Assembly: GCF_000421605.1 (NCBI RefSeq)
Contig: NZ_ATXI01000001.1
Coordinates: 1 to 64,000 of the forward strand
Length of the DNA stretch: 64,000 bases
Reading direction: 5' to 3'
Origin: Thermodesulfobacterium thermophilum DSM 1276
GTDB lineage: Bacteria > Desulfobacterota > Thermodesulfobacteria > Thermodesulfobacteriales > Thermodesulfobacteriaceae
Part shown: positions 1 to 64,000 of the stretch, one piece after another
How positions within the stretch are numbered: the stretch's first letter is position 1
Layout: every line of letters starts with the position of its first letter
Translations under genes and position numbers: made by a program
The notes under the pieces: generated by a model
Database searches by the model: none
Seen by the model: only the letters and a program-made list of their open reading frames with translations
Told to the model about the DNA's origin: nothing

Positions 1-81
1 TTCCTTCTTCTGCTGACATCCTGCTAATCCAATCACACCAGCTAAAGCCAAACTTAACATGAAAGATACTACCTTCCTCAT
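1..81 (-). CDS. Lipoprotein, N-terminal fragment (runs off left edge)
   Basis: Only the first 27 codons lie in the window. They read as a classic lipoprotein signal peptide: a basic start (MRKVV), a hydrophobic stretch, the lipobox LAGC with the cysteine at residue 22, then QQKKE. The product is expected to be lipid-anchored on the periplasmic side. The ATG at 81 has a purine-rich Shine-Dalgarno (GGGAGGAGG) upstream and a candidate promoter at 118-146. The mature protein lies outside the window, so no function can be given. Confidence 0.75.
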   Translation of the reverse strand, partial: MRKVVSFMLSLALAGVIGLAGCQQKKE

Positions 82-117
82 CTCTCTTACCTCCTCCCTT
101 TAATTTTTAATTTGTAT

Positions 118-146
118 AAAGTATTCAACTTTTATTTTTTTGTCAA
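118..146 (-). promoter_or_regulatory. Candidate promoter for the lipoprotein gene
   Basis: On the minus strand TTGACA (141-146) is followed after 17 nt by TACTTT (118-123). The -35 is perfect and the -10 is weak. It lies just downstream of the HDOD gene stop and reads into the lipoprotein gene. Confidence 0.45.
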
Positions 147-164
147 GGGTTTTTTATCTAAATC

Positions 165-1016
165 CTAAAATTCTTTTTTAAAAACTAAACTCTTGTATAA
201 ACCTGTTTTCATGTATTTTAATAATCTTTCCTGTTTTATATCAAGAAAACCTAAAAGTTGAGGAGGAACCTTATATTTAAAAACATCTACTCCCCCGCCT
301 ATCCCTAACATATTGATTAACATATTTGAAAGAGCAACTATAGCTGCCACATCACTTTGTAACATAAGGTCAGGGTCATGATGCGCTCTTATGGCAAAAC
401 AGATGTTTTCAGGGAATCCCCATCGTTGTAAAAGGGTAGCTCCAACCAAACCATGATCTACTCCAAGCACTAACCACTCTACTTGAATAAAGTCTTGTTT
501 TGTATTTTCTTCAAAGGTTTTCATGAACTTATTTAATTCAAGTTTAGTGTAAAGATCTAATACGATCTTTCCTATATCGTGTAACACCGAAGCTACATAA
601 ACTGCCTCTATCTTATTTATCGAAAAACCTATATCTAAAGCTATTTCCTCTGCGATAAAACCACAACCTAAAGAATGCAACCAAACATCTTCAGAACTTA
701 ATCCATAACCTATCAGACTTTTTTCAAAATAGTTTTTAGCTACAGAAGCCACAATAATAAACTTAATCTGGTTAACCCCAAGCAGCATCAAGGCTTTAAA
801 CAAGGAGTCTACTTTTTGAGGTAGTCCAAAAGCAGGAGAGTTAACTATCCTCAAAAAATTGGCTACGATACCAGGATCACTTTTGATAACCCTCTCTACC
901 TCTCTTAGATCTACCTCTTCCTTCCTTAAAATTTCTAAAGCTTGCATAGCAACCTTAGGAAAGGTTGGAATCTTATCAACCTTATCAAAAATTCTTTCTA
1001 AAACTTGTTCTATCAT
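165..1016 (-). CDS. HDOD domain signalling protein
   Basis: This 283-residue protein is mostly one HDOD domain, a family related to HD phosphohydrolases and linked to chemotaxis, motility and stress signalling. The N-terminal IPTFPKV (16-22) and the SDPGIVANFLRIVNS region are typical. The motif LHDIGK places HD at 146-147, more than many HDOD proteins retain, so some phosphohydrolase function cannot be excluded. The ATG overlaps the stop of the upstream cheD-like gene (ATGA, 1013-1016), so the two are probably translationally coupled. They end a long operon whose earlier genes are housekeeping. No receiver or output domain is attached. Confidence 0.85.
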   Translation of the reverse strand: MIEQVLERIFDKVDKIPTFPKVAMQALEILRKEEVDLREVERVIKSDPGIVANFLRIVNSPAFGLPQKVDSLFKALMLLGVNQIKFIIVASVAKNYFEKSLIGYGLSSEDVWLHSLGCGFIAEEIALDIGFSINKIEAVYVASVLHDIGKIVLDLYTKLELNKFMKTFEENTKQDFIQVEWLVLGVDHGLVGATLLQRWGFPENICFAIRAHHDPDLMLQSDVAAIVALSNMLINMLGIGGGVDVFKYKVPPQLLGFLDIKQERLLKYMKTGLYKSLVFKKEF

Positions 1017-1495
1017 AGCTTTTCTTCTTTCCCGTCAATTTTTATTTTGACCATCTTTTCTTCTAAATCTACCTCAACTTTTACACCACTGTTAAGCCCT
1101 ATCCTAAATATTACCTGATCTTCTGGTATCATATATCTTTTGAACATCATCTTTACTATTTTTAGATTTACCTCTGTAAGGTTTAAAAATTCAGGATTAT
1201 TCTGATAAACACTACCTCCAGCCACCACAATTTTAGCGTGACTCCAGTTTATCCCAGAACGTTCTATTTCTTCTAAAAACAAAGGAATAAGAGATTCTCC
1301 AGAAAAAATTGTGACCCCTTCTTCTATTTCTAAATCTAAATCCTTATAAGGCAAAACAAAACAACATAACCCACCTTGTGTTTTTGTTTTGTCCACCACT
1401 CCTATAGCCAAACCACTTCCAAGAAAACCTGTGGTTAAAACCACTGGTTTATCTTTAAAGATTTGATATTGACCTATATCTACTTTTACTCTCAT
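1013..1495 (-). CDS. cheD: CheD-like protein lacking catalytic Cys and His
   Basis: Length (160 aa) and layout match CheD, the deamidase that converts glutamines on chemoreceptors and also binds CheC. The diagnostic segment is degenerate. In CheD the sequence LGSC-V carries the nucleophile and a downstream His before the LP motif completes a Thr-Cys-His triad. Here the positions read FLGSGLA (Gly28) and GGLCCFVLP (Cys45), while Thr22 is kept. VVAGGS and the C-terminal FRIGLNSG region (CheD usually has RxxGG) fit the family. I infer a fold-conserved but probably deamidase-dead protein, perhaps a binding partner for CheC or the HDOD protein encoded next. No cheC or receptor gene is in the window. 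Confidence 0.75.
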   Translation of the reverse strand: MRVKVDIGQYQIFKDKPVVLTTGFLGSGLAIGVVDKTKTQGGLCCFVLPYKDLDLEIEEGVTIFSGESLIPLFLEEIERSGINWSHAKIVVAGGSVYQNNPEFLNLTEVNLKIVKMMFKRYMIPEDQVIFRIGLNSGVKVEVDLEEKMVKIKIDGKEEKL

Positions 1496-1508
1496 AACTA
1501 ATCCCTGT

Positions 1509-2813
1509 TTAAGTAAAATCCATGATACGATATTTTTTGGTAGGAGCGCTAACTACCTCTAAGCTGTCTATTTCTTGTAAAGCCTTTAATACGTTTCTTT
1601 CTTTAGCTTCGTGAGTAAGCATCACTATAGGAACCGCCTGTTTCTTTTTTTGCCTTCCAATCTGAACCACAGAGGCAATACTTATGTTATACTTACCTAA
1701 AACACCAGAAATTTTAGACAATACCCCTGGTTTATCTACCGCAGAAAAACGAAAATAATATTTAAACTCTACTTCTTCCATAGGCTTTATTTTATATCTT
1801 TTTTTATCAAAGGTCAAGGGATACTTTATAAAAGGCTTCTTTTTAAAAAAAGAAAACTCTATGGCTGTGATAAGATCACTTACTACGGCACTAGCAGTAG
1901 GTTCTTTACCTGCCCCCAACCCATAAAGTAGAACGTCTCCTACAAAATCTCCTGTAACATAAAAGGCGTTGTAATTTAAACGAATAGAGGCTAAAACATG
2001 ATTTTCAGGAATAAGGGTAGGATGAACCCTTACTTCTATGTCATTTTTATGTTTGATAGCAAAGGCTAACAGTTTGATAACATAACCAAAATTTTTAGCA
2101 AAATTTAAGTCTATAAGGTCTATATTCTCTATCCCTTCTACATAAACCTGCGAAGCTTTAATAAAACTACCAAAGGAAAGGGAAGCCAAAATAGCTATCT
2201 TATGGGCTGCATCCATACCGTTTATGTCTAAAGTGGGATCAGCCTCTGCGTAGCCTTTTTTTTGAGCCTCCTTTAAGGCTTCTTTAAAATCTGTCTTTTC
2301 TTCCAGCATTTTAGTAAGGATATAATTAGTCGTTCCGTTCACTATCCCTACTATCGATTTTATCTTATTCCCTATAAGTGCCTCTCTAAGAGTTTTTATG
2401 ATAGGAATACCTCCACCTACCGAGGCTTCAAAACCTAAAAACCTCTGCCTTTTTAAAGCCTCTCCCCAAATTTCGTCTCCATATTCAGCAAGTATAGCCT
2501 TGTTTGCTGTCACTACCTCCTTTCCCTTTTGTAAAGCCTTTAGCACATACTCTTTAGCCGGTATAATTCCTCCCATCAACTCACACACGATAGATATCTC
2601 TGGATCCTCTAATATGTCTTCAAAAGAGGTGGTAAAAATCTCTGGACTAACCGAAATACTTCTTATCTTCTTTGGGTCCCTTACTAAAATCCGTTTAATC
2701 ACAGGTACTAATCCTATTCTTTCTTTGATAACCTCGCGATTTTTTTCCAACAACTCATAAACCCCTGTCCCTACCGTTCCAAAACCTAAAAGCCCTATCT
2801 TTACCTCCTTCAT
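1509..2813 (-). CDS. hom: Homoserine dehydrogenase
   Basis: This enzyme reduces aspartate semialdehyde to homoserine with NAD(P)H, the branch point to threonine and methionine. The 434 residues have the normal three parts: a Rossmann domain starting GLLGFGTVGTGV, the catalytic/dimerisation region (VTANKAILAEYG, GIVNGTTNYIL, EADPTLDINGMDAAHK) and a C-terminal ACT domain beginning near FRFSAVDKPGVLSKI, which usually mediates threonine feedback. It sits 18 nt downstream of nrdJ and 13 nt upstream of the cheD-like gene, within the same transcription unit. No other threonine gene is nearby. Confidence 0.96.
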   Translation of the reverse strand: MKEVKIGLLGFGTVGTGVYELLEKNREVIKERIGLVPVIKRILVRDPKKIRSISVSPEIFTTSFEDILEDPEISIVCELMGGIIPAKEYVLKALQKGKEVVTANKAILAEYGDEIWGEALKRQRFLGFEASVGGGIPIIKTLREALIGNKIKSIVGIVNGTTNYILTKMLEEKTDFKEALKEAQKKGYAEADPTLDINGMDAAHKIAILASLSFGSFIKASQVYVEGIENIDLIDLNFAKNFGYVIKLLAFAIKHKNDIEVRVHPTLIPENHVLASIRLNYNAFYVTGDFVGDVLLYGLGAGKEPTASAVVSDLITAIEFSFFKKKPFIKYPLTFDKKRYKIKPMEEVEFKYYFRFSAVDKPGVLSKISGVLGKYNISIASVVQIGRQKKKQAVPIVMLTHEAKERNVLKALQEIDSLEVVSAPTKKYRIMDFT

Positions 2814-2831
2814 AAAACCCCCTTTCTTAAT

Positions 2832-4598
2832 CTATCTTAAAGATAGGTCACATACCGAACACCCTAATCCTTCAACCTGGTCTTCCCCTAAATATATCAC
2901 TTGTTCCTTTTTACAGCCATAACGATAAACGGTAACTCCTTTAAGACCTAACTCATAAGCCTTTAAATAAATAGCCTTTATTTCTTCAACGGTAGTCTCT
3001 GGAGATAAATTTATGGTTTTAGAAACGGCATTATGGGTATGCCTTTGGAAAGCGGCTTGAACCAAAAGATGATTTTCAGGAGATATTTCATAAGTAGTTA
3101 CAAAAAGTTTTTTAATTTTTTCTGAAATTTTTACATGTTTTAAAGTGCCTACTTTTTTTACCTGAGATAAAATCTCTTCTACCTCATCGTCTTTATAACC
3201 TTCTTTATACAAAAACTCTAAAAACAACGGGTGAAATCCTTTTAAAAGTTTATTCTCTAAAGTCTTTCTTTCGTAATAAACTCCAAAAAGAGGTTCTATA
3301 CCTGAAGACACACCAGCTATTAAAGAGATACTACCTGTAGGAGCGATGGTAGTGGTGGTAGCATTCCTTATAGGTAAATTAAAGCTATCCCAAAAACTAC
3401 CGTAAAAAGCAGGAAAACATCCTCTTTCTTTAGCTAACTGATGAGACGCCTTTACAGACTCTTTTTCGATAAATCTCATAACCTCTTCTGCTACCTCTAA
3501 CGCTCTTTTTTCTCCGTAAGAAACCTCTAACTTGATAAGCATATCGGCAAAACCCATCACTCCCAATCCTATCTTTCTCGTAAGCCTGGTAATTTTAGCA
3601 ATCTGCGGGAGAGGAAACCTGTTAACCTCTATTACGTCGTCTAAAAACCTTACTGCTAACCATACAACCTCTTTTAGTCTTTCCCAATCTATTTTTTTAT
3701 CTTTAACAAAATTTGCTAGGTTTATAGATCCTAAATTACATGACTCAAAAGGTAATAAAGGCTGTTCTCCACAAGGGTTAGTAGCCTCGATTTTTCCCAA
3801 ATGTGGGGTTGGGTTATACCGGTTTATGGTATCAAGAAACAAAACCCCAGGGTCTCCAGAGGCCCAGGCACAATAGGCTATCTTTTCAAAAAGTTCCTTA
3901 GCCTTTACATATCTTTCAACTTTCTTATTTCTTGGGTTAACCAGAGGAAAAACATCTCCCTTTTTTACAGCCTCCATGAAAGAATCAGTTATCCCTACCG
4001 AAAGATTAAAATTTTTTAAAGCTTCAGGGTCTTTGCACTTTATTTCTATAAACTCTTCTATGTCAGGGTGGTCTACCCTGAGAATTCCCATGTTAGCGCC
4101 TCTTCTTTTCCCCCCCTGCTTGATAGCCTCAGTAGCGGCATCAAACACTTTAATAAAAGAAATAGGTCCACTGGCTATCCCTTGAGTGGTTGCTACTATG
4201 TCTCCTTTAGGTCTGATCTTTGAAAAAGAAAAACCTGTTCCCCCACCAGATTTATGGATAAGAGCAGCGTGTTTTAGGGTTTCAAAAATAGATTCTAAAG
4301 AATCTTCAACAGGAAGGACAAAACAGGCAGAAAGCTGTCCCAAAGGAGTTCCTGCATTCATAAGGGTGGGAGAGTTAGGTAAAAAATCTAAATTAGCCAT
4401 AAGCTGATAAAATTTTTCCTGATAAAAATCTACTTGAGAGTTACCACCAAAATTAAGCTCTCCTTCTGCCACGGCTTTGGCTACTCTTTGAAAAAAGTCT
4501 TCGGGGGTCTCTACTACTTCTCCCTCTTTTTTTAAAAGGTATCTTTCTCTCAAGATCAGCCAGGCTGATTCGGTTAAATTAATAGGGCCTTTTGTCAT
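2832..4598 (-). CDS. nrdJ: Adenosylcobalamin-dependent ribonucleotide reductase (class II)
   Basis: This enzyme makes deoxyribonucleotides using coenzyme B12 to generate the thiyl radical, so it works with or without oxygen. It shows the barrel motifs NAGTPLGQLSACFVLP, KSGGGTGFSFSKIRP, NPCGEQPLLPFESCNLGSIN (radical Cys and Glu in NPCGE, partner Cys in ESCNLGS) and ATTTTIAPTGSIS. The last residues hold a CxxC (GCSVCDLSL), the redox-shuttle cysteines. There is no N-terminal ATP-cone and no intein. A TTG at 4607 would add three residues; I prefer the ATG at 4598. It follows the DUF6178 gene closely. Confidence 0.95.
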   Translation of the reverse strand: MTKGPINLTESAWLILRERYLLKKEGEVVETPEDFFQRVAKAVAEGELNFGGNSQVDFYQEKFYQLMANLDFLPNSPTLMNAGTPLGQLSACFVLPVEDSLESIFETLKHAALIHKSGGGTGFSFSKIRPKGDIVATTQGIASGPISFIKVFDAATEAIKQGGKRRGANMGILRVDHPDIEEFIEIKCKDPEALKNFNLSVGITDSFMEAVKKGDVFPLVNPRNKKVERYVKAKELFEKIAYCAWASGDPGVLFLDTINRYNPTPHLGKIEATNPCGEQPLLPFESCNLGSINLANFVKDKKIDWERLKEVVWLAVRFLDDVIEVNRFPLPQIAKITRLTRKIGLGVMGFADMLIKLEVSYGEKRALEVAEEVMRFIEKESVKASHQLAKERGCFPAFYGSFWDSFNLPIRNATTTTIAPTGSISLIAGVSSGIEPLFGVYYERKTLENKLLKGFHPLFLEFLYKEGYKDDEVEEILSQVKKVGTLKHVKISEKIKKLFVTTYEISPENHLLVQAAFQRHTHNAVSKTINLSPETTVEEIKAIYLKAYELGLKGVTVYRYGCKKEQVIYLGEDQVEGLGCSVCDLSLR

Positions 4599-4612
4599 AA
4601 AACCCAAAATCT

Positions 4613-6397
4613 TTAGTGGTTTAGGTCTACCAGAACCAAAGTTTGATATTTAGGGTCAGGTGGATTTTGTAGGTCGATGTTTTGGAACTCTAAAGATAGT
4701 TTGTTCAGAACAAAGTTAAGAAAAGAGTCTAAAAGTTCCTTTTCGTAATACCAATGATTTTTTACATAATTTTCAAAACTTGCAAACAACATCTCTTTTA
4801 TTTCTGGTTTAAGTTCACAACGATTTTCTTTTTCATAAAAAAGTTCGTTTATAACCTTTGTCCAAGAACTTTTAGGTAAAGCTTTAAACATAAATTCATT
4901 TTTATCTTTCCAGTAAAAAAGAGAAGTGATTATAAGGCTACTCCAGGTTAAAAAGTTTACATCATAGTTTCTACCTGGAAGGTTTACCTCTCTAATCCAG
5001 CCAAGAGGTGAACCAAACATTCTCTCTATCACAGGAGCCATATACCCTATCTCTTCGATGTATCTACGGACGGTATTGAACTCACTAACTCTTTTAAAAA
5101 AAGTATATTCTTCTAAAGTACCTATTTTTTCTGGACGAAAACATTTAATTTGATTAAGATTTTTTACCCAAACCCCTTCTAAGTATCCTTTATATGGTTG
5201 GTCAAGATATCTCAAAACCGAGGGGTCAAAATCTTTGCTTTTAACTATAGATAAAGCAAACCTTCTAAGGTTTTTAAGTAAGGTTTGAGCTATTCTAAAA
5301 AAATCTTCGAGAAAATGTTCTTCTACCAATCGTTTAGCCACCTCCAAATTCCCTTGAGAAAGATACTCTATTCCTAAGTTTAAACTACCCCAGACTTTAT
5401 CAAGACTTTTTTTGACCTGTTCTATCTCGTCTATCACTACATTATCAACGATAATTACCTTATTAGACAACCAGGCAAGCTCTTTTTTAATCCTATCTAT
5501 CTGATAAGGATCTTCGATTGTTTCTAAAACCTTAAAAATCATCAAGGTATCATCTCCGGTATAAACCATAATATTAACCGGAGAAAACTCCTCTTTCTCT
5601 TCAGAAGGAGGAAGATAAACAGGTTCAATTTTTTTTAAATTTTTAGGATGCAGTGGAGTATAAACGTCTAAAGCCTCAAAATATTCAGGAATTCCTTCGT
5701 CAGCTAACCTTCCATTCCTCCATCTATAAGCTCTTTCTTCTACCTCTATCGGTATCTCCCAGATTACAGACTCAAGTAAAGCAAAATAAGTTTCTGGCAT
5801 TTCTTCTCTTAAAAGTTCTATCATCCTTCTAAAGTAAAACTCTAAAGCTTCGTTTTTAAACTCTATAAAATAAAAATCATCTAACGTAAAATACGGCAAA
5901 AAATCCATAGCTTCTATCAGTTCCATATCATCTGGTTTTTTATATACCTTGATAAACTTTTGGAAAATGGCTATTAAAAAATCAAAATCTGCTACCCTCA
6001 ACCATTCTACAACCTTACCTTCTCCTGCCTGAAAAAGCAATACAATCCAAGAAGCTACCCTTTCTGTTTTGATCCGATCTTTATACCAGCAATCTATGTC
6101 GAACATAAACTGAATCTGAGTCCCTTTAGCATAGGAAAGGAGTTCTACCGCTAAGTCAAGAGAAGAAGCTTTTATGGTTAGGAATAACTCTTGATAAGGT
6201 AGATTTTTTACCAAACCCTCTGGATAAGGAGAGTTTAGTATAAGTTTAGCTTTAGCTTCCCAAGGGACACTGAGCACTAATTCATATGCTTTATAAAAAT
6301 CTAAAGCTTGAAGCTTTTTCTCTAATTCTTGGTCTGGACTTTTTAAGATCTCCTCTAACGTGAGACCTTCATAGGTCCTGTTGAAAAGCATCTTCAT
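4613..6397 (-). CDS. DUF6178 family protein
   Basis: This 594-residue protein resembles the uncharacterised DUF6178 family, known mainly from Deltaproteobacteria and relatives (recognised from memory of its N-terminal and central patterns, not by search). There is no signal peptide or membrane segment. It is rich in aromatic and acidic residues, largely helical, and the N-terminal third looks like helical repeats (AYELVLSVPWEAKAKLI, then similar units). No catalytic motif is apparent. The ATG at 6397 has a GGAGG nine bases upstream and lies inside the 3' end of yraN. No function is assigned. Confidence 0.7.
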   Translation of the reverse strand: MKMLFNRTYEGLTLEEILKSPDQELEKKLQALDFYKAYELVLSVPWEAKAKLILNSPYPEGLVKNLPYQELFLTIKASSLDLAVELLSYAKGTQIQFMFDIDCWYKDRIKTERVASWIVLLFQAGEGKVVEWLRVADFDFLIAIFQKFIKVYKKPDDMELIEAMDFLPYFTLDDFYFIEFKNEALEFYFRRMIELLREEMPETYFALLESVIWEIPIEVEERAYRWRNGRLADEGIPEYFEALDVYTPLHPKNLKKIEPVYLPPSEEKEEFSPVNIMVYTGDDTLMIFKVLETIEDPYQIDRIKKELAWLSNKVIIVDNVVIDEIEQVKKSLDKVWGSLNLGIEYLSQGNLEVAKRLVEEHFLEDFFRIAQTLLKNLRRFALSIVKSKDFDPSVLRYLDQPYKGYLEGVWVKNLNQIKCFRPEKIGTLEEYTFFKRVSEFNTVRRYIEEIGYMAPVIERMFGSPLGWIREVNLPGRNYDVNFLTWSSLIITSLFYWKDKNEFMFKALPKSSWTKVINELFYEKENRCELKPEIKEMLFASFENYVKNHWYYEKELLDSFLNFVLNKLSLEFQNIDLQNPPDPKYQTLVLVDLNH

Positions 6398-6752
6398 AAT
6401 GAAAAACCTCCGAACCTTTAATCACTACCACGTCAAACCTTATATTCTTTATTTTACTTAAACTTTGAGAATTTTTAACCCAAAATTCTTCAGCTACCGT
6501 AAGAATTTTTTTCTTTTTTCTTAAATCAACCTTGTCTTCTGCAATAAGTCCTAAGTTTTGAAAATCTGCCTTTACTTCTACAAAAACCAATAAATCTTTC
6601 TTAACCGCAATCAAATCTATCTCTCCTTGCTTAGTACGAAAATTCTTACCTATAATCTTAAAACCCTTGGACCTAAGATATTTTTCTGCTAAACTTTCGG
6701 CTAAATTTCCTTTTTCTTTTGAGGAAAAAAGGCCGATTAATTTTTTAATCAT
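6369..6752 (-). CDS. yraN: YraN/UPF0102 family nuclease-like protein
   Basis: This small protein has a restriction-endonuclease-like fold typical of UPF0102. The motif series is present: GNLAESLAEKYLRSKGFKI, then NFRTKQGEIDLIA and DLLVFVEVK, giving the E, D and ExK residues of a PD-(D/E)xK core. The family lies beside rnhB in many bacteria, as here, and its role in DNA or RNA metabolism is unclear. The best start is the ATG at 6752, which forms an ATGA overlap with the rnhB stop. A GTG at 6761 would add three residues. The 3' end overlaps the DUF6178 start by 29 nt. Confidence 0.9.
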   Translation of the reverse strand: MIKKLIGLFSSKEKGNLAESLAEKYLRSKGFKIIGKNFRTKQGEIDLIAVKKDLLVFVEVKADFQNLGLIAEDKVDLRKKKKILTVAEEFWVKNSQSLSKIKNIRFDVVVIKGSEVFHYEDAFQQDL

Positions 6753-7390
6753 AGAAAACACTGATAATAAGTTCTATGAACCTCGCAAGGACCATAAATT
6801 TTAATCTTACTGAAATGAAGCTTAGTCCCATAACCTTTGTGCTTTTCAAAACCATATTGGGGATAAACCTTGGCAAGCTCTTTCATATAGTTATCCCTTG
6901 CCACCTTAGCCAGTATCGAGGCTGCAGCTATACAAACACATAGATCATCACCATTTACTACTGCTTTCTGTACTCCTCGATATTCAGGAATCAACAAAGG
7001 CCCATCTACTAAAACCACCTGTGGTTGAGGATTAAGCCTTTTTAAAGCCTCATACATAGCCTTAAAGGTAGCTTTGAGGATTCCTTGAGCATTTATCTCG
7101 TCAACGTCTACTTTAGCGATAGCGTAGGTTAAAGCGTTAGAGCAGATGTAATCAAACAGCTCTTCTCTTTTTTTTGGGGTTAATTTTTTGGAATCTTTTA
7201 TTTCCTTAGGGTCAAAACCTTCTGGAAGGATAACTGCTGAAGCAAACACAGGGCCTGCAATAGCCCCTCTTCCAGCCTCATCTACCCCAGCTATAAGACT
7301 ATATCCACATTCTTTTAGATGACGTTCTAAATCTGAAAAACAAGTTATTAAAGATTTATAAGAAAAGAAAAAACAACCCTTTTTCTTCAA
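6749..7390 (-). CDS. rnhB: Ribonuclease HII
   Basis: This enzyme removes RNA primers and single ribonucleotides from DNA-RNA hybrids, cleaving 5' of the ribonucleotide. GVDEAGRGAIAGP carries the first catalytic Asp-Glu pair, VVLVDGP and SILAKVARDNYM the further acidic sites, and the C-terminal HKGYGTKLHF is a family hallmark. The start is uncertain. The long frame begins with TTG at 7390 and has about 38 residues ahead of the catalytic motif, with no in-frame ATG between. A strong palindrome lies between rplS and this gene. Confidence 0.94.
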   Translation of the reverse strand: MKKKGCFFFSYKSLITCFSDLERHLKECGYSLIAGVDEAGRGAIAGPVFASAVILPEGFDPKEIKDSKKLTPKKREELFDYICSNALTYAIAKVDVDEINAQGILKATFKAMYEALKRLNPQPQVVLVDGPLLIPEYRGVQKAVVNGDDLCVCIAAASILAKVARDNYMKELAKVYPQYGFEKHKGYGTKLHFSKIKIYGPCEVHRTYYQCFL

Positions 7391-7401
7391 CTTTAATTTC
7401 T

Positions 7402-7434
7402 AATACAGGAAGGGGCTAAGCCCCTTCCTGTATT
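7402..7434 (-). terminator. Perfect hairpin between rplS and rnhB
   Basis: A 15-bp perfect inverted repeat (7402-7416 with 7420-7434) encloses the 3-nt loop taa and overlaps the rplS stop codon. The minus-strand RNA has no long U-tract after it, so it may be a weak terminator, an RNA processing site or a 3'-end stabiliser that lowers expression of downstream genes relative to rplS. Confidence 0.6.
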
Positions 7435-7798
7435 ATTCCATAACTTTGTTATCAAATCTTTCTTTGATACGAGCAGCCTTACCAAAACGTTCTCTAAGAT
7501 AGTAGAGCCTTGCCCTTCTTACCTTACCTCTCCTAACAATTTCTATTTTTTCTATCCTTGGAGAATGTAAAGGGAAAGTTCTTTCCACACCTACCCCAAA
7601 GGAAACCTTTCTTACTGTAAAAGTGGCGTTAATTCCAGAGCCCCTTCTCCTAATCACTATCCCTTCAAAAACTTGGATTCTTTCTTTTTCCTCTCCTTCT
7701 TTTAACCTAAAATGAACCCTCACTGTATCCCCAGGATTAAACTTAGGAAGATCTTCTTTTAAATAACGTTTTTCTACCTCTCTTACCAAGGGATGCAT
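7433..7798 (-). CDS. rplS: Large subunit ribosomal protein L19
   Basis: L19 sits at the interface between the ribosomal subunits. The 121 residues match the family end to end: the N-terminal helix, [66 protein letters not shown] Shine-Dalgarno AAGGAGG lies 7 nt before the ATG. It heads the minus-strand operon that continues into rnhB and yraN. The usual partners rpsP-rimM-trmD are not here; the gene upstream is tRNA-His. Confidence 0.97.
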
Positions 7799-7857
7799 AA
7801 AATAACCTCCTTATCTCCAGTGCCTTTTTGATTTTTTTACTTTTTTAAACATAAAAA

Positions 7858-7933
7858 TGGGGAGGCCGACGGGGCTCGAACCCGCAACACCCGGGGCCAC
7901 AGCCCGGTGCTCTACCATTGAGCTACGGCCTCC
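7858..7933 (-). tRNA. tRNA-His (GTG anticodon)
   Basis: The minus strand folds as a full cloverleaf of 76 nt including an encoded G-1 and the 3' CCA. The acceptor GAGGCCG pairs with CGGCCTC, and G-1 faces C73 as expected for tRNA-His. The D arm is GCTC/GAGC, the anticodon arm CCGGG-CTGTGGC-CCCGG gives anticodon GTG, and the T loop is TTCGAAC with one G-T pair in its stem. A good promoter lies immediately upstream at 7951-7978. Confidence 0.97.
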
Positions 7934-7950
7934 ACCTATAGTTGAATAAT

Positions 7951-7978
7951 ATTATAGTATACCCTATAGAAAATTCAA
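7951..7978 (-). promoter_or_regulatory. Promoter for tRNA-His and probably the rplS operon
   Basis: The minus strand carries TTGAAT (7973-7978), a 16-nt spacer and a perfect TATAAT (7951-7956) that ends 17 nt before the tRNA 5' end. The spacing suits transcription of tRNA-His and possibly read-through into rplS, which begins 60 nt after the tRNA. Confidence 0.65.
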
Positions 7979-8094
7979 TAGCCTAACTCAAACTTTACCT
8001 TAAAAACTCAACAAACTCTTAGTGTAAACTATCAAAACTTGTAGTATAATCAAAAATCATAAAAACATAACAAGTATTTAAATACATTAAAACC

Positions 8095-8958
8095 ATGACC
8101 AAAAGGATAAATCCTAACCTTCTTACCTTGTTAAGGGTGGTATGTTTACCTGTTCCTTGCCTACTTCTTTTTATAAACTCATCGATCGCTAAATTTATAG
8201 CCATGGGCTTGTTGTTATTTCTTTCTCTAACCGATTATTTTGACGGCCTCTTAGCCAGAAAATACAACCAAACCTCAAAACTTGGGGCACTCCTTGACCC
8301 GATAGCCGATAAAATCTTTGTAACTACCATCTATCTTATCATGGTAAAACTTGACTATTTCCCGTTTCTACCTGTCTTCTTTCTTCTGCTGAGAGAAATT
8401 CTAATCTCTTTTTTAAGAAGTATACTTCCTCAAAGCATGAAAGTTAGTCTGATAGCTAAATTTAAAACTTTTTTCCAGATGTCCTTAGCTGTAGGGGTAA
8501 TATTTGCTAAAACCCTCTATCCTGCCCTAAACCCTACCTTAGTAGAAATACTTGTTTGGATAGTAGTACTTCTTTCTTACCTTAGTGGTTTAAAATATAT
8601 TCTACGTACTATTAATAAGTTAGATTATATTTTTCAAAAACAATTTCAAAATAAACTGCTCTATGAGGTTTTTTGTCCTTTGTTGTTATTGTTATCTTTT
8701 CCGTTTACAGAAAACTTTTTCTGGGTGGTACCATTCCTTATAGGAATGTTATTTTTAAAAGGAGCTAACAAATTAGAGACAGAAAAAAAAGAAGAACGAA
8801 TTACTCTTTTAGGATTTTTTTTGTTATCCTTAGCAGGAATGCTTGAAGCTATCCTTTGGGGAAAGATAAAATTTTCACTACTTTTCTTGTTGTTTTATCT
8901 AATCTTAAAAGAAGGGATTAAAAGTTTTAATATTATAAAAGAAGCTTTTAAATTCTAA
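8095..8958 (+). CDS. CDP-alcohol phosphatidyltransferase, with extra membrane region
   Basis: This membrane enzyme transfers a phosphatidyl group from CDP-diacylglycerol to an alcohol, most likely glycerol-3-phosphate (PgsA-like). The signature D-G-x2-A-R-x8-G-x3-D-x3-D is complete in DYFDGLLARKYNQTSKLGALLDPIAD, split as DGLLAR, G and DPIAD. The first roughly 175 residues form the usual helical core. About 110 further residues add some three or four hydrophobic segments, making it longer than ordinary PgsA (about 180 aa). A TATAAT at 8045-8050 may drive it; no Shine-Dalgarno is seen. It ends in a 4-nt stop overlap with the next, convergent gene. Confidence 0.85.
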   Translation: MTKRINPNLLTLLRVVCLPVPCLLLFINSSIAKFIAMGLLLFLSLTDYFDGLLARKYNQTSKLGALLDPIADKIFVTTIYLIMVKLDYFPFLPVFFLLLREILISFLRSILPQSMKVSLIAKFKTFFQMSLAVGVIFAKTLYPALNPTLVEILVWIVVLLSYLSGLKYILRTINKLDYIFQKQFQNKLLYEVFCPLLLLLSFPFTENFFWVVPFLIGMLFLKGANKLETEKKEERITLLGFFLLSLAGMLEAILWGKIKFSLLFLLFYLILKEGIKSFNIIKEAFKF

Positions 8959-9374
8959 TTTTCTGGTTCTTCTTGTTCTTCTTTTTTACCTGGAAATGGA
9001 ATAACCTTTTCTTCAGGTTCTTTTTTTTCTGGTTTTTTGGGGATTTCTTTTTTTGGTCTGAAAGAAAAAGAAGGTTCGGCAAACTTAATAGGAACTGCTT
9101 GTTGATAAAGGCTTAAAAGAGTCTTAGGTATCTCAAGGGTATACCAAACTATATGAATCCTCTGTAAAGTAATCGTAGGGATTCCAATCAAATAAGGATA
9201 AAGCCCTGTTTTATCAAAGTTAACCAAAGCAGGCCATTCTACCTCAAAAAAATCCTTTTTTTCTAACACAAACTGGATGCTTTCAAAAAGAGGATTATAA
9301 CAAACGATACCTAAAAAAAGGCCTGTCTGCAGCTGAAAAAGTACAGGTTGTTTACCTACAGGTTGTTCTCTCAT
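8955..9374 (-). CDS. Hypothetical protein with acidic/lysine-rich tail
   Basis: This 139-residue protein is not recognised. The first ~95 residues look like a compact mixed beta/alpha domain without signal peptide or membrane span. The last ~40 residues are low-complexity Lys/Glu/Pro (KKPEKKEPEEK, then VIPFPGKKEEQEEPEN) and are probably disordered. It stands alone between two plus-strand genes, and its stop overlaps the convergent phosphatidyltransferase stop (CTAA, 8955-8958). Codon use looks like its neighbours. Confidence 0.6.
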   Translation of the reverse strand: MREQPVGKQPVLFQLQTGLFLGIVCYNPLFESIQFVLEKKDFFEVEWPALVNFDKTGLYPYLIGIPTITLQRIHIVWYTLEIPKTLLSLYQQAVPIKFAEPSFSFRPKKEIPKKPEKKEPEEKVIPFPGKKEEQEEPEN

Positions 9375-9440
9375 ATAAATATTTTATTCTCCTTTATGGT
9401 TTTTGCAACTTTGATTTTTAGTTACAGTGTATACCTTATC

Positions 9441-9477
9441 AACTTTAGGTTGTAAAAATTAGTTTTTATGTTTAATT
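9441..9477 (+). promoter_or_regulatory. Candidate promoter/operator of the aldolase gene
   Basis: AACTTTAGGTTG followed by TAAAA (9441-9457) is almost identical to a segment upstream of leuC (36731-36747). Inside it TTGTAA (9450-9455) could be a -35, with a weak TTAATT 16 nt downstream. CAAC-TTTAG-GTTG is a small inverted repeat that could bind a regulator. Confidence 0.35.
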
Positions 9478-9528
9478 TAAAAGTAAAGATTTAGAAAAAT
9501 TGGGTCAAGTGTAAAAGAAGGGGGGTTA

Positions 9529-10794
9529 ATGGAAAAAGCTCAAATTTTAGATCAACTTCAACAAAACCCTGAGACTATAGATCATTTAATTTATCAAGCT
9601 GTTTTTGAAGAAAGATCTCGGTTAAATGTTTTACAGGAAGCACTAAATGATTTAGGGTTTCGTGGTTATAGCATTTATCCCTTATATAGGGAATTTTCAA
9701 AAAAGTTTCTTGGTTTTACTGTCCCTGCCATAAACATTCGAGGAATGACTTATGATATAGCCAGGGCTATTTTTAGAACAGCCAAAAGACTTAAAGCCGG
9801 AGCTTTTATCTTTGAGATAGCCAAATCTGAAATAGGGTATACCAAACAACCTCCGTTAGAGTATGCTACCGTAATTTTAGCCGCTGCTTTTAGAGAAAAC
9901 TATCGTCTGCCGATCTTTATCCAGGGAGACCATTTTCAACTTAACAGAAAATCCTTCTTTGCAAACCCTGAAAGAGAAAAAGAAAATCTTAAAAACCTGA
10001 TAAAAGAGGCTATATCAGCCCAGTTCTATAACATAGACATAGATGCTTCAACGTTGGTAGACTTAGAAAAAGAGGATGTGTTTGAACAACAGAGATACAA
10101 CTATGAAGTAACCGCAGAGTTTTGTGACTTTGTAAGAGAAAACGAACCTAACGGGATTAAAGTAACCTTGGGAGGAGAAATCGGAGAGATAGGAAGTAAA
10201 AACAGCACCCCAGAAGAACTAAGAGCCTTTATGAAAGGGTTAAATCAGAGTTTAAAAAAGGGAGAGGGAATCTCTAAGATTAGTGTCCAGACAGGCACCA
10301 CCCATGGTGGGGTGGTGTTACCTGATGGGAAAATAGCTGAAATCAAACTTGATTTCAATACGTTAAGAGAGCTTTCTAAGATAGCCAGAGAAGAGTTTGG
10401 TCTTGCAGGAGCCGTCCAGCATGGAGCCTCTACCTTACCTGAAGAATACTTTAGTCTTTTCCCAGAAAACGAATGTATAGAAGTTCACTTAGCAACCGGC
10501 TTCCAAAACCTGCTTTACGATCATCCAGCCCTTCCCTCTGAGTTTAGACAAAAAATCTATCAGTATCTTAAAAACAACTTCAAACAGGAATGGAAAGAAG
10601 GACTTTCAGAGGTCCAGTTTATCTATAAAATCAGAAAAAAAGGGTTTGGGGCCTTTAAAAAAGAGTGGTGGGACCTTGATTTAGGGGTAAAAAAAGCCAT
10701 CTTAGAAGATATGGAAAAGCTTTTAGAGAAAATCTTTTTACGTTTAAACCTTAAAGATACTGAAAACCTGATAAAAAATTTGTTTAACCTTTAA
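9529..10794 (+). CDS. Class II (zinc) fructose-bisphosphate aldolase family protein
   Basis: Class II aldolases cleave or form fructose-1,6-bisphosphate with a zinc-bound enediolate. Metal and substrate motifs are visible in order: GDH with the zinc histidine, IDIDAST, LGGEIGEIG with the glutamate, TGTTHGG and VQHGAST with histidines, and LATGFQN. At 421 residues it is longer than E. coli FbaA (359), with about 70 extra residues before the barrel and about 60 after. The substrate is inferred; a related keto-sugar bisphosphate is possible. The gene is monocistronic on the plus strand, and its end overlaps the convergent dprA by 11 nt. Confidence 0.8.
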   Translation: MEKAQILDQLQQNPETIDHLIYQAVFEERSRLNVLQEALNDLGFRGYSIYPLYREFSKKFLGFTVPAINIRGMTYDIARAIFRTAKRLKAGAFIFEIAKSEIGYTKQPPLEYATVILAAAFRENYRLPIFIQGDHFQLNRKSFFANPEREKENLKNLIKEAISAQFYNIDIDASTLVDLEKEDVFEQQRYNYEVTAEFCDFVRENEPNGIKVTLGGEIGEIGSKNSTPEELRAFMKGLNQSLKKGEGISKISVQTGTTHGGVVLPDGKIAEIKLDFNTLRELSKIAREEFGLAGAVQHGASTLPEEYFSLFPENECIEVHLATGFQNLLYDHPALPSEFRQKIYQYLKNNFKQEWKEGLSEVQFIYKIRKKGFGAFKKEWWDLDLGVKKAILEDMEKLLEKIFLRLNLKDTENLIKNLFNL

Positions 10795-11839
10795 GTTTTA
10801 TAAAATTGCCTGGTAAAACCTGGACTATTCCCTTAAACTCAAGTTCTGTGATGGTGGACAAAACCTCAGATGCGGGAAGGTCGGTTTGTAAAAGAAGGTC
10901 CTCTAAGTGTATAGGATAAGATGAAAGAAAAGATAACACCTCTTTTTCCTCTTTGGTTAGATTTTGCTGCGCTGTGTGAGCTTCACTTAAATCAAACAGG
11001 TTAGGAATTCTATCCTTTTCTTCTATCCCTAACAATTCTAACAATTCTTCTGGAGAAAAGACTGGTTGAGCACCTGATTTTATGAGAAAATGGGTACCTT
11101 CACTTTGAGGAGAAAAGATACTCCCTGGAACAGCATACACTTCTTTGCCCTGATTTAAAGCCCATTTAGCGGTGATAAGGGTTCCGCTTTTCTTCCCGGC
11201 TTCTACAACCAAAATAGCCTCTGAAAAACCACTTATCAGTCGGTTTCTTATAGGGAAATTTTCCTTTCTTGGAGAGGTACCAAAAGGAAATTCTGACACT
11301 ACAGCCCCGTATCCATCAGAAATTTTATCGAATAAAGGCTTATTTTCAGGAGGGTAAACCACATCTAAACCTGAGCCTAATATTGCTATCGTTTTACCCT
11401 CAACCTCTAAACAAACCTTATGTGCTATCGTATCGATCCCCCGTGCAAGACCAGATACCACGACTACACCTGCCTCTGCAAGCCTTTTAGAAAACTTATA
11501 GGCTGCCTCTTTTCCATAGTTAGTAGGCCTCCTTGATCCGATTACCCCAACCGAAGGACTTGTTTTCTCAAGATTACCCTTTACATAAAGAAAAATAGGA
11601 GCATAAGGGATAAGTTTAATTTTTTCTGGAAACTCTTTGTCCTCTCTAAAAAGGATCTTTATTCCTAATTTTTCTGCCTTTTCAAACTCTTTAAGACCTA
11701 AAATCTCTATCTCTTTAACTTTGTATTTTTTATAAGCTAAAATTTCCTCTAAAGGGATGTTTTCCTCAAAAAATTTTACGGTTTTTAAGACGTTTTTTTC
11801 TTTAAGATAAAAACCAAGCCAAAGGACCTTTTTATCCAT
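10784..11839 (-). CDS. dprA: DNA-processing protein A (DprA/Smf)
   Basis: DprA binds incoming single-stranded DNA and loads RecA during transformation. The Rossmann-like core is complete: GVIGSRRPTNYGKEAA, VVVSGLARGIDTIAHK, TIAILGSGLDVVYPPEN, SEFPFG, FPIRNRLISG and VEAGKKSGTLITAKWAL. An N-terminal helical region precedes it, and a short winged-helix-like domain (LLLQTDLPASEVLSTITELEFKG) ends it. It is the last gene of the dnaX-ybaB-recR operon and overlaps the upstream kinase-like gene by 8 nt. With the ComEA-like gene and the pilins it hints at natural competence. Confidence 0.94.
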   Translation of the reverse strand: MDKKVLWLGFYLKEKNVLKTVKFFEENIPLEEILAYKKYKVKEIEILGLKEFEKAEKLGIKILFREDKEFPEKIKLIPYAPIFLYVKGNLEKTSPSVGVIGSRRPTNYGKEAAYKFSKRLAEAGVVVVSGLARGIDTIAHKVCLEVEGKTIAILGSGLDVVYPPENKPLFDKISDGYGAVVSEFPFGTSPRKENFPIRNRLISGFSEAILVVEAGKKSGTLITAKWALNQGKEVYAVPGSIFSPQSEGTHFLIKSGAQPVFSPEELLELLGIEEKDRIPNLFDLSEAHTAQQNLTKEEKEVLSFLSSYPIHLEDLLLQTDLPASEVLSTITELEFKGIVQVLPGNFIKLKG

Positions 11840-12425
11840 CCATAAACCTTAAGGTCAAGTTTTGACTTGAAAGCTTAAAATCTATAAAAGAGGAAAAATT
11901 TTCTAAAAACGCTTTAAGGCGTTCTAAACAGTTGGGGTCTAAAGGTTTATCCCAGTTAAACTTAACAGATTTCCCTTTGATGGTGATCACAAGTTTACCT
12001 TGTTTTAAGGTCAAAAATAAAAGCTCACCAAGCCCACAAAACAAACCTTTTACAAGATTATTAGGAAGGCTTACCTCTCCTTTCTCTTCTTCTACCACCT
12101 CTTTTAAGACGTTATGTTTGAAAACTAAATCTGCTTCCCAAAAACCTAAAGTCTCTTCTAACAAAGCTTTTAAGTCCCATGGTCCTAATGAAGTATCGTT
12201 TATGTCTGCATAGGCTATGTCTAAACGTTGCAAAAGTTTTTTAAGAAGGTTAAAAATCTTTTCTAACCTTACGGCTAACTCTTCTGCGGATAACGAATCT
12301 TTTTTCATCAGAAGTATCTGAAGTTCTAAAAAAGCCCCTTGCAGTATTCCTCTGAGGTTATGAAAATAACCTTGGGTTAAACTTCCTAAGGCCAAAGTTT
12401 TGCAGAAAAAAAGATCTTCTTTCAT
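11832..12425 (-). CDS. Histidine-kinase-like protein (degenerate)
   Basis: This 197-residue soluble protein is not firmly assigned. Residues 13-36 (GSLTQGYFHNLRG, then ILQGAFLELQI) resemble a kinase dimerisation helix with an H-box-like His22. A second predicted helix follows at about 46-70, suiting a DHp hairpin. The C-terminal ~100 residues could be a decayed HATPase domain: LPNNLVKGLFCGLGELLFLTL sits where the N-box helix would be, but the Asn and the G-boxes are missing. I infer a pseudo-kinase or scaffold. It overlaps recR (ATGA, 12422-12425) and dprA, so it is in the recombination operon. Confidence 0.55.
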   Translation of the reverse strand: MKEDLFFCKTLALGSLTQGYFHNLRGILQGAFLELQILLMKKDSLSAEELAVRLEKIFNLLKKLLQRLDIAYADINDTSLGPWDLKALLEETLGFWEADLVFKHNVLKEVVEEEKGEVSLPNNLVKGLFCGLGELLFLTLKQGKLVITIKGKSVKFNWDKPLDPNCLERLKAFLENFSSFIDFKLSSQNLTLRFMDG

Positions 12426-13030
12426 TGTTCTTTCAAAAGTTCCCTTGAAAGTAGGGCTCTTTTAAGGGTTAAAGGGTCTACAAACTGTAAATCCATACCC
12501 ATAGGTACACCACAGGCTAACCTGCTAACCTTTATAGGATAGTCTTTCAGCACTTGTAGGATGTAGCTTATGGTGGCTTCTCCCCCTAAGGTTGGAGAAA
12601 GAGCAAAAATAACCTCTTCAACCCCTCTTTTTTTTATCAAAGACAGAAGTTTATCTATCTCTATCTCTTTAGGACCTATTCCATCCTTAGGGGATAGAAG
12701 ATAGTGTAACACAAAATAATATCCTTTATATATACCTGTATTTTCTATGTGAAAAAGATTAACCGGATTTTCTACGATACAGAGAGACTTGACCTCTCGG
12801 GTATCATCATTACAGATTTTACATATCTCCTCTTCAGAAAGATTTCTACAAAACTTACACAACCTTACCTTATAAGGTAGTTCTTTTATTAAATCCCCTA
12901 AGTTTTCACAAAACTCAGGCTTTGATAACAAAAATAAGGCAATCCGGGTAGCACTTTTTTCCCCTATCCCTGGAATTTTAGAAAGAGATTCTATAAGTCT
13001 TCTTAAAGTAAGTGGATAACCAACTGACAT
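12422..13030 (-). CDS. recR: Recombination protein RecR
   Basis: RecR acts with RecF and RecO to load RecA at gaps. The parts are present in order: the N-terminal HhH (LSKIPGIGEKSATRIALFLL), a four-cysteine zinc finger (CKFCRNL, then CKICND), a Toprim domain starting LCIVENPVN and the Walker-like C-terminal RLACGVPMGMDLQFVDPLTLKRAL. At 202 residues it is full length. It follows ybaB by 5 nt, the widely conserved dnaX-ybaB-recR order. Confidence 0.96.
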   Translation of the reverse strand: MSVGYPLTLRRLIESLSKIPGIGEKSATRIALFLLSKPEFCENLGDLIKELPYKVRLCKFCRNLSEEEICKICNDDTREVKSLCIVENPVNLFHIENTGIYKGYYFVLHYLLSPKDGIGPKEIEIDKLLSLIKKRGVEEVIFALSPTLGGEATISYILQVLKDYPIKVSRLACGVPMGMDLQFVDPLTLKRALLSRELLKEQ

Positions 13031-13035
13031 AACGT

Positions 13036-13374
13036 CTAAAATAATCCAGGAAGGTTGAAACCTCCTGGTAACTTCAAGCCACCGGTAATCTTTGCCATTT
13101 CTTCTTCTACCATTTCTTTAGCTTTTCTTAAGGCTTCGTTTACTCCAGCTAAAACCAAATCTTCTAACATCTCTTTTTCTTCTGGGTTTAAAAGTTCTTT
13201 TTCTATTTCTATAGAAAGGATTTCTTGTTTTCCGTTAGCAGTAACGGTTACCATACCTCCACCTACCTGTACGGTAACCGTCTTTTCTTCAAGTAACTTT
13301 TGAGCCTCTTCAAGTTTCTTTTGCATCTTTTGAATTTCTTTCATCATTTGTTGTAATTGGGGTGGTAGCTTCAT
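13036..13374 (-). CDS. YbaB/EbfC family nucleoid-associated protein
   Basis: This small dimeric DNA-binding protein has a long N-terminal coiled helix (MMKEIQKMQKKLEEAQKLLEE), a beta hairpin (VQVGGGMVTVTANGKQEILSIEI) and a C-terminal helix before a Gly/Pro/Phe-rich tail (GGLKLPGGFNLPGLF). At 112 residues it is typical. It lies between dnaX and recR, its standard location, and is probably translated with them. Confidence 0.94.
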   Translation of the reverse strand: MKLPPQLQQMMKEIQKMQKKLEEAQKLLEEKTVTVQVGGGMVTVTANGKQEILSIEIEKELLNPEEKEMLEDLVLAGVNEALRKAKEMVEEEMAKITGGLKLPGGFNLPGLF

Positions 13375-13378
13375 ACCT

Positions 13379-14893
13379 TTACTCCTGGTTTAAGATTTGA
13401 ATGTTAGCTATTTTAGCAGAAAAAATAGACAAAACCTCCTTTACTTCAGGCCTTTCTTTTATTTCTTCAACCTTAGGTTGAGATACAGGCTCAACCTCTA
13501 TGTTTACTGTTTTTTTAAAAAAGTCTTTAATCTTTTCTATAAGCTCTTCAAAATGTGGAGAATTTTTTAGTGTTGTTTTAACTCTTAAACGTATATGGGA
13601 GGCATCAAAAGAAGGGTCAGGTAAACTTTTGGCAAGACCAAACAAAAGAGGACGTTCCCTTTTAAGTTTTTCTAAAAACTCTTGCCAGGTTTTCTCATCG
13701 GAAACCTGAGGCTCTTTTTTTTCTTCAACTTCAGCTACCAAAGGTTCTGAGCTTACCTGACCAAAGGTAAGGTTAGGAAGGCTTTCAAGTTTTTCTATCA
13801 GTTTGTTTATCGGAACCAATTTAGCTTGTTCACAAATCCTTACCAAGGCTAACTCAAACTGTAGTTGAGGATAACTACTTCTTCTTAAAACCTCAAGGTC
13901 TCTGGTAAGACTTTGTAAAACCAAAAAGATTTCTTCCAACTCATACTCTAAAACCAGGTCCACAAGCTGAGGATTTTGGAATGGCTGAGTTTTTTCATGA
14001 GGTAAGGCTTTCATCAAGAAAAGCTCTCTAAAAAACTCAGTAAGTTTTTCCATAAGATAGATCAAATCTATTCCTTGTTCATAAATCTTTTGAGCCACTT
14101 CTAAGGTTTTCCTTAGATTTTTTTCTAACAATACTTGGGCTAACTCTTCTATCAAAAGGGCTTCATGCCATCCAAAAGCCTGGATGATATCTTCTTTGGT
14201 ATGACTACCATAGGCCATAGCCTGATCTAAAAGCGATAGGGCATCCCTTAAACTCCCTTGAGCTTCCTTGGCAATAAGCCTTAAGGCATCTTCTTCTATT
14301 TGATAGTTTTCTTTTTCACAAATAGACTTGAGATGCTTTATCAACTGAGGCAGGTCTAACTTTCTAAAATCATAACGTTGACATCTCGAAAGTATGGTAG
14401 GTAAAAGTTTATTTGGCTCTGTAGTAGCTAAGATAAAATAAACGTGGGAAGGAGGCTCTTCTAAAGACTTAAGCAAGGCGTTTGAAGCCTCTTTGGTAAG
14501 CATATGGGCTTCGTCTATGATGTAGACCTTAGCTTTACCTCTGGTAGGGGCATATTTAAAGTTTTCTATGATTTCACGGATCTGGTCTATACCTCTGTTT
14601 GAGGCAGCATCTATCTCTATAACGTCTACAAAAACCCCGCGGTTAATCTCCAAACAATTAGGACACTGATTACAGGGCTCGTACCCGTCAATTAAGTTTA
14701 AGCAGTTTAAAGCTTTAGCTACAATCCTTGCTATCGTGGTCTTACCTGTTCCCTTGATACCAGAAAATAAAAGGGCATGAGAAAGTTTCCCAGATTTTAT
14801 AGCATTAGCTATAGTCTTAACTACATGGATTTGACCGATTACTTCACTAAAAGTCTGAGGTCTATACCTTCTGGCTAAAACCAAATAAGACAT
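13379..14893 (-). CDS. dnaX: DNA polymerase III subunit gamma/tau
   Basis: This is the clamp-loader ATPase. SGIKGTGKTTIAR is the Walker A, followed by a zinc-binding cysteine cluster (CLNLIDGYEPCNQCPNCLEI), the DEAH Walker B (IIDEAHMLTKEA), and sensor and arginine-finger segments (ATTEPNKL, ILSRCQRYDF). Domain III and a shorter tau-like tail follow, 504 residues in total. I see no obvious slippery A-run giving a gamma form, though this was not tested. The gene starts 16 nt after the small TGA-containing gene, so that gene is probably cotranscribed. Confidence 0.95.
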   Translation of the reverse strand: MSYLVLARRYRPQTFSEVIGQIHVVKTIANAIKSGKLSHALLFSGIKGTGKTTIARIVAKALNCLNLIDGYEPCNQCPNCLEINRGVFVDVIEIDAASNRGIDQIREIIENFKYAPTRGKAKVYIIDEAHMLTKEASNALLKSLEEPPSHVYFILATTEPNKLLPTILSRCQRYDFRKLDLPQLIKHLKSICEKENYQIEEDALRLIAKEAQGSLRDALSLLDQAMAYGSHTKEDIIQAFGWHEALLIEELAQVLLEKNLRKTLEVAQKIYEQGIDLIYLMEKLTEFFRELFLMKALPHEKTQPFQNPQLVDLVLEYELEEIFLVLQSLTRDLEVLRRSSYPQLQFELALVRICEQAKLVPINKLIEKLESLPNLTFGQVSSEPLVAEVEEKKEPQVSDEKTWQEFLEKLKRERPLLFGLAKSLPDPSFDASHIRLRVKTTLKNSPHFEELIEKIKDFFKKTVNIEVEPVSQPKVEEIKERPEVKEVLSIFSAKIANIQILNQE

Positions 14894-14909
14894 GTTTACT
14901 ATTTTAAAG

Positions 14910-15128
14910 CTATTTTGAAAGTTTACAACCGAAACCTGAAATCCAACTCTCTTTTAGTTTTTCGATTTCTTCCTCATATTCTTTTGCAGGCCTCTCCATA
15001 CCACAGGTAAGACACCTTACCTTAGCCTTAGCTCAGGTGCCCTCTAAAACCGCCTTTCCTCCGCAGTACTTACACGTAAGATAATCCTCGCTCTCCTTTG
15101 TTTTATAAAGTTCTGAAGACCTTTCCAT
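14910..15128 (-). CDS. Candidate dual-CxxC small selenoprotein (in-frame TGA)
   Basis: A 72-codon frame runs from ATG (15126-15128) to TAG at 14910-14912 and is interrupted only by TGA at codon 32 (15033-15035). Before it: MERSSELYKTKESEDYLTCK, then YCGGKAVLEGT. After it: AKAKVRCLTCGMERPAKEYE and a Lys/Glu helix ending GFGCKLSK. C19xxC22 and C39xxC42 flank the recoded site, as in a zinc-ribbon or redox miniprotein. A 6-bp hairpin follows exactly 11 nt after the TGA. I recall a database family described as a small dual-CxxC (seleno)protein, unverified. Alternatives are a nonsense-mutated gene or a sequencing error. It begins 6 nt after lhgO ends and precedes dnaX by 16 nt. Function is unknown. 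Confidence 0.72.
15006..15021 (-). promoter_or_regulatory. Putative bacterial SECIS hairpin
   Basis: The minus-strand sequence GGTAAG-GTGT-CTTACC is a perfect 6-bp stem with a 4-nt loop starting with G. It begins 11 nt after the TGA, so the loop starts 17 nt after it. E. coli fdhF has the same 11-nt spacing to its minimal SECIS hairpin, and a G in the first loop positions is a family rule. Pairing of AGGCT with GGCCT further out may extend it with an internal loop. SelB would bind it to insert selenocysteine. Confidence 0.65.
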
Positions 15129-15134
15129 TTTTCT

Positions 15135-16328
15135 CTAAAAAAATCGAGTTACTACATATTCTGCAAAAGGAAGACAGGCTGTAAAGGCTGGAGAAACGGC
15201 ATTTAAAATATGAAGGCTATGTTTGTCCCCTTCTATCACAAAATCCTGAACTAACTCCAAGGTATTCTTGTTTAAAAGTTGAGCTCTTATCCCTGGCTTG
15301 CCCCATCTGTTAAAACCTTTTTCATCCATTCGGTAGACCAACTTTTTAGCCTCCTTTATCAGATACCTCCTATGATATTTCTTTAGCTCATCCAAGGCAA
15401 GACTCCTAAACTTAGGATTTTTAAAAAAGAGTAGGCCTAAATAACCTGTAATTTCAACCAACTCAGAAAACCTTAGGTTAGAAAAAATCTGATAGTTTTC
15501 TCTCGAAAAACAAGGGGTAGCCGTAGGGCCTATTTTAATGGTACCGTCAACTTTTATCGTAAAATGAACACCTAAGAAAGGATTTTTAAGATTTGGCGTG
15601 GGATAGATGTTTCTCGAGATAAACTGAGAATTGCCTGTATATTCCAGATAAAGTCCTTTAAAAGGTAAGATAACGTAGTCTTTACCAAAACCAAAGTCTT
15701 TGGCTATCTTATCCGCATAAAGACCGGCTGCGTTGATGATTTTTTCTGCAGAAAAAACAAGGTCTCCTGCTAAAATGGTATTTTCATCAAGTCTTTTTTG
15801 ATAAGGAGTTTTAAAGAAAAACCTTACTCCTTCTGCCTCTAGGTCTGTTTTAAAAGCATGTAGGATCTCTATAGGATTTACGGTAGAGGTGTTAGGACTC
15901 CAAAGGGCTAACTGAAAGGTTCTTGCGTTAGGTTCGATTTCTTTAAGTTCTTTTTCGTCTATCAGATAAACTTCTACTCCGTTAGCCTCACCCCTTCTTT
16001 TTAGTTCATAAAGGGTAGGAAGGTCTTCTTCAGATTTAGTTACCACTACCTTTCCACATTTTCTAATACTAAGGCCTTTGGCCTCGCAATAACGAGTAAG
16101 TTCTTCGTTCCCCTTTTTAGTGAATTTAGCTTTTAGCGAATCTGGATAGTAGTAAAAACCTGCATGAAGCACCCCACTATTTCTTCCACTACTATGAGCC
16201 CCCAGTGTCTCTTCTTTTTCTAAGACAATGATTTCTTTTTCTGGAAAACGCGTTTTTAATTTTAAAGCCAAAGCAAGTCCAACGATGCCTGCTCCGATGA
16301 TAAGAAAATCTGTCTTTATTTTTGGCAT
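15135..16328 (-). CDS. lhgO: FAD-dependent oxidoreductase, L-2-hydroxyglutarate oxidase-like
   Basis: This DAO-family flavoprotein oxidises 2-hydroxy acids; LhgO clears L-2-hydroxyglutarate and passes electrons to the quinone pool. The FAD Rossmann motif is FLIIGAGIVGLALALKL (8-24), followed by GAHSSGRNSGVLHAGFYY, the LhgO hallmark, then INAAGLYADKIA and a C-terminal NAVSPAFTACLPFAEYV. At 397 residues it is full length. A promoter lies just upstream (16335-16362). The tiny TGA-containing gene begins 6 nt downstream, so the pair may be functionally linked. The exact substrate is inferred from family similarity. Confidence 0.85.
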   Translation of the reverse strand: MPKIKTDFLIIGAGIVGLALALKLKTRFPEKEIIVLEKEETLGAHSSGRNSGVLHAGFYYYPDSLKAKFTKKGNEELTRYCEAKGLSIRKCGKVVVTKSEEDLPTLYELKRRGEANGVEVYLIDEKELKEIEPNARTFQLALWSPNTSTVNPIEILHAFKTDLEAEGVRFFFKTPYQKRLDENTILAGDLVFSAEKIINAAGLYADKIAKDFGFGKDYVILPFKGLYLEYTGNSQFISRNIYPTPNLKNPFLGVHFTIKVDGTIKIGPTATPCFSRENYQIFSNLRFSELVEITGYLGLLFFKNPKFRSLALDELKKYHRRYLIKEAKKLVYRMDEKGFNRWGKPGIRAQLLNKNTLELVQDFVIEGDKHSLHILNAVSPAFTACLPFAEYVVTRFF

Positions 16329-16334
16329 AAGCTT

Positions 16335-16362
16335 AAATTAATTAAGTTTTTCCTTTAGTCAA
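16335..16362 (-). promoter_or_regulatory. Candidate promoter for lhgO and the downstream operon
   Basis: TTGACT (16357-16362), a 16-nt spacer and TAATTT (16335-16340) read on the minus strand, with the -10 ending only 6 nt before the lhgO start codon. The very short leader fits the weak ribosome binding site there. Confidence 0.5.
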
Positions 16363-16414
16363 GTCTTGTGTTTTTTTAGTTGAAAAAAAAACAAAAAACC
16401 CTATTATTTAAAAC

Positions 16415-17338
16415 ATGAAAAACTTAGTTCTTTATAGGTCGCTAAACTCCTTTTTAAAAGAAAAATTTGGAGAAAAGGTAAAAAAAATCCCCTTAGATGC
16501 TGGGCTTACCTGTCCTAACCGTGATGGGACCAAAGGATATGGAGGATGTATTTACTGTGATGCCAAAGGGTCTGGAACCGGGCTTTATGCCCAAGGTAAA
16601 ACCTTAGAAGAACAGGTCTTACACTTTTTAAGTCTATACAAACCTAAAGGATTTAATAAGTTTATCGCTTACTTCCAGTCGTTTAGTAATACCTACGCAG
16701 ACCTTCAAACCCTTAAAAGATTTTATGACGTCTTGTTTTTAGATAGTTCCATCGTAGGGATGGCGATAGGAACTCGCCCTGATTGTGTAAACGAAGAGAT
16801 AATCAAACTTTTACTTAACTACATAGATTTGGGTTACTACGTATGGGTAGAGCTTGGATTACAAACCATCCATAACGAGACCTTAAAAAAAATAAACCGA
16901 GGGCATACCTTTGAAGATTTCTTAGAAGCTTATAATCTGTTAAAAAAGTTTGGTATACCGGTGGTGGTACATATTATCTTTGGATTACCTGGAGAAACCA
17001 GAGAAATGATGTTAGAAACAGTAAAAACCCTTGGTAGACTTAAGGTCGACGGAATTAAATTTCACGCCTTATACATCCCTAAAGGTTCTCAACTCGAAAA
17101 TTGGTATCGTCAACAAAAATATACACCTTTAGAGAAAGAGGAGTATGTTTCTTTAGTAGCAGAAGCTTTAACCTATCTTCCAGAAACAACGGTGATCCAT
17201 AGACTATGCTCAGAAGCGCGAAAAGAAGATTTGATTGCACCTCTATGGGTTGCCCAAAAACACGAGGTAGTATCTCAGATCCAAAAGTTTATGCAAGCCA
17301 ATCAGCTTTATCAAGGAAAAAATTTTAACCGTATTTAA
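16415..17338 (+). CDS. yhcC: TIGR01212-type radical SAM protein (YhcC)
   Basis: This radical SAM enzyme is of uncharacterised reaction. The [4Fe-4S]-binding motif lies in LTCPNRDGTKGYGGCIYCD, with the wide CxxxxxxxxxCxxC spacing of the YhcC group. GLQTIHNETLKKINRGH and HIIFGLPGETREMM are the later SAM-barrel motifs. At 307 residues it is of normal length. The upstream region lacks a clear Shine-Dalgarno. Its stop overlaps the convergent BON gene stop as TTAA (17335-17338). Confidence 0.93.
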   Translation: MKNLVLYRSLNSFLKEKFGEKVKKIPLDAGLTCPNRDGTKGYGGCIYCDAKGSGTGLYAQGKTLEEQVLHFLSLYKPKGFNKFIAYFQSFSNTYADLQTLKRFYDVLFLDSSIVGMAIGTRPDCVNEEIIKLLLNYIDLGYYVWVELGLQTIHNETLKKINRGHTFEDFLEAYNLLKKFGIPVVVHIIFGLPGETREMMLETVKTLGRLKVDGIKFHALYIPKGSQLENWYRQQKYTPLEKEEYVSLVAEALTYLPETTVIHRLCSEARKEDLIAPLWVAQKHEVVSQIQKFMQANQLYQGKNFNRI

Positions 17339-17748
17339 TGTTTTATCTGCAGGTTGTTTATTATGGTCTTAACCCCTGGTACACTTTTAGCTATAGCTAC
17401 TGCTTTAGACCTCTGATATTCGTTTTCTACCACCCCGGTAAGGGTTACCACACCGTTTACCGTATCTACATCAATAGAAAAGGCTTTTAAATCTTTATCT
17501 TCTATGATTTTCATTTTAATCTTAGCGGTGATCTTTGCATCATCTATCTGTGTACCGACACTCCTTGGATCAGTAGCCACCTTATACCCTGCCGCAACCC
17601 CACCACCTACCAATACCCAACCACATCCCCCAAGGTTTAACCCTAAACCTAAAATCATCAAACCCAACCCTAATTTTTTCAAAATCATCTGACTAAAGGT
17701 TTCTTGATTTTTTCCGATTTTATATCTAAAATAAAAATAACTAAGCAT
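17335..17748 (-). CDS. BON domain lipoprotein
   Basis: A BON (OsmY-like) domain of about 65 residues (DAKITAKIKMKIIEDKDLKAF, then TLTGVVENEYQRSKAV and VPGVKTIINNLQI) follows a lipoprotein signal (MILKKLGLGL with the lipobox LGGC). BON domains bind phospholipid or peptidoglycan and help envelope stability. Two starts compete. The ATG at 17748 has a perfect AAGGAGG six nt upstream but puts about 20 unusual residues before the signal peptide. The ATG at 17688 gives a normal lipoprotein but has no ribosome binding site. The longer start lies in a palindrome shared with the divergent gene. Confidence 0.8.
   Translation of the reverse strand: MLSYFYFRYKIGKNQETFSQMILKKLGLGLMILGLGLNLGGCGWVLVGGGVAAGYKVATDPRSVGTQIDDAKITAKIKMKIIEDKDLKAFSIDVDTVNGVVTLTGVVENEYQRSKAVAIAKSVPGVKTIINNLQIKH
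17704..17732 (+). promoter_or_regulatory. Candidate promoter for the gene at 17762
   Basis: TTGATT (17704-17709), a 17-nt spacer and TAAAAT (17727-17732) on the plus strand end 29 nt before the ATG. It lies inside the N-terminal extension of the BON gene if that gene starts at 17748, which slightly favours the shorter BON start. Confidence 0.45.
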
Positions 17749-17764
17749 AAGGAGCCTCCTTATG
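17746..17764. repeat. Palindrome containing two divergent start codons and their ribosome binding sites
   Basis: CATAAGGAG-C-CTCCTTATG is a perfect 9+1+9 inverted repeat. On the plus strand it supplies AAGGAG and the ATG of the gene at 17762; on the minus strand AAGGAGG and the ATG of the BON gene at 17748. In either RNA it could fold and hide both the Shine-Dalgarno and the start codon. Confidence 0.8.
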
Positions 17765-18151
17765 AAAATAGAAAATAAAAACTTAGCTTTCTTTAATTTT
17801 ACCATAAAACCTGAAAAGGTAGAAGGAGGGGACAGCTCCTTCGCCAAATATCTAAAGGTAGCCCTTTCTGAGTTAGAAACACAGGAGTTTTTACAAAAGA
17901 CCCAAGAAGAGAAAACCCAGATGGCTTTTAACAAAATAGAGCAAACTTTAGGAGTCTTAGAAAGTATGGTAAACTCTTCGTTATCTTCTTCAAAAGCAGA
18001 AACTATAGGAGACTTCTTACTTTCGCAAGCGATGGAGATAGATAAGATTGTCTCCTCTTTACCTGAGTCTTATACCAAAAAATTTATCAAAGACTGGGCC
18101 TTTCTCCTTGGGGTAGAAGCCCAGAAAATAAAAAAAGGATTTTATTCTTAA
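17762..18151 (+). CDS. Hypothetical helical protein
   Basis: This 129-residue protein is not recognised. It is soluble, without signal peptide or cysteines, and predicted almost entirely helical after residue 25, with Glu/Lys/Gln-rich amphipathic helices (YLKVALSELETQEFLQKTQ and onward). It has a good ribosome binding site and its own promoter candidate. It ends in a TTAA stop overlap with the convergent ddl gene. Small helical chaperone-like or flagellar accessory proteins look similar, but there is no specific evidence. Confidence 0.65.
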   Translation: MKIENKNLAFFNFTIKPEKVEGGDSSFAKYLKVALSELETQEFLQKTQEEKTQMAFNKIEQTLGVLESMVNSSLSSSKAETIGDFLLSQAMEIDKIVSSLPESYTKKFIKDWAFLLGVEAQKIKKGFYS

Positions 18152-19083
18152 TGCCTTTTTCTTAAGGCTAATTCTAACAGTTTTTGAATTAAACTTTCAA
18201 AGGTATAGCCTGCTACTTTAGCAGCAAGAGGTAAAAGGCTTGTTTCTGTCATACCAGGGATGGTATTAGTTTCTAAAACATAAAGTTCCTGGTCTTTTAT
18301 GATCATGTCTGTTCGGCTATAATGTCTTAGTTTGAGGCAGTTGTGTGCTATCAAGCCATAGTTTTGCGCTTTTTTTGTCAGCTCTTCTCCTATAGGTGCG
18401 GGGCAAATTTCTTCTGCCAGTCCTGGGGTGTATTTGGTAGTATAATCAAAGGTCTCAGAGGACTTAGGTATGATCTCTACCACAGGTAAAGGTTTGTCAT
18501 CTAAGATTCCTACCGTGATTTCTCGCCCTTTCAAATACTCTTCTATCAAGATTTCGTTATCGACAGCATAGGCCTTTTCTAAGGCCTCAGACAAATCTTT
18601 TTCTTGTTTGACTATGGTTAAACCTATACTTGAACCCTGAGTTGCAGGTTTTACCACCAAAGGATATCCCAACGATTTAGCAAAATCTCTTGCTTTTTCA
18701 AAACCTTCTTCCTTGGTAAAAGAGCGTCCTTCTGGAACTTTAAGCCCTGCTAAACGATAGAGTTGTTTGGCTAAACCTTTATGCATGGCAAGGGCGCTCC
18801 CCAAAACTCCTGCCCCCTGATAAGGAAGACCTATAGAATCTAAAAAACCCTGCAAGGTTCCATCTTCTCCCCCAGGTCCATGTACTACTAAAAAGGCACA
18901 ATCAAACTCTTTAGCCCTCTGCATCAAAGCCAAAAGGTCGGTTGCTGGGTCAAAAAACTCATACCTATGTCCTAAAGCCTCTAAAGCCTTCTTTACTGCT
19001 TGAGCTCCTTTAAGAGAAACCTCTCTTTCAGAAGACCTCCCCCCTGCAATTAGAGCAACCCTTAAAACAGACTTCGAACACAT
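18148..19083 (-). CDS. ddl: D-alanine--D-alanine ligase
   Basis: This enzyme makes the D-Ala-D-Ala dipeptide for peptidoglycan using ATP. The ATP-grasp motifs are present: AGGRSSEREVSLKGA, VVHGPGGEDGTLQG, VVKPATQGSSIG, the YTTKYTPG loop and LETNTIPGMTETSLLP. The best start is the ATG at 19083, which has AGGAGG six nt upstream; the longer TTG frame at 19101 would contain that Shine-Dalgarno. With this start the gene overlaps the preceding HD gene by 56 nt. The 311 residues are typical. Confidence 0.94.
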   Translation of the reverse strand: MCSKSVLRVALIAGGRSSEREVSLKGAQAVKKALEALGHRYEFFDPATDLLALMQRAKEFDCAFLVVHGPGGEDGTLQGFLDSIGLPYQGAGVLGSALAMHKGLAKQLYRLAGLKVPEGRSFTKEEGFEKARDFAKSLGYPLVVKPATQGSSIGLTIVKQEKDLSEALEKAYAVDNEILIEEYLKGREITVGILDDKPLPVVEIIPKSSETFDYTTKYTPGLAEEICPAPIGEELTKKAQNYGLIAHNCLKLRHYSRTDMIIKDQELYVLETNTIPGMTETSLLPLAAKVAGYTFESLIQKLLELALRKRH

Positions 19084-19639
19084 CCCTTGCCTCCTTGTCA
19101 AGTCTTTCTAAGGTTAAAAGTTGTTCGGGACCAAAACTTAAACCTTTAAAAATCCTATCCTCTATCACATAAGAAAGCTTTTCTAAAAAATAGATCCTAA
19201 TTTGAGAAGAAAGGGTTTTACCATATCTTATCTTAAGGTCAGAAAACCTTTCTTTAAGACAAACTATCTCTTCGTGTTTTACCCTTTTGTCTGTATAATA
19301 AACGATCTCTTCTTCGGTTATCGGACCTTTTAGGGTGCTAAGGTCTAAATATACATGGGATTTTATGATAGAAGCTATTTGAGGATAGCCTAAACTTTTT
19401 AAAAACCTATAACCTGCTATAGCATGGTTAGTTCCTTTTAAGATAGCTTCGTATTTTTTTATGTCATGAAGCAAAGCCCCTGCGATCAGTAAAGGAATCT
19501 CAAGGTTTGCCTTAAATTCTTTTTTTAATCTGCATCCTAAAAATAGCGAAAGTAAAGCCACTTTTTCAGAATGACTGATGATATGAGGAGGGACTCCTTC
19601 TTTTTCTAAAAGAGCATAACAATCTTTTACCGAAAGCAT
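19028..19639 (-). CDS. HD domain phosphohydrolase
   Basis: This soluble 203-residue protein has an HD fold. The metal ligands are His24 (PPHIISHSEKV), HD in ALLHDIKKYE and the later Asp in YYTDKRVKHEE, the spacing of HDIG-type phosphohydrolases. Similar small HD proteins act on nucleotides, but the substrate is unknown. The C-terminus has three cysteines (VCFKGCSNCRGEVF) that may bind metal. It lies between cdsA and ddl in a cell-envelope operon. Confidence 0.8.
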   Translation of the reverse strand: MLSVKDCYALLEKEGVPPHIISHSEKVALLSLFLGCRLKKEFKANLEIPLLIAGALLHDIKKYEAILKGTNHAIAGYRFLKSLGYPQIASIIKSHVYLDLSTLKGPITEEEIVYYTDKRVKHEEIVCLKERFSDLKIRYGKTLSSQIRIYFLEKLSYVIEDRIFKGLSFGPEQLLTLERLDKEARDVFEVCFKGCSNCRGEVF

Positions 19640-19650
19640 CGCTTAAAGGG

Positions 19651-20433
19651 TTAGGTTATAAATTTTAGCCAGAAAAGATAGACAGGAGAGGCCACCATAA
19701 CCCCATCGATCCTGTCAAGAAGGCCACCATGTCCCCAAATAATTTTCCCTGAATCCTTTTTGCCTACCATCCTCTTAAACGCAGACTCTAAAAGATCACC
19801 CAACACCCCAAACAAGCATAAAATCAAACTGGTTAAAAGATTTATCTCAAAACTAAAAATTTTAAAGAGGTAATTACAAAAAACACTTACCACAACCCCC
19901 AACAATATTCCTCCTATAAATCCCTCCCATGTTTTTTTAGGAGAAATTTTAGGTACAAGTAGTCTTTTTCCTAGAAGTTTTCCTGTTAGATAAGCCCCGG
20001 TATCATTAGCAAAAACCACCGCAAAAAAATAAACCAGATGTTCCCTGCTAAAAAAACTTATAATTTCTAAAAAAGGGTAAAGCCCTATCCCTACATAAAA
20101 AAGGCCTAAAACTGCCGGAAAAAACTCTTTAGCAAACCTATCTTTTTCATACTGTCTAAGAAAAGGTAAGAAAGGAAATACCAAGAACATAAAAAAAACC
20201 ATCAAAGGGTCTTTTAACCAAAAAAAGCCTAACAATCCAAAGAACCATAAAATAGACAAACCTAAAAACCAGGGAAACTTTAAGTCATAAAGCCTTGTCC
20301 ATTCATATAGGCAGATTAAGCCAGAGAAACCTACCAAAGTTATAAGTAATTGATAAGGGCCTTTGATTAAAACAACCACCAGAAGAGGAAAAAGAACTAA
20401 TGCCGTAACTACACGCTTAAAATTCACACACAC
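19651..20433 (-). CDS. cdsA: Phosphatidate cytidylyltransferase
   Basis: CdsA makes CDP-diacylglycerol from phosphatidate and CTP in the inner membrane. Several hydrophobic segments fill the first 180 residues. The signature appears as NDTGAYLTGKLLGKR followed by ISPKKTWEGFIGG, and GDLLESAFKRMVGKKDSGKIIWGHGGLLDRIDG at the end. Length is about 260. I prefer the GTG at 20433, which has GAAGG seven nt upstream; a TTG at 20439 is possible. The start overlaps the end of uppS. The phosphatidyltransferase at 8095 would use its product. Confidence 0.95.
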   Translation of the reverse strand: MCVNFKRVVTALVLFPLLVVVLIKGPYQLLITLVGFSGLICLYEWTRLYDLKFPWFLGLSILWFFGLLGFFWLKDPLMVFFMFLVFPFLPFLRQYEKDRFAKEFFPAVLGLFYVGIGLYPFLEIISFFSREHLVYFFAVVFANDTGAYLTGKLLGKRLLVPKISPKKTWEGFIGGILLGVVVSVFCNYLFKIFSFEINLLTSLILCLFGVLGDLLESAFKRMVGKKDSGKIIWGHGGLLDRIDGVMVASPVYLFWLKFIT

Positions 20434-21154
20434 CGCCAAACCTTCTCTCTCTCTGTTGGTAAGACCAAAGCGCCTTTAGATACTCTTCTTCGGTAAATTC
20501 TGGCCAATAAACAGGGGTAAAATAAAGTTCAGTATAGGCTATCTGAAAAAGTAAGAAATTAGAGATCCTTTCCTCGCCACTTGTGCGGATAAGGAGGTCT
20601 GGATCAGGTATGTCTTGGGTATAAAGATGTTCTCTAAATACCTTTTCGTCTATGGTTTCTGGGTCTAACAGGCCTTGTTTGACCTTAGTTGATATGTCTT
20701 TTACAGCCTTTAAAATCTCTGCCCTACCCCCATAGCTTAAGGCTAAACACAAAGTAAGCTCAGAGTTGTGTCTGGTTTCTTCCTCTATCTCTTCTATCAA
20801 ATCCACCAAATCTTCGGAAAAATCTTTCCTATCCCCGATTACTTTTAAACGAATACCTTTTTCTATCAAAAAGTGCTTTTCCTTAGTAAGATAAACCTTA
20901 AAAAGTTCTAAAATAGCCTCTACTTCTTCCTTAGGGCGCTTCCAGTTTTCTTTAGAAAAGGCAAAAAGGGTTAAATAGGGAATTCTTAGTTCATAGGTCT
21001 TTTCTATCACTTTTTTAGCGGTTTCTGCCCCTTTTTTATGACCATAAAACCTGGAGAATCCATGCTTTTTAGCCCATCGGCCGTTACCATCCATGATTAT
21101 AGCAACATGCTGGGGAAGCTTAGAAAGGTCTAAAGAAAATGAAGAAAAAGCCAT
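20417..21154 (-). CDS. uppS: Undecaprenyl diphosphate synthase (cis-prenyltransferase)
   Basis: This enzyme condenses isopentenyl diphosphate onto farnesyl diphosphate to give the C55 lipid carrier for peptidoglycan. It begins QHVAIIMDGNGRWAKKHG with the catalytic Asp, then LFAFSKENWKRP, LALSYGGRAEI and the C-terminal DLLIRTSGEERISNFLLFQIAYTEL, all diagnostic. The 245 residues are full length. It follows frr by 4 nt and overlaps cdsA by about 17 nt. Confidence 0.96.
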   Translation of the reverse strand: MAFSSFSLDLSKLPQHVAIIMDGNGRWAKKHGFSRFYGHKKGAETAKKVIEKTYELRIPYLTLFAFSKENWKRPKEEVEAILELFKVYLTKEKHFLIEKGIRLKVIGDRKDFSEDLVDLIEEIEEETRHNSELTLCLALSYGGRAEILKAVKDISTKVKQGLLDPETIDEKVFREHLYTQDIPDPDLLIRTSGEERISNFLLFQIAYTELYFTPVYWPEFTEEEYLKALWSYQQRERRFGGVCEF

Positions 21155-21158
21155 CGGG

Positions 21159-21713
21159 TTATACGGAGAGGATCTCTTTTTCTTTATCTTTTAAAACCGT
21201 ATCTACCTTTTTGATATAATCGTCTGTAAGTTTTTGCACTTTCTTTTCAAGTTGATTGTAGTCATCCTCTGAGATCTCTCCTTTCTTTTTAGCTGCCTTA
21301 AACTTTTCAAGCACATCCCTTCTGATGTTTCTTATGGCAATGCGAGCCTCTTCAGCCAGTTTGTTAGCTACCTTTACCAGTTCCTTTCTTCTTTCTTCGG
21401 TAAGAGGTGGCATCACCAGCTTGATGGTTTTTCCGTCTGAGGTAGGGTTGATCCCAAGGTCAGATTTTTGAATAGCCTTTTCTATCTCTTTTACCAAACT
21501 TGCATCCCAGGGTTGAATAACTATGGTTTTTCCTTCGATGATGTTAACGGTTGCTATCTGAGGAATAGGCATCTTTGTTCCATAACAGTCCACCTTGATA
21601 CCCTCTAACAAACCTATAGAAGCCCTGGAAGTCCTTAGATGGGAAAACTCTTCTTTAAGGTTTTTAACTGTCTTTTCCATTCTGTTTTTCGCATCCTCTA
21701 AGGCTTGGTTCAC
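21159..21713 (-). CDS. frr: Ribosome recycling factor
   Basis: Frr splits post-termination ribosomes together with EF-G. Motifs such as LRTSRASIGLLEGIKVDCYG, PIPQIATVNI, QPWDASLVKEIEKAI, SDLGINPTSDG and ELVKVANKLAEEARIAIRNIRRD are all present. The start is the GTG at 21713, eight nt after AGGAGG; a GTG at 21722 overlaps the Shine-Dalgarno itself. This gives 184 residues, the usual size. It follows pyrH by 5-14 nt. Confidence 0.96.
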   Translation of the reverse strand: MNQALEDAKNRMEKTVKNLKEEFSHLRTSRASIGLLEGIKVDCYGTKMPIPQIATVNIIEGKTIVIQPWDASLVKEIEKAIQKSDLGINPTSDGKTIKLVMPPLTEERRKELVKVANKLAEEARIAIRNIRRDVLEKFKAAKKKGEISEDDYNQLEKKVQKLTDDYIKKVDTVLKDKEKEILSV

Positions 21714-21727
21714 AGACCTCACCTCCT

Positions 21728-22444
21728 TTAAGCTTTGATGTAAGTTCCTACACTTTCTCCTAAAACTGCTTTTTTAATATTTCCGTAGTTTAAAAGGTTA
21801 AAAACCAGGATAGGAAGTTTATAGTCTCTAGCTAAGGAAAAAGCTGTAGCATCCATCACTTTAAGCCTCTTATGCAAAGCTTCATCAAAAGTAAGCTCGT
21901 CAAATTTTTTAGCATCAGGATGTTTTTTCGGGTCTTTATCGTAGACACCATCTACCTTGGTAGCCTTAAAAAGGACCTCACACTTAAGCTCAAGAGCCCT
22001 TAAAACCGCGGCGGTATCGGTGGTAAAAAAAGGATTGCCGGTACCACAGGCAAGGATAAGTACTCTACCTTTTTCCAAATGCCTGATAGCCTTTTCTCTT
22101 ATGTAAGGTTCTGCTACTTCTATAACCTCAAGAGCAGACATCACCCTGCAGGATACCCCCTGCGCTTCTATGGCATCCTGTAGGGCTAAGGCGTTGATAA
22201 GGGTTGCAAGCATACCCATGTAGTCTGCCCGGGCTCTATCCATCCCTTGCTTTTCTCCGGCTACCCCTCGAAAAATATTTCCTCCTCCGATAACTATACC
22301 TATCTCCAGCCCATACTGATAAACCTCTTTTAACTCCTCTGCTATCTGGTTGATCACCTTAGCATCTATACCAAAAGACTTACTTCCAAGAAGAGCCTCT
22401 CCCGAAATCTTAAGAAGCACTCTTTTATACTTTAGTTCAGTCAC
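21728..22444 (-). CDS. pyrH: UMP kinase
   Basis: PyrH phosphorylates UMP to UDP. The amino-acid-kinase fold is clear: [64 protein letters not shown] and [19 protein letters not shown]. The start is GTG at 22444 with AGGAG six nt upstream; the tsf stop is embedded in this spacer. At 238 residues it is full length. Confidence 0.97.
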
Positions 22445-22445
22445 C

Positions 22446-23042
22446 CTATTCTCCTATCTGAAACCTGGCAAACCTTTTGATAACTATTCTTTCACCGGTC
22501 TTGGCTATCAACTCATTTAAGAGGTCCTGGATGGTAACCTCTGGGTTTTTGATAAAAGGCTGTTCTAAAAGCACGTTTTCTTTATAAAACTTTTCCATCT
22601 TACCTTCTACAATCTTAGGAATAACATTTTCAGGCTTTCCGCTTTCTCTTACCTGCTCTTCATAGATTTTTTTTTCTCTCTCGATTACTTCCTGAGGCAC
22701 CTCTTCTCTGGTGACAGCTACAGGGTTGGTGGCAGCAATCTGCATGGCTATGTCATGGGCAAACTGTTGAAACTCCTCTGTTCTTGCCACAAAATCTGTC
22801 TCACAGTTTACCTCAACAAGCACACCGATTTTTTTGTTGCTGTGAATATAAGCAGCTACCACCCCTTCACTGGTTGCCTTACCGGCTCTTTTAGCGGCGA
22901 TAGCAAGACCCTTTTTCCTCAAAATATCTACTGCCTTTTCTATGTCTCCACCTGCCTCTTCCAAGGCTTTTTTACAATCAGAAAAACCAGCAGCCGTCCT
23001 TTCTCTAAGCTGTTTTATAAGGTCTATACTAATCTGAGCCAT
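22446..23042 (-). CDS. tsf: Elongation factor Ts
   Basis: EF-Ts exchanges GDP for GTP on EF-Tu. The N-terminal UBA-like region ([39 protein letters not shown]) and the core ([29 protein letters not shown]) are characteristic. At 198 residues it is the short form found in many thermophiles, lacking the second half of the E. coli core. It follows rpsB by 22 nt. Confidence 0.96.
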
Positions 23043-23064
23043 CTCTTAAAACCTCCTTTTTCTT

Positions 23065-23907
23065 TTAGTCTATATTTTTAGCAAGTTCTTCAAACTTGGT
23101 TTCCTTCTTTTCTTCTGCCAGTATCTCTTCTAAAATAGCCTCAGCCGCTGCCTCTTCATCTCTCTTCAAAAATTCTTCCTCTAAACTTAACTCTTTGTCT
23201 GTTTGAGCAGCCACCTTTTCCTTATAGATCTCTAAACCCTCCAGGCAAGCATCAGCAATCTTTCCGGTAATAAGTTTGACTGCCCTTATAGCATCGTCAT
23301 TTCCAGGAATGATATAGTCTATTAAATCTGGGTCACAGTTGGTATCAACGATGGCTACGATAGGGATACCAAGTTTTCTGGCTTCTTTTACCGCAATTTT
23401 CTCATGGACTGGGTCTACCACAAACAGCGCCTGAGGAAGGGTTTCCATATCTTTAATACCTTTTAAGTTCCTCTCAAGCTTGTTTTTTAAACGCTCAAGT
23501 TTTAATCTTTCTTTTTTAGGGAACCTCTCTATCGTCCCATCTTCGAACCAGGACTCAATCCTTTTTAACTTTTCCACACTCTGTCTTATAGTCCTAAAGT
23601 TGGTAAGGGTACCTCCAAGCCAACGATAATCCACATAATACATTCCACATCTTTCTGCCTCTTCTCTGATGGTGTCTTGGGCCTGTTTTTTGGTGCCTAC
23701 AAACAGAAGCTTTCCACCTTCTGCTACCAGGTTTACCACAAACTCGTAGGCAATCTCAAAATACTTAAGGGTTTGTTGAAGGTCGATGATGTGGATCCCG
23801 TTTCTTTCTCCAAAGATGAAGGGCTTCATCTTGGGATTCCAACGACGGGTCTGATGTCCAAAATGAACACCAGCTTCCAAAAGCTGCTTCATCGTAATGT
23901 GAGCCAT
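23065..23907 (-). CDS. rpsB: Small subunit ribosomal protein S2
   Basis: S2 binds the head of the 30S subunit. [39 protein letters not shown] and [16 protein letters not shown] are unmistakable, as is [27 protein letters not shown]. At 280 residues it has an acidic C-terminal tail of about 40 residues beyond the core. A strong Shine-Dalgarno (AAAGGAGGAAGGAG) precedes the ATG, and a structured leader lies further upstream at 23944-24000. Confidence 0.97.
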
Positions 23908-23943
23908 TTCTCCTTCCTCCTTTTTGGGGTTTTAGCTTCCGCC

Positions 23944-24000
23944 TAAGGTAATGGAACACAGAACCCCTTGTCTCAAATAAGGGGCACCCCAAACCTTAGA
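23944..24000 (-). promoter_or_regulatory. Structured leader upstream of rpsB (possible S2 autoregulation site)
   Basis: On the minus strand a 7-bp outer stem (ACCTTAG-type arms at 23944-23950 and 23994-24000) encloses an inner 6-bp hairpin, CCCCTT with AAGGGG (23965-23985), separated by asymmetric internal loops. It ends about 36 nt before the start codon. S2 is known to repress its own mRNA in other bacteria through leader structures. The role here is inferred. Confidence 0.45.
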
Positions 24001-24067
24001 CGTGCTTTTTATGTTTTCCTAATTAAAACATAGTTTTATATTTTTTCAACTTAAAAACCAAGAGAAC

Positions 24068-24694
24068 CTAAGGTGTCCAACGACAAAACTGGTCTAAAAT
24101 TTGAAGGCCAGGCTTTCCGCTTTTTTCAGGATGAAACTGAAGGGCTACCAAGTTTTTATAGGCTACCACCGAAGGAAAGGGGATGCCATGAAAGGTAATC
24201 CCGTATATTACCTCTTCCTCTTCTGGCACCACATAATAACTGTGAACAAAATAATATTCATACTCTGGGTCAAGACCCTGAAAAACAGGATGAGGCCTTT
24301 GCCAAACCACCTGGTTCCACCCCATATGCGGCACCTTTAGTCTTTCTCCCTCAAACAAAAGAGGATCAGGAAATCTTTTTACCCTACCTTTGAGAAGACC
24401 TAAGGTCTTAGTTCCTCCGTCTTCTTCGCTTTCTTCAAAAATTACCTGCGTACCAAGACAAATACCTAAAATAGGAGTTCCTTTTAAAAAAGTCTCTTTT
24501 AAAAACTCGTCTAAACCTGTTTCTTTTAAACTATCCATCGCACTTTTAGCCGCCCCTACTCCTGGAAAAATAATCCTTTCTGCCTTTTTAAGCTCCTCTG
24601 GGTCATGAGAAATAATCCATCTATATCTGAAAAAGGAAAGCGCTCTGGCTACACTGGTAAGATTACCAGCCTTGTAGTCAACTATCCCTATCAT
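24068..24694 (-). CDS. hisH: Imidazole glycerol phosphate synthase, glutaminase subunit
   Basis: HisH supplies ammonia from glutamine to HisF in histidine synthesis. The class I amidotransferase triad is visible: the nucleophilic Cys in PILGICLGTQVIF and the His and Glu in VALQFHPEKSG. IVDYKAGNLTSV and FPGVGAAKSAMDSL are typical. At 208 residues it is normal. No other his gene lies in the window; it is the last gene of a unit with an unknown gene and scpB, and overlaps the unknown gene by 4 nt. Confidence 0.95.
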   Translation of the reverse strand: MIGIVDYKAGNLTSVARALSFFRYRWIISHDPEELKKAERIIFPGVGAAKSAMDSLKETGLDEFLKETFLKGTPILGICLGTQVIFEESEEDGGTKTLGLLKGRVKRFPDPLLFEGERLKVPHMGWNQVVWQRPHPVFQGLDPEYEYYFVHSYYVVPEEEEVIYGITFHGIPFPSVVAYKNLVALQFHPEKSGKPGLQILDQFCRWTP

Positions 24695-25146
24695 AACCCA
24701 TCCACCTCTCTTTTAAAATCTCTAACCTCTTCCCTGGTAGCTACATTCTCTAAACTGAGGCTCTTCCTCTTTAAATCTGCCTCAAACCTTTTTAAAAGCC
24801 TCTTAAGCTTTCTTCTTAAAGCCCCGTCTTTAAAGTCTTCTTCCAACCCAGAATTCTTGATGAAATTTTTAAGCCTTCTTACGTTTATAGCTGCCCGAGA
24901 TAGGCCACGATAAAAGGGTTTTTCTATGAACTCAGCCGTCAAATCACGCTCTATGATGGCTAAATACCTTTCTATTACAGCTTGCTTTAAAGCCTTGAGC
25001 TCTTCTTGAGTAAGGGTAAGGCCTAACCCTTCTGGAGGAGGTGAGGTAAGGTAGAAAAAGCTATTCCAAAAACACACCTCCGGGATCTCTCCGCCTTCAT
25101 AAAGGATAAACTCTATCTCTTGTAGAACCTCTTTTCTTATACCCAT
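24691..25146 (-). CDS. Hypothetical protein
   Basis: This 151-residue protein is not recognised. It is soluble, with no signal peptide. The N-terminal half has mixed composition with a Pro/Gly turn (SPPPEGLGL). The C-terminal 90 residues are strongly basic and helical (RAAINVRRLKNFIKNSGLEED, then RRKLKRLLKRFEADLKRK), which would suit nucleic-acid or phosphate-group binding. It lies between scpB (15 nt upstream) and hisH (4-nt overlap), so it is cotranscribed with both. It is too short to be the missing ScpA. Confidence 0.65.
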   Translation of the reverse strand: MGIRKEVLQEIEFILYEGGEIPEVCFWNSFFYLTSPPPEGLGLTLTQEELKALKQAVIERYLAIIERDLTAEFIEKPFYRGLSRAAINVRRLKNFIKNSGLEEDFKDGALRRKLKRLLKRFEADLKRKSLSLENVATREEVRDFKREVDGL

Positions 25147-25161
25147 CTTTTCCTGTAGTGT

Positions 25162-25701
25162 TTAATCTTCTCTTTCAGCTAAACTTTTTAGTTCATCTAT
25201 AGGTGGAAGGTCTTTCAGGGATTTTAATCCAAAATATTCTAAAAAGAAAGGGGTGGTTCCGTAAAGAAGGGGCCTTCCAGGCACGTCTTTTCTACCAACC
25301 ACCCTGATAAAGTTGTTTTCCAGCAAAGTTTTAAGGGCAGCCCCGACATCAACCCCTCCTCTTTTGGCAGAAATCTCAGCCCTGGTAATCGGCTGAAAAT
25401 AGGCTATCACAGCCAAGGTCTCAAGAAGGGTTTTCGTCCATCTAAACCCTTTAGGCTTTAAAAAGGTTTTAAGATAGTCTGCTACCTCTGGGGCACTTTC
25501 TAACCGATAACCCTCAGCCACCTCAACCAGCCTAACCCCTCTTGACTGATATTCCTTTTTAAGTTCCTGTAAAATGCTTAAAATTTCTCCCTTCGAAAGG
25601 TTGTCACAAACCTGAGACAACTCCTTTAAACTTACCGACCGACCTGCCACAAAAAGCACCGCCTCAACCACCTTTTTATAAAAATCCCTCTCGTAAAACA
25701 T
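25162..25701 (-). CDS. scpB: Segregation and condensation protein B
   Basis: ScpB is the winged-helix partner of ScpA and SMC in chromosome condensation. The two tandem winged helices are visible: VVEAVLFVAGRSVSLKELSQV at the start, then LLETLAVIAYFQPITRAEISAKRGGVDVGAALKTLLENNFIRVVGRKDVPGRPLLYGTT split over the second. At 179 residues it is complete. The usual neighbour scpA is absent from this window. Confidence 0.94.
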   Translation of the reverse strand: MFYERDFYKKVVEAVLFVAGRSVSLKELSQVCDNLSKGEILSILQELKKEYQSRGVRLVEVAEGYRLESAPEVADYLKTFLKPKGFRWTKTLLETLAVIAYFQPITRAEISAKRGGVDVGAALKTLLENNFIRVVGRKDVPGRPLLYGTTPFFLEYFGLKSLKDLPPIDELKSLAERED

Positions 25702-25706
25702 CGTTT

Positions 25707-26657
25707 TTAGGCTGAATAGTAGGTTTGACCTTCAAGTTCTTTTAACTTTAAGACTCCTTCTTGAGAAAGTCTTTCTAAAAGCTCTAACAAAACCTTAGGC
25801 TCTACCCCGAAGGCTTCGCTTAATTCTTCGACTGATGCAGGCCTTCTTTTTACGTAGGCTACCACCTCTTTCTCTAAACCTTCAAGAGTTAGACTTAAAA
25901 GCCTTCTCTCAAGCCTCTCTCTATTTACTATAACCTCTGTCTTTTCTCCTAAAAATCTGGCTATTTCCTCTAACTTAGCATAAGATAAAGGCCTGGCCTC
26001 TTGATAGGCTACCGGCCTTACCGCTGTGTTTAACTGAACCTTATGAGGGTCTATCTCTTCTATAAATTTCTTTAATGCTTCCAGGTCTTCTTGGCTGTCG
26101 TTTATCCCTGCAAGGAAAAACACCTCAACCCACATCTCACCTTTCATCTGTTTTCTCAACTCTTTTAACCCATCGATGATGTTTTCTAAACTTATCCCTT
26201 TAGCCGGCCTGTTTATGAGGTTAAAAGTTTCTGGACGGGCAGCATCAAGGGAAGGAAGCACAAGGTCAGCCTCACACAAAGCCTCTCTAACCGAAGATAT
26301 ATGCAACAAAGTGCTGTTGGTAAGCACAGCCACAGGCTTTGAAAGGTGCTTTTTAGCTAAAAACAGGGTCTCTTCAAAATAAAAGTTTAGGGTAGGTTCT
26401 CCACTCCCTGTAAGGGTAAAAACATCAAAAAAATCCTGTTTTTCTTTGGCAGTAAGTATGGCCTCTTCTATCTCCTCTTTGGTAAAATAAAACCTTCTTT
26501 CAGTGGTAAGAAAGGTGGTTTTTCCTACCTCACAGTAAAGGCAATCCATAGAGCAGACCTTTCTTGGAACCAAGTCTATCCCAAGAGACCTGCCAAGCCT
26601 TCTTGACCGAACAGGACCAAAAAGTAAACTCTTCTTCCAAACAAAGGATTTTTCCAT
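25707..26657 (-). CDS. Radical SAM protein (COG0731-like) with C-terminal winged helix
   Basis: The N-terminal segment LLFGPVRSRRLGRSLGIDLVP followed by CSMDCLYCEVG is typical of the COG0731 group related to archaeal tRNA-modifying TYW1; CxxxCxxC binds the [4Fe-4S] cluster. FTLTGSGEPTLN and VQLNTAVRPVAYQEARPL are later family motifs. The last ~45 residues (RPASVEELSEAFGVEPKVLLELL and on) form a winged-helix-like domain. No reaction is established for the bacterial group. It starts the unit leading to scpB and hisH. Confidence 0.88.
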   Translation of the reverse strand: MEKSFVWKKSLLFGPVRSRRLGRSLGIDLVPRKVCSMDCLYCEVGKTTFLTTERRFYFTKEEIEEAILTAKEKQDFFDVFTLTGSGEPTLNFYFEETLFLAKKHLSKPVAVLTNSTLLHISSVREALCEADLVLPSLDAARPETFNLINRPAKGISLENIIDGLKELRKQMKGEMWVEVFFLAGINDSQEDLEALKKFIEEIDPHKVQLNTAVRPVAYQEARPLSYAKLEEIARFLGEKTEVIVNRERLERRLLSLTLEGLEKEVVAYVKRRPASVEELSEAFGVEPKVLLELLERLSQEGVLKLKELEGQTYYSA

Positions 26658-26721
26658 AAAAAATCCTCAAATTTTTAAGTAAATAATATAACACCTTTTA
26701 AAATCTAAAAAAGAGAAACAT

Positions 26722-26755
26722 CCTCTAAAAAATACAGACCAAACTTTTTTAGAGG
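26722..26755 (-). terminator. Inverted repeat downstream of pilin 2
   Basis: CCTCTAAAAAA (26722-26732) pairs perfectly over 11 bp with 26745-26755 around a 12-nt loop. It lies between the second pilin gene and the radical SAM gene. On the minus strand a U-rich run follows about 10 nt later, so it may terminate pilin transcription inefficiently. Confidence 0.45.
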
Positions 26756-26781
26756 TAATAATTTGTTTATAAGTTTTTAGA

Positions 26782-26814
26782 ATTGACAAATTGAATTGAC
26801 AATATATTGACAAT
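26782..26814. repeat. Three direct repeats of ATTGACAAT
   Basis: ATTGACAAA (26782-26790), ATTGACAAT (26795-26803) and ATTGACAAT (26806-26814) lie just past the second pilin stop codon, with starts 13 and 11 nt apart. Each holds a consensus -35 hexamer TTGACA on the plus strand. They could be regulator binding sites or a fortuitous A+T-rich run. Confidence 0.55.
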
Positions 26815-26817
26815 ATT

Positions 26818-27162
26818 CTATATCTCGCTACATAAAACTAAACCAGAGGTCTCATTATAACTACAAGCAACCTCTCCTGAGATAGAAGTAGCAGTAAGTT
26901 TAATGGGATTCTCTGATTCAAGAATCAAGTTTTGAGTGTATTTTGACTTAGGACAGGTAGCAACTACTTGAGATAGAGAAGAAGTCCCATTTTCCTGTTT
27001 TGAAATTGCAACTAGGCTAAGACAATTTCTCACATCAGAAAGCAGAGAAGCTTTAATTGCTTTTGATAAATACTGATGATAAAAAATTATTGCCAATCCC
27101 AGGAGGATAGTTATTATCCCTATAACTACTAAAACTTCGATCAAAGTAAAGGCTTTAGACAT
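26818..27162 (-). CDS. Type IV pilin-like protein (minor pilin candidate)
   Basis: This 114-residue prepilin-like protein has the leader MSKA followed by FTLIEVLVVIGIITILLGLAI, the N-methylated hydrophobic helix with Glu5. The residue before the cleavage site is Ala rather than the usual Gly, and the Pro at mature position 22 is missing. The globular part has three further cysteines after the helix (NCLSL, ATCPK, ACSYN, VLCSEI region) and a C-terminal pattern like that of the pilin upstream. I infer a minor pilin or pseudopilin. Its Shine-Dalgarno is the 3' arm of a terminator-like hairpin. Confidence 0.82.
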   Translation of the reverse strand: MSKAFTLIEVLVVIGIITILLGLAIIFYHQYLSKAIKASLLSDVRNCLSLVAISKQENGTSSLSQVVATCPKSKYTQNLILESENPIKLTATSISGEVACSYNETSGLVLCSEI

Positions 27163-27167
27163 AAAAA

Positions 27168-27190
27168 CCCCTCCCCTACGTTGGGAGGGG
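27168..27190 (-). terminator. Terminator/attenuator between the two pilin genes
   Basis: The minus-strand RNA has CCCCTCCC (27183-27190) pairing over 8 bp with the G-rich arm (27168-27175), a 7-nt loop, then TTTTT and the pilin 2 ATG. It sits 11 nt after the pilA stop. It would terminate most pilA transcripts, and the G-rich 3' arm is also the only Shine-Dalgarno for pilin 2. Confidence 0.75.
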
Positions 27191-27201
27191 TGCTGAAAAT
27201 A

Positions 27202-27555
27202 TTAAATTCCTGTACAACTCATGGTTCCGTTAGCAGCTATAGTACAAGATACACCTGTTGCAGGACCTTTACAAGTACCTGTAGCAGTATCGTTGCCAAA
27301 AGTTACGTCTACATAAGTAGTATTCTTCATAATACCAGAAGCTGATTCACAAGCAGCCATATTCTGAGCCTCAGGATGCTCAGCAAGGTAGGCTGCACAT
27401 TGGGTCATTGCATTTCTCAAGTCTGACTGACAACCCGCTACAGCTGCGTTTCTACGATACTTTGAAAACTGCGGAATGGCAATGGCAGCTAAGATGGCGA
27501 TGATGGCAACCACGATCAAAAGCTCAATCAACGTAAAACCCTTACCTCTACTCAT
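27202..27555 (-). CDS. pilA: Type IV major pilin
   Basis: This 117-residue prepilin has the leader MSRGKG and mature FTLIELLIVVAIIAILAAIAIPQFSKYRR, with Glu5 and Pro22, a textbook class IVa pilin. The globular part is short, Ala/Thr-rich and has six cysteines (AGCQSD, TQCAAY, AACES, GTCKGP, VSCTI, MSCTGI), probably disulfide-bonded for thermal stability. It is exported and assembled into surface filaments. A strong AGGAGG and a promoter at 27595-27623 precede it. No assembly genes are in the window. Confidence 0.93.
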   Translation of the reverse strand: MSRGKGFTLIELLIVVAIIAILAAIAIPQFSKYRRNAAVAGCQSDLRNAMTQCAAYLAEHPEAQNMAACESASGIMKNTTYVDVTFGNDTATGTCKGPATGVSCTIAANGTMSCTGI

Positions 27556-27594
27556 AACCTACCTCCTAAAGTATTTTTTACTTTCTATAAATAT

Positions 27595-27623
27595 CAAATA
27601 ACAACTTTTTATCAAAAAGTCAA
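27595..27623 (-). promoter_or_regulatory. Candidate promoter for pilA
   Basis: TTGACT (27618-27623), a 17-nt spacer and TATTTG (27595-27600) read on the minus strand about 40 nt before the pilA ATG. No sigma-54 GG-N10-GC element, common for pilA elsewhere, was seen. Confidence 0.4.
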
Positions 27624-27724
27624 TAGCTAAAATTATTTTTAATTTTATTAAAATTTATAAAAAATAAAGGGAAAATTATTTTATTTTTATATTTTCAGAT
27701 ATTAACCAAAAATTTGCCTATCTT

Positions 27725-27752
27725 TTGAATGTTTTCAGAATTTTGGTATACT
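27725..27752 (+). promoter_or_regulatory. Promoter for purE
   Basis: TTGAAT (27725-27730), a 16-nt spacer and TATACT (27747-27752) end 37 nt before the purE ATG. Both hexamers are good matches. The rest of the 234-nt pilA-purE gap is very A+T-rich and shows nothing else. Confidence 0.6.
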
Positions 27753-27789
27753 AATTTTTAAATAAAAATAAACCAGCAAGGAGGAGGAG

Positions 27790-28296
27790 ATGAAAGTAGG
27801 TATTATCATGGGAAGTGACTCTGACCTTGAAGTTATGAAAGATGCTGCAGAAACCTTGGAAAAGTTTGGGGTACCCTTTGAGATCACCGTAGCCTCTGCC
27901 CACAGGACTCCTGAAAGGGTACATCAGTGGGTAACCACCGCAGAACAAAGAGGAATAGAGGTAATCATCGCAGGGGCTGGGATGGCAGCCCATCTTCCTG
28001 GGGTGGTTGCCTCTCTTACTACCCTTCCTGTGATAGGAGTTCCTATAAAAGGTAAAGCCTTAGAAGGACTTGATGCCCTTTTTTCTATTGTCCAAATGCC
28101 ACCTGGAATCCCTGTAGCAACCGTTGCCATAAACAGTGCCAAAAACGCCGCCCTTTTAGCCTTACAAATCCTTGGGATAAAATATCCTGAGGTCAAAGAA
28201 AAACTTAAGGCCTATAAAGAAAAGATGAAAGAAGAGGTACTTAAAAAGGCTGCAAAACTTGAGGCTATAGGTTATAAAAAATACTTAGAAGATTAA
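27790..28296 (+). CDS. purE: N5-carboxyaminoimidazole ribonucleotide mutase
   Basis: PurE rearranges N5-CAIR to CAIR in purine synthesis. The N-terminal [20 protein letters not shown] is the phosphate-binding signature, and [12 protein letters not shown] and [26 protein letters not shown] complete the active site. At 168 residues it is full length. It has a strong ribosome binding site (AAGGAGGAGG). It faces purD, whose stop lies 4 nt away. Confidence 0.96.
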
Positions 28297-28300
28297 CCGC

Positions 28301-29584
28301 TTAGGTTTCTAAATACTTAAAATAGCGTTGCCCGATGTCTTTACGGTAATGGGCGCCGTCAAAGTGGATTAAAGATACCGCCTGATAGGCCCGTTTTATG
28401 GCTGAGGGGATGTCGTTATCAAGGGCGGTAACACCTAAAACCCTTCCGCCTGAGGTATAAAAGGCATCCCCTTCTTTTTTAGTGCCTGCGTGAAAAACGA
28501 TTACGTCTTCAAGCTGTTTCACCTTATCTAAACCTTCTATCTTTTTCCCTTTTTCATAGCTTCCTGGATAGCCTTTGCTTGCCATCACCACACATACGCA
28601 GGCCTTATCGGTTTCAACAAGGTCTACCTTATCAAGCCTGCCGTTAAGGGTTGCGTCTAAAAGCTCGATAAAGTCATTTTCTACTCGGGGAAGAATTACC
28701 TGGGTCTCAGGGTCTCCTAAACGACAGTTAAACTCAAGCACATACGGGATGTGGTTTACGATCATTAGCCCTGCATACAAAAACCCAAGATAAGGATGGC
28801 CTTCCTTGGCCAAGGTCTTTAAAACAGGAGAGATAACCTTTTCTTCTATCTCCTTTCTTAGGTCTTTAGTAATCAAAGGGGTAGGAGAATAGGCTCCCAT
28901 CCCTCCGGTATTTGGACCCTGGTCTCCGTCTAAGAGTCTTTTGTGGTCTTGAGAGGTGGGTAAAGCTTTAAAATGTTCTCCGTCGGTGATTACGATATAA
29001 GAGGCTTCTTCACCCACAAGTTTTTCCTCGATCACCACCCTTTGACCAGCCTCTCCAAAAATCCTTTGTTCCATCAACTTTTCTACGGCTTGAAAGGCCT
29101 CCTCCTTGGTATCACAAACAAACACCCCTTTTCCGGCACAAAGTCCATCTGCTTTAACCACCAAAGGTGCCCCAACTTTTTCTATGTATTGCCTTGCTTT
29201 ATCTGGGTCGTCAAACACCTCAAACCTTGCGGTAGGGACCCCTGCTTTAACCATTATCTCCTTGGCAAAAATTTTGCTCCCTTCAAGGTTTGCGGTAAAA
29301 CGATCAGGCCCAAAAACTTTAATCCCTTTTTCTTCAAGAACATCTCTTATCCCTTTTACCAAAGGCTCTTCAGGCCCTGGCAAAACAAGTCCTATCCCTT
29401 CTTTTTTACAAAACTCTGCAAGGGTAGAAAAATCAATAGGTTGAATATCTTTGGGAACCTCGGTTATCTCTTCAATCCCCCCGTTGCCAGGAACACAATA
29501 AAGTTTCTCCAGATGTTTTGATTTTTTAAGCACATAGCAGATGGCATGCTCCCTTCCACCACCACCCACAACTAATATCCTCAT
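28301..29584 (-). CDS. purD: Phosphoribosylamine--glycine ligase
   Basis: This ATP-grasp ligase makes glycinamide ribonucleotide. It starts MRILVVGGGGREHAICYVL, then GPEEPLVKGI, the ATP-grasp motifs VVKADGLCAGKGVFV and GEEASYIVITDGE, TSQDHKRLLDGDQGPNTGGMGAYSP and the metal-binding LEFNCRLGDPETQVILPR. I chose the ATG at 29584, six nt after a GAGAGG-type Shine-Dalgarno; a start at 29605 would add seven residues. The 427 residues match the family. It converges on purE. Confidence 0.95.
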   Translation of the reverse strand: MRILVVGGGGREHAICYVLKKSKHLEKLYCVPGNGGIEEITEVPKDIQPIDFSTLAEFCKKEGIGLVLPGPEEPLVKGIRDVLEEKGIKVFGPDRFTANLEGSKIFAKEIMVKAGVPTARFEVFDDPDKARQYIEKVGAPLVVKADGLCAGKGVFVCDTKEEAFQAVEKLMEQRIFGEAGQRVVIEEKLVGEEASYIVITDGEHFKALPTSQDHKRLLDGDQGPNTGGMGAYSPTPLITKDLRKEIEEKVISPVLKTLAKEGHPYLGFLYAGLMIVNHIPYVLEFNCRLGDPETQVILPRVENDFIELLDATLNGRLDKVDLVETDKACVCVVMASKGYPGSYEKGKKIEGLDKVKQLEDVIVFHAGTKKEGDAFYTSGGRVLGVTALDNDIPSAIKRAYQAVSLIHFDGAHYRKDIGQRYFKYLET

Positions 29585-29666
29585 ATCCCTACCTCTCAGA
29601 CCCAATTCTTACTCAATTAAGTTATTATAAATCTGAAAAATTTCAACAAAAATTAGATAAAAAAGG

Positions 29667-29678
29667 CTGTTTAAACAG
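29667..29678. repeat. 12-nt palindrome in the purD-rpmB intergenic region
   Basis: CTGTTTAAACAG is a perfect palindrome placed two nt before the rpmB -35 candidate. Its position suits an operator for the divergent purD/rpmB pair, but nothing identifies a regulator. Confidence 0.4.
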
Positions 29679-29680
29679 GG

Positions 29681-29708
29681 TTGTTTTTTTGTCAAGTTAT
29701 TTTATACT
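29681..29708 (+). promoter_or_regulatory. Candidate promoter for rpmB
   Basis: TTGTTT (29681-29686), a 16-nt spacer and TATACT (29703-29708) lie about 45 nt before the rpmB ATG. Confidence 0.4.
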
Positions 29709-29753
29709 TTAGAAGTCTCTAAGAATATTCTTATATCAGCAAGGGAGGAAAAG

Positions 29754-29951
29754 ATGTCTAAAATTTGTGAAGTATGTGGTAAAAAGCCTCATGCTGGAAA
29801 CCAGATAAGCCACTCTGCTAAAAAGTCTACAAGATGGTGGTATCCTAACATTCAAAGTGTTAGGGTAAAACTGGAAAATGGCCAGGTTAAAAGGATGAAG
29901 GTATGCACCCGCTGTTTAAAGGCTGGGAAGGTTAAAAAAGCGGTGAGTTAA
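29754..29951 (+). CDS. rpmB: Large subunit ribosomal protein L28
   Basis: This is a short ribosomal protein of 65 residues. CEVCGKKPHAGNQISHSAKKSTRWWYPNIQSVRV and MKVCTRCLKAGKVKK match L28. The two CxxC pairs (CEVC, CTRC) mark the zinc-binding C+ version. AGGGAGG precedes the ATG. Its stop overlaps the convergent rel stop as TTAA (29948-29951). Confidence 0.96.
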   Translation: MSKICEVCGKKPHAGNQISHSAKKSTRWWYPNIQSVRVKLENGQVKRMKVCTRCLKAGKVKKAVS

Positions 29952-32155
29952 ACTAATTTCCTTTCTACGAAAAGGACGCCGCTTATTTTAAAAAGATTAG
30001 AAATAATCTTGTCTAAGTGTTCTTTATTGTTAACCTCGATATAAAAATCAAAATAAGCTTTTTGGTCAGAGGTGGTTCTCACCTCTGCCTTTAATACGTT
30101 ACTTTCTGAGGCAGCTATCACAGAAGAAATGTTAGCCAGTAATCCTTTACGGTCTGAACAAACTATAGAAATATGTACAGGATAAGAACGATTTTCTACC
30201 TTACCCCATCTAACCTCGATCAGCCTTTCGGTGTCTAAATCTTTTAAGTTTGGACAATCAAATCGATGAACCGAGATTCCCTTGCCCCTTGTAATATAAC
30301 CTATGATTTCATCTCCTGGGATGGGTCTACAGCACTTGGCTAAATGAAAAAGAACGTTGTTGGTTCCGTCAACCACAACTACGTCTTTCAGATTCTGGGT
30401 TAAAAGCCTTTCTACCAATCCCTCTTTTATTCCTAACTTCTCGACCTGTTCTTCTATCGGAAGCTCCTCTTGAGTTTCCTCTACCTTTTTGGTTTCTAAA
30501 TAGTTTTTTAATATCTGCTTAGGGGTGATTTTCCCAGAACCTATGAGAAAATAAAGGTCTTCTGTATTTTTTATACTAAACTCTTGGGAAAATCTGATAA
30601 GATCCTCTTCTTTTACAGAGGTAGCACTTAATCCTTGTTTCTTTATTTCCTTGTTAAGAAGTTCCTTTCCTAACTCTATCATTTTTTGTCTTTCTTCTCG
30701 GTTTAGCCACTGTTTTATCCTGCTTTTGGCCCTACCTGTTACTACGATTTTTAACCAGTCTCTGCTGGGGGTTTGGTTAGGAGAGGTTTCGATTTTAACG
30801 ATATCACCTGTTTGAAGCTTATAGTCTAAAGGCACAAGTTTATCGTTCACATAGGCCCTTACACACCTGTTACCAACCTCGGTATGGACCGCATAAGCAA
30901 AATCAAGGGGAGTGGCTCCTACCGGAAGGGTGATAATATCTCCTTTAGGGGTAAACACATATATTTCGTCAGGGAAAAAGTCAAGCTTTAATGACTCAAG
31001 AAATTCCCGTGGGTTTTTAAGCTCTTTTTGAAGTTCTATCAGTTTGCTTAACCATTCTAAATATTTATACTGTCCATGCTTTGAGGTAAAAACCCCTTCC
31101 TTGTATAGAAAATGAGCGGCTATTCCTTCGTTAGCCACCTTATCCATGTACTCAGTTCTGATCTGTATTTCTATCTTTTTGCTATCAGGCCCTAAAACCG
31201 TGGTGTGTAAACTTTGATACATATTAGGTTTGGGAAGGCTTATAAAATCTTTAAACCTACCAGGGATAGGAGGCCAAAGGGCATGCACCAACCCCAAGGT
31301 TTTATAGCACTCCTCTACGGTGTTTACGATAACCCTAAAACCTATGATGTCGTAAATCTGGTCCAGATCTTCTATGGTCAAGTTGTACTTAAGAAGCTTC
31401 CTGTAGATGCTATAAAGATGTTTAACCCTACCTAAAACCCTTCCGCTAATCCCGTTTTTCTCTAAAAGGTCTCTTAGAAGGGACTTAACTTTTTCTATAT
31501 ACTCTTGAGAGGCCTCTACCCTCTTTTTTACCTCTTGTTCTAACCTGCGAAACTCTTCAGGATATAAATACTTAAAACTCAGGTCTTCTAACTCGTTTTT
31601 TACCCAGTCTATTCCTAACCTCCCAGCAAGAGGAGCATATATTTCAAGGGTCTCTCTGGCAATTTTTATTCTTTTATGCTCTGGTTGATATTCTAAAGTG
31701 CGCATATTATGCAGTCTGTCTGCTAACTTTACCAGGATCACCCTAAGGTCCTTTGACATCGCAAGGATGATCTTTCTTATGTTTTCTGCCTGTTTGTTAA
31801 GCTTATCTTTGGAAGTTGTCTTTTCAGCAGGATTAGGCAGTTTTTTAAGCTTGGTTACCCCATCTACGATAAAAGCTACCTCTTCTCCAAACTCTTTTTT
31901 TATATCCTCTAAGCTTATCGCACTGTCCTCTACCGCATCATGGAGCAATCCAGCAGCTATGGTAGGAAGGTCAAGCTTCATTTGGGCAAGGATGTAGGCT
32001 ACCTCCATAGGATGTGAAAGATAGGGATCTCCTGACTTTCTAACCTGACCTTCGTGCAGTTTGGCAGCCCAAACGTAAGCCTTCTCTACCAAACGGGTGT
32101 TACACCCAGGTAGATAACTCTGTATCTGGTCTAAAATTTTACTTAACGTAATCAT
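29948..32155 (-). CDS. rel: (p)ppGpp synthetase/hydrolase (Rel/SpoT)
   Basis: This bifunctional alarmone enzyme has 735 residues with all domains in order: HD hydrolase (GLLHDAVEDSAISLEDIKKEFG, LADRLHNMRTLEYQ), synthetase (DIIGFRVIVNTVEECYKTLG, KPNMYQSLHTTVLG), TGS (IYVFTPKGDIITLPVGATPLDFAYAVHTEVG), a helical and zinc-finger-like region (CCRPIPGDEIIGYITRGKGISVHR) and a C-terminal ACT domain. The HD metal motif is intact, so hydrolase activity is expected. No Shine-Dalgarno is apparent. Confidence 0.96.
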   Translation of the reverse strand: MITLSKILDQIQSYLPGCNTRLVEKAYVWAAKLHEGQVRKSGDPYLSHPMEVAYILAQMKLDLPTIAAGLLHDAVEDSAISLEDIKKEFGEEVAFIVDGVTKLKKLPNPAEKTTSKDKLNKQAENIRKIILAMSKDLRVILVKLADRLHNMRTLEYQPEHKRIKIARETLEIYAPLAGRLGIDWVKNELEDLSFKYLYPEEFRRLEQEVKKRVEASQEYIEKVKSLLRDLLEKNGISGRVLGRVKHLYSIYRKLLKYNLTIEDLDQIYDIIGFRVIVNTVEECYKTLGLVHALWPPIPGRFKDFISLPKPNMYQSLHTTVLGPDSKKIEIQIRTEYMDKVANEGIAAHFLYKEGVFTSKHGQYKYLEWLSKLIELQKELKNPREFLESLKLDFFPDEIYVFTPKGDIITLPVGATPLDFAYAVHTEVGNRCVRAYVNDKLVPLDYKLQTGDIVKIETSPNQTPSRDWLKIVVTGRAKSRIKQWLNREERQKMIELGKELLNKEIKKQGLSATSVKEEDLIRFSQEFSIKNTEDLYFLIGSGKITPKQILKNYLETKKVEETQEELPIEEQVEKLGIKEGLVERLLTQNLKDVVVVDGTNNVLFHLAKCCRPIPGDEIIGYITRGKGISVHRFDCPNLKDLDTERLIEVRWGKVENRSYPVHISIVCSDRKGLLANISSVIAASESNVLKAEVRTTSDQKAYFDFYIEVNNKEHLDKIISNLFKISGVLFVERKLV

Positions 32156-32219
32156 ATAAATAATTATTAAACAATTACCAATTTTTACAAGGTTGATAAA
32201 AATATCGATTTGATATTTT

Positions 32220-34088
32220 TTAAACTAAAAACTCTTTGATTTTTAAGAGAATACCCTCGGTGTTGAGGTGATATTTTGCATGTAAAGTTTTAAGATCTCC
32301 GTGTTCTATAAACCTGTCTGGAAGACCTAACCTTTTGACCTCGATCCCTTTGATCCCTTTATCTGTCAAAAATTCAAGCACTGCCGAACTAAAACCACCT
32401 ATCAGGGTGTTTTCTTCAACCAAAAGTACTTTTTTGGTCTTTTGCACAGAACTTAAAATCAGGTCTTCATCAAGAGGCTTAACAAACCTTGCGTTGATTA
32501 CCTCTACGGAAAGGCCAAACTTTTCTGCTTCCAAAGCTGCTTTTAAGGCTGGATAAACCATAGATCCTACGGCAAGAATGGTTAGGTCTTTACCTGACTT
32601 TAAAACCTCTCCCTTTCCAAAAGGTATTTCTTTAAACTCCCAATCTAAGCTTACCCCAACTCCAGCACCTCTTGGATATCGTATAGCTACAGGGTTAGGA
32701 TATTTTAAAGCACTGTATAGCATGTGCTGAAGTTCGTTTTCATCTTTAGGCACCATTATCACTAAGTTAGGAATAAGTCTAAGGTAAGAAAGGTCAAAAG
32801 CCCCGTGATGGGTTGGACCATCCTCTCCTACCAACCCTGCCCGGTCTAAAGCAAAGATTACCTTGGCCTGGTTTAAGGCTACGTCATGGATTATCTGGTC
32901 AAAAGCCCTTTGTAAAAAGGTAGAATAGATGGCACACACAGGGACAAAACCTTCTAAGGCTAAGCCAGCGGCAAAGGTAACGGCATGTTGTTCACAGATA
33001 CCAACGTCAAAAAACCTCTCAGGATATCTCTCAGAAAATTCCTTAAGCCCTGTGCCTGAACGCATCGCGGCAGTAATAGCTACCAACTTGGGTTCAATCT
33101 CAGCAAGCCTGAGCATGGTCCTACCAAAAATTTCTGTATAGGAAGGCGGGGAGTTAGGAGACTTTAAAGGCTTGCCTGTTTTAACATCAAAAGGCCCTAT
33201 TCCATGAAACGTCTCCGGGTCTGCCTCAGCATAAGGATAACCTTTCCCTTTTTTGGTAATCACATGCAATAAAACAGGACCTTTTAAAGATTTTAGGTTT
33301 TTGAGTACCTTTATAAGTTCCTCTAAGTTATGCCCATCAACCGGCCCTACATATTCAAAGTTTAAAGCTGTAAAGAGAGCACCAGGGGTTATAGCAACCT
33401 TTAACAACTCTTCTCCTTTTTTAAGTATACTCAGTAAATTTTCTCCCCCTGGAACTTTATGACTGATAGACTCTATTTCTCTTTTGATAAACCTTACCAG
33501 GTTTCCGGTAAGCCTTTTTGAGATAAAAGAAGAAAGGGCACCTACGTTAGGAGCGATAGACATTTCGTTATCGTTTAAGACCACCAAAAGGTCCTCTTTA
33601 GAAAAACCTGCGTTGTTTAACCCTTCAAAAGCTAACCCTGCGGTAATAGACCCATCACCTATAACAGCTATTACTTTTCCCTTTTCTTTTTTAAGACGCA
33701 AAGCTGTTGCCATCCCAAGCCCTGCAGAAATAGAGGTGCTGCTATGACCTGTGTCAAGGATGTCATGAGGGCTTTCGGCTCTTTTAGGAAAACCTGCTAT
33801 ACCTTCATACTGCCTTAAAGTGTGAAACTGGTCTCTTCTTCCTGTAATAAGCTTATGGGTATAGCATTGATGGCCTACGTCCCAGATGATTTTATCCTTA
33901 GGGGAGTCAAAAACATAATGTAAGGCTAAAGTTAGCTCTACTACCCCTAAATTAGGGGCAACATGACCTCCGTTTTTAGAGGTTACCTCTACGATATAGT
34001 CTCTTATCTCCTGAGCTAAAGCCTTCAGATGAGAAATCTTAAGTTTTTTTAAATCCTGAGGGGAGTTAATGTTTTTTAAAAACTTCAT
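32220..34088 (-). CDS. dxs: 1-deoxy-D-xylulose-5-phosphate synthase
   Basis: Dxs is the first enzyme of the MEP isoprenoid pathway, joining pyruvate and glyceraldehyde-3-phosphate with thiamine diphosphate. GDGSITAGLAFEGLNNAG with a downstream NDNEMSI is the ThDP motif; DVGICEQHAVTFAAGLA and HDVALNQAKVIFALDRAGLVGEDGPTHHG are transketolase-like. The ATG at 34088 overlaps the ispA stop by one base (TGATG). About 622 residues, full length. Together with ispA and uppS it gives the isoprenoid-lipid branch in this window. Confidence 0.96.
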   Translation of the reverse strand: MKFLKNINSPQDLKKLKISHLKALAQEIRDYIVEVTSKNGGHVAPNLGVVELTLALHYVFDSPKDKIIWDVGHQCYTHKLITGRRDQFHTLRQYEGIAGFPKRAESPHDILDTGHSSTSISAGLGMATALRLKKEKGKVIAVIGDGSITAGLAFEGLNNAGFSKEDLLVVLNDNEMSIAPNVGALSSFISKRLTGNLVRFIKREIESISHKVPGGENLLSILKKGEELLKVAITPGALFTALNFEYVGPVDGHNLEELIKVLKNLKSLKGPVLLHVITKKGKGYPYAEADPETFHGIGPFDVKTGKPLKSPNSPPSYTEIFGRTMLRLAEIEPKLVAITAAMRSGTGLKEFSERYPERFFDVGICEQHAVTFAAGLALEGFVPVCAIYSTFLQRAFDQIIHDVALNQAKVIFALDRAGLVGEDGPTHHGAFDLSYLRLIPNLVIMVPKDENELQHMLYSALKYPNPVAIRYPRGAGVGVSLDWEFKEIPFGKGEVLKSGKDLTILAVGSMVYPALKAALEAEKFGLSVEVINARFVKPLDEDLILSSVQKTKKVLLVEENTLIGGFSSAVLEFLTDKGIKGIEVKRLGLPDRFIEHGDLKTLHAKYHLNTEGILLKIKEFLV

Positions 34089-34993
34089 CAATATACCTTT
34101 TTTAAAACAAACTCAGCCATCGCTCTTAAAGGTATAGCTTTTTCTCCAAAAGGTTCTAAAGCAGAAATAGCCTTTTGGGTGTGTATTTCCGCAAGCTCTC
34201 TGGTTTTCTCAAGCCCTACCACAGAAGGATAGGTAAGTTTTTGTTTTTTTAAATCAGAAAGGGTTTTTTTCCCTAACTTTTTTTCGTCCCCTATCACGTC
34301 TAAAAGGTCGTCTACGATTTGAAAAGCCATCCCCAGATGTTTAGCATAAGATTTTAAAGCTTGCAACTCCTTTTTTTTAGCCTTGGCAAGTAAAGCCCCT
34401 GCCAAAACCGAGGCCTCGATGAGTTTTACGGTTTTGTGAAGATGGATCCATTTTAGTATTTTTAGCCCTGCCTTTTTTCCTTCCATCAAAAGGTCAGCCA
34501 TCTGACCTCCTACCATTCCCTCAAAGCCTACGGCTTGAGAAATCAGATGAATGGCCTTTAAAAGCGCGCTTTTGCTTACCCTTTTTACCTGTTCAGGGTG
34601 GGTAAAAAACCAAAAAGCCAAACTTTGCAACCCATCTCCAGCTAAAATAGCTGTTGCTTCGTCATAGGCTTTATGACAAGAGGGTTTACCTCGTCTAAAA
34701 TCATCGTCATCCATAGCAGGAAGGTCATCGTGTATCAACGAATAGGTATGAATACATTCGATGCCAGCAGCAAAAAAGAGGACATCTTCATCCCTTCCAC
34801 CTACAACCTCACAGCTTGCTAAACATAAAACCGGTCTTATCCTTTTCCCTCCGGCAGAAAGGCTATAACTGGCAGCCTCAACCACACGGCCACCATATCC
34901 CTTGGGTTGTGGGAAAAACTCGGTTAAAACCTTTTCTACCTTCTCAGCCTTTCTCTTTAGGTAAGCAAAAAAATCAAAATTTTTAGTTTCCAT
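34088..34993 (-). CDS. ispA: Polyprenyl diphosphate synthase (farnesyl/geranylgeranyl type)
   Basis: This short-chain trans-prenyltransferase has the first aspartate-rich motif in LIHDDLPAMDDDDFRRGKPSCH and the second in FQIVDDLLDVIGD. Residues before the first motif (ECIHTYSLIHDD) suggest a C15-C20 product; this is inference. At 301 residues it is normal. It lies between xseB (11-nt overlap) and dxs, the common xseA-xseB-ispA-dxs order, and would feed UppS. Confidence 0.94.
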   Translation of the reverse strand: METKNFDFFAYLKRKAEKVEKVLTEFFPQPKGYGGRVVEAASYSLSAGGKRIRPVLCLASCEVVGGRDEDVLFFAAGIECIHTYSLIHDDLPAMDDDDFRRGKPSCHKAYDEATAILAGDGLQSLAFWFFTHPEQVKRVSKSALLKAIHLISQAVGFEGMVGGQMADLLMEGKKAGLKILKWIHLHKTVKLIEASVLAGALLAKAKKKELQALKSYAKHLGMAFQIVDDLLDVIGDEKKLGKKTLSDLKKQKLTYPSVVGLEKTRELAEIHTQKAISALEPFGEKAIPLRAMAEFVLKKVY

Positions 34994-35231
34994 CTTTTAA
35001 GATCTCTGAAGCCCTCTCTAAGGTTTCCAATTTAAAACCTTTCTCATCTTTAAGGATAACCTCTACCTTAGCCTTGGCTTTTTTAAGCTTCTCCTCACAA
35101 AAATGTATCAAAAACAACCCTCTTTCATAAAGTTCTATAGCTCGTTCTAACTCAAGGTTTTTATTTTCTAACTGCCTTAAAATTTGTTCTATTTCAGCTA
35201 AAGCCTCTTCAAAGCTTAGCTCTTTCTCCAT
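34983..35231 (-). CDS. xseB: Exodeoxyribonuclease VII small subunit
   Basis: This 82-residue helical protein pairs with XseA. LSFEEALAEIEQILRQLENKNLELERAIELYERGLFLIHFCEEKLKKAKAKVEVI, read in pieces, is the family signature with its two helices. It starts 10 nt after xseA and overlaps ispA. Confidence 0.94.
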   Translation of the reverse strand: MEKELSFEEALAEIEQILRQLENKNLELERAIELYERGLFLIHFCEEKLKKAKAKVEVILKDEKGFKLETLERASEILKDGN

Positions 35232-35241
35232 CCCCTGCTCC

Positions 35242-36618
35242 TTACTCTTCGGTTTTTAAAACCTTAACCAATAAACTTCCTCTGCTAAGCTTTACTTCTA
35301 AAACCTCCTCAATTTGCACCTCTTCTATCGACCTAACTATCTTTTTGGTTTCTAACTTTCTTACTATACTATATCCTCTTTCTAAAATATTTAAAGGCGA
35401 AAGCGAGGTTAGAAGACTTTTTAAGCCGGTCAGTCTGTTTTCGCAGAGCTGAAAATAATTCTCAAAACTCAACTCAAGGCGCCTTCTATAGTTCTGTAAA
35501 CGGTCCTCCTCCCTCTGTAGAGTTTCGGCTGGATGATATCTTCTTAAAGAAATTTTCTGGTTAAGAACCTTTTTTTCTTTATAAGCTATCACCTCGTTTA
35601 AGAGTACGTTTAACCTGTAAAACTTTTGTTTTAGGTCCTTTTCTAAACTATACAGAAGGTTAAAGGGGCTTCTTTCTGTTAAGGTTAATTTTACTTGATA
35701 AAGCCTGTTTTGCTTCTTAGAAAGGATGATGTCTAAAAACTGTTTATACTTCTTTTTATAAAGCTCGAGTTTTTCAAGCCATTTATGTTTATCAGGGATA
35801 ACCTCTTGAGCGGCGGCAGAGGGGGTAGGACATCTTTTATCAGCTATCATGTCGCATAGAGTATAATCTATCTCATGGCCTACAGCAGAAACTACCGGTA
35901 TTTTTGACTTACTTATCCCCAAGATGATCTCTTCTGTGTTAAAAGGAGCAAGGTCTTCAGCAGAACCACCGCCTCTGGTAATAAAGATTACATCTACATC
36001 GTAAAAATGAAGGTTTATATCTTTGATAGCCTGAACGATTTCTTTTTCTGCCCCTTCTCCTTGTACCCTCGAGGGATATACCAAAACCTCTATCTCCCAT
36101 CTTTCTGAAACAATCTTTAAAAAGTCTTGCAGGGCAGCACTAAAAATAGAGGTTATCACCGCTATTTTCTTTGGAAAAAGAGGTATAGACCTTTTTTTGT
36201 TTGGATCAAACAAGTATTGATATTTTTTTATCAGCTGTTGTTTTTTTAACTCAAGATATCCACTTCCCAGAAGTTCTATCCTTCTCACGATAAGATAGAC
36301 TTCACCTGTCTTAGGATAAAAGTTCAGCTTACCCCAACATAAAACCTTAAGCCCATTTTGAAGATAAGAAACTATTTCTTTTTCTTTCTGGGCGTTAAAG
36401 ATTATGGCTTTAATGGAGGCTTCTTCTTCAGTAAGATTAAAATAAAGATTTCCGTTTTGAGCATGTCTAAGGTTACTAATCTCTCCCTCTACCCATAAAA
36501 GAGAAAAACCCTCTTCTACAAGTTTTTTAACCCTTTGAGTAAGCTCTTTTACCGTAAAGTAGGATCTTTCTAAACCTTCTATCGGTTGGTTAAGCTGGTA
36601 TTCAAATTGTTGCCCCAT
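35242..36618 (-). CDS. xseA: Exodeoxyribonuclease VII large subunit
   Basis: XseA with XseB degrades single-stranded DNA. It has an N-terminal OB fold (LLWVEGEISNLRHAQNGNLYFNL, VLCWGKLNFYPKTGEVYLIV), the catalytic region (IAVITSIFSAALQDFLKI, ITRGGGSAEDLAPFN, SAVGHEIDYTLCDMIADKRCPTPSAAAQ) and a long coiled coil before the C-terminus. At 458 residues it is full length. It starts the xseAB-ispA-dxs unit, divergent from leuC. Confidence 0.96.
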   Translation of the reverse strand: MGQQFEYQLNQPIEGLERSYFTVKELTQRVKKLVEEGFSLLWVEGEISNLRHAQNGNLYFNLTEEEASIKAIIFNAQKEKEIVSYLQNGLKVLCWGKLNFYPKTGEVYLIVRRIELLGSGYLELKKQQLIKKYQYLFDPNKKRSIPLFPKKIAVITSIFSAALQDFLKIVSERWEIEVLVYPSRVQGEGAEKEIVQAIKDINLHFYDVDVIFITRGGGSAEDLAPFNTEEIILGISKSKIPVVSAVGHEIDYTLCDMIADKRCPTPSAAAQEVIPDKHKWLEKLELYKKKYKQFLDIILSKKQNRLYQVKLTLTERSPFNLLYSLEKDLKQKFYRLNVLLNEVIAYKEKKVLNQKISLRRYHPAETLQREEDRLQNYRRRLELSFENYFQLCENRLTGLKSLLTSLSPLNILERGYSIVRKLETKKIVRSIEEVQIEEVLEVKLSRGSLLVKVLKTEE

Positions 36619-36730
36619 ACTTTAGTAAATTAACATAATTTTTAAGTTTTACATCAGGACAGATCTAAAATCAAAAAAACATTTTTAACGGAGGCAAAAA
36701 ATTAACCAATTACCTATAGGTAGGGCAAAA

Positions 36731-36767
36731 AACTTTAGGTTGCAAAATCTGGCTTAAGTTTTAAAAT
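36731..36767 (+). promoter_or_regulatory. Candidate promoter/operator of leuC
   Basis: TTGCAA (36740-36745), a 16-nt spacer and TAAAAT (36762-36767) lie 37 nt before the leuC ATG. The -35 is within AACTTTAGGTTG followed by CAAAA (36731-36747), which matches the aldolase upstream region with one mismatch. No leader peptide or T-box structure was seen in the 186-nt gap. Confidence 0.45.
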
Positions 36768-36804
36768 TTATTATCTCTTAAAAAATTTTAAAAGGGGTTA
36801 ACCT

Positions 36805-38079
36805 ATGGGAAAAAAGCCAATGACCTTAGCAGAGAAAATTTTAGCCCAAAAGGTTGGAAAAGAGTATGTAGAGCCAGGAGAGCTGGTAGAGGTGCCGGTA
36901 GACCTAACCTTAGCTAACGACATCACCGGGCCTTTGGCCATCAAGGTTTTCGAATCTACAGGGATAAACCAGGTTTTTGACCCAGAAAAAATCGCCTTGG
37001 TTATGGACCATTTTACCCCTAACAAAGACATTAAAAGTGCAGAACAAGTAAGGATATGTCGGGAGTTTGCAAGAAAACATAAAATCACCCATTATTATGA
37101 AGGTGGATCCTGTGGTATAGAGCACGCCCTTTTACCTGAGTTAGGGTTGGTTGTGCCTGGAGATGTAGTGATAGGTGCTGACAGCCATACCTGTACCTAT
37201 GGAGCTTTGGGTGCCTTTGCTACAGGGGTTGGGTCTACAGACCTTGCTGGAGCTTGGTTAACTGGAAAAACCTGGTTTAAAGTCCCTGAAACCATAAAGT
37301 TTGTCTATTATGGAACTCTTAAACCCTGGGTTACAGGAAAAGACTTAATCCTTTATACCATAGGAGATATCGGAGTAGACGGAGCCCTTTATAAGGCAAT
37401 GGAGTTTACCGGTGAGGTTATAGAAAAATTATCTATGAGTGACAGGTTTACGATGTGTAACATGGCCATAGAGGCTGGGGGGAAGGTAGGATTGATTGCA
37501 CCAGATAAAAAAACTTTAGCCTTTGTAAAGAAACATTCTACCAGAAAGCCTTTAGTCCTAAAGCCTGATAAAAAAGCAAACTATGTAGAAATAAGGGAGT
37601 ATGATGTATCTAAGATAGACCCAGTGGTTGCCTTACCTCATCTTCCTTCTAACGTAAAACCAGTAAAAGACTTACCTAAGATTTACATCGACCAGGTAGT
37701 AATCGGGTCCTGCACCAACGGAAGATTAGAAGACCTTATCATAGCGGCTAAAATCCTTAAAGGAAAAAAAATAAACCCCAACGTAAGGTGTATCATCATC
37801 CCTGCTACTCCTAAAATCTACAAGGAAGCCTTGAAAAAAGGGTTGATAGAAATTTTTATAGAAAGTGGGGCCATCATTTCTCCTCCTACCTGTGGGCCTT
37901 GTTTAGGAGGACATATGGGTATTCTTGCTAAGGGTGAAAAGGCGGTAGCTACCACCAACAGAAACTTTGTAGGAAGGATGGGACATCCTGAAAGTGAGGT
38001 GTATTTAGCCAGTCCGGCTGTGGCAGCTGCAAGTGCAGTGGTTGGCTATATTGCTACACCAGAAGAATTAGGCTTATAA
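36805..38079 (+). CDS. leuC: 3-isopropylmalate dehydratase large subunit
   Basis: This aconitase-family [4Fe-4S] enzyme isomerises isopropylmalate in leucine synthesis. The cluster cysteines are in VIGSCTNGR and [38 protein letters not shown] is the substrate region. At 424 residues it is the short HacA/LeuC type of archaea and thermophiles, so homoaconitase-type specificity cannot be excluded. leuD follows by 21 nt. Confidence 0.94.
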
Positions 38080-38100
38080 ACTCAAAGGGAGGGTTAAATC

Positions 38101-38601
38101 ATGAATACCATAAAAGGTAAAGCCTGGAAGTTTGGAGACAACATAGATACAGACGTTATCATACCTGCAAGATATCTTAACACCACCGATCCACAGGAAC
38201 TTGCCAAGCATTGTATGGAAGATGCTGACCCAGAGTTTTCTAAAAAAGTAAATCCTGGAGACATAATTGTAGCAGGTAAAAACTTTGGATGTGGCTCATC
38301 CAGAGAGCATGCCCCTATAGCGATAAAAGCCTGTGGTATCTCTTGTGTGATAGCTGAAAGTTTTGCCAGGATTTTTTACCGCAACGCTTTTAACACTGGG
38401 CTTCTTATCCTTGAATGTCCCGAAGCTTCAAAGGATATAGAAACAGGAGATGAGCTTGAGGTCTATCCCGAAGAAGGTAAAATCCTCAATCTAACCAAAA
38501 ATAAAACCTATACCACCAAACCCTTACCACAGTTTATGAAAGAAATTTTAGAAGACGGAGGGTTAATACCTCATATCATGAAAAGATTAAAACAGGGTTA
38601 A
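38101..38601 (+). CDS. leuD: 3-isopropylmalate dehydratase small subunit
   Basis: This is the swivel subunit partner of Leu[30 protein letters not shown] and [43 protein letters not shown] are diagnostic. At 166 residues it is the short form matching the short LeuC. GGGAGG precedes its ATG. mazG begins two nt after its stop. Confidence 0.95.
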
Positions 38602-38603
38602 AA

Positions 38604-39386
38604 ATGAAGGTGACCAAAGAAGAAGCCAGTTTTGAAACCTTAAGAGAAATAGTCAAAACCTTAAGAGGAGAAAATGGATGTCCCTGGGATAGGGAGCAAA
38701 CTCCTCAGACTTTGAAAAAATACCTTATAGAAGAAACTTATGAATTGATAGAAGCTATAGAAAAGGAAAAAGATGAAGAGATAAGGGAAGAGTTAGGGGA
38801 TCTTCTTTTTTTGTTGATCTTTATCCTGTATCTTTATGAGGAAAAAAACGTCTTTTCTTATAAAGACGTTTTTTATTATACTGCCCAGAAAATGATAAAA
38901 AGACACCCCCATGTATTTGGCGATGAGGTTGCTAAAACAGCAGAAGAGGTGCTCAAAAACTGGCAAAGGATCAAAAAAGAGGAAGGAAAAGGTTCTTCTG
39001 TTTTAGGGAACATCCCTAAAAGTTTGCCAGCCCTGCAACGGGCCTTTCGTTTAGGAGAAAGGGCAGCAAGAGTAGGGTTTGACTGGGAAAAACCTGAAGA
39101 GGTTTTAAATAAACTTAGCGAAGAAGCTGCAGAGTTAAAAGAAGCTATTCAAAAAGGGGAAAAGGAGGCCTTAAAAGAAGAAATAGGTGACCTTCTCTTT
39201 ACGATAGCCAATCTCTCTCGCAAGCTAAACATCAACCCTGAAGAAGCTCTTAAGGTGGCTTTAGAAAAGTTTGAAAACCGTTTTAAAAGGTTAGAACAGG
39301 AAATAGAAAAAAGAGGACTTTCCTGGAAGGATCTCAGTTTAATCCAACTTGACCAAATCTGGGAAGAGGTAAAAACTTCTGTATGA
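38604..39386 (+). CDS. mazG: Nucleoside triphosphate pyrophosphohydrolase MazG
   Basis: MazG hydrolyses NTPs or dNTPs to monophosphates, a house-cleaning and ppGpp-linked role. Two MazG repeats are visible: LRGENGCPWDREQTPQTLKKYLIEETYELIEAI with EELGDLLFLL in the first half, and EEAAELKEAIQKGEK with EEIGDLLFTIANLSRK in the second, giving the paired ExxE-ExxD metal sites. At 260 residues it is full length. It overlaps the ABC ATPase start (ATGA). Its coding sequence contains a 13-bp perfect inverted repeat at 38843-38874. Confidence 0.94.
   Translation: MKVTKEEASFETLREIVKTLRGENGCPWDREQTPQTLKKYLIEETYELIEAIEKEKDEEIREELGDLLFLLIFILYLYEEKNVFSYKDVFYYTAQKMIKRHPHVFGDEVAKTAEEVLKNWQRIKKEEGKGSSVLGNIPKSLPALQRAFRLGERAARVGFDWEKPEEVLNKLSEEAAELKEAIQKGEKEALKEEIGDLLFTIANLSRKLNINPEEALKVALEKFENRFKRLEQEIEKRGLSWKDLSLIQLDQIWEEVKTSV
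38843..38874 (+). repeat. 13-bp inverted repeat within mazG
   Basis: AAAAAACGTCTTT (38843-38855) pairs perfectly with 38862-38874 around a 6-nt loop; the 3' arm ends in T6 like an intrinsic terminator. It encodes part of EEKNVFSYKDVFYY, so it may simply reflect the N-V-F/D-V-F repeat in the protein. Confidence 0.5.
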
Positions 39387-40114
39387 GTCAAACCATATTG
39401 AAGGTAGAGCATCTTTACTTTGCCTACGACGGAAGCTTGATTCTTAACGACATAAACTTTGAGGTAGAACAAGGAGATTTTTTAGCCATCATCGGGCCTA
39501 ACGGAGGGGGAAAATCCACTTTAATTAGATGTATTTTGGGTTTCCTAAAACCTATTAAAGGGAAAATCTTTTGGTGGGGGAAAGAACTAAAAAATTTTAA
39601 AGAGTGGTTTAAGATAGGGTATGTCCCCCAGAGGGCTGGAGATTTGATAGATTTTTTAACCCCCCTTACAGTAAGAGAATTTATATCTTTACCTGCCAAA
39701 TGGTACCACAAATCTTTAGATAAAAGTTATTTTGAAGAGGTGATCCATCTCTTAGGGCTACAAGACCTTTTAAATCAAAAATTAGGGAAACTCTCTTATG
39801 GACAGCTCCAGAGAGCCTATATCGGAAGGTCTTTGATCTTAAAGCCAGAGGTATTAATCCTTGATGAACCTTCGGTAGGCTTAGACTTTTTTTCCCAGGA
39901 AAGGTTTTATAAGTTATTAGAGAGCTTACATCAAAAAGGGTTAACCATTCTACTCATTACCCATGAAACCTGGTTACTAACCAAATCGGTAAACAAAATA
40001 GCCTGTATCAACAAGAATCTCTTTTTCCATGGAAACCATGAAGAGTTTTGTACGTTAAGCCAACAAAAAGATTTCTATTCGGAATATCACCGGATAGAAC
40101 ATTCCCACTGGTAA
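39383..40114 (+). CDS. Metal ABC transporter ATP-binding protein (ZnuC/MntB-like)
   Basis: This ATPase has a Walker A (GPNGGGKST), a signature LSYGQLQRAYIGR, Walker B VLILDEPSVGLD and the switch His in LLITHET. The GGGKST form and pairing with an ABC-3 permease place it in the zinc/manganese group. At 243 residues it ends in a His-containing tail (EYHRIEHSHW) that may sense metal. The permease gene follows. No substrate-binding protein gene is adjacent. Confidence 0.9.
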   Translation: MSQTILKVEHLYFAYDGSLILNDINFEVEQGDFLAIIGPNGGGKSTLIRCILGFLKPIKGKIFWWGKELKNFKEWFKIGYVPQRAGDLIDFLTPLTVREFISLPAKWYHKSLDKSYFEEVIHLLGLQDLLNQKLGKLSYGQLQRAYIGRSLILKPEVLILDEPSVGLDFFSQERFYKLLESLHQKGLTILLITHETWLLTKSVNKIACINKNLFFHGNHEEFCTLSQQKDFYSEYHRIEHSHW

Positions 40115-40116
40115 AA

Positions 40117-40944
40117 ATGACTGAACTTTGGTTATCCTTAGGATTGTTAAAATATGGGCTTTTAGCTGGAGTTTTTCTTGGGATTTCCTTTGCCTTTACT
40201 TCACCCTTTTTGGTTTTAAAAAGAAACTCCCTCTTCCCACACGCCTTAACCCACATTTTATTCTTAGCTATCATCCTTATTTCTATAATCTCTGAATATT
40301 TCCCAGATATTTTTACCTACCCTCTTTTAGAATACCCTATCATGGGGCTGGTAACCCTCTTTTGCACCTCTTTGGTATTTGTTTTAAAGAGAACGTTTAG
40401 ACTTTATGAAGACACAGCAACTTCTATCATCGCCAGTTTAGCCCTTGGTATAGCTTTAATCCTTATTACCAAAACCTCTCAATATGACACGAGACTCCTT
40501 TCCTATCTATTTGGAAGCTTGATGACCGTTACTTCTAAGGATATGTTTAACAGCCTATGGATAGCCTGTCTGACGTTGCTGGTGTTTTATAAATACTATC
40601 CTCTATGGATCACCCAGAAGACAGACCATGAAATCCCTGGGGTTAACTTTAAATGGGCTAACTTTTGGTTTCTTACCATCTTAACCCTTCAGGTGTTTAT
40701 CAGTATCAAACTTATGGGAGTGCTTTTAGTCTCTTCTTTGTTTGTTTTTACCAGTGTTTTAGGGCTAAAAACAGGAAACAACGTAAAACAAACTATTTTT
40801 TTAACTGCTTTAACCAACCTTTTTAGCATCTTATTAGGAACAATAGTTTCTCTAGTATGGGACATTCCTTTTTCAAGTGCTGTAGTTCTTTGTATGAGTT
40901 TTTGGCTGCTAATCTCTTTTATTATGAAAAGAGGGAGGGCTTAA
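40117..40944 (+). CDS. Metal ABC transporter permease (ZnuB/MntC-like)
   Basis: This ABC-3 family membrane protein has eight or so hydrophobic helices. ALTHILFLAIIL resembles the family alignment around the HAL motif, with TSIIASLALGIALILI, LSYLFGSLMTVTSKDM and LMGVLLVSSLFVFTS as further family blocks. I chose the ATG at 40117, two nt after the ATPase stop; a longer frame from 40048 would overlap it by 67 nt. The metal is not identifiable. Confidence 0.88.
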   Translation: MTELWLSLGLLKYGLLAGVFLGISFAFTSPFLVLKRNSLFPHALTHILFLAIILISIISEYFPDIFTYPLLEYPIMGLVTLFCTSLVFVLKRTFRLYEDTATSIIASLALGIALILITKTSQYDTRLLSYLFGSLMTVTSKDMFNSLWIACLTLLVFYKYYPLWITQKTDHEIPGVNFKWANFWFLTILTLQVFISIKLMGVLLVSSLFVFTSVLGLKTGNNVKQTIFLTALTNLFSILLGTIVSLVWDIPFSSAVVLCMSFWLLISFIMKRGRA

Positions 40945-41721
40945 ATGTTAGAGTTTATAGACAGCCATGCTCATCTTAACCTCCCAGAATTTAAAAAAGA
41001 CTTAGAAGATACCATCAACCGGGCTAAACAAAACGGTGTTATCCATTGTGTGGTAGTAGGGATTAACCCTTCTACCAATAAAAAAGCCTTAGACCTGCAT
41101 CAAAAATATCCTGACTTTATTTCCCCGGCTCTGGGTTTTCATCCCCATGAGGTAAAAAAACTTTCTGAAGAAGATTACAAAGAGTTAGAAAAACTTTTGC
41201 CTCAAGCAGTAGCCCTTGGTGAAATCGGACTTGACTGGGTAAAAGAATATTCTCCTAAGGAGATGCAAATCAAACACTTTGAAAGACAACTTGCGATAGC
41301 CAAGTCTCAACAAAAACCGGTAATCCTTCATCTTAGAGGTGAAGAAAACCTCTGGGAGACTGCGATAGCTATCCTTAAAAATTTTTTACCTCTTAACTTT
41401 GTATCTCATTGTTTTACCTCTGGTACTAAAATAGCTAAAAGGATACTTGATATAGGTGGTTATATTTCTATTCCAGGGGTGGTGACCTTTCCTAAAGCAG
41501 AAGAGCTAAGGGCCGCTGTAAAGTTTATTCCTTTAGAACGAATACTTATAGAAACGGACTGCCCTTATCTAACCCCTATGCCTTTCAGAGGAAAAAGAAA
41601 TGAACCTGCTTTTTTACCTTATACCGCTCAAAAAATAGCAGAAGTAAAAGGACTCCCTTTAGAGGAAATAGCAGAAAAAGTTAAAGAAAACACTATAAGA
41701 TTTTTTTCTTTGGTGCTATAA
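40945..41721 (+). CDS. tatD: TatD family metal-dependent hydrolase
   Basis: These amidohydrolase-fold metalloenzymes act as DNases or RNases. IDSHAHLNLPEF has the HxH metal site; ALGFHPHEV, ALGEIGLDWV, VILHLRGEE, FVSHCFTSG and LIETDCPYLTPMPFRGKRNEPAFL give the remaining ligands in order. At 258 residues it is normal. GGGAGG precedes the start, which immediately follows the permease stop. aspS is 38 nt downstream. Confidence 0.94.
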   Translation: MLEFIDSHAHLNLPEFKKDLEDTINRAKQNGVIHCVVVGINPSTNKKALDLHQKYPDFISPALGFHPHEVKKLSEEDYKELEKLLPQAVALGEIGLDWVKEYSPKEMQIKHFERQLAIAKSQQKPVILHLRGEENLWETAIAILKNFLPLNFVSHCFTSGTKIAKRILDIGGYISIPGVVTFPKAEELRAAVKFIPLERILIETDCPYLTPMPFRGKRNEPAFLPYTAQKIAEVKGLPLEEIAEKVKENTIRFFSLVL

Positions 41722-41759
41722 TATAGAAGCAATTTTTAAGGATTGGGGAGGATGGTTAA

Positions 41760-43562
41760 ATGCGGCTTAAAAGAGAGGTCTATATAGGTGAATTAAACAA
41801 AGATTTTATAGGAAAAGAAGTTACTGTTTCTGGTTGGGTGCTTAGAAGACGAGACCATGGAGGTATCATCTTTTTAGACTTAAGAGATAGGTCTGGTCTA
41901 CTTCAGGTAGTTTTTGAAGAAGATATAGACCCACAGATACATAACTTAGCTGACTCCATTAGAATAGAGTATGTAGTAAGTGTTAGAGGTAAGATAAGGA
42001 AAAGACCAGAAGGAATGGAAAACCCTAAGATTTCTACCGGTGACATAGAGCTCGTAGCTACAGACGTAGAAATACATAACACCTCAAAAACCCCACCCTT
42101 CCCGCTTGACGAAGACCTTTCTGAGGTCTCCGAAGCTCTTCGTTTAAAATACCGTTATTTAGAGATGAGAAGTCCTGAAGGTTTAACCCCTTTTATCTTT
42201 AGACACAAGGGAAACCATTCCATAAGAGAATTCTTAAACAGTAGAGGTTTTTTAGAGATTGAAACCCCTTACCTAACTAAAAGTACCCCTGAAGGAGCAA
42301 GAGACTATCTGGTTCCAAGCCGTCTTTATCCTGGCAAGTTTTATGCCTTACCTCAATCCCCTCAGCTTTTTAAACAGATTTTGATGGTAGCAGGGGTAGA
42401 CCGGTACTATCAGATTGTAAGATGCTTTAGGGATGAGGACCTTAGGGCAGACAGACAACCAGAGTTTACTCAGCTTGACATGGAGATGTCCTTTGTAGAA
42501 GAACAGGACGTGATGGCGCTTATAGAAGAACTTATGAGTTACATTTTTGAAAAGAACCTGGGAATTACCCTTTCAACACCTTTTCCGGTGATAACCTTTG
42601 AAAAAGCCTTAGAGGAATATGGTACAGACCGACCTGACCTAAGGTTTGACCTAAAATTACAAAACCTGTCTGAGTTGTTTAAAGATTCTTCTTTTAAAGT
42701 CTTTCGAGGTGCTTTAGATGCAGGTGGGGTGGTCAAAGGGTTAAAAGCCCCTGCCACTTTTTCTCGAAAAGAGTTAGAAGATTTGACTAAGTTTGCTCAA
42801 GACTTAGGAGCCAAAGGTCTTGCCTGGATCAAATACAGTAAAAACGGAAAAACCTTTGAAGAGAAATGGAACTCCCCTATCGTAAAATTTTTTGAACCCT
42901 CTGTTTTAGAACGACTGGTAGAAGTCTTTAAGGTTGAAGAAGAACAAGTTACCTTCTTTTTTGTGGCTGACTCTAAAGAAATTGCTAACTTAGTTTTAGG
43001 GGAGCTAAGAAAACATATAGCAAACAAGCTTAACTTAATACCTCAAGGAGTTTTTACCTTCACTTGGGTGGTAGATTTTCCACTTTTTGAATGGGATGAT
43101 GAAGAAAACAGACTGGTTTCTGTGCACCATCCTTTTACCCATCCTAAAGAAGAAGACCTTCCTCTTTTAGACACAGACCCCCTTAAAGTAAGGGCTAGGG
43201 CCTATGACTTGGTTTTAAATGGTATAGAAGTAGGAGGTGGAAGTATTCGTATCCATCGTAAAGACTTACAACAAAAAATCTTTAAACTTTTAAGTATCTC
43301 AGAAGAAGAGGCTGAAGAAAAATTTGGGTTCTTGCTTAGTGCTTTAGAATTTGGAGCTCCTCCTCATGGTGGAATAGCCTTTGGACTTGACAGATTAATC
43401 ATGCTTATGCTTGGGAAAAAGAGTATAAGAGAAGTTATAGCCTTTCCGAAAACTCAAAGAGCCCAATGTCTACTTACCGGCGCACCTGCAGAGGTTAAAA
43501 TAGAACAGATACTGGAACTACATCTTCTTCCTGGATGGGAAAAAAAACCTAAAACAGAATGA
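41760..43562 (+). CDS. aspS: Aspartyl-tRNA synthetase, probably non-discriminating
   Basis: This bacterial-type AspRS charges tRNA-Asp. It has the N-terminal anticodon OB fold (GWVLRRRDHGGIIFLDLRDRSGLLQVVF in pieces), class II motif 2 (RCFRDEDLRADRQPEFTQLDMEMSF), the GAD insertion and motif 3 (GIAFGLDRLIMLMLG). The sequence RRRDHGG carries His where discriminating enzymes such as E. coli usually have Leu; with established work on Pseudomonas AspRS this points to a non-discriminating enzyme that also makes Asp-tRNA-Asn for GatCAB. 600 residues. It overlaps the next gene (ATGA). Confidence 0.96.
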   Translation: MRLKREVYIGELNKDFIGKEVTVSGWVLRRRDHGGIIFLDLRDRSGLLQVVFEEDIDPQIHNLADSIRIEYVVSVRGKIRKRPEGMENPKISTGDIELVATDVEIHNTSKTPPFPLDEDLSEVSEALRLKYRYLEMRSPEGLTPFIFRHKGNHSIREFLNSRGFLEIETPYLTKSTPEGARDYLVPSRLYPGKFYALPQSPQLFKQILMVAGVDRYYQIVRCFRDEDLRADRQPEFTQLDMEMSFVEEQDVMALIEELMSYIFEKNLGITLSTPFPVITFEKALEEYGTDRPDLRFDLKLQNLSELFKDSSFKVFRGALDAGGVVKGLKAPATFSRKELEDLTKFAQDLGAKGLAWIKYSKNGKTFEEKWNSPIVKFFEPSVLERLVEVFKVEEEQVTFFFVADSKEIANLVLGELRKHIANKLNLIPQGVFTFTWVVDFPLFEWDDEENRLVSVHHPFTHPKEEDLPLLDTDPLKVRARAYDLVLNGIEVGGGSIRIHRKDLQQKIFKLLSISEEEAEEKFGFLLSALEFGAPPHGGIAFGLDRLIMLMLGKKSIREVIAFPKTQRAQCLLTGAPAEVKIEQILELHLLPGWEKKPKTE

Positions 43563-44011
43563 TAAAATTTTTTTTAGAAGGAAGCCTGAAAGGTTTAGGC
43601 AAATGGCTCCTGTTTTTAGGCTATCCTGTAATCTTTTGTGAAGGCAAAATTTCAGACCAGGATATTTTAAAACATAAAGATTGTATTTTTCTTATCACCA
43701 GCCCTGAAACAGCCATAAGGTTAGAAAAAGCAGGAGTAAAATTTTTACTTCTCCCCAGAGATAACCTAAAAACTCAGCTTAAACTTTGTTTAAATCGCCT
43801 TAACCTTAAACCTGAGCTTAAACTTAACCTTTGTACGTTATGCGGAGGACAACTTATCCCTGTGAACAAAGAAGACTTTAAATCTCTTATACCTGAAAAA
43901 GTATATCAACGTTATGAGGAATTCAACTACTGCCCTTCCTGTCAAAAACTTTATTGGGAAGGAGATCACGTAAAAAGGCTTCAAGAAAAGTTTCAAAAAC
44001 TTATTTCTTAA
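43559..44011 (+). CDS. Mut7-C RNase domain protein
   Basis: This 150-residue protein resembles the Mut7-C domain, a PIN-like RNase fused to a zinc ribbon. The ribbon is clear: CTLCGGQLIPV, then YCPSCQKLYWEGDH. The N-terminal part (FFLEGSLKGLGKWLLFLGYPV) aligns with the usual start, but the expected leading Asp appears to be Glu, and ISDQDILKHKD retains acidic residues. Nuclease activity is therefore uncertain. It overlaps aspS (ATGA) and the convergent etfA end by 11 nt. Confidence 0.83.
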   Translation: MIKFFLEGSLKGLGKWLLFLGYPVIFCEGKISDQDILKHKDCIFLITSPETAIRLEKAGVKFLLLPRDNLKTQLKLCLNRLNLKPELKLNLCTLCGGQLIPVNKEDFKSLIPEKVYQRYEEFNYCPSCQKLYWEGDHVKRLQEKFQKLIS

Positions 44012-45008
44012 GTTTTTTTATCAATAAGTCTAACACTTTAGAAGCATCTCCTATCAACGCAAGATGTGCCATTTTAACCAGTGGAGCTTCTTTATCGGTG
44101 TTTACCGCCACGATAAACTCTGAGTTTTCCATCCCTACAGTATGTTGAAGTGCTCCAGAGATCCCAAACCCTATATAAACTTTAGGTCTAACAGTTACTC
44201 CACTTACCCCAATCATCCGGTCTTCTTCAACCCAACCTTCGTAGCAAACCGGACGTGTAGCCCCAACCTCAGCTTTTAGGAGCTGAGCCAGCTCAAAAAG
44301 CTTCTTAAAGTTTTCCTTAGACTTAAGCCCTCTCCCTCCAGCCACAACCACTTTAGCGGTAGAAAGCCTGTTAGGTTGCTTGGCAGAGGGTTTAAAATTT
44401 CTAACCTTTATTTTACTTGCCCAAGTAAATTCCTCAGGCATTGCTACTTCAAAAAACTTCGGTTCTCTTTCTCCGTAAGAAGGAGAAAAGGCACCGATAG
44501 AAAGGGTTGCCATAACAGGTGTAGTTTTTGATATAAGTTTAGCTATGATGTTTTCTCCATAAGTAGGTCTTGCCATAACTATCTTTCCGTCTTCTACCTC
44601 TAAATGATTAACATGAGCACAAAGACCTAAATTTAATTTTCCGGCTATCCTTGGAGCCAAAGCACAACCAAGTGAGGTTGCCGGGAAAAACAACCCGTAA
44701 GGAGAGGTTTTTTTGACAATTTCTATCAAAACTTCAGCATATAAATCATCTTTAAAATGGACCAACTCTTGATGACAAACCATCCAAACTTCATCAGCAA
44801 TAGATTTTTTTAACACCTCTAAATCCTGGAAAGATTTAAGATTATCTATCAAACAAACAAGCACCACCTTTTTATCTAACTTTAGGCCTAATTCTTTTAA
44901 AGGAGTAAGCACTTCTATAGCCGAAGGGTGTAATTTCCCGTTAAAAATTTCTCCAAAAGCTAAAAGACTTCCTTTCCCAAGTTCTTCTAAGTGCTTTTTT
45001 TCGATCAT
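44001..45008 (-). CDS. etfA: Electron transfer flavoprotein alpha subunit
   Basis: EtfA holds the FAD that accepts electrons from acyl-CoA dehydrogenases. Its C-terminal FAD-binding domain has VVVAGGRGLKSKENFKKLFELAQLLKAEVGATRPVCYEGWVEEDRMIGVSGVTVRPKVYIGFGISGALQHTVGM, in pieces the full signature, and IVAVNTDKEAPL. At 335 residues it is normal. It follows etfB by 9 nt in the order acd-etfB-etfA. Confidence 0.95.
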   Translation of the reverse strand: MIEKKHLEELGKGSLLAFGEIFNGKLHPSAIEVLTPLKELGLKLDKKVVLVCLIDNLKSFQDLEVLKKSIADEVWMVCHQELVHFKDDLYAEVLIEIVKKTSPYGLFFPATSLGCALAPRIAGKLNLGLCAHVNHLEVEDGKIVMARPTYGENIIAKLISKTTPVMATLSIGAFSPSYGEREPKFFEVAMPEEFTWASKIKVRNFKPSAKQPNRLSTAKVVVAGGRGLKSKENFKKLFELAQLLKAEVGATRPVCYEGWVEEDRMIGVSGVTVRPKVYIGFGISGALQHTVGMENSEFIVAVNTDKEAPLVKMAHLALIGDASKVLDLLIKKLKK

Positions 45009-45017
45009 GTCTCACCT

Positions 45018-45812
45018 CTAACGATGGATTAATCCTTTTTGTTCTAAAACAGAGATAAGCTTTTCTACCAGAAAAGAAGGTTCTCCCTCCAACACCTGTC
45101 CCTTGGCCTCAAATTTTTTCTCAAAAACATCTACTACCTGAGTAGGTGAACCATTCAGTCCTAATTTTTCGGAAGATAATCCCAGATCTTTGGCTGTAAA
45201 AACCAAGGGATCTTTTTCTTTGACCTCTAAAAGTCTCTTTAAAGAGGGTGGCCTTAGATAGTCAAAAGCCTCAGGTAAAACAGAAGCTACAAAAGGAGGT
45301 TCTACCTCTAACTCTTCTTCACCATACTCTGTCTGTCTTAGCACTACCCAATTATTCCTTTCTTTTAAAACGGTTTTAACATTAGTAATAGATGGCAATC
45401 CAAGTAAAGCTGCTGTTTCCGGAGGAACTTGAGAGGTCTCTCCGTCTATGGATTTAAGACCCATAAGGACTAAAGAATAAGGGGACATCTTTTTGATAGC
45501 CTCAGCAAGGACATAACTTGTAGCTAAGGTATCTGCACCAGCAAAAGCCCTGTCAGACAAAAGTACCATTTCATCAGCCCCTATCCCGTATACCTCTTTT
45601 AAAAGAGGTATAACATTAGGAGGACCCATAGTAATCACAGTAACCTTCAATCCATAATTTTCTTTAAGCCTTACGGCCATTTCTACAGCCTGTCTGTCTG
45701 GAGGGTTAAGAATTAGTTCTAAACTATCTCTCTTTAGGGTATGGGTCACTGGGTCTACCTTAACTGTCCCTGGTTTAGGCACCCCTTTTATACAAAGGAT
45801 TATTTTTTCCAT
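45018..45812 (-). CDS. etfB: Electron transfer flavoprotein beta subunit
   Basis: EtfB is the partner of EtfA and binds AMP or, in bifurcating types, a second FAD. ILNPPDRQAVEMAVRLKENYGLKVTVITMGPPNVIPLL and SDRAFAGADTLATSYVLAEAIKK are typical, followed by GLKSIDGETSQVPPETAALLGLP. At 264 residues it is normal. I cannot tell from sequence reading whether it is of the bifurcating group. Confidence 0.95.
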   Translation of the reverse strand: MEKIILCIKGVPKPGTVKVDPVTHTLKRDSLELILNPPDRQAVEMAVRLKENYGLKVTVITMGPPNVIPLLKEVYGIGADEMVLLSDRAFAGADTLATSYVLAEAIKKMSPYSLVLMGLKSIDGETSQVPPETAALLGLPSITNVKTVLKERNNWVVLRQTEYGEEELEVEPPFVASVLPEAFDYLRPPSLKRLLEVKEKDPLVFTAKDLGLSSEKLGLNGSPTQVVDVFEKKFEAKGQVLEGEPSFLVEKLISVLEQKGLIHR

Positions 45813-45826
45813 CTCTGACCTCTCGT

Positions 45827-46978
45827 TTATTTATAGTGTTTAAGCAACTCTCTGGCAATCACGTTTCTCTGGATCTCATTTGTCCCTTCGTAAATCTGCA
45901 GACACTTTGCATCTCTAAAATACTTTTGAACAGGATAATCTCTCATATAACCTAAACCACCCATCATTTGGATAGCTCTTTCGGTAACCCACATAGCCAC
46001 ATCTGTGGCAAAACATTTTACCATAGATGAAGCCCCAGAAAAATCTTTAGCCCCCCGATCTATAAACCGGGCTACACTATAAAGTAAACTCCTTGAAGCC
46101 TCGATTTTCATCGCCATATCAGCAAAGGTATGGCTTACTGCTTGAAACTGATAAACAGGTTGCCCAAATTGAATCCTTGAGGAAGCGTGTTTTAAAGAAA
46201 TCTCCATCGCTGCCTGAGCTATTCCTACAGCCTGGGCTCCTGCACCGCATCTGGCATAATCTAAGGTTTTTAAGGCCACGATAAACCCCATACCTTCTTT
46301 AGCAAGAAGTCTTGACTTAGGGATCACACAATCATTAAAAAAAAGCTCAGTGGTAACCGAAGTTCTTAACCCCAACTTCTTTTCCTTTTTGCCTACTGTA
46401 AAACCGGGGTCACCCTTTTCTACTATAAAAGCACTGGCACCTCTTGCCCCTTTAGAAGGGTCTGTAAGGGCTATAACCACATAAATATCTGCTATACCTC
46501 CGTTAGTAATCCACTGTTTTACTCCATTTAATACATAATAGTCTCCTTCTTTTTTAGCTGTAGTTTTGATCCCAAAGGCATCACTTCCTGCCTGAGGTTC
46601 TGTCAAGGCAAAAGCACAAAGGCTCTCTCCTTTAGCGATACGAGGCAAATAATGAGCCTTTTGCTCTTGATTACCAAAAAAAATAATAGGATAAGCTCCA
46701 AGAAAAGAAGCAGCATAAGTAGTAGAAACACCTGCACAATAGTAAGAAAGATGTTCCACCGCAAGACACATCTCCAAACTACCCAAACCCAAGCCTCCAT
46801 ATTCTTTAGGAACAATTATTCCAAAAAAATCGGCTTGGGCTAAGGCCTTTATAGGTCTTTCATTATAAACTTCTTTTTCGTCCCATTCCAAGGCATAGGG
46901 CTTTATATACTCTTCTCCGATCCTTTTGATAAGGTCAACCAACAATTTTTGAGTGTCATTTAGCCCGTAATCAATCAT
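45827..46978 (-). CDS. Acyl-CoA dehydrogenase
   Basis: This flavoenzyme oxidises acyl-CoA at alpha-beta and donates electrons to EtfAB, encoded directly downstream. The signatures are CAFALTEPQAGSDAFGIKTTA, QWITNGGIADIYVV, QFGQPVYQFQAVSHTFADMA and GLGYMRDYPVQKYFRDAKCLQIYEGTNEIQRNVIARELL with the catalytic Glu in YEGTNEIQR. At 383 residues it resembles short-chain/butyryl-CoA enzymes; chain length is not proven. In a sulfate reducer it could serve fatty-acid or amino-acid oxidation. Confidence 0.93.
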   Translation of the reverse strand: MIDYGLNDTQKLLVDLIKRIGEEYIKPYALEWDEKEVYNERPIKALAQADFFGIIVPKEYGGLGLGSLEMCLAVEHLSYYCAGVSTTYAASFLGAYPIIFFGNQEQKAHYLPRIAKGESLCAFALTEPQAGSDAFGIKTTAKKEGDYYVLNGVKQWITNGGIADIYVVIALTDPSKGARGASAFIVEKGDPGFTVGKKEKKLGLRTSVTTELFFNDCVIPKSRLLAKEGMGFIVALKTLDYARCGAGAQAVGIAQAAMEISLKHASSRIQFGQPVYQFQAVSHTFADMAMKIEASRSLLYSVARFIDRGAKDFSGASSMVKCFATDVAMWVTERAIQMMGGLGYMRDYPVQKYFRDAKCLQIYEGTNEIQRNVIARELLKHYK

Positions 46979-47070
46979 AAAAACACTCCTTCAAAATTCA
47001 AAATTTCCTCTATTTTACTAAAAAATCTCTGTTAAGCAAGATAAAAAAGGGAACTTATGAAAAATAGAGA

Positions 47071-47562
47071 TTATGGGTTTAAAGGCCTTAATGTACTTTT
47101 ATATTTCAAAGGAACAGTCTGAGGAAACTGAGTATAATGAACTTTACCTTTTTCGTCTACGTAGTAATAAATTGGGTTGTTCACTTCTAAATTAGAAGGA
47201 AGGTTTTTATTTCTACTTTTTGAGGTTGATTTTTTTTCTTGTTTAGCTTTTTCTCCTTCTTCTCCTAGAGTAAGATAAGGCTTTAACAATTGCAATTTTT
47301 TAGGACCTATCCCTTTTACTTTTTCTACGTCCTCCCAGGATTTAAAAGGCCCGTTTTTCTCACGATAGTCTACAATAGCTTGGGCTGTTTTCTTACCAAT
47401 GCCAGGAAGTTTTTCTAAATCTTCTACTGTAGCCTGATTTATGTCTAATTTTTTAGCAAAAACTAAAGAAACACTCAATAAGACACACAAAAGAAAACCA
47501 ACACTACATAAATAAAAGAAAAGAAAGGGGCGAGAAAGCCCACCCCTTTTATGAAAAGGCAT
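47071..47562 (-). CDS. ComEA-like helix-hairpin-helix protein with DUF4124-like tail
   Basis: An N-terminal hydrophobic segment (FLFFYLCSVGFLLCVLLSVSLVFA) acts as signal or anchor. Next come the paired HhH motifs of ComEA (LDINQATVEDLEKLPGIGKKTAQAIVDYREKNGPF, then VKGIGPKKLQLLKPYL), which bind double-stranded DNA in competence. A lysine-rich linker leads to a short C-terminal module, YYVDEKGKVHYTQFPQ, like DUF4124 envelope proteins. The fusion is unusual. It starts 9 nt after dsrC, so both are probably on one transcript. 163 residues. Confidence 0.85.
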   Translation of the reverse strand: MPFHKRGGLSRPFLFFYLCSVGFLLCVLLSVSLVFAKKLDINQATVEDLEKLPGIGKKTAQAIVDYREKNGPFKSWEDVEKVKGIGPKKLQLLKPYLTLGEEGEKAKQEKKSTSKSRNKNLPSNLEVNNPIYYYVDEKGKVHYTQFPQTVPLKYKSTLRPLNP

Positions 47563-47571
47563 TTTTATGCT

Positions 47572-47892
47572 TTACACACACCCAGTAGGTTTAGGTAATC
47601 CAGCCATCTTACAAGCACCTTTTCCGGGACCAGAGGGAAACAACTCATAGATCTTCTTTAATGGAAATCCGGTAACCTTGGACAAAATTCTAACCATAGG
47701 AGCAACACCGTTCTTCTTGTAGTAATCCTGAAGAACGTTAATCACCTTCCAGTGTTCCTCGGTTAACTCCTGAATACCTTCTAATTCTTTAACATACTCA
47801 ACCCATTCTTTACACCAAGCATCAAGACCACCTGCTAAAAATCCGTCTTCGTCTACTTCAAAAACCTTCCCTTTGTACTCAACTGTTGGCAT
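47572..47892 (-). CDS. dsrC: DsrC sulfur-trafficking protein
   Basis: DsrC is the trisulfide-forming substrate of dissimilatory sulfite reductase. VEYKGKVFEVDEDGFL and HWKVINVLQDYYKKNGVAPMVRILSK are family blocks. The C-terminal arm ends ACKMAGLPKPTGCV: both conserved cysteines are present with the standard 10-residue gap, so this is a genuine DsrC and not a one-Cys TusE. The start is the ATG at 47892, eight nt after AGGAGG; an apparent GTG at 47901 is part of the Shine-Dalgarno. 106 residues. dsrAB is not in the window. Confidence 0.95.
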   Translation of the reverse strand: MPTVEYKGKVFEVDEDGFLAGGLDAWCKEWVEYVKELEGIQELTEEHWKVINVLQDYYKKNGVAPMVRILSKVTGFPLKKIYELFPSGPGKGACKMAGLPKPTGCV

Positions 47893-47975
47893 ACCTAACA
47901 CCTCCTTTTATTTTTTAATAAAACGTTTTTTTCAAAAAAGATATTCTAAACCTTAAAACTTATTTTTACAATTTA

Positions 47976-48003
47976 TTTTTATCTATTTTTACAAAAAAGT
48001 CAA
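47976..48003 (-). promoter_or_regulatory. Candidate promoter for dsrC
   Basis: TTGACT (47998-48003), a 16-nt spacer and TAAAAA (47976-47981) on the minus strand lie about 80 nt before the dsrC start. The leader is very A+T-rich and carries no clear structure. Confidence 0.45.
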
Positions 48004-48011
48004 GGGTAATT

Positions 48012-48464
48012 TTAAAAAATTTCTTTCACCATCGGCACTTCATCACAATCCGGAAATTTTGGACATCTTACGCAGTCTGACCACACCTTGTAAGGCAACT
48101 CAGACTTATTAGTTCTTACAAATCCTACCTTTTCAAAAAAAACAGGCACTCTAGTTAAAACAAAAACCCTTGGTATTTCAAGTTCTTTTGCCTCCTGCAA
48201 ACAAGCCTTTACCAAAGCCAATCCAATACCCTTATTTTGATGCTCTTCACTTACTACCAAAGACCTTATTTCTGCTAAATCTTCCCAGCAAATCTGCAAG
48301 GCACAAGCGGCAACTACTAAATCTTTATCCTGATAAACAAAAAAGTCCCTTACATGTTCATACAATTCAGATAAAGGCCGAGAAATGACCTCTCCAGTTT
48401 TAGAAAAATGTAAAATTAGTTTATAAATATACTTTATGTCAGAAAGCTTGGCTTTTCTTATCAT
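48012..48464 (-). CDS. argA: N-acetylglutamate synthase-like GNAT acetyltransferase
   Basis: This short (150 aa) GNAT protein is of the ArgA type without a kinase-like domain. MIRKAKLSDIKYIYKLI starts the fold, EIRSLVVSEEHQNKGIGLALVKACL is the acetyl-CoA motif A, and the C-terminal PYKVWSDCVRCPKFPDCDEVPM is distinctive for this subgroup, with four cysteines. It would make N-acetylglutamate from glutamate to start arginine synthesis. It lies between a SPOR gene and dsrC, with no other arg biosynthesis gene near. Confidence 0.87.
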   Translation of the reverse strand: MIRKAKLSDIKYIYKLILHFSKTGEVISRPLSELYEHVRDFFVYQDKDLVVAACALQICWEDLAEIRSLVVSEEHQNKGIGLALVKACLQEAKELEIPRVFVLTRVPVFFEKVGFVRTNKSELPYKVWSDCVRCPKFPDCDEVPMVKEIF

Positions 48465-48484
48465 TATTAAAACCTTATAAAAAT

Positions 48485-49174
48485 TTACTTTAACTCTACA
48501 GCAAAAGGTTTACTCACTCCAAGGTCAGAGGCTACCTTAGTAGCTGCTTTTTCTGCCTCCTCTCTGGAGGCATATCTACCTACATAAACCTTATAAAGAG
48601 TTTTTCCCTCAGAAGGAATAGCTTTTACCGTAACCTTATAACCTTTTTTTTCAGCTAAAGTTCTCAACTTTTCAGCAGATTCCTTTTGCGAAAAAGCACC
48701 CACCTGAAGCGCAAAAGACCCTTGTTTTATCTGGTTAGAAATTTTCGCTACCTCTTTGGTTTTAGAAATAGATGTTTTTTCTTTGGAAGGTTCTTTTACT
48801 TCAGATACCTTAGGTTTAGCCTGCTTTTTTTCTTTTTCTATTACTTGAGCTTCTGCTTTAGGTTCAGGTTTAGAAGGTGGGACAAAAGCTTGAGAAGAAG
48901 CATTTTTTTGAAGATCTACAGGTTTTTCTGCCGTTGCGTTAAGCCCAGAAGAAGGTGGTGAGATCGCACTTTCATTACTTGGAAGAAGTGGAGGTGGTGG
49001 GAGCTCCTCTTTAGAGGTAGACTCTGCGGCTATCTTCTCCTGTTCTTTAGAACCTAATTTACTTCCTACCCAAACTCCTCCAATAAAACTCCAAACCAGT
49101 ACACACAACCCAAAGAGTATAATAAAAACTAAAGCAATCCTACTTACCTCTATTTTTACCTTCTTACCCTCCAT
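48485..49174 (-). CDS. SPOR domain membrane protein
   Basis: A single transmembrane segment (VSRIALVFIILFGLCVLVWSFIGG) follows a short cytoplasmic start. A low-complexity Pro/Ser/Lys/Glu linker runs from about 45 to 145. A C-terminal SPOR domain (FALQVGAFSQKESAEKLRTLAEKKGYKV, LYKVYVGRYASREEAEKAA) binds denuded peptidoglycan at the septum. The layout is like FtsN or DedD, so a division role is likely, though no division genes are next to it. It follows argS by 14 nt. Confidence 0.88.
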   Translation of the reverse strand: MEGKKVKIEVSRIALVFIILFGLCVLVWSFIGGVWVGSKLGSKEQEKIAAESTSKEELPPPPLLPSNESAISPPSSGLNATAEKPVDLQKNASSQAFVPPSKPEPKAEAQVIEKEKKQAKPKVSEVKEPSKEKTSISKTKEVAKISNQIKQGSFALQVGAFSQKESAEKLRTLAEKKGYKVTVKAIPSEGKTLYKVYVGRYASREEAEKAATKVASDLGVSKPFAVELK

Positions 49175-49188
49175 AAAAAACCTCCCTT

Positions 49189-50841
49189 TTACATTTTTTC
49201 TGGGGAGTTAACCCCCAAAAGATTTAGGCCATTTTTTAAAACTATCTTACACCCTAAACACAAACCAAGTCTGGCTAAAGTTAACGATATATCTTCTGAA
49301 AGTACCCGATGTTTGGTGTAAAACTCATGAAATTGTTTGGCAAGGTCTAACAGATAATAAGTAAGTTTATAAGGGGCATAAAACTTGCCTGCTGATTCTA
49401 TCACCTCTTTAAATTCTTCTATCTTTTTGGCAAGAGCAATCTCTTCCTCTGAAGAAAGAAGGCTAAAATCTACCTCTCTCCAGTTTATTTCTCCTAAACC
49501 TTGCTCTGTTGCTTTCTCAAAAATGCTACAAATCCTTGCGTGAGCATACTGCACATAATAAACTGGGTTTTCTTGAGACTGCTTTTTGGCCAAATCTATA
49601 TCAAAATCTAAAGGAGAGTCGGAAGACCTGGATAGAAAAATAAATCTGGTAGCATCTACCCCCACCTCATCTAAAAGTTCTTTTAGCTCTACAAATTCCC
49701 CTTGTCTGGTGGACATGCTTTTTAGTTCTCCACCTTCTATAAGATTAACCATCTGAATAAGAATTACTTCTAAATTTTCTGGATTTAAACCTAAAGCCTT
49801 AAGAGCCCCTTTTAACCTTTTTACATATCCATGGTGGTCTGCTCCCCAAAGGTTGATCGCAAGGTCAAACCCACGGTCTACAAACTTTTCATGATGATAG
49901 GCTATGTCTCCTGCAAAATAGGTATATTCTCCGTTTGAACGTATAAGTACCCGGTCTTTTTCATCTCCAAAATCAGAAGACCTAAACCATAAAGCACCTT
50001 CTTTTTCATAAACTAAACCTTTTTGTTTTAAAAGGTTTATCAAAGCATCTACTTTGCCTTTTTCATAAAGGCTTTTTTCTGAATACCAACTATCATAAAC
50101 TACCCTGAACCTTTCAAGGTCTGATTTTATATCTTCAAGGATGGTCTTTATCGCTATCTCCCTGCAGATGGCTATGGCCTCTTTTTTTTCTAATTCTAAA
50201 AGGTTAGGATAGTCTGCCAAAACCTTTTTGGCTATATCGTAGATGTACGCACCTTTATAAAAATCTTCCGGAAAATTGATCTTTTCTCCTTTTAACTCCT
50301 TAGCCCTGAGATAAACAGACTCCCCTAAAATATCCATTTGAGTACCTTTGTCGTTTATGTAATACTCTCTGATAACAGAATAACCAGTGAACTCTAAAAC
50401 CCTTGCTAAAGAATCTCCGTAGGCTGCACCCCTTCCATGTCCGATATGAAGAGGCCCGGTTGGATTGGCGGAAACAAACTCAATCAAAACCTTTTTGCCT
50501 TTACCCAAGTTAATCCTACCATAGTTGTCTTTTTCTTCTATGACTTTAAGCAAGTTTTCAAGATAATACCGAGTAGATACCCAAAAATTGATAAACCCCG
50601 GTTTAGCAACCTCTACCTTTTCAAAAAGATTTCTTTCTTTATAAAGTTCTTGAACCAACTTCTCAGCTATTTCTAAAGGAGGCAGGTCTAAGGATTTTTT
50701 TAATACAAAGGCTATGTTGGTAGCATAATCCCCAAAAGAACCTTTTCTTGGGGTCTCTATTTCGAACTGAGGTAAAGGTATCTCGCCAAAAACAGTTTTA
50801 ACAGCCTTTTCTACTGCCTCTTTAATCCTCTGTTTTATCAA
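49189..50841 (-). CDS. argS: Arginyl-tRNA synthetase
   Basis: Class I enzyme of 550 residues. The HIGH motif lies in SANPTGPLHIGHGRGAAYGDSL, the KMSKS position reads KSMSTRQGEFV as is common in ArgRS, and a C-terminal DALR anticodon domain ends in LNLLGV. The start is TTG at 50841 with AAAGGAG seven nt upstream; it overlaps the Cys-rich miniprotein gene by 20 nt. Confidence 0.96.
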   Translation of the reverse strand: MIKQRIKEAVEKAVKTVFGEIPLPQFEIETPRKGSFGDYATNIAFVLKKSLDLPPLEIAEKLVQELYKERNLFEKVEVAKPGFINFWVSTRYYLENLLKVIEEKDNYGRINLGKGKKVLIEFVSANPTGPLHIGHGRGAAYGDSLARVLEFTGYSVIREYYINDKGTQMDILGESVYLRAKELKGEKINFPEDFYKGAYIYDIAKKVLADYPNLLELEKKEAIAICREIAIKTILEDIKSDLERFRVVYDSWYSEKSLYEKGKVDALINLLKQKGLVYEKEGALWFRSSDFGDEKDRVLIRSNGEYTYFAGDIAYHHEKFVDRGFDLAINLWGADHHGYVKRLKGALKALGLNPENLEVILIQMVNLIEGGELKSMSTRQGEFVELKELLDEVGVDATRFIFLSRSSDSPLDFDIDLAKKQSQENPVYYVQYAHARICSIFEKATEQGLGEINWREVDFSLLSSEEEIALAKKIEEFKEVIESAGKFYAPYKLTYYLLDLAKQFHEFYTKHRVLSEDISLTLARLGLCLGCKIVLKNGLNLLGVNSPEKM

Positions 50842-51013
50842 CCTTCGTCTCCTTTCTTAAATTTTTTAAAAGGGTTAGGTCAGGAGAATAGTCAGGACAC
50901 TTCAAGGGTTGGGTATTGTCAAAAGAAAACTTTTTGGCACAAAACTCCCTCCAAGCACAGGTAGCACATAAAACAGGAAGTTCTGAACTTGATCTTTCTT
51001 TTTCTTTCTCCAA
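50822..51013 (-). CDS. Cysteine-rich miniprotein
   Basis: This 63-residue protein of unknown function has four cysteines as C16-x2-C19-x5-C25-x13-C39 (LCATCAWREFC, then PLKCPDYSPD), suggesting a zinc or iron-sulfur site. The rest is charged and probably helical. The start is a TTG at 51013, six nt after AGGAG. It sits between rluA (3-nt gap) and argS (20-nt overlap) and so is translated with them. I have seen the CATCAW-type pattern in small proteins of sulfate reducers but cannot name a family. Confidence 0.72.
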   Translation of the reverse strand: MEKEKERSSSELPVLCATCAWREFCAKKFSFDNTQPLKCPDYSPDLTLLKNLRKETKVDKTED

Positions 51014-51016
51014 AGT

Positions 51017-51754
51017 TTACTCCTGGTCAAATTTTTTTAAATCTTGAAACTTTTTATTAAGAAACTCCAAATTTAAGGTTTTGTCAAGATTGGAAAACGA
51101 AAAATATGGAGGTAACGGAGCCAAGACTTCAACAGGCTGTTTTTCCAGAGGATGGGGGAAACATAAAAAACAAGCATGCAAAAGAATAGCTTTACCTTGG
51201 TTGACCAACCTTTTAGATCCATACCTAACATCCCCTACCACAGGGAACCCAAGACTACTTAGGACAGCCCTTAGTTGATGTTTTCTTCCTGTAATAGGAA
51301 AAAGCAAGACTAACGATCTATTTTTTACAACCTGTAACGTTTCATAATAGGTTAGACTTTCTTTTGCACCTTCTTTAGGTTCCCAAAAAACCAAAGCTTT
51401 GTGAGATTTTTGATCCCATTTAAGATAAGCCCTAATCAAGTGTTGCCCTTTTAAGGTTCCTTCTACCTCGGCGAGATAAATTTTACCCACCTCTTTCTGT
51501 TTAAAACTTTCGGTAAGTCTTTTAGCTGCTTTTGTCCTCTTGGCTAAAACTAACGCTCCAGAAACAGGTTTATCCAAACGATGAACCACCGCTAAAAAAA
51601 CGTTTCCTGGTTTATTATCTCTTTTTTTTAAATAATCTTTTAACAAATTTAACAAAGATACCTCTAAATCTTTTGCTCCCTGAACCACCATTCCAGCAGG
51701 TTTATTTACCACCAAAAGACTTTTATCTTCAAAAAGGATAAAATCTTCTTTCAT
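51017..51754 (-). CDS. RluA-family pseudouridine synthase
   Basis: This enzyme isomerises uridine in rRNA or tRNA. The catalytic motif is VVHRLDKPVSGALVLAKR with its Asp; LLFPITGRKHQLRAVLSSLGFPVVGDVRYG is the C-terminal signature. At 245 residues it lacks the N-terminal S4 domain found in RluD, so it is nearer RluA/RluC cores; the target uridine is unknown. It overlaps the AsmA-like gene (ATGA) and is followed by the Cys-rich miniprotein. Confidence 0.92.
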   Translation of the reverse strand: MKEDFILFEDKSLLVVNKPAGMVVQGAKDLEVSLLNLLKDYLKKRDNKPGNVFLAVVHRLDKPVSGALVLAKRTKAAKRLTESFKQKEVGKIYLAEVEGTLKGQHLIRAYLKWDQKSHKALVFWEPKEGAKESLTYYETLQVVKNRSLVLLFPITGRKHQLRAVLSSLGFPVVGDVRYGSKRLVNQGKAILLHACFLCFPHPLEKQPVEVLAPLPPYFSFSNLDKTLNLEFLNKKFQDLKKFDQE

Positions 51755-54700
51755 GGAGTCCGATTTATGTTCTCTCTTTCTTTTAAAAATTCTTCTTTCT
51801 TCTCTTTTATCTCCGAAGCCTTTGGAGAAGGCTTTTGATAAAACTCTTCAGAAATTCCGAATAACCTAAAGATAAAGGTAAAAACCCCTTTTCCTAAACT
51901 ACTGGGATGTAAGGGAATGATGTTATAATTATCGTATGTCCCTACCACCTGTAAAGGTAGGTAAACTAACATCCTCGGTTTCCCAAGAACCCATTTCCCT
52001 AACCCTGGAACCTTTTCTATGATCACGTCTATCGTCTTGAAAGGAGAGGCATAAAAAGTAAGGTTTAGCTCCTTGTTTTTCAGGTTGATCGGCCCTTCTC
52101 CAAACAATCTAAAACCTGAGGCTGAAAGAAAGACCTCGTCTATGACTAAAGTGGTATCGATAAACCGAGAGTTAAAAAGTAATTCTTCGTAGGGTAATAA
52201 CTGACTTTCCAAATTAGGAATTTTTCCTCTAAAAAGGTCTATCGGACTTAAAAAACCCAAAAGATGAGCTATAAGAGGAGCACGATAAACATATCCCTTT
52301 TTAGATTTAAGTATCAACTCTCCTCTGCTATTCGTAATCCAATCTTTACTATTTCCTTCAAAAAAGGCATATCCTTTTACCTTATAAGGACCTTCTAAGA
52401 TTACGGTAGGCATCTCTTCTGGATACAGACAGGAAAAAAGGTCTAACAGGTCTCCTTCTGAAGGAAAAAGTTCTACAAAAACTTGATGGTTCTCTTCTGA
52501 AAGGGAATAGATAAAATCTAATCCTAATCCGCAAAAATTAGCCTTGATCAAGTTGGCCCACAAAAGTTTCGCTTTTGTGTTTAAACTTAAGTCTAAACTA
52601 AAGTTTTCTACCTTATGAGAGGTAGGAAGAATAAGGTCGTTTGCGTTCACCTTTAACTCTGCTATTAGAGGAATCCCTTGGAAATAGTCCCAGATTTCTT
52701 TTTTAACCGTTTTATCAGAGGTTTCTTGGGTTGATTCTAAAACTAAAAACTTTTTTAAATTTTTTAAATCCATTTTTTCAGACCTTAAATCCCCTGTAAC
52801 CAAAATGTATTTTTGGTTGGTATCCACCTTTAAGTCAGCTAATAAGGTAGAATTGTTCCATTCAAACTTAAACTTTCCATAAATCGTATGGTTCTTAGCA
52901 ATCTTTCCTTCACCCTCAATCGCTATTTCATCTTTAACCTTAACTCCTTGAAGTGTAAGCCAACCTTCTTCAAGAAAAAGGTTTTTGTTTAAGTAGTCGT
53001 TTATCAAAGAAACTAAGATATTTTTTTCTTTTTTAAACTTTAAGTGCAAATTGTTTTCTACTAAACCTTCTAATGGGTAAGGTACCTTATCAAAGATTGT
53101 TCTTAACTCTTCCAAACGAGTTTTACCTTGCAGGGTTAAATCTATTTGATTTTGGTTTAACCTTAATCCAAACTTCTGTTTACTTTCTTTTCCGTTAAAA
53201 CTCCCAAAAATCGTTGTCTGGTTTTTAGTTTGGTCCAAAGTTATAGAAATTTCTTTATCTGAGATCTTAAAGATTCCTCGGGATTGAACCTGTCCGTCTC
53301 TATAAGCCAAAGATAGGTTTTCTATGTTTATCGGAGATTTTAACAGAAAAGAAGCCTCTTTAAGCCCTAAAACCTTCTCAATCTTATCCTTTAGCTTTTC
53401 TTTCACCTCTCCTTTTAGTTCTAAAAAAATTTCTTGGTCAAAAACCCTACCCTTACCTACAAAATTAGAGTCTTCTATTTCAAAAGCGGCCTCTCCAAAA
53501 GAAAGACACCCATCGCGCCAAACTAAAGGTAAACTTTCTGAATAACCAGAAAATCTTTCTCCTTTTACCTCTTCACTTACCCTAAGATTTACTGCTTTTC
53601 CCTTTAAAAAGAGATTGCCTAAAATAGCCTGTTTTAGGTTTACTTGCTCTTGGGTTAATTGTTTTAAATTCCCTCGAAATTCCCCTTCTTCTATCTCCAA
53701 ATTTTCAAATTTAAGACCCTTTTCTTTAAAAAACACAGCTACCTCTTTTACCTTATCCTTTAAAAACTCTAAAAACTCAGGTTTTATGGTCACTCCCCAA
53801 ACTTTAACCCCAAAGTCTAAAGAGGATAAATCTAACTCAAAACCTCCATCTTTTATCGCCAATTCTTTATTAAATACATTTAGATTGGAAAGATTTAGTT
53901 TGTTTTTGTAGTAAAAAATTTTAGCTGTTTTTAAGTACAAAGGTTTGTCATAAAAAGGCACGGCTAATGAGGCATCTTCTGAAGCTATCTCAAAGGAGAG
54001 TTGAAGAGCATCTAAAGGACCTTTTAGGTCTATCTTAGAAACAATAGAACCCTCTGTCTTAAATTCTTTTATTTTTTCTCGGTAAGGCTTGAACATGTCA
54101 AAGTTTGCTACAAGCTCTTGGATTTTTTCTGCCCTACCTGAGATGGTTCCTTCTAACCAGAGCTCAGGCTGTTTTTTTGAAAGGTCTAACTCAAAACTTT
54201 TTACCGTCCCTAAGACAGAACCTTCTACTGCCAACGTTCCGTTAAAGATAAGCCTTCCTTCTAAAAAACGCACCTCTCCTGTGACTTGTTCTAAGTCTAA
54301 AGGAAGAAAACCCAGAATGATATGACCTTCTTTCAACTTACCTTTCGCTTTTATCCTTTTATAGTCGATAAGCTCTTGCCAATCTTTTCCAGAAGAGACA
54401 ACCTCTATATCTTCCAAACTCCCTTTCTCTATAAAATCAAAAGCTTCTTTTACCCCCTTTTGTTTTTCAAAAAGAAGAATCCCTACTCTTTTTATCTCTA
54501 CCAAATCAAGTTTTTTAACCTTAAGACTTGCTTCTAAACCGTACTTTTTCTTGAAAAACTCTCCCTGTGCCTCTAAAAAAGGATTTCTCAAAACTATTTT
54601 TTCAAGGTTTAACATAAGCCCATCTTTTTGAGAGCTAAAGATTCCGGTAATAACGCCACCTAAAAGTTTTTCTTGAGGGAACTGTTTCAAAATCAGTTGG

Positions 54701-55434
54701 GGATTTAACATTTGAAAAGAAAGATAAAGGTTTTCTTTTTCTAAAGTCAGCTCAGCCATCAAATCAGAAGTAAGACGCCCTATAAACGGTTCTCCCCCCT
54801 TAATAAAACCGGTAAAATCAAAATTCCTAGCCTCAATTGAAGTTTCTAAGAAAAGAGATGCAAGATTTAACCTTCCTTTTATTTCAGCTTCCTTAAACTG
54901 AGAACTTTTAAGAGATTTTAACTCCCATAGGGTTTGTTGATTGTCTATTTTCAAAAAAAGATCTGTCTTATCGAAAATCAACCAGCCTATGGAAGATTCA
55001 TACTCTATAGTGGCTTCTTTAGCTTTAAGGTTAAAAGGAGCCATCTTTTTTAACTGGTCTCTTAACTGATACAAGTTTAAAAGTTCCGGTGACCGATAAG
55101 ATTTTAATTTAAGATTTTTTACCTGAAGGCTTTCAGGGAAAAATTTTAACCTAAAAATTTTGGATAAAGATAAAAAAGCAGTAGCCTCAGGAGCCTCTAC
55201 CTCATGATATCTATTTTTAAACACAAAATCTTCAATCTTTACCTTTCCTTCAAAAACATCTATCTTTATTTTTTTGTAGTTTATATCTATCTTCTGGGTA
55301 TTTTTTAAAAAGTTGATCAGAGGTCCTTTAATCCGGGGATGATTAAGAAAAAAATCTATGTTCACTACACATAAAAATAACAAAGAAAAGACAAAAACAA
55401 GCAAAAGAAGAGTAAAACGAATTTTTTTTACCAT
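51751..55434 (-). CDS. AsmA/YhdP-like large periplasmic protein
   Basis: At 1227 residues this is the largest gene in the window. One N-terminal transmembrane segment (IRFTLLLLVFVFSLLFLCVVNI) anchors a long periplasmic body. IDINYKKIKIDVFEGKVKIEDFVF is an AsmA-type opening, and the C-terminal region (FRGKIPNLESQLLPYEELLFNSRF, then EGPINLKNKELNLTFYASP) matches AsmA-like C-terminal domains. The middle is repetitive beta-rich sequence, as in YhdP/TamB-type lipid-transport bridges between the membranes. Phospholipid transport is inferred from the family. No Shine-Dalgarno is evident. Confidence 0.85.
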   Translation of the reverse strand: MVKKIRFTLLLLVFVFSLLFLCVVNIDFFLNHPRIKGPLINFLKNTQKIDINYKKIKIDVFEGKVKIEDFVFKNRYHEVEAPEATAFLSLSKIFRLKFFPESLQVKNLKLKSYRSPELLNLYQLRDQLKKMAPFNLKAKEATIEYESSIGWLIFDKTDLFLKIDNQQTLWELKSLKSSQFKEAEIKGRLNLASLFLETSIEARNFDFTGFIKGGEPFIGRLTSDLMAELTLEKENLYLSFQMLNPQLILKQFPQEKLLGGVITGIFSSQKDGLMLNLEKIVLRNPFLEAQGEFFKKKYGLEASLKVKKLDLVEIKRVGILLFEKQKGVKEAFDFIEKGSLEDIEVVSSGKDWQELIDYKRIKAKGKLKEGHIILGFLPLDLEQVTGEVRFLEGRLIFNGTLAVEGSVLGTVKSFELDLSKKQPELWLEGTISGRAEKIQELVANFDMFKPYREKIKEFKTEGSIVSKIDLKGPLDALQLSFEIASEDASLAVPFYDKPLYLKTAKIFYYKNKLNLSNLNVFNKELAIKDGGFELDLSSLDFGVKVWGVTIKPEFLEFLKDKVKEVAVFFKEKGLKFENLEIEEGEFRGNLKQLTQEQVNLKQAILGNLFLKGKAVNLRVSEEVKGERFSGYSESLPLVWRDGCLSFGEAAFEIEDSNFVGKGRVFDQEIFLELKGEVKEKLKDKIEKVLGLKEASFLLKSPINIENLSLAYRDGQVQSRGIFKISDKEISITLDQTKNQTTIFGSFNGKESKQKFGLRLNQNQIDLTLQGKTRLEELRTIFDKVPYPLEGLVENNLHLKFKKEKNILVSLINDYLNKNLFLEEGWLTLQGVKVKDEIAIEGEGKIAKNHTIYGKFKFEWNNSTLLADLKVDTNQKYILVTGDLRSEKMDLKNLKKFLVLESTQETSDKTVKKEIWDYFQGIPLIAELKVNANDLILPTSHKVENFSLDLSLNTKAKLLWANLIKANFCGLGLDFIYSLSEENHQVFVELFPSEGDLLDLFSCLYPEEMPTVILEGPYKVKGYAFFEGNSKDWITNSRGELILKSKKGYVYRAPLIAHLLGFLSPIDLFRGKIPNLESQLLPYEELLFNSRFIDTTLVIDEVFLSASGFRLFGEGPINLKNKELNLTFYASPFKTIDVIIEKVPGLGKWVLGKPRMLVYLPLQVVGTYDNYNIIPLHPSSLGKGVFTFIFRLFGISEEFYQKPSPKASEIKEKKEEFLKERENINRTP

Positions 55435-55479
55435 TGTTTATAGATTTTAACGCTAAACGGTTAAAAAATCAAGAAAAGT

Positions 55480-56427
55480 TTAGACTTGGATAAGTTTATA
55501 AGATAAGTGTATTGCCTGGATAAAACTTGACGGGTTAGCAACACCTTTGTTTGCTATATCATAAGCTGTGCCATGACAAGGAGAAGTTCTTATTACCGGA
55601 AGTCCTAAGGTTATGTTTACCCCATCTTCAAAATGTATAAGTTTAAAAGGAGCAAGCCCCTGATCGTGATACATGGCAACTACCAAATCATAACGTCCTT
55701 GATAAGCCCAGAAAAAAAGGCTATCTGCAGAATAAGGACCATGTACCGGAAGACCCGCCTTTTGGCAAAGGTTTATGGCCTCTTTTAAAACGGTCTCCTC
55801 CTCTTTACCTATAAGACCTCCTTCTCCTGCATGGGGATTAACCCCACAGAGGGCGATTTTGGGATTTAATACTTTTAGTTTTAGTAAAAATTCAAAAGAA
55901 AGCTTAGCTGTAGTAAAAACTTTGTCTGCGGTTATCTTTTCTGGGACCTCTTTTAGGGGAATATGTGTGGTAACCAGCGATACTTTTAATCTTTCTCCAT
56001 AAAAACTCATCACAAAATCTTTAGCCCCAAGCTCTTGAGCCAGCCATTCTGTATGTCCTTTATATTTAATACCAACTTTTTCTAAACCTTCTTTACTTAT
56101 AGGTCCGGTAACAATAGCCTTTATCTTACCTTCTTTAACAAGGTCTATGGCTTTTTGTACAAAAAGTCCCATTGCCTGGAATCCCTCAACCGAGGGTTCC
56201 CCGGGCTTTACCTCTATTTCGGTAAGAGATAGAATCTCTACCTCAAGAGGGATTTTAATCCCTAACCATTTAGCCCTTTGTTCTAAAACTCGAGCGTCTC
56301 CTATAATCAAAAGAGAAGGTAAAACCTCGGGAAATTTCTCTTGAAAATGTTTAAGTGACTTAAGGATTACTTCTGGACCTATCCCTGCAGGACACCCTAA
56401 GGTAATACCTATTTTATTTTCTATCAA
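55480..56427 (-). CDS. pdxA: 4-hydroxythreonine-4-phosphate dehydrogenase
   Basis: PdxA acts in DXP-dependent pyridoxal phosphate synthesis. GITLGCPAGIGPEVILKSL opens it; TGPISKEGLEKVGIKYKGHTEWLAQ, GVNPHAGEGGLIG and VVAMYHDQGLAPFKLI carry the three zinc histidines, and GLPVIRTSPCHGTAYDIANKG closes the site. The start is TTG at 56427, six nt after GGAGG. At 315 residues it is normal. It lies downstream of dnaK, separated by a 17-bp hairpin. Confidence 0.94.
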   Translation of the reverse strand: MIENKIGITLGCPAGIGPEVILKSLKHFQEKFPEVLPSLLIIGDARVLEQRAKWLGIKIPLEVEILSLTEIEVKPGEPSVEGFQAMGLFVQKAIDLVKEGKIKAIVTGPISKEGLEKVGIKYKGHTEWLAQELGAKDFVMSFYGERLKVSLVTTHIPLKEVPEKITADKVFTTAKLSFEFLLKLKVLNPKIALCGVNPHAGEGGLIGKEEETVLKEAINLCQKAGLPVHGPYSADSLFFWAYQGRYDLVVAMYHDQGLAPFKLIHFEDGVNITLGLPVIRTSPCHGTAYDIANKGVANPSSFIQAIHLSYKLIQV

Positions 56428-56437
56428 AAAAGACCTC

Positions 56438-56475
56438 CTTGGGAAAAGGAGGCTTTTTAGCCTCCTTTTCCCAAG
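56438..56475 (-). terminator. Strong hairpin between dnaK and pdxA
   Basis: A 17-bp perfect stem (56438-56454 with 56459-56475) and a 4-nt loop begin one nt after the dnaK stop. GAGGTC and then T6 follow on the minus strand. It probably terminates grpE-dnaK transcripts; the bases just after the stem form the pdxA Shine-Dalgarno. Confidence 0.75.
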
Positions 56476-56476
56476 T

Positions 56477-58384
56477 TTATTTCATTTCCTCAAAATCAGC
56501 GTCTATCACATCATCTCCGCCTTTTTTCTGAGAACCTTCTTGAGAAGAACTCTGTTCTTGAGACGTAGAAGAAGCCTTTTCTCTGTAAAGCATCTCTGCA
56601 AGTTTATAAGAGGCTTGAGTTAATTCATCGCTTGCCTTTCTTATTTCGTTTATGTCCTCTCCTTCCATAGCCTTCCTTAGTTGGGCTATTTTTTCTTCTA
56701 CCTCTTTTTTAAGAGGCTCTGAGACCTTGTCTCCTAATTCTCTTAAGGTCTTTTCTACAGAATAGATAAGGCTGTCTGCCTGGTTGCGGGCTTCGGCAAG
56801 CTCCTTTTTTCTTCTATCTTCTTCAGCAAACTGTTCTGCCTCTTTAATAATCTTCTGGATTTCATCTTCACTTAACCCTGAAGTAGGTCTTACCACGATA
56901 GACTGTTCTTTCCCGGTGCCTAAGTCTTTAGCAGTAACATGTAAGATCCCATCTGCGTCTATGTCAAAAGCAACCTCTATCTGAGGCACTCCTCTTGGAG
57001 CAGGAGGGATGCCTACCAGGTCAAACTTTGCGATACTCTTGTTGTCTTTAGCCAGAGGTCTTTCTCCTTGCAAAACATGGATGGTAACTGCTGTCTGATT
57101 ATCGGTAGCTGTGGTAAAAATCTGACTCTTTCTGGTAGGTATGGTGGTGCCTCTTGGTATGATAACCGTAAAAACACCTCCCAAGGTTTCAATTCCCAAG
57201 GAAAGAGGAGTTACGTCTAAAAGAAGCACATCCTTTACCTCTCCTTTTAACACCCCAGCCTGAATGGCAGCACCCATAGCCACCACTTCATCTGGGTTAA
57301 CACCTTTCACCGGCTCTTTTCCAAAGATTTCTTTTACCTTTTGTTGGACCCTTGGCATACGGGTCATACCACCAACTAAAATAACCTCACTTATATCCTT
57401 AGGAGTAATTCCTGCATCTTTCATGGCAATACGACAGGGTTCTTCTAATCTTTCTATCAAATCCTCTACTAAACTTTCAAGCTTTGCCCTGGTTAACTTC
57501 ATTACCAAATGTTTAGGTCCTGAGGCATCAGCGGTAATAAAAGGAAGGTTTATCTCAGTCTCTAAGGTGCTTGAAAGCTCAATTTTAGCCTTTTCAGCAG
57601 CTTCTTTTAACCTTTGTAAAGCCATTTTATCCTGTCTTAGGTCTATCCCATGCTCTTTCTTAAACTCTTCTGCGATGTAGTCTACTATTCGCATATCAAA
57701 ATCTTCACCACCTAAAAAGGTATCTCCAGAGGTTGACTTAACTTCAAATACACCATCTCCTACTTCTAAGATAGAGATATCAAACGTTCCTCCTCCAAGG
57801 TCAAAAACAGCAATCAAACCTTCTTTTTTCTTTTCAAGCCCGTAAGCTAAGCAAGCAGCCGTAGGCTCGTTGATAATTCTGATAACGTTTAAACCGGCGA
57901 TCCTACCTGCGTCTTTGGTTGCTTGTCTCTGACTGTCATCAAAATAAGCAGGAACGGTAATTACCACATCTTTTACTTCCTGGCCTAAATACTCTTCTAA
58001 ATCTTGCTTGATCTTTCTAAGGATCATGGCTGAAATCTCAGGAGGACTATAACGTTTTCCTCTTATTTCTACATGGGCGTCTCCGTTAGGTGCTTCTACT
58101 ATCTTATAAGGAACCTTTTTCTTCCATTCCTGTACCACCGGATCGTTAAACTTTCTACCCATCAATCTCTTAATTCCAAAAATGGTATTTTCTGCATTGA
58201 TAATGGCCTGCCTTTTAGCAGGAAGACCAACCAATATCTCTCCGTTTTCTTGAAAGGCTACCACCGAAGGTGTAGTCCTTGTTCCCTCTCTGTTAGGGAT
58301 TACCTTGGGCTCACCACCCTCAAATATGGCAACACAAGAGTTAGTAGTTCCAAGGTCAATACCTACTATAGGTACTTTGCTCAT
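56477..58384 (-). CDS. dnaK: Chaperone DnaK (Hsp70)
   Basis: This 635-residue Hsp70 has the N-terminal ATPase ([52 protein letters not shown]-type [26 protein letters not shown]), the linker [18 protein letters not shown], the substrate domain and a C-terminal tail ending in acidic DADFEEMK, as in bacterial DnaK. It follows grpE by 22 nt. dnaJ and hrcA are not in the window. Confidence 0.97.
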
Positions 58385-58406
58385 TTTTCAACCCTCCCTT
58401 TAATTT

Positions 58407-58985
58407 TTATTCGTTTTCTACTATGTTTTCTTCTGTTTCTTTGTTTCTCTCTTCAGAAGGTTTTTGTTCCTCCTTTTTCCCCATACACACACAAACCAAA
58501 GCAGGTCTTATTAACCTATCATGCAAGGCATAACCTTTCTGATATACCTTAGTGATACCTCCTGAAGGAACCTCCGGATGAACCTCTGTAGAAAGGGCTT
58601 CATGGTAAAAGGGATGAAAAGGTTCTCCTACAGCTGGAGCTACCTGCTTTAGCCCAAATTTTTCAAGGGTAGAAACTAAAGATCTAAAGGTTAACTCAAC
58701 CCCTTGTTTTAAGGCCTCTATGTTTTGAGTCGTCGAAAAAGCCTCTAACGCCCTTTCTAAATTATCTATAGCAGGTAATATCTCTTTAAAAAGGTTTTCC
58801 AAGGCAAACTTATAATAATCTTCTTTTTCTCTTTTAAAACTTTTCTTTAGATTTTCTATCTCAGCCGCATACCTTAAGGCTAAATCCTTCCAGTATTTAA
58901 GCTCATCTTCCTCTTTAGCCTTAGCTTCTTGTTGAGTTTCACGATTTTCCTCTAAATTCTGTTCTTTTTCTTTAACCTCTTCCAT
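58407..58985 (-). CDS. grpE: Nucleotide exchange factor GrpE
   Basis: GrpE is the nucleotide exchange factor for DnaK. An acidic N-terminal coil (EEVKEKEQNLEENRETQQEA) leads into a long helix (YWKDLALRYAAEIENLKKSFKREKEDYYKFA) and the beta domain (FGLKQVAPAVGEPFHPFYHEAL, VYQKGYALHDRLIRPALVCV). At 192 residues it is normal. Both chaperone genes share one unit starting here. Confidence 0.95.
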   Translation of the reverse strand: MEEVKEKEQNLEENRETQQEAKAKEEDELKYWKDLALRYAAEIENLKKSFKREKEDYYKFALENLFKEILPAIDNLERALEAFSTTQNIEALKQGVELTFRSLVSTLEKFGLKQVAPAVGEPFHPFYHEALSTEVHPEVPSGGITKVYQKGYALHDRLIRPALVCVCMGKKEEQKPSEERNKETEENIVENE

Positions 58986-59088
58986 ATAAGCTCACCTCCC
59001 AAACTTAGCACCCTTTACATCTTACCGTTTTAAGTTATGATAAAAATTAAGACTTTTATTTAATTTTTCCAGAGTATTAAACCAAAAA

Positions 59089-59934
59089 ATGCTTGAAAAA
59101 TGGAAAATTAGAAATATTTTAGCCCAAGCTTTTGAGGAAGATATACCTTTTTATGATGTAACCACAGAATTGGTGGTCAAAGAAAACCCTATAGTAAAAG
59201 CTTATTTTTTAGCTAAAGAACCTATGGTAGTATGTGGTACGTTGGTGGTAGAGGAAGGGTTTGCCTTTATCGACCCAGAAATAAAAATCTCTTGGCACTA
59301 TCACGACGGTCAAGAAATAGAACCCTATACAAAAATAGGAATGGTAGAAGGTAGGGTAAAAAGCATACTAAAAGCAGAAAGGGTGGTTCTTAACCTTTTT
59401 CAACATCTTTCTGGGATTGCCACTTATACCCGAAAGATGGTAAAAAAACTTAGCCCATATAAAACCATCCTGCTTGATACGAGAAAAACCCTTCCTGGCT
59501 TAAAGGTTTTACAAAAATATGCGGTTAAGGTAGGAGGGGCACAAAATCATCGTTTCTCTCTTTCTGACGGTATTCTCATAAAGGATAATCATATCAAAGT
59601 TTTAGGAGGAATAGAAAAAATCCCTCAAGTACTTAAAACTTTACCTCATTACCTAAAAATAGAGATAGAGGTAAAATCTTTAGAAGAGTTAGAGTTTTTA
59701 CTGAAAGCCAAAGCACCTATAGATGTAGTTCTTTTAGATAACTTTACTCCAGAAAACGTGCAGAAAGCAAAAGATCTTATCAAGCATTACAACCCTAACC
59801 TTAAAATAGAAGTCTCTGGTGGAATTAATTTAGATAACATAGAATATTTTGCCAACCTTGAGGTTGATTATCTCTCTTCTGGGAGCTTAACCCATTCGGT
59901 TAGAGCAGTAGACATTAGCTTAAAAATAGAATAG
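59089..59934 (+). CDS. nadC: Nicotinate-nucleotide pyrophosphorylase (carboxylating)
   Basis: NadC turns quinolinate and PRPP into nicotinate mononucleotide in NAD synthesis. ERVVLNLFQHLSGIATYTRKMV, LDTRKTLPGLKVLQKYAVKVGGAQNHRFSLSDGILIKDNH and IEVSGGINLDNIEYFA are the signatures. At 281 residues it is complete. No Shine-Dalgarno is visible before the ATG. The gene is single and ends at a bidirectional hairpin. Confidence 0.95.
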   Translation: MLEKWKIRNILAQAFEEDIPFYDVTTELVVKENPIVKAYFLAKEPMVVCGTLVVEEGFAFIDPEIKISWHYHDGQEIEPYTKIGMVEGRVKSILKAERVVLNLFQHLSGIATYTRKMVKKLSPYKTILLDTRKTLPGLKVLQKYAVKVGGAQNHRFSLSDGILIKDNHIKVLGGIEKIPQVLKTLPHYLKIEIEVKSLEELEFLLKAKAPIDVVLLDNFTPENVQKAKDLIKHYNPNLKIEVSGGINLDNIEYFANLEVDYLSSGSLTHSVRAVDISLKIE

Positions 59935-59955
59935 AGGGAGGGAAAACCCCTCCCT
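59935..59955. terminator. Bidirectional hairpin between nadC and ppaC
   Basis: AGGGAGGG (59935-59942) and CCCTCCCT (59948-59955) form an 8-bp stem around a 5-nt loop, extendable by two weaker pairs. It lies between two convergent genes, with T-rich sequence on either side in each direction, and could serve both. Confidence 0.65.
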
Positions 59956-59965
59956 TTGTATCATT

Positions 59966-60928
59966 TTAGAGGTTAGCGAAAGTTTTTTCTAAAGGTGGTA
60001 CCACTTCTTTCTTTCTACTCATAACGCCTGGTAACCAAACGCTTTTTCCTTCTAATTTCTTCCCAAAAGTAATCTCAATGATCTTTGGTTCGTCTGTGAT
60101 AACCATCAACTCGGTGCCTTCCTTCATGATGTCTGTTAACATCAACACCACAGAATGATAAGCCCCTTCGACCTTAATCTTATTAAGCTCATCATAGATT
60201 TCATCAAACCTGTTTTCTACGGTCTTTAAGTCAACCAACTCTATCTGTCCTACTCCTACCTTTTTACCACTCATGTTGTAGTCTTTGAAGTCTCTCATGA
60301 TGATGTCTTTGGCAGACATTCCAGAAACATCAGAAAGTTTGGATTTTACCTCTACACCAAAGTTTATAATGTCGTCTATCCCGGCGATCTTGGCTAAAGC
60401 TTCAGCTGCTTCTTTATCAGCCTCGGTGGTGGTAGCAGACTTAAAAACCACGGTATCGCTTAAGATGGCTGCAAGCATGAGACCAGCTATTTCCTTAGGA
60501 ATTTCAACCCCTGTTTTATCAAAGAGAAACTTCAAAACAGTACCAGTACAACCTACTGGGAAGTTAACAAAAAATATCGGATTAGGGGTGGTTACATCTC
60601 CGATTTTGTGATGATCAACCACGGCTACTATTTCAGCCTTGTCTATGTTATCAACACTTTGCACCTTATCAGAGTGATCTACTAAAGCAACAGTCTTGCC
60701 TTCGCCGTCTGTCATAATCTCAGGCACTGCTACCCCAAATTTTTCTAAGACAAACTTTGTTTCTGCATTAGGTTCTCCTTGAATCACTGGCACGGCTTCC
60801 TTTTCTACATTCATGATTTTACAGCCTGCTTTTTTCCAAGCGTTTAAAAGGTAAGCAAACACTATAGCAGAAGCCACAGAATCAGTATCAGGTTTTTTGT
60901 GCCCCACTACATAAATTTGATGATGCAT
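59966..60928 (-). CDS. ppaC: Manganese-dependent inorganic pyrophosphatase
   Basis: Family II PPase hydrolyses pyrophosphate, which is produced in quantity by ATP sulfurylase during sulfate reduction. The DHH-type metal motifs are YVVGHKKPDTDSVASAI, VALVDHSDK and VAVVDHHKIGD; the C-terminal substrate motif reads PGVMSRKKEVVPPLEK. At 320 residues it has no CBS insertion, so nucleotide regulation is not expected. A GGAGGTGA Shine-Dalgarno and a near-consensus promoter suggest strong expression. Confidence 0.96.
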   Translation of the reverse strand: MHHQIYVVGHKKPDTDSVASAIVFAYLLNAWKKAGCKIMNVEKEAVPVIQGEPNAETKFVLEKFGVAVPEIMTDGEGKTVALVDHSDKVQSVDNIDKAEIVAVVDHHKIGDVTTPNPIFFVNFPVGCTGTVLKFLFDKTGVEIPKEIAGLMLAAILSDTVVFKSATTTEADKEAAEALAKIAGIDDIINFGVEVKSKLSDVSGMSAKDIIMRDFKDYNMSGKKVGVGQIELVDLKTVENRFDEIYDELNKIKVEGAYHSVVLMLTDIMKEGTELMVITDEPKIIEITFGKKLEGKSVWLPGVMSRKKEVVPPLEKTFANL

Positions 60929-60971
60929 AAGGTCACCTCCTAAAAATTTATTTTTGAATTTTAAATAAACT

Positions 60972-60998
60972 ATTATACTAATTTTTCCGTCTTGTCAA
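60972..60998 (-). promoter_or_regulatory. Promoter for ppaC
   Basis: Perfect TTGACA (60993-60998) and perfect TATAAT (60972-60977) on the minus strand are separated by 15 nt, slightly short of optimal. The -10 lies 43 nt before the ATG. Confidence 0.65.
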
Positions 60999-61059
60999 CC
61001 CTAAAAATTAACTATATAATTTCAAAATTAAAAAAATTTGATCCCCAAAAGGGAAATTT

Positions 61060-61086
61060 TAAAGTTTTTTAAAATATTTCCGATTT
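61060..61086 (+). promoter_or_regulatory. Sigma-28 (FliA)-type promoter for the PilZ-motA-motB operon
   Basis: TAAAGTTT (61060-61067), 11 nt and TCCGATTT (61079-61086) match the flagellar consensus TAAAGTTT-N11-GCCGATAA: eight of eight at -35 and the CCGAT core at -10. It ends 28 nt before the start codon of the first gene of a motility operon. Confidence 0.7.
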
Positions 61087-61114
61087 ATTTTATAAAATCT
61101 CTCTTAGAGGATTT

Positions 61115-61627
61115 ATGGACAGAGAAGCCGTAAGAATAGATGTAATAATTCCGTTAGAGGTGACCAAGTTAGATCCCTCTGAGATAGAAAACAGAATAGC
61201 CCATGTAGTAGGAGATACCTCTATTTTTTCCTACATTCCTATTAAAGATACGATAGATGAAGCGTTAAACTCTTGGTTAAAGCTAATCAACGCAAAACTT
61301 GATTACCTTATCAACCTTATGTCTCGGGAAAAAGAAGGATTTAACAACCTTCCTTATAAAAAAGTAAACTTAAGTGAAAAAGGCCTAAGATTTATTAGCC
61401 AAGAACCTTTTGAAATAAACGATTTTGTAGAAATAAAAACGGTATTAGACCTTTATCAGCCTGTAGGTTTTTATCTTTATGGCAAGGTAGTCAGATGTAA
61501 ACCTTTAGAGGGAAAGTTTGAAGTAGCTGTGGAGTTTGTAAACCTAACTAAAGACATCAGAGAAAAGATAGGTTTTTTTATCCTGCAAAAGGAAAGAGAA
61601 ATCATCAGAGAGATGAGGGAAATCTAA
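61115..61627 (+). CDS. PilZ domain protein
   Basis: This 170-residue protein probably binds cyclic di-GMP. The C-terminal half has the PilZ-like strands KVNLSEKGLRFISQEPFEINDFVEIKTVL and LYGKVVRCKPLEGKFEVAVEFVNLTKDIREKI, with the NLSxxG box. The RxxxR box expected before it is not obvious, so ligand binding is uncertain. The N-terminal ~75 residues are another domain, like other proteins placed next to motAB. motA begins directly after its stop. Confidence 0.85.
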   Translation: MDREAVRIDVIIPLEVTKLDPSEIENRIAHVVGDTSIFSYIPIKDTIDEALNSWLKLINAKLDYLINLMSREKEGFNNLPYKKVNLSEKGLRFISQEPFEINDFVEIKTVLDLYQPVGFYLYGKVVRCKPLEGKFEVAVEFVNLTKDIREKIGFFILQKEREIIREMREI

Positions 61628-62485
61628 ATGCCTTCTATAGTAGGTTTTATTGTAGTTATAGTTTGTGTTTTTGGTGGGTATGCCTTAGAACATGGGAATT
61701 TTTCAGTTCTTGTACAGCCGGTAGAATGGTTAATCATCTTTGGAGCAGCAGGAGGAGCCTTATTAGCAGCTTCAACCCAACCTGCTTTAAAAGGGGTTAT
61801 ACAATATTCTATCAAAGGACTTACTAAACCTCAAATTTATGGGAAACAAGATTTTATAGACTTACTGCTTCTTTTAAATGATATCTTTAAGAAGATAAAA
61901 AAAGAAGGTTTAATCTCGATCGAACAAGACATTGAAAACCCAGAAGCAAGTAAAATCTTTTCAAGCTATCCTAAGGTTCTTGCTAATCATCACGCCTTAG
62001 ACTTTATTAGAAACACTTTTCGTTCTATTTTAACCACCAACATCACACATTTTGAGTTAGAAGCCCTTTTAGAAAATGAGATAGAAATCATCCACCATGA
62101 AAATTTAGAACCGGTACACCGTCTTGAAAAACTTGCAGACTCTATGCCAGGGTTGGGTTTGGTGGCCGCAGTTTTGGGTATAATTTTAACGATGGGGAAA
62201 ATTGATGAGCCACCTGAAGTTTTAGGTCATCACCTTTCTATAGCTCTTGCAGGTACGTTTATCGGTATCTTAACCTGTTATGGATTTTTAACCCCTCTTG
62301 TCCAAAAATTGGAGTTTTTTTGCAATCAAGAAAAAGAATATCTTAACGTCATCAAAACCGCTATCGTTTATTTTATAGGAGGTGGAGCCCCTCAAATAGC
62401 GGTTGAATTTGCCAGGAGAACCATACCTCCTCATATGAGACCATCTTTTGAAGAACTTGAAAACCTTATGAAAGGTAAAAAATAA
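61628..62485 (+). CDS. motA: Flagellar motor stator protein MotA
   Basis: MotA forms the stator ring with MotB. Four membrane segments are visible: IVGFIVVIVCVFGGYALEHG, VEWLIIFGAAGGALLAAS, then MPGLGLVAAVLGIILTMGKIDEPPEVLGHHLSIALAGTFIGILTCYGFLTPL. The cytoplasmic loop has LLENEIEIIHHE, the region of the conserved charged residues that contact FliG. At 285 residues it is normal. It starts at base 1 after the PilZ gene stop. Confidence 0.94.
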   Translation: MPSIVGFIVVIVCVFGGYALEHGNFSVLVQPVEWLIIFGAAGGALLAASTQPALKGVIQYSIKGLTKPQIYGKQDFIDLLLLLNDIFKKIKKEGLISIEQDIENPEASKIFSSYPKVLANHHALDFIRNTFRSILTTNITHFELEALLENEIEIIHHENLEPVHRLEKLADSMPGLGLVAAVLGIILTMGKIDEPPEVLGHHLSIALAGTFIGILTCYGFLTPLVQKLEFFCNQEKEYLNVIKTAIVYFIGGGAPQIAVEFARRTIPPHMRPSFEELENLMKGKK

Positions 62486-62495
62486 CAAATAAACC

Positions 62496-63293
62496 ATGAC
62501 CACTCCTCCTATCATCATCAAAAAGGTTAAAAAAATAGTCGGAGGGCATCACGGAGGTTCCTGGAAGATTGCCTATGCAGACTTTTTAGCAGGGATGATG
62601 ACTTTTTTTCTTTTGATGTGGCTGGTAAGTATCATGGAACCTAAACAAAAAGCCCAGGTTGCAGCCTATTTTAGAAAGTTTAACATCTTTGAAAAGGCTG
62701 GTGTAAGTATGCTTATGGAGTATTACCGAAAAGGCACATTAAAAAGTGAATATAGTGGAATTATGCCTGAGGCCAAGTTTGACCTAAAAAAAGAAGAAGA
62801 AAAGATAAAAAAAATCGTAGAAACAAGACTAAAGTCTCTTAAAGAACATATTTTAATAGAAATTTCAGAAAAAGAAAAAATCATCCGTATAGAAATTGTA
62901 GAACTTACCAATCAACCTTTATTCCAGAGTGGTAGTGCTGAGTTAACTCCTACTGCTAAATCTATACTACAAACCTTAGCCCAGGAGTTAAAAGACGTTT
63001 CTGGAACTATAACCATAGAAGGACATACAGACGCTGTCCCTTCAAGAAGAGGAAAATTAGGAAACTGGGAACTCTCTACTGCCAGAGCCCTTTCAGCCAT
63101 GTTAGAGTTAGAAAAAAACGGAATTTCTCCAGAAAAAATAAAAGAAGTAGTAGGATATGCAGACAACTTCCCTTTAATAAAGGATAATCCCTCTGACCCA
63201 AGAAACAGAAGGATAAGCTTAGTCATACATTACCAACCACCTAAAGAAACCTCCCAAGTCCAACCTATTTCCTCTACCAATTCAACTCCTTAG
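62496..63293 (+). CDS. motB: Flagellar motor stator protein MotB
   Basis: GGSWKIAYADFLAGMMTFFLLMWLVS holds the single transmembrane helix and the conserved ion-binding Asp (in AYADF), the form usual for proton-driven stators. The OmpA-like peptidoglycan-binding domain has IEGHTDAVPSRRGKLGNWELSTARA and DPRNRRISLVIHY. At 265 residues it is normal. Its last 12 nt overlap the convergent der gene. Confidence 0.95.
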   Translation: MTTPPIIIKKVKKIVGGHHGGSWKIAYADFLAGMMTFFLLMWLVSIMEPKQKAQVAAYFRKFNIFEKAGVSMLMEYYRKGTLKSEYSGIMPEAKFDLKKEEEKIKKIVETRLKSLKEHILIEISEKEKIIRIEIVELTNQPLFQSGSAELTPTAKSILQTLAQELKDVSGTITIEGHTDAVPSRRGKLGNWELSTARALSAMLELEKNGISPEKIKEVVGYADNFPLIKDNPSDPRNRRISLVIHYQPPKETSQVQPISSTNSTP

Positions 63294-64000
63294 CCTAAAA
63301 ACCACTTTAATAGGTACTTTATCAAAGTTCAGATGTTTTTGAAAACTGTTTCTGATAAACTTTTCTATGCTTTTAGGCACCTCTTCTGGATCAAAATTGA
63401 TAAAAACTACAAAGGTAGGAGGCTTGATGTCTGTTTGAGTAGCATAATAAAATTTAAGCTTTTTCCCTTTTATCGAAAAATTATGATTCTCCTTTAGGTA
63501 TTCCAAAAGTTTATTCACCTGAGCAGTGTTTACCCTTAAACTATATTGTTCCATTACCTCCTTTAAAACACTCCAAATTTCATTTACCCTTCTTCCGGTT
63601 TTGGCTGAAATGGTAAGAATAGGAAGCCAAGGCATAAACCTTACTCCATGTTTTATCCTTTCTAAAACCAGATTTCCAGCCTCTCTCTTTTTATCAAAAA
63701 GATCCCATTTATTTACTAAAAGGATACAGGCTTTGTGATGCTTATATATCTGTCTTAACAAACGCTGGTCTTGGTTGGTTATCCCTTCCTCGGCAGTAAC
63801 CACCATAAGTACCACATCTACTCTTTCAATAGTATGTAAAGCCTTATCTACACCAAATTTTTCTGCTCTCTCTTCTAATCTGGTTCTTCTTCTTATTCCT
63901 GGAGTGTCTATCAACAAAAAACTTTCTCCGGTAGGGAAACTTAACCTTACATCTACACAATCTCTGGTAGTCCCAGGGATTTCAGATACGATCACCCTTT
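63282..64000 (-). CDS. der: GTPase Der (EngA), C-terminal half; N-terminus beyond window
   Basis: Der is a tandem-GTPase needed for 50S ribosome assembly. The window holds most of the second G domain (SEIPGTTRDCVDVRLSFPTGE, LIDTPGIRRRTRLEERAEKFGVDKALHTIERVDVVLMV, LVNKWDLFDKK, ISAKTGRRVNEI) and the KH-like C-terminal domain (KLKFYYATQTDIKPPTFVVFINFDPEEVPKSIEKFIRNSFQ). The upstream part, including the first G domain, is cut off by the right edge. Confidence 0.94.
   Translation of the reverse strand, partial: RVIVSEIPGTTRDCVDVRLSFPTGESFLLIDTPGIRRRTRLEERAEKFGVDKALHTIERVDVVLMVVTAEEGITNQDQRLLRQIYKHHKACILLVNKWDLFDKKREAGNLVLERIKHGVRFMPWLPILTISAKTGRRVNEIWSVLKEVMEQYSLRVNTAQVNKLLEYLKENHNFSIKGKKLKFYYATQTDIKPPTFVVFINFDPEEVPKSIEKFIRNSFQKHLNFDKVPIKVVFRLRS

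Follow-up and report, generated by a model that had tools for sequence, protein, structure and literature searches.

Between lhgO and dnaX, on the reverse strand of the window (the whole 64,000-nucleotide stretch of Thermodesulfobacterium thermophilum DSM 1276 DNA that was analyzed), lies a 72-codon frame running from an ATG start to a TAG end (15128 to 14910), the sole interruption of which is a TGA at codon 32 (15035-15033). Translation of the reverse strand over this interval gives MERSSELYKTKESEDYLTCKYCGGKAVLEGT-U-AKAKVRCLTCGMERPAKEYEEEIEKLKESWISGFGCKLSK*, and the TGA falls between two cysteine pairs, C19xxC22 and C39xxC42. The ATG is located 6 nt past the end of lhgO (15135), and 16 nt separate the TAG from the start of dnaX (14893). 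The initial annotation of this DNA had described the same ends, number of codons, TGA position and cysteine pairs, which proved to be correct to the base, and the distances it gave to the two neighboring genes are those measured here. It also expected standard gene callers to overlook the gene; the sole product of standard calling at this locus is a 31-aa ORF, and what is confirmed here is a gene that this procedure cuts down to a stub. Among the 20 frames of at least 70 codons present in the window which can be read through a single TGA, it is the only one that is not covered for the most part by a larger ORF. The features identified are listed in Table 1.

Table 1. Features of the lhgO-dnaX region, with their positions in the window.
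Feature	Position	Strand	Evidence
Putative selenoprotein gene, 72 codons (ATG to TAG), UGA (Sec) at codon 32, two CxxC pairs	14910..15128	-	Translation, homology
In-frame UGA (putative Sec-32)	15033..15035	-	TGA in 56/58 and TGC (Cys) in 2/58 branch members
SECIS-like hairpin AGGUAAG-GUGU-CUUACCU, loop 18-21 nt past the UGA codon	15005..15022	-	Folding, covariation
lhgO, L-2-hydroxyglutarate oxidase, upstream neighbor	15135..16328	-	NF008726, 330 bits (cut-off 299)
dnaX, DNA polymerase III gamma/tau, downstream neighbor	13379..14893	-	ORF and neighbor identification

Conservation of the TGA codon and selenocysteine machinery

Matches to the read-through frame were found in 44 of 198 related genomes, nearly all of them with one internal TGA, and both the homology and the conservation of the TGA extend over the genus, the family, the order and the phylum. 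A set of 58 homologs from the phylum, referred to below as the window branch, was assembled using a custom profile together with the loci obtained in the searches of related genomes and of the phylum. At site 32, these sequences carry either TGA (56) or the cysteine codon TGC (two, both from one genus: L092, 'IAGKCENSKVVC', and L105), and no residue other than Sec or Cys was found among them. In the classical branch of the family described below, the Sec site is occupied by TGA in 17 sequences and by Cys in 22. If only one genome with an in-frame stop were considered, the same picture would be expected from a sequencing error or from a recent nonsense mutation in a pseudogene, but this TGA recurs at the corresponding codon in 56 sequences, which come from different genomes and many families, and where copies from the same genus differ, most of the changes on either side of the TGA affect the third base of a codon. 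The conservation of the TGA in assemblies made independently already refutes this explanation, which was rejected on the grounds of this conservation and of the Cys homologs and can be given practically no credence.

All the genes required for selenocysteine incorporation were identified in the genome: selA (G000:C1:83525, 552 bits), selB (G000:C1:117884, 388 bits with a cut-off of 242), a Sec-type selD (G000:C3:6179-7111, 342 bits) and the tRNA-Sec gene selC with the anticodon UCA (tca). The inventory of this machinery and the comparison between homologs at site 32 had both been suggested along with the initial annotation, and both gave results in line with it. The selD gene of this genome (L079) has an in-frame TGA of its own, and since this is so, its selenophosphate synthetase is probably itself a selenoprotein.

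A 7-bp hairpin begins 10 nt past the UGA, and its loop lies at +18 to +21. Located shortly 3' of the UGA and carrying a G in its apical loop (GUGU), as a SECIS element does, the hairpin is conserved. In an alignment of 24 relatives, standard pairs occur in 168 of the 168 cells, and this proportion drops to at most 54% when the register is shifted. No variation occurs in four of the seven pairs, which are therefore uninformative, and one pair covaries between A-U and G-C at synonymous sites, the third base of a Val codon and that of a Leu codon, which may correspond to one event or a few. The more distant members form another hairpin, in which an AGGUC-type loop is often found about 20-26 nt past the UGA; this loop resembles that of the SECIS element of Escherichia coli fdhF. 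The folding of the region was compared with that of synonymous-codon shuffles in which the amino acids and the local codon usage were kept. Among the 56 Sec members, the mean z-score was -1.34 and 36% of the sequences were below p = 0.05, while the window gene itself gave z = -2.07 (p = 0.03); the 22 classical-branch members with Cys showed no excess (mean z = -0.16). As the sequences are mutually related, a p-value combined over them cannot be read at face value. When the bases 5' of the UGA were included, a competing structure formed and the z-score was -1.76.

A conserved TGA, taken by itself, is compatible with any kind of recoding, and decoding as tryptophan or leaky read-through might be considered. 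At this site, however, homologs carry cysteine and never tryptophan, the genome has the full Sec machinery and the hairpin stands at the distance appropriate for Sec; the reading as tryptophan was rejected in view of the conservation and the Cys homologs, and neither form of recoding has any real likelihood. Because the TGA is conserved with Cys alternatives, the Sec machinery is complete and a conserved SECIS-like hairpin lies at the right distance, the proposal that the UGA is read as Sec, already made in the initial annotation, is supported, and judging from the sequences the 72-aa product is very probably a selenoprotein of the NF041197/OS_HP3 group. This high confidence applies to the selenoprotein reading alone and does not extend to the role in sulfite reduction discussed below. 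SelB would bind the hairpin just 3' of the UGA and deliver the Sec-tRNA to this codon.

The NF041197 family and its two branches

The protein matches the NCBIfam model NF041197 (CxxC_Se_CxxC) with 41.7 bits when Cys is put for Sec, the cut-off being 40, and the CxxC - Sec/Cys - CxxC elements are found at matching distances. This model bears the catalog name "dual CXXC motif small (seleno)protein" and is listed in the tables of reviews as the hypothetical protein OS_HP3 with the motif RxU, for which these reviews credit the Olavius algarvensis symbiont study (PMC13188914; PMC9312934). Since NCBIfam and the selenoproteome reviews already name the family, this kind of selenoprotein is not new: NF041197/OS_HP3 appears to cover the window protein, though only just at the score with Cys for Sec, and shares with it its small size, the two CxxC pairs, the intervening Sec or Cys at near-equal spacing and the phylum. 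Novelty is the only point on which the initial annotation has to be corrected.

The window protein nevertheless differs from the classical members of NF041197. The search of the phylum and the profile scan distinguished a window form, with the motifs C-x2-CGG, G-x-U (x being mostly T, R, K, N or H) and V-x-C-x2-CG and with a Glu-rich helix, from a classical form characterized by R-x-U/C and by a C-terminal CDR[IL] (as in CDRI) or IIYD tail; these classical marks are missing from the window branch. Both forms are present within one genome in many cases (for example G030-G034, G068, G181, and G260), and because they coexist in this way they look like old paralogs; in the phylum search, the genome of the window was found to carry the window form only. 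In genome searches, the window form scores below the NF041197 cut-off (32.8 bits against 40 for the window locus, with the UGA unresolved), whereas most of the classical Sec forms score above it, so that an entire second branch of the family is barely captured by the catalogued model. A tree also splits the two branches, with weak support (73/73) over just 50 columns. One possible reading of these differences, which we consider with reserve, is that the window branch forms a selenoprotein family of its own, sister to NF041197 and outside it. The genomic scores, the contrast between G-x-U and R-x-U, the missing tail, the coexistence of the two forms and the separation in the tree are in its favor; the score obtained when Cys replaces Sec, which exceeds the cut-off, the identical order and near-equal spacing of the Cys and Sec elements, and the weakness of the tree support argue for membership. 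What the catalog entry does not contain is the placing of the window protein in a separate branch, found beside dsr genes in several lineages.

Some low-scoring relatives (L113, L114, L096, L099, and L103) also show a TGA between their Cys pairs, as in CPECRQPLRLHPSUQG and in CICGNPLILMRRUSG, the latter with CxC; these sequences are possibly further branches of the same selenoprotein group.

Predicted fold, genomic neighborhoods and dissimilatory sulfite reduction

The structure model of the protein is zinc-ribbon-like and consists of three strands and a helix (mean pLDDT 65.9, with 75-83 in the core blocks). The sole sequence matches in the PDB were to the eS27 zinc ribbon, at E = 0.04 or worse; a Foldseek search with the model gave no match below E = 0.001, and nothing convincing was found in PHROGs. 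The four cysteines of the two CxxC pairs would coordinate a zinc ion within a small fold of the zinc-ribbon type, and in the model Sec-32 would sit in a turn between two strands, distant in sequence from the metal knuckles, where its selenol would take part in redox or sulfur-transfer reactions in the vicinity of the Dsr pathway. Of this scheme, the part that concerns Sec is nearly certain; zinc binding and the connection with Dsr we infer. The Lar restriction-alleviation family has a similar zinc-ribbon-like CxxC arrangement and gives weak profile matches, but the window protein stays below both curated cut-offs (PF14354, 21.4 bits against a gathering cut-off of 28.6; TIGR03655, 19.8 against 39.6), and membership of this family was rejected on the former score.

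Within the genus, the gene mostly stands before dnaX, and in related genera it is found beside topA or an MrpORP-like gene. The dnaX and topA neighbors, taken together with the weak Lar match, might point to a zinc-ribbon factor binding nucleic acids, or a Lar-like one, involved in DNA metabolism. This role is improbable, however, given that the Lar score is under the cut-off, that the neighbors vary among genera and that the conserved Sec points to chemistry and not to binding alone.

Strong dsrA matches were detected in 44 of 45 carriers of the gene (tallied by hand from the result tables), versus 188 of the 395 genomes of the phylum sample overall (Fisher p = 9e-15, the genomes being treated with no correction for shared descent). 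The one exception is G338, in which the gene is located on a 3.8-kb contig. In ten genomes the window-branch gene is a close neighbor of dsrA, which it directly adjoins in G068 and G215 and from which it is at most about 6 kb away in G030, G104, G238, G280, G300, G319, G372, and G390; it adjoins dsrP and dsrO in eight genomes. No dsr neighbors were found in the window's own family, where lhgO and dnaX, topA or an Mrp-type gene occur instead. The fact that nearly all the carriers are dsrA-bearing (sulfite- or sulfate-reducing) and that the gene is part of the dsr cluster in several families suggests, as the most likely though still tentative role, that the protein assists the Dsr pathway as a small redox or sulfur-relay accessory. 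The further-reaching proposal that the window branch is a family of its own, with a function distinct from that of OS_HP3, and serves dissimilatory sulfite reduction (DsrAB/DsrMKJOP) as a selenium-dependent accessory seems rather unlikely. No connection between selenoproteins and Dsr was found in the titles and abstract openings of the literature, and the linkage provides a functional lead for an uncharacterized selenoprotein.

The gene is dispensable, since six genomes of the same genus have no match to it, five of which (G002, G003, G005, G009, and G012; L121-L125) have kept selB and carry other sequence upstream of dnaX. Just upstream of dnaX in G012 (L122), the sequence KEICCQVPKRF* can be read, which resembles KEIYCQVPKRF*, the C-terminal end encoded by the G008 copy (L008), and is possibly the remnant of a deleted gene.

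Follow-up and report, generated by a model that had tools for sequence, protein, structure and literature searches.

A predicted bacterial SECIS hairpin in an NF041197 selenoprotein gene of Thermodesulfobacterium thermophilum

The SECIS of Escherichia coli fdhF has a stem that begins 11 nt after the UGA, an AGGUCU apical loop and a bulged U on its 5' side. For bacterial SECIS elements (bSECIS) generally, a published model specifies an apical loop of 3–9 nt, an upper stem of 4–16 bp, a G within the first two loop positions and 16–37 nt between the UGA and the apical loop (PMC13188914 Fig. 2). The same source lists the protein family NF041197, which NCBIfam names 'dual CXXC motif small (seleno)protein', twice, as OS_HP3, which carries an RxU motif, and as 'hypothetical protein DW', which carries GxU (PMC13188914). 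The DW entry stems from deep-Sep, a study whose new selenoproteins were presented with Sec/Cys alignments and with SECIS-like structures immediately 3' of the UGA (PMC12013277).

Here we describe a gene within a 64,000-nt stretch of the genome of T. thermophilum DSM 1276, a thermophilic sulfate reducer (contig NZ_ATXI01000001.1, positions 1 to 64,000; hereafter the window). It shares with NF041197/DW the arrangement CxxC-x9-U-x6-CxxC, the GxU motif, the alternation of Sec and Cys and a SECIS-like structure right after the UGA. We assign it to DW by the GxU motif and the common NF041197 accession, DW itself (SMF39960.1) being compared by description only. Like the fdhF element, its hairpin lies just 3' of the UGA and presents G/U in a small apical loop; it differs in having a 7-bp stem 10 nt after the UGA, a GUGU loop, smaller than that of fdhF, and a bulged G on the 3' side. 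The OS_HP3 branch, designated form 1 below, has the same protein architecture, and part of it shares the hairpin register, with NGGUGN loops; it differs in carrying RxU rather than GxU and other flanking residues, and in that the hairpin of most of its remaining members is shifted 6 nt downstream, into a second register. We put the probability at about 0.94 that the window hairpin is a bacterial SECIS for selenocysteine 32 of a small, zinc-ribbon-like NF041197/DW protein. As both the gene family and the SECIS type are already published, the gene is well supported as a further example and represents no new mechanism.

A predicted small selenoprotein gene and the selenocysteine machinery

The gene occupies 14910..15128 on the minus strand and, with TGA read as U, encodes 72 residues, MERSSELYKTKESEDYLTCKYCGGKAVLEGT-U-AKAKVRCLTCGMERPAKEYEEEIEKLKESWISGFGCKLSK, the middle part of which reads CKYCGGKAVLEGT-U-AKAKVRCLTC. 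The in-frame TGA (15033..15035, minus strand) corresponds to residue 32, which lies between two CxxC motifs, the arrangement expected of NF041197. With Cys substituted for U, the protein passes the family cutoff narrowly (41.7 bits against 40), and it scores 32.8 bits when the stop is simply read through, as in our genome search. The window protein carries GTU where most relatives carry GRU. Comparison with the Lar restriction alleviation protein family (PF14354) gave 21.4 bits, below the gathering cutoff of 28.6 bits, and a search of viral contigs returned no relatives of the gene.

NF041197 occurs in 112 of 395 genomes of the phylum. We read 141 loci through the motif CxxC...[U/C]...CxxC, leaving out nine loci that lack it; with a motif that allowed only TGA or Cys at the site, 114 of the 141 homologues have TGA and 27 have Cys. 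Two groups emerge among the homologues: form 1, in which RxU predominates, and form 2, in which GxU predominates and to which the window gene belongs. Most form-2 members score below the curated NF041197 cutoff when their stops are read through, and all 25 of the 25 form-2 rows match NF041197. This match, together with the listing of the GxU type in PMC13188914, led us to drop the idea that form 2 is a subfamily without a name.

Both neighbors of the gene lie on the minus strand as well. Upstream, an ORF for an LhgO-like FAD oxidoreductase (15135..16328) ends 6 nt before the ATG of the Sec gene, and downstream, dnaX (13379..14893) starts 16 nt past its stop; both neighbors were named from their own sequences rather than by a family scan. 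The order lhgO-like, Sec gene, dnaX is kept in L051 (T. hveragerdense), L060 and L061, and adjacency of the Sec gene to dnaX in L051, L057, L059, L060 and L061. Comparisons within the genus reveal purifying selection upstream and downstream of the TGA alike. Past the TGA, pN is 0.04–0.11, and 0.06–0.11 across codons 11–30, against a pS of approximately 0.8–1.4 for the four more distant members (L057, L058, L059 and L061), with L060 and L051 being too near for such a judgement (pS 0.10 and 0.21). Selection downstream of the TGA indicates, at the level of sequence comparison, that translation continues past it. Under translation table 11, the TGA would be read as a stop, and it might accordingly be a true terminator, a sequencing error or the mark of a pseudogene, with the downstream frame untranslated. 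In 114 homologues TGA is conserved at this single site, and the remaining 27 have Cys there; this makes such a reading highly improbable, as do the constraint on the downstream frame and the CxxC pair, which needs both halves of the protein.

Selenocysteine insertion would also draw on dedicated machinery. The genome contains a tRNA-Sec gene (selC, 80.9 bits) together with selA, selB and selD, the Sec machinery that the bSECIS criteria call for. Its selD has an in-frame TGA (L223, G000:C3:6179-7111), so that selenophosphate synthetase (SelD) is itself probably a selenoprotein in this organism, and a gene for an FdhA-like protein likewise has one, in the context RIUHSATVA (L170:1808-1810, G000:C12 about 38307). 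In the FdhA-like gene we also observed a possible SECIS stem, GCTCT-GGC-AGAGT, whose loop lies about 23 nt downstream. An impression that the fdhA contig is unusually GC-rich was dropped (GC 0.38–0.41). The presence of tRNA-Sec, SelA and SelB, and of SelD and FdhA genes that also bear in-frame TGA, speaks against a changed code in which TGA specifies another amino acid such as Trp. The other ORFs of the region are normal under table 11, and the collected homologues show TGA or Cys only, albeit through a motif that allowed just those two; a changed code thus has negligible probability. Co-occurrence with SelB across the phylum was uninformative, selB being near-universal (353/395), and the two TGA carriers observed without selB (G042 and G113) are incomplete MAGs.

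An AlphaFold model of the protein, of only moderate confidence (pLDDT 72, pTM 0.48), is zinc-ribbon-like, with strands at residues 25–29, 36–39 and 45–47, a helix at 52–66 and Sec32 in the turn between two strands. Fold matches in the PDB were weak (all E above 0.1), and many zinc-ribbon proteins are among them. As a guess, the Sec between the two CxxC knuckles is probably used as a redox or metal-binding residue.

Structure of the hairpin and its expectation by chance

The original prediction placed a hairpin, GGTAAG-GTGT-CTTACC with G first in the loop, 11 nt after the TGA, and each of these elements is present on the minus strand: the 11-nt spacer GCTAAGGCTAA (15032-15022), the arm GGTAAG (15021-15016), the loop GTGT (15012..15015) and the arm CTTACC (15011-15006). 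The proposed 6-bp stem pairs perfectly, but the actual perfect stem is longer. An A15022–U15005 pair extends it to 7 bp, starting 10 nt after the UGA, so that the upper stem consists of AGGUAAG (15016..15022, minus strand) and CUUACCU (15005..15011, minus strand), around a GUGU loop that holds the codon for Cys39. Beneath it, a bulged G15004 and the 3' arm UGGU (together 15000..15004, minus strand) complete a lower stem of four pairs with GCUA (15026-15023/15003-15000); thus the last base of the spacer (15022) and 15023-15026 are themselves base-paired in the fold. The lower stem varies among orthologues. An exact match to fdhF spacing had also been claimed; 11 nt is right for the 6-bp stem, but the figure is a coincidence of counting rather than a diagnostic signature, because the stem in fact starts 10 nt after the UGA and spacing varies within the family.

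In a 39-nt fragment beginning at the UGA, the minimum-free-energy fold (−11.1 kcal/mol, z −1.8) is identical with this hairpin, whose 18-nt core yields −7.3 kcal/mol (z −4.4). In a 52-nt fragment, competing folds beat the hairpin (z −0.28). Relative to the bSECIS model, the hairpin has a 4-nt loop and a 7-bp upper stem, a G at the first position of the loop (GUGU) and 17 nt between UGA and apical loop, all within the published limits (PMC13188914 Fig. 2). We propose that a ribosome arriving at the UGA (15035-15033) would encounter the 7-bp stem, GUGU loop and bulged lower stem just downstream; SelB carrying Sec-tRNA-Sec would bind the hairpin, and the UGA would be decoded as selenocysteine 32.

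Counting both strands, the window has 1,747 TGA triplets, and the exact pattern of a TGA, 11 nt, a 6-bp stem and a 4-nt loop starting with G occurs at 1 of them, against an expectation of 0.15 under a first-order Markov model. A fairer null holds the protein fixed and draws on local codon usage. Under such synonymous recoding, an equally stable SECIS-type hairpin arises in about 3% of sequences (p about 0.03), a rate reflecting that the codons for V-R-C-L-T already favor part of the stem. For this reason the single gene is suggestive rather than conclusive, and hairpin and coding evidence are partly dependent on each other. The hairpin had been put forward as independent support for recoding; the SECIS reading is borne out, but the protein segment KVRCLT itself favors a hairpin (p=0.03). 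Alone, the window gene therefore offers only modest evidence for a SECIS, and the strength comes from comparative data.

Pairing across orthologues

Coding supplies the most direct competitor to the SECIS reading, namely that the hairpin is a by-product of encoding K-V-R-C-L-T and that the stem is no SECIS, even if the TGA is recoded. Once Arg is encoded by AGN and Leu by CTN, GT of Val with AC of Thr, and G of Arg with C of Leu, pair whatever the codon choice, and synonymous recoding reaches the observed stability at the 3% rate given above. The distribution of synonymous changes departs from this expectation. Among 25 distinct orthologous sequences of the window's clade, all seven stem pairs form in every case (175/175 cells), including 100% pairing of the 5' arm. 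The third positions of the Val and Leu codons are GTA/CTT in 10 sequences and GTG/CTC in 15, never mixed, although this two-sided change goes hand in hand with genus and GC content and thus may represent as few as one independent event. Arg is AGG in 25/25, against a usage of 0.34 for AGG in the window, AGG TGY is invariant, and Thr/Ala is xCC in 25/25, whereas, outside the stem, the synonyms for Ala, Cys and Gly interchange freely. Shuffled partners reached the observed pairing or covariation score in 0 of 500 trials, and sliding the stem partner abolished pairing.

The 25-sequence set excludes L065, a KIRCLDC sequence without the stem; among the form-2 loci of the VRCL type read in the window's class, it is the only one in which the stem is not kept. 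The best hairpin of this TGA-bearing form-2 orthologue (L065 / L194, G309) is a different one, 28 nt after the UGA.

Form 1, with other amino acids at the corresponding positions, has an equivalent stem. In 23 form-1 sequences in the same register, 91% of cells are paired, and two-sided changes occur at 6 of 9 pairs (26 cells), a level reached by 0 of 500 shuffles. The Leu codon tends to match that of the residue following Cys (CTT/AAG, CTG/CAG, TTG/CAA and CTC/GAG); 8 of the 23 rows are unpaired at this Leu/post-Cys position, and some of them use the second of the two registers described below. The fixed or covarying in-stem third positions and Arg/Leu codon boxes in form 2, set against freedom outside the stem, and the two-sided changes in form 1 leave the coding by-product improbable; given the synonymous-site pattern, we consider it largely refuted. 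The covariation anticipated among homologous TGA genes is thus found, as GC in 15 and AU in 10 sequences at the Val–Leu third-position pair and as the two-sided changes in the sister form.

The loop lies either 15–17 nt after the UGA (register A, which includes the window gene) or 22–24 nt after it (register B), both inside the published range of 16–37 nt or bordering on it (PMC13188914). In register A the loop lies over the third Cys codon, and in register B the second CxxC motif supplies the stem with its two Cys codons. On balance, and by a slight margin over even odds, we favor the view that the SECIS of this family has switched register around an unmoved UGA, and that the form-1 stem limits the post-Cys residue to Lys, Gln or Glu, with RNA thereby shaping protein.

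Selenocysteine- and cysteine-encoding homologues

Hairpin potential differs between homologues that encode Sec and those that encode Cys. In a scan for bSECIS-like structures with synonymous recoding as the null, Sec genes averaged a z of −1.85, with 56 of 114 below p 0.05, and Cys genes averaged −0.46, with 3 of 27 below that level (Mann-Whitney p=1.2e-5); the Cys homologues come from few families, and the rows are thus not independent. Of the Sec genes, 104/114 have a hairpin at least as stable as −5 kcal/mol in either register, against 7/27 of the Cys genes, a difference for which the Fisher p of 1.5e-11 is descriptive, as threshold and registers were picked after the data had been seen and the rows are related. 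The expected loss of the hairpin in Cys homologues is accordingly seen in most of them. Six genomes (G036, G389, G145, G261, G357 and G376) carry both a Sec and a Cys copy, and in these the hairpin is present in 6/6 Sec copies and 1/6 Cys copies. Together, covariation and loss in Cys homologues support the SECIS interpretation, with the qualifications given for each.

In two Cys-encoding form-1 genes (L117 and L050, in G195 and G240) a stable hairpin is still present 14 nt past the Cys codon and may be left over from a Sec-encoding ancestor.

The form-2 profile matches 30 of the 41 genomes of the window's class, and the form-2 loci read in that class have TGA at this position throughout. In this class the gene is thus regularly a selenoprotein gene, one that standard annotation would cut short at its TGA. 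For a family described by prediction in the papers cited here, our analysis provides firm support from comparison, compensatory changes at synonymous sites among it, and the family provides a clean natural data set for the mutual constraint between SECIS position and protein sequence.
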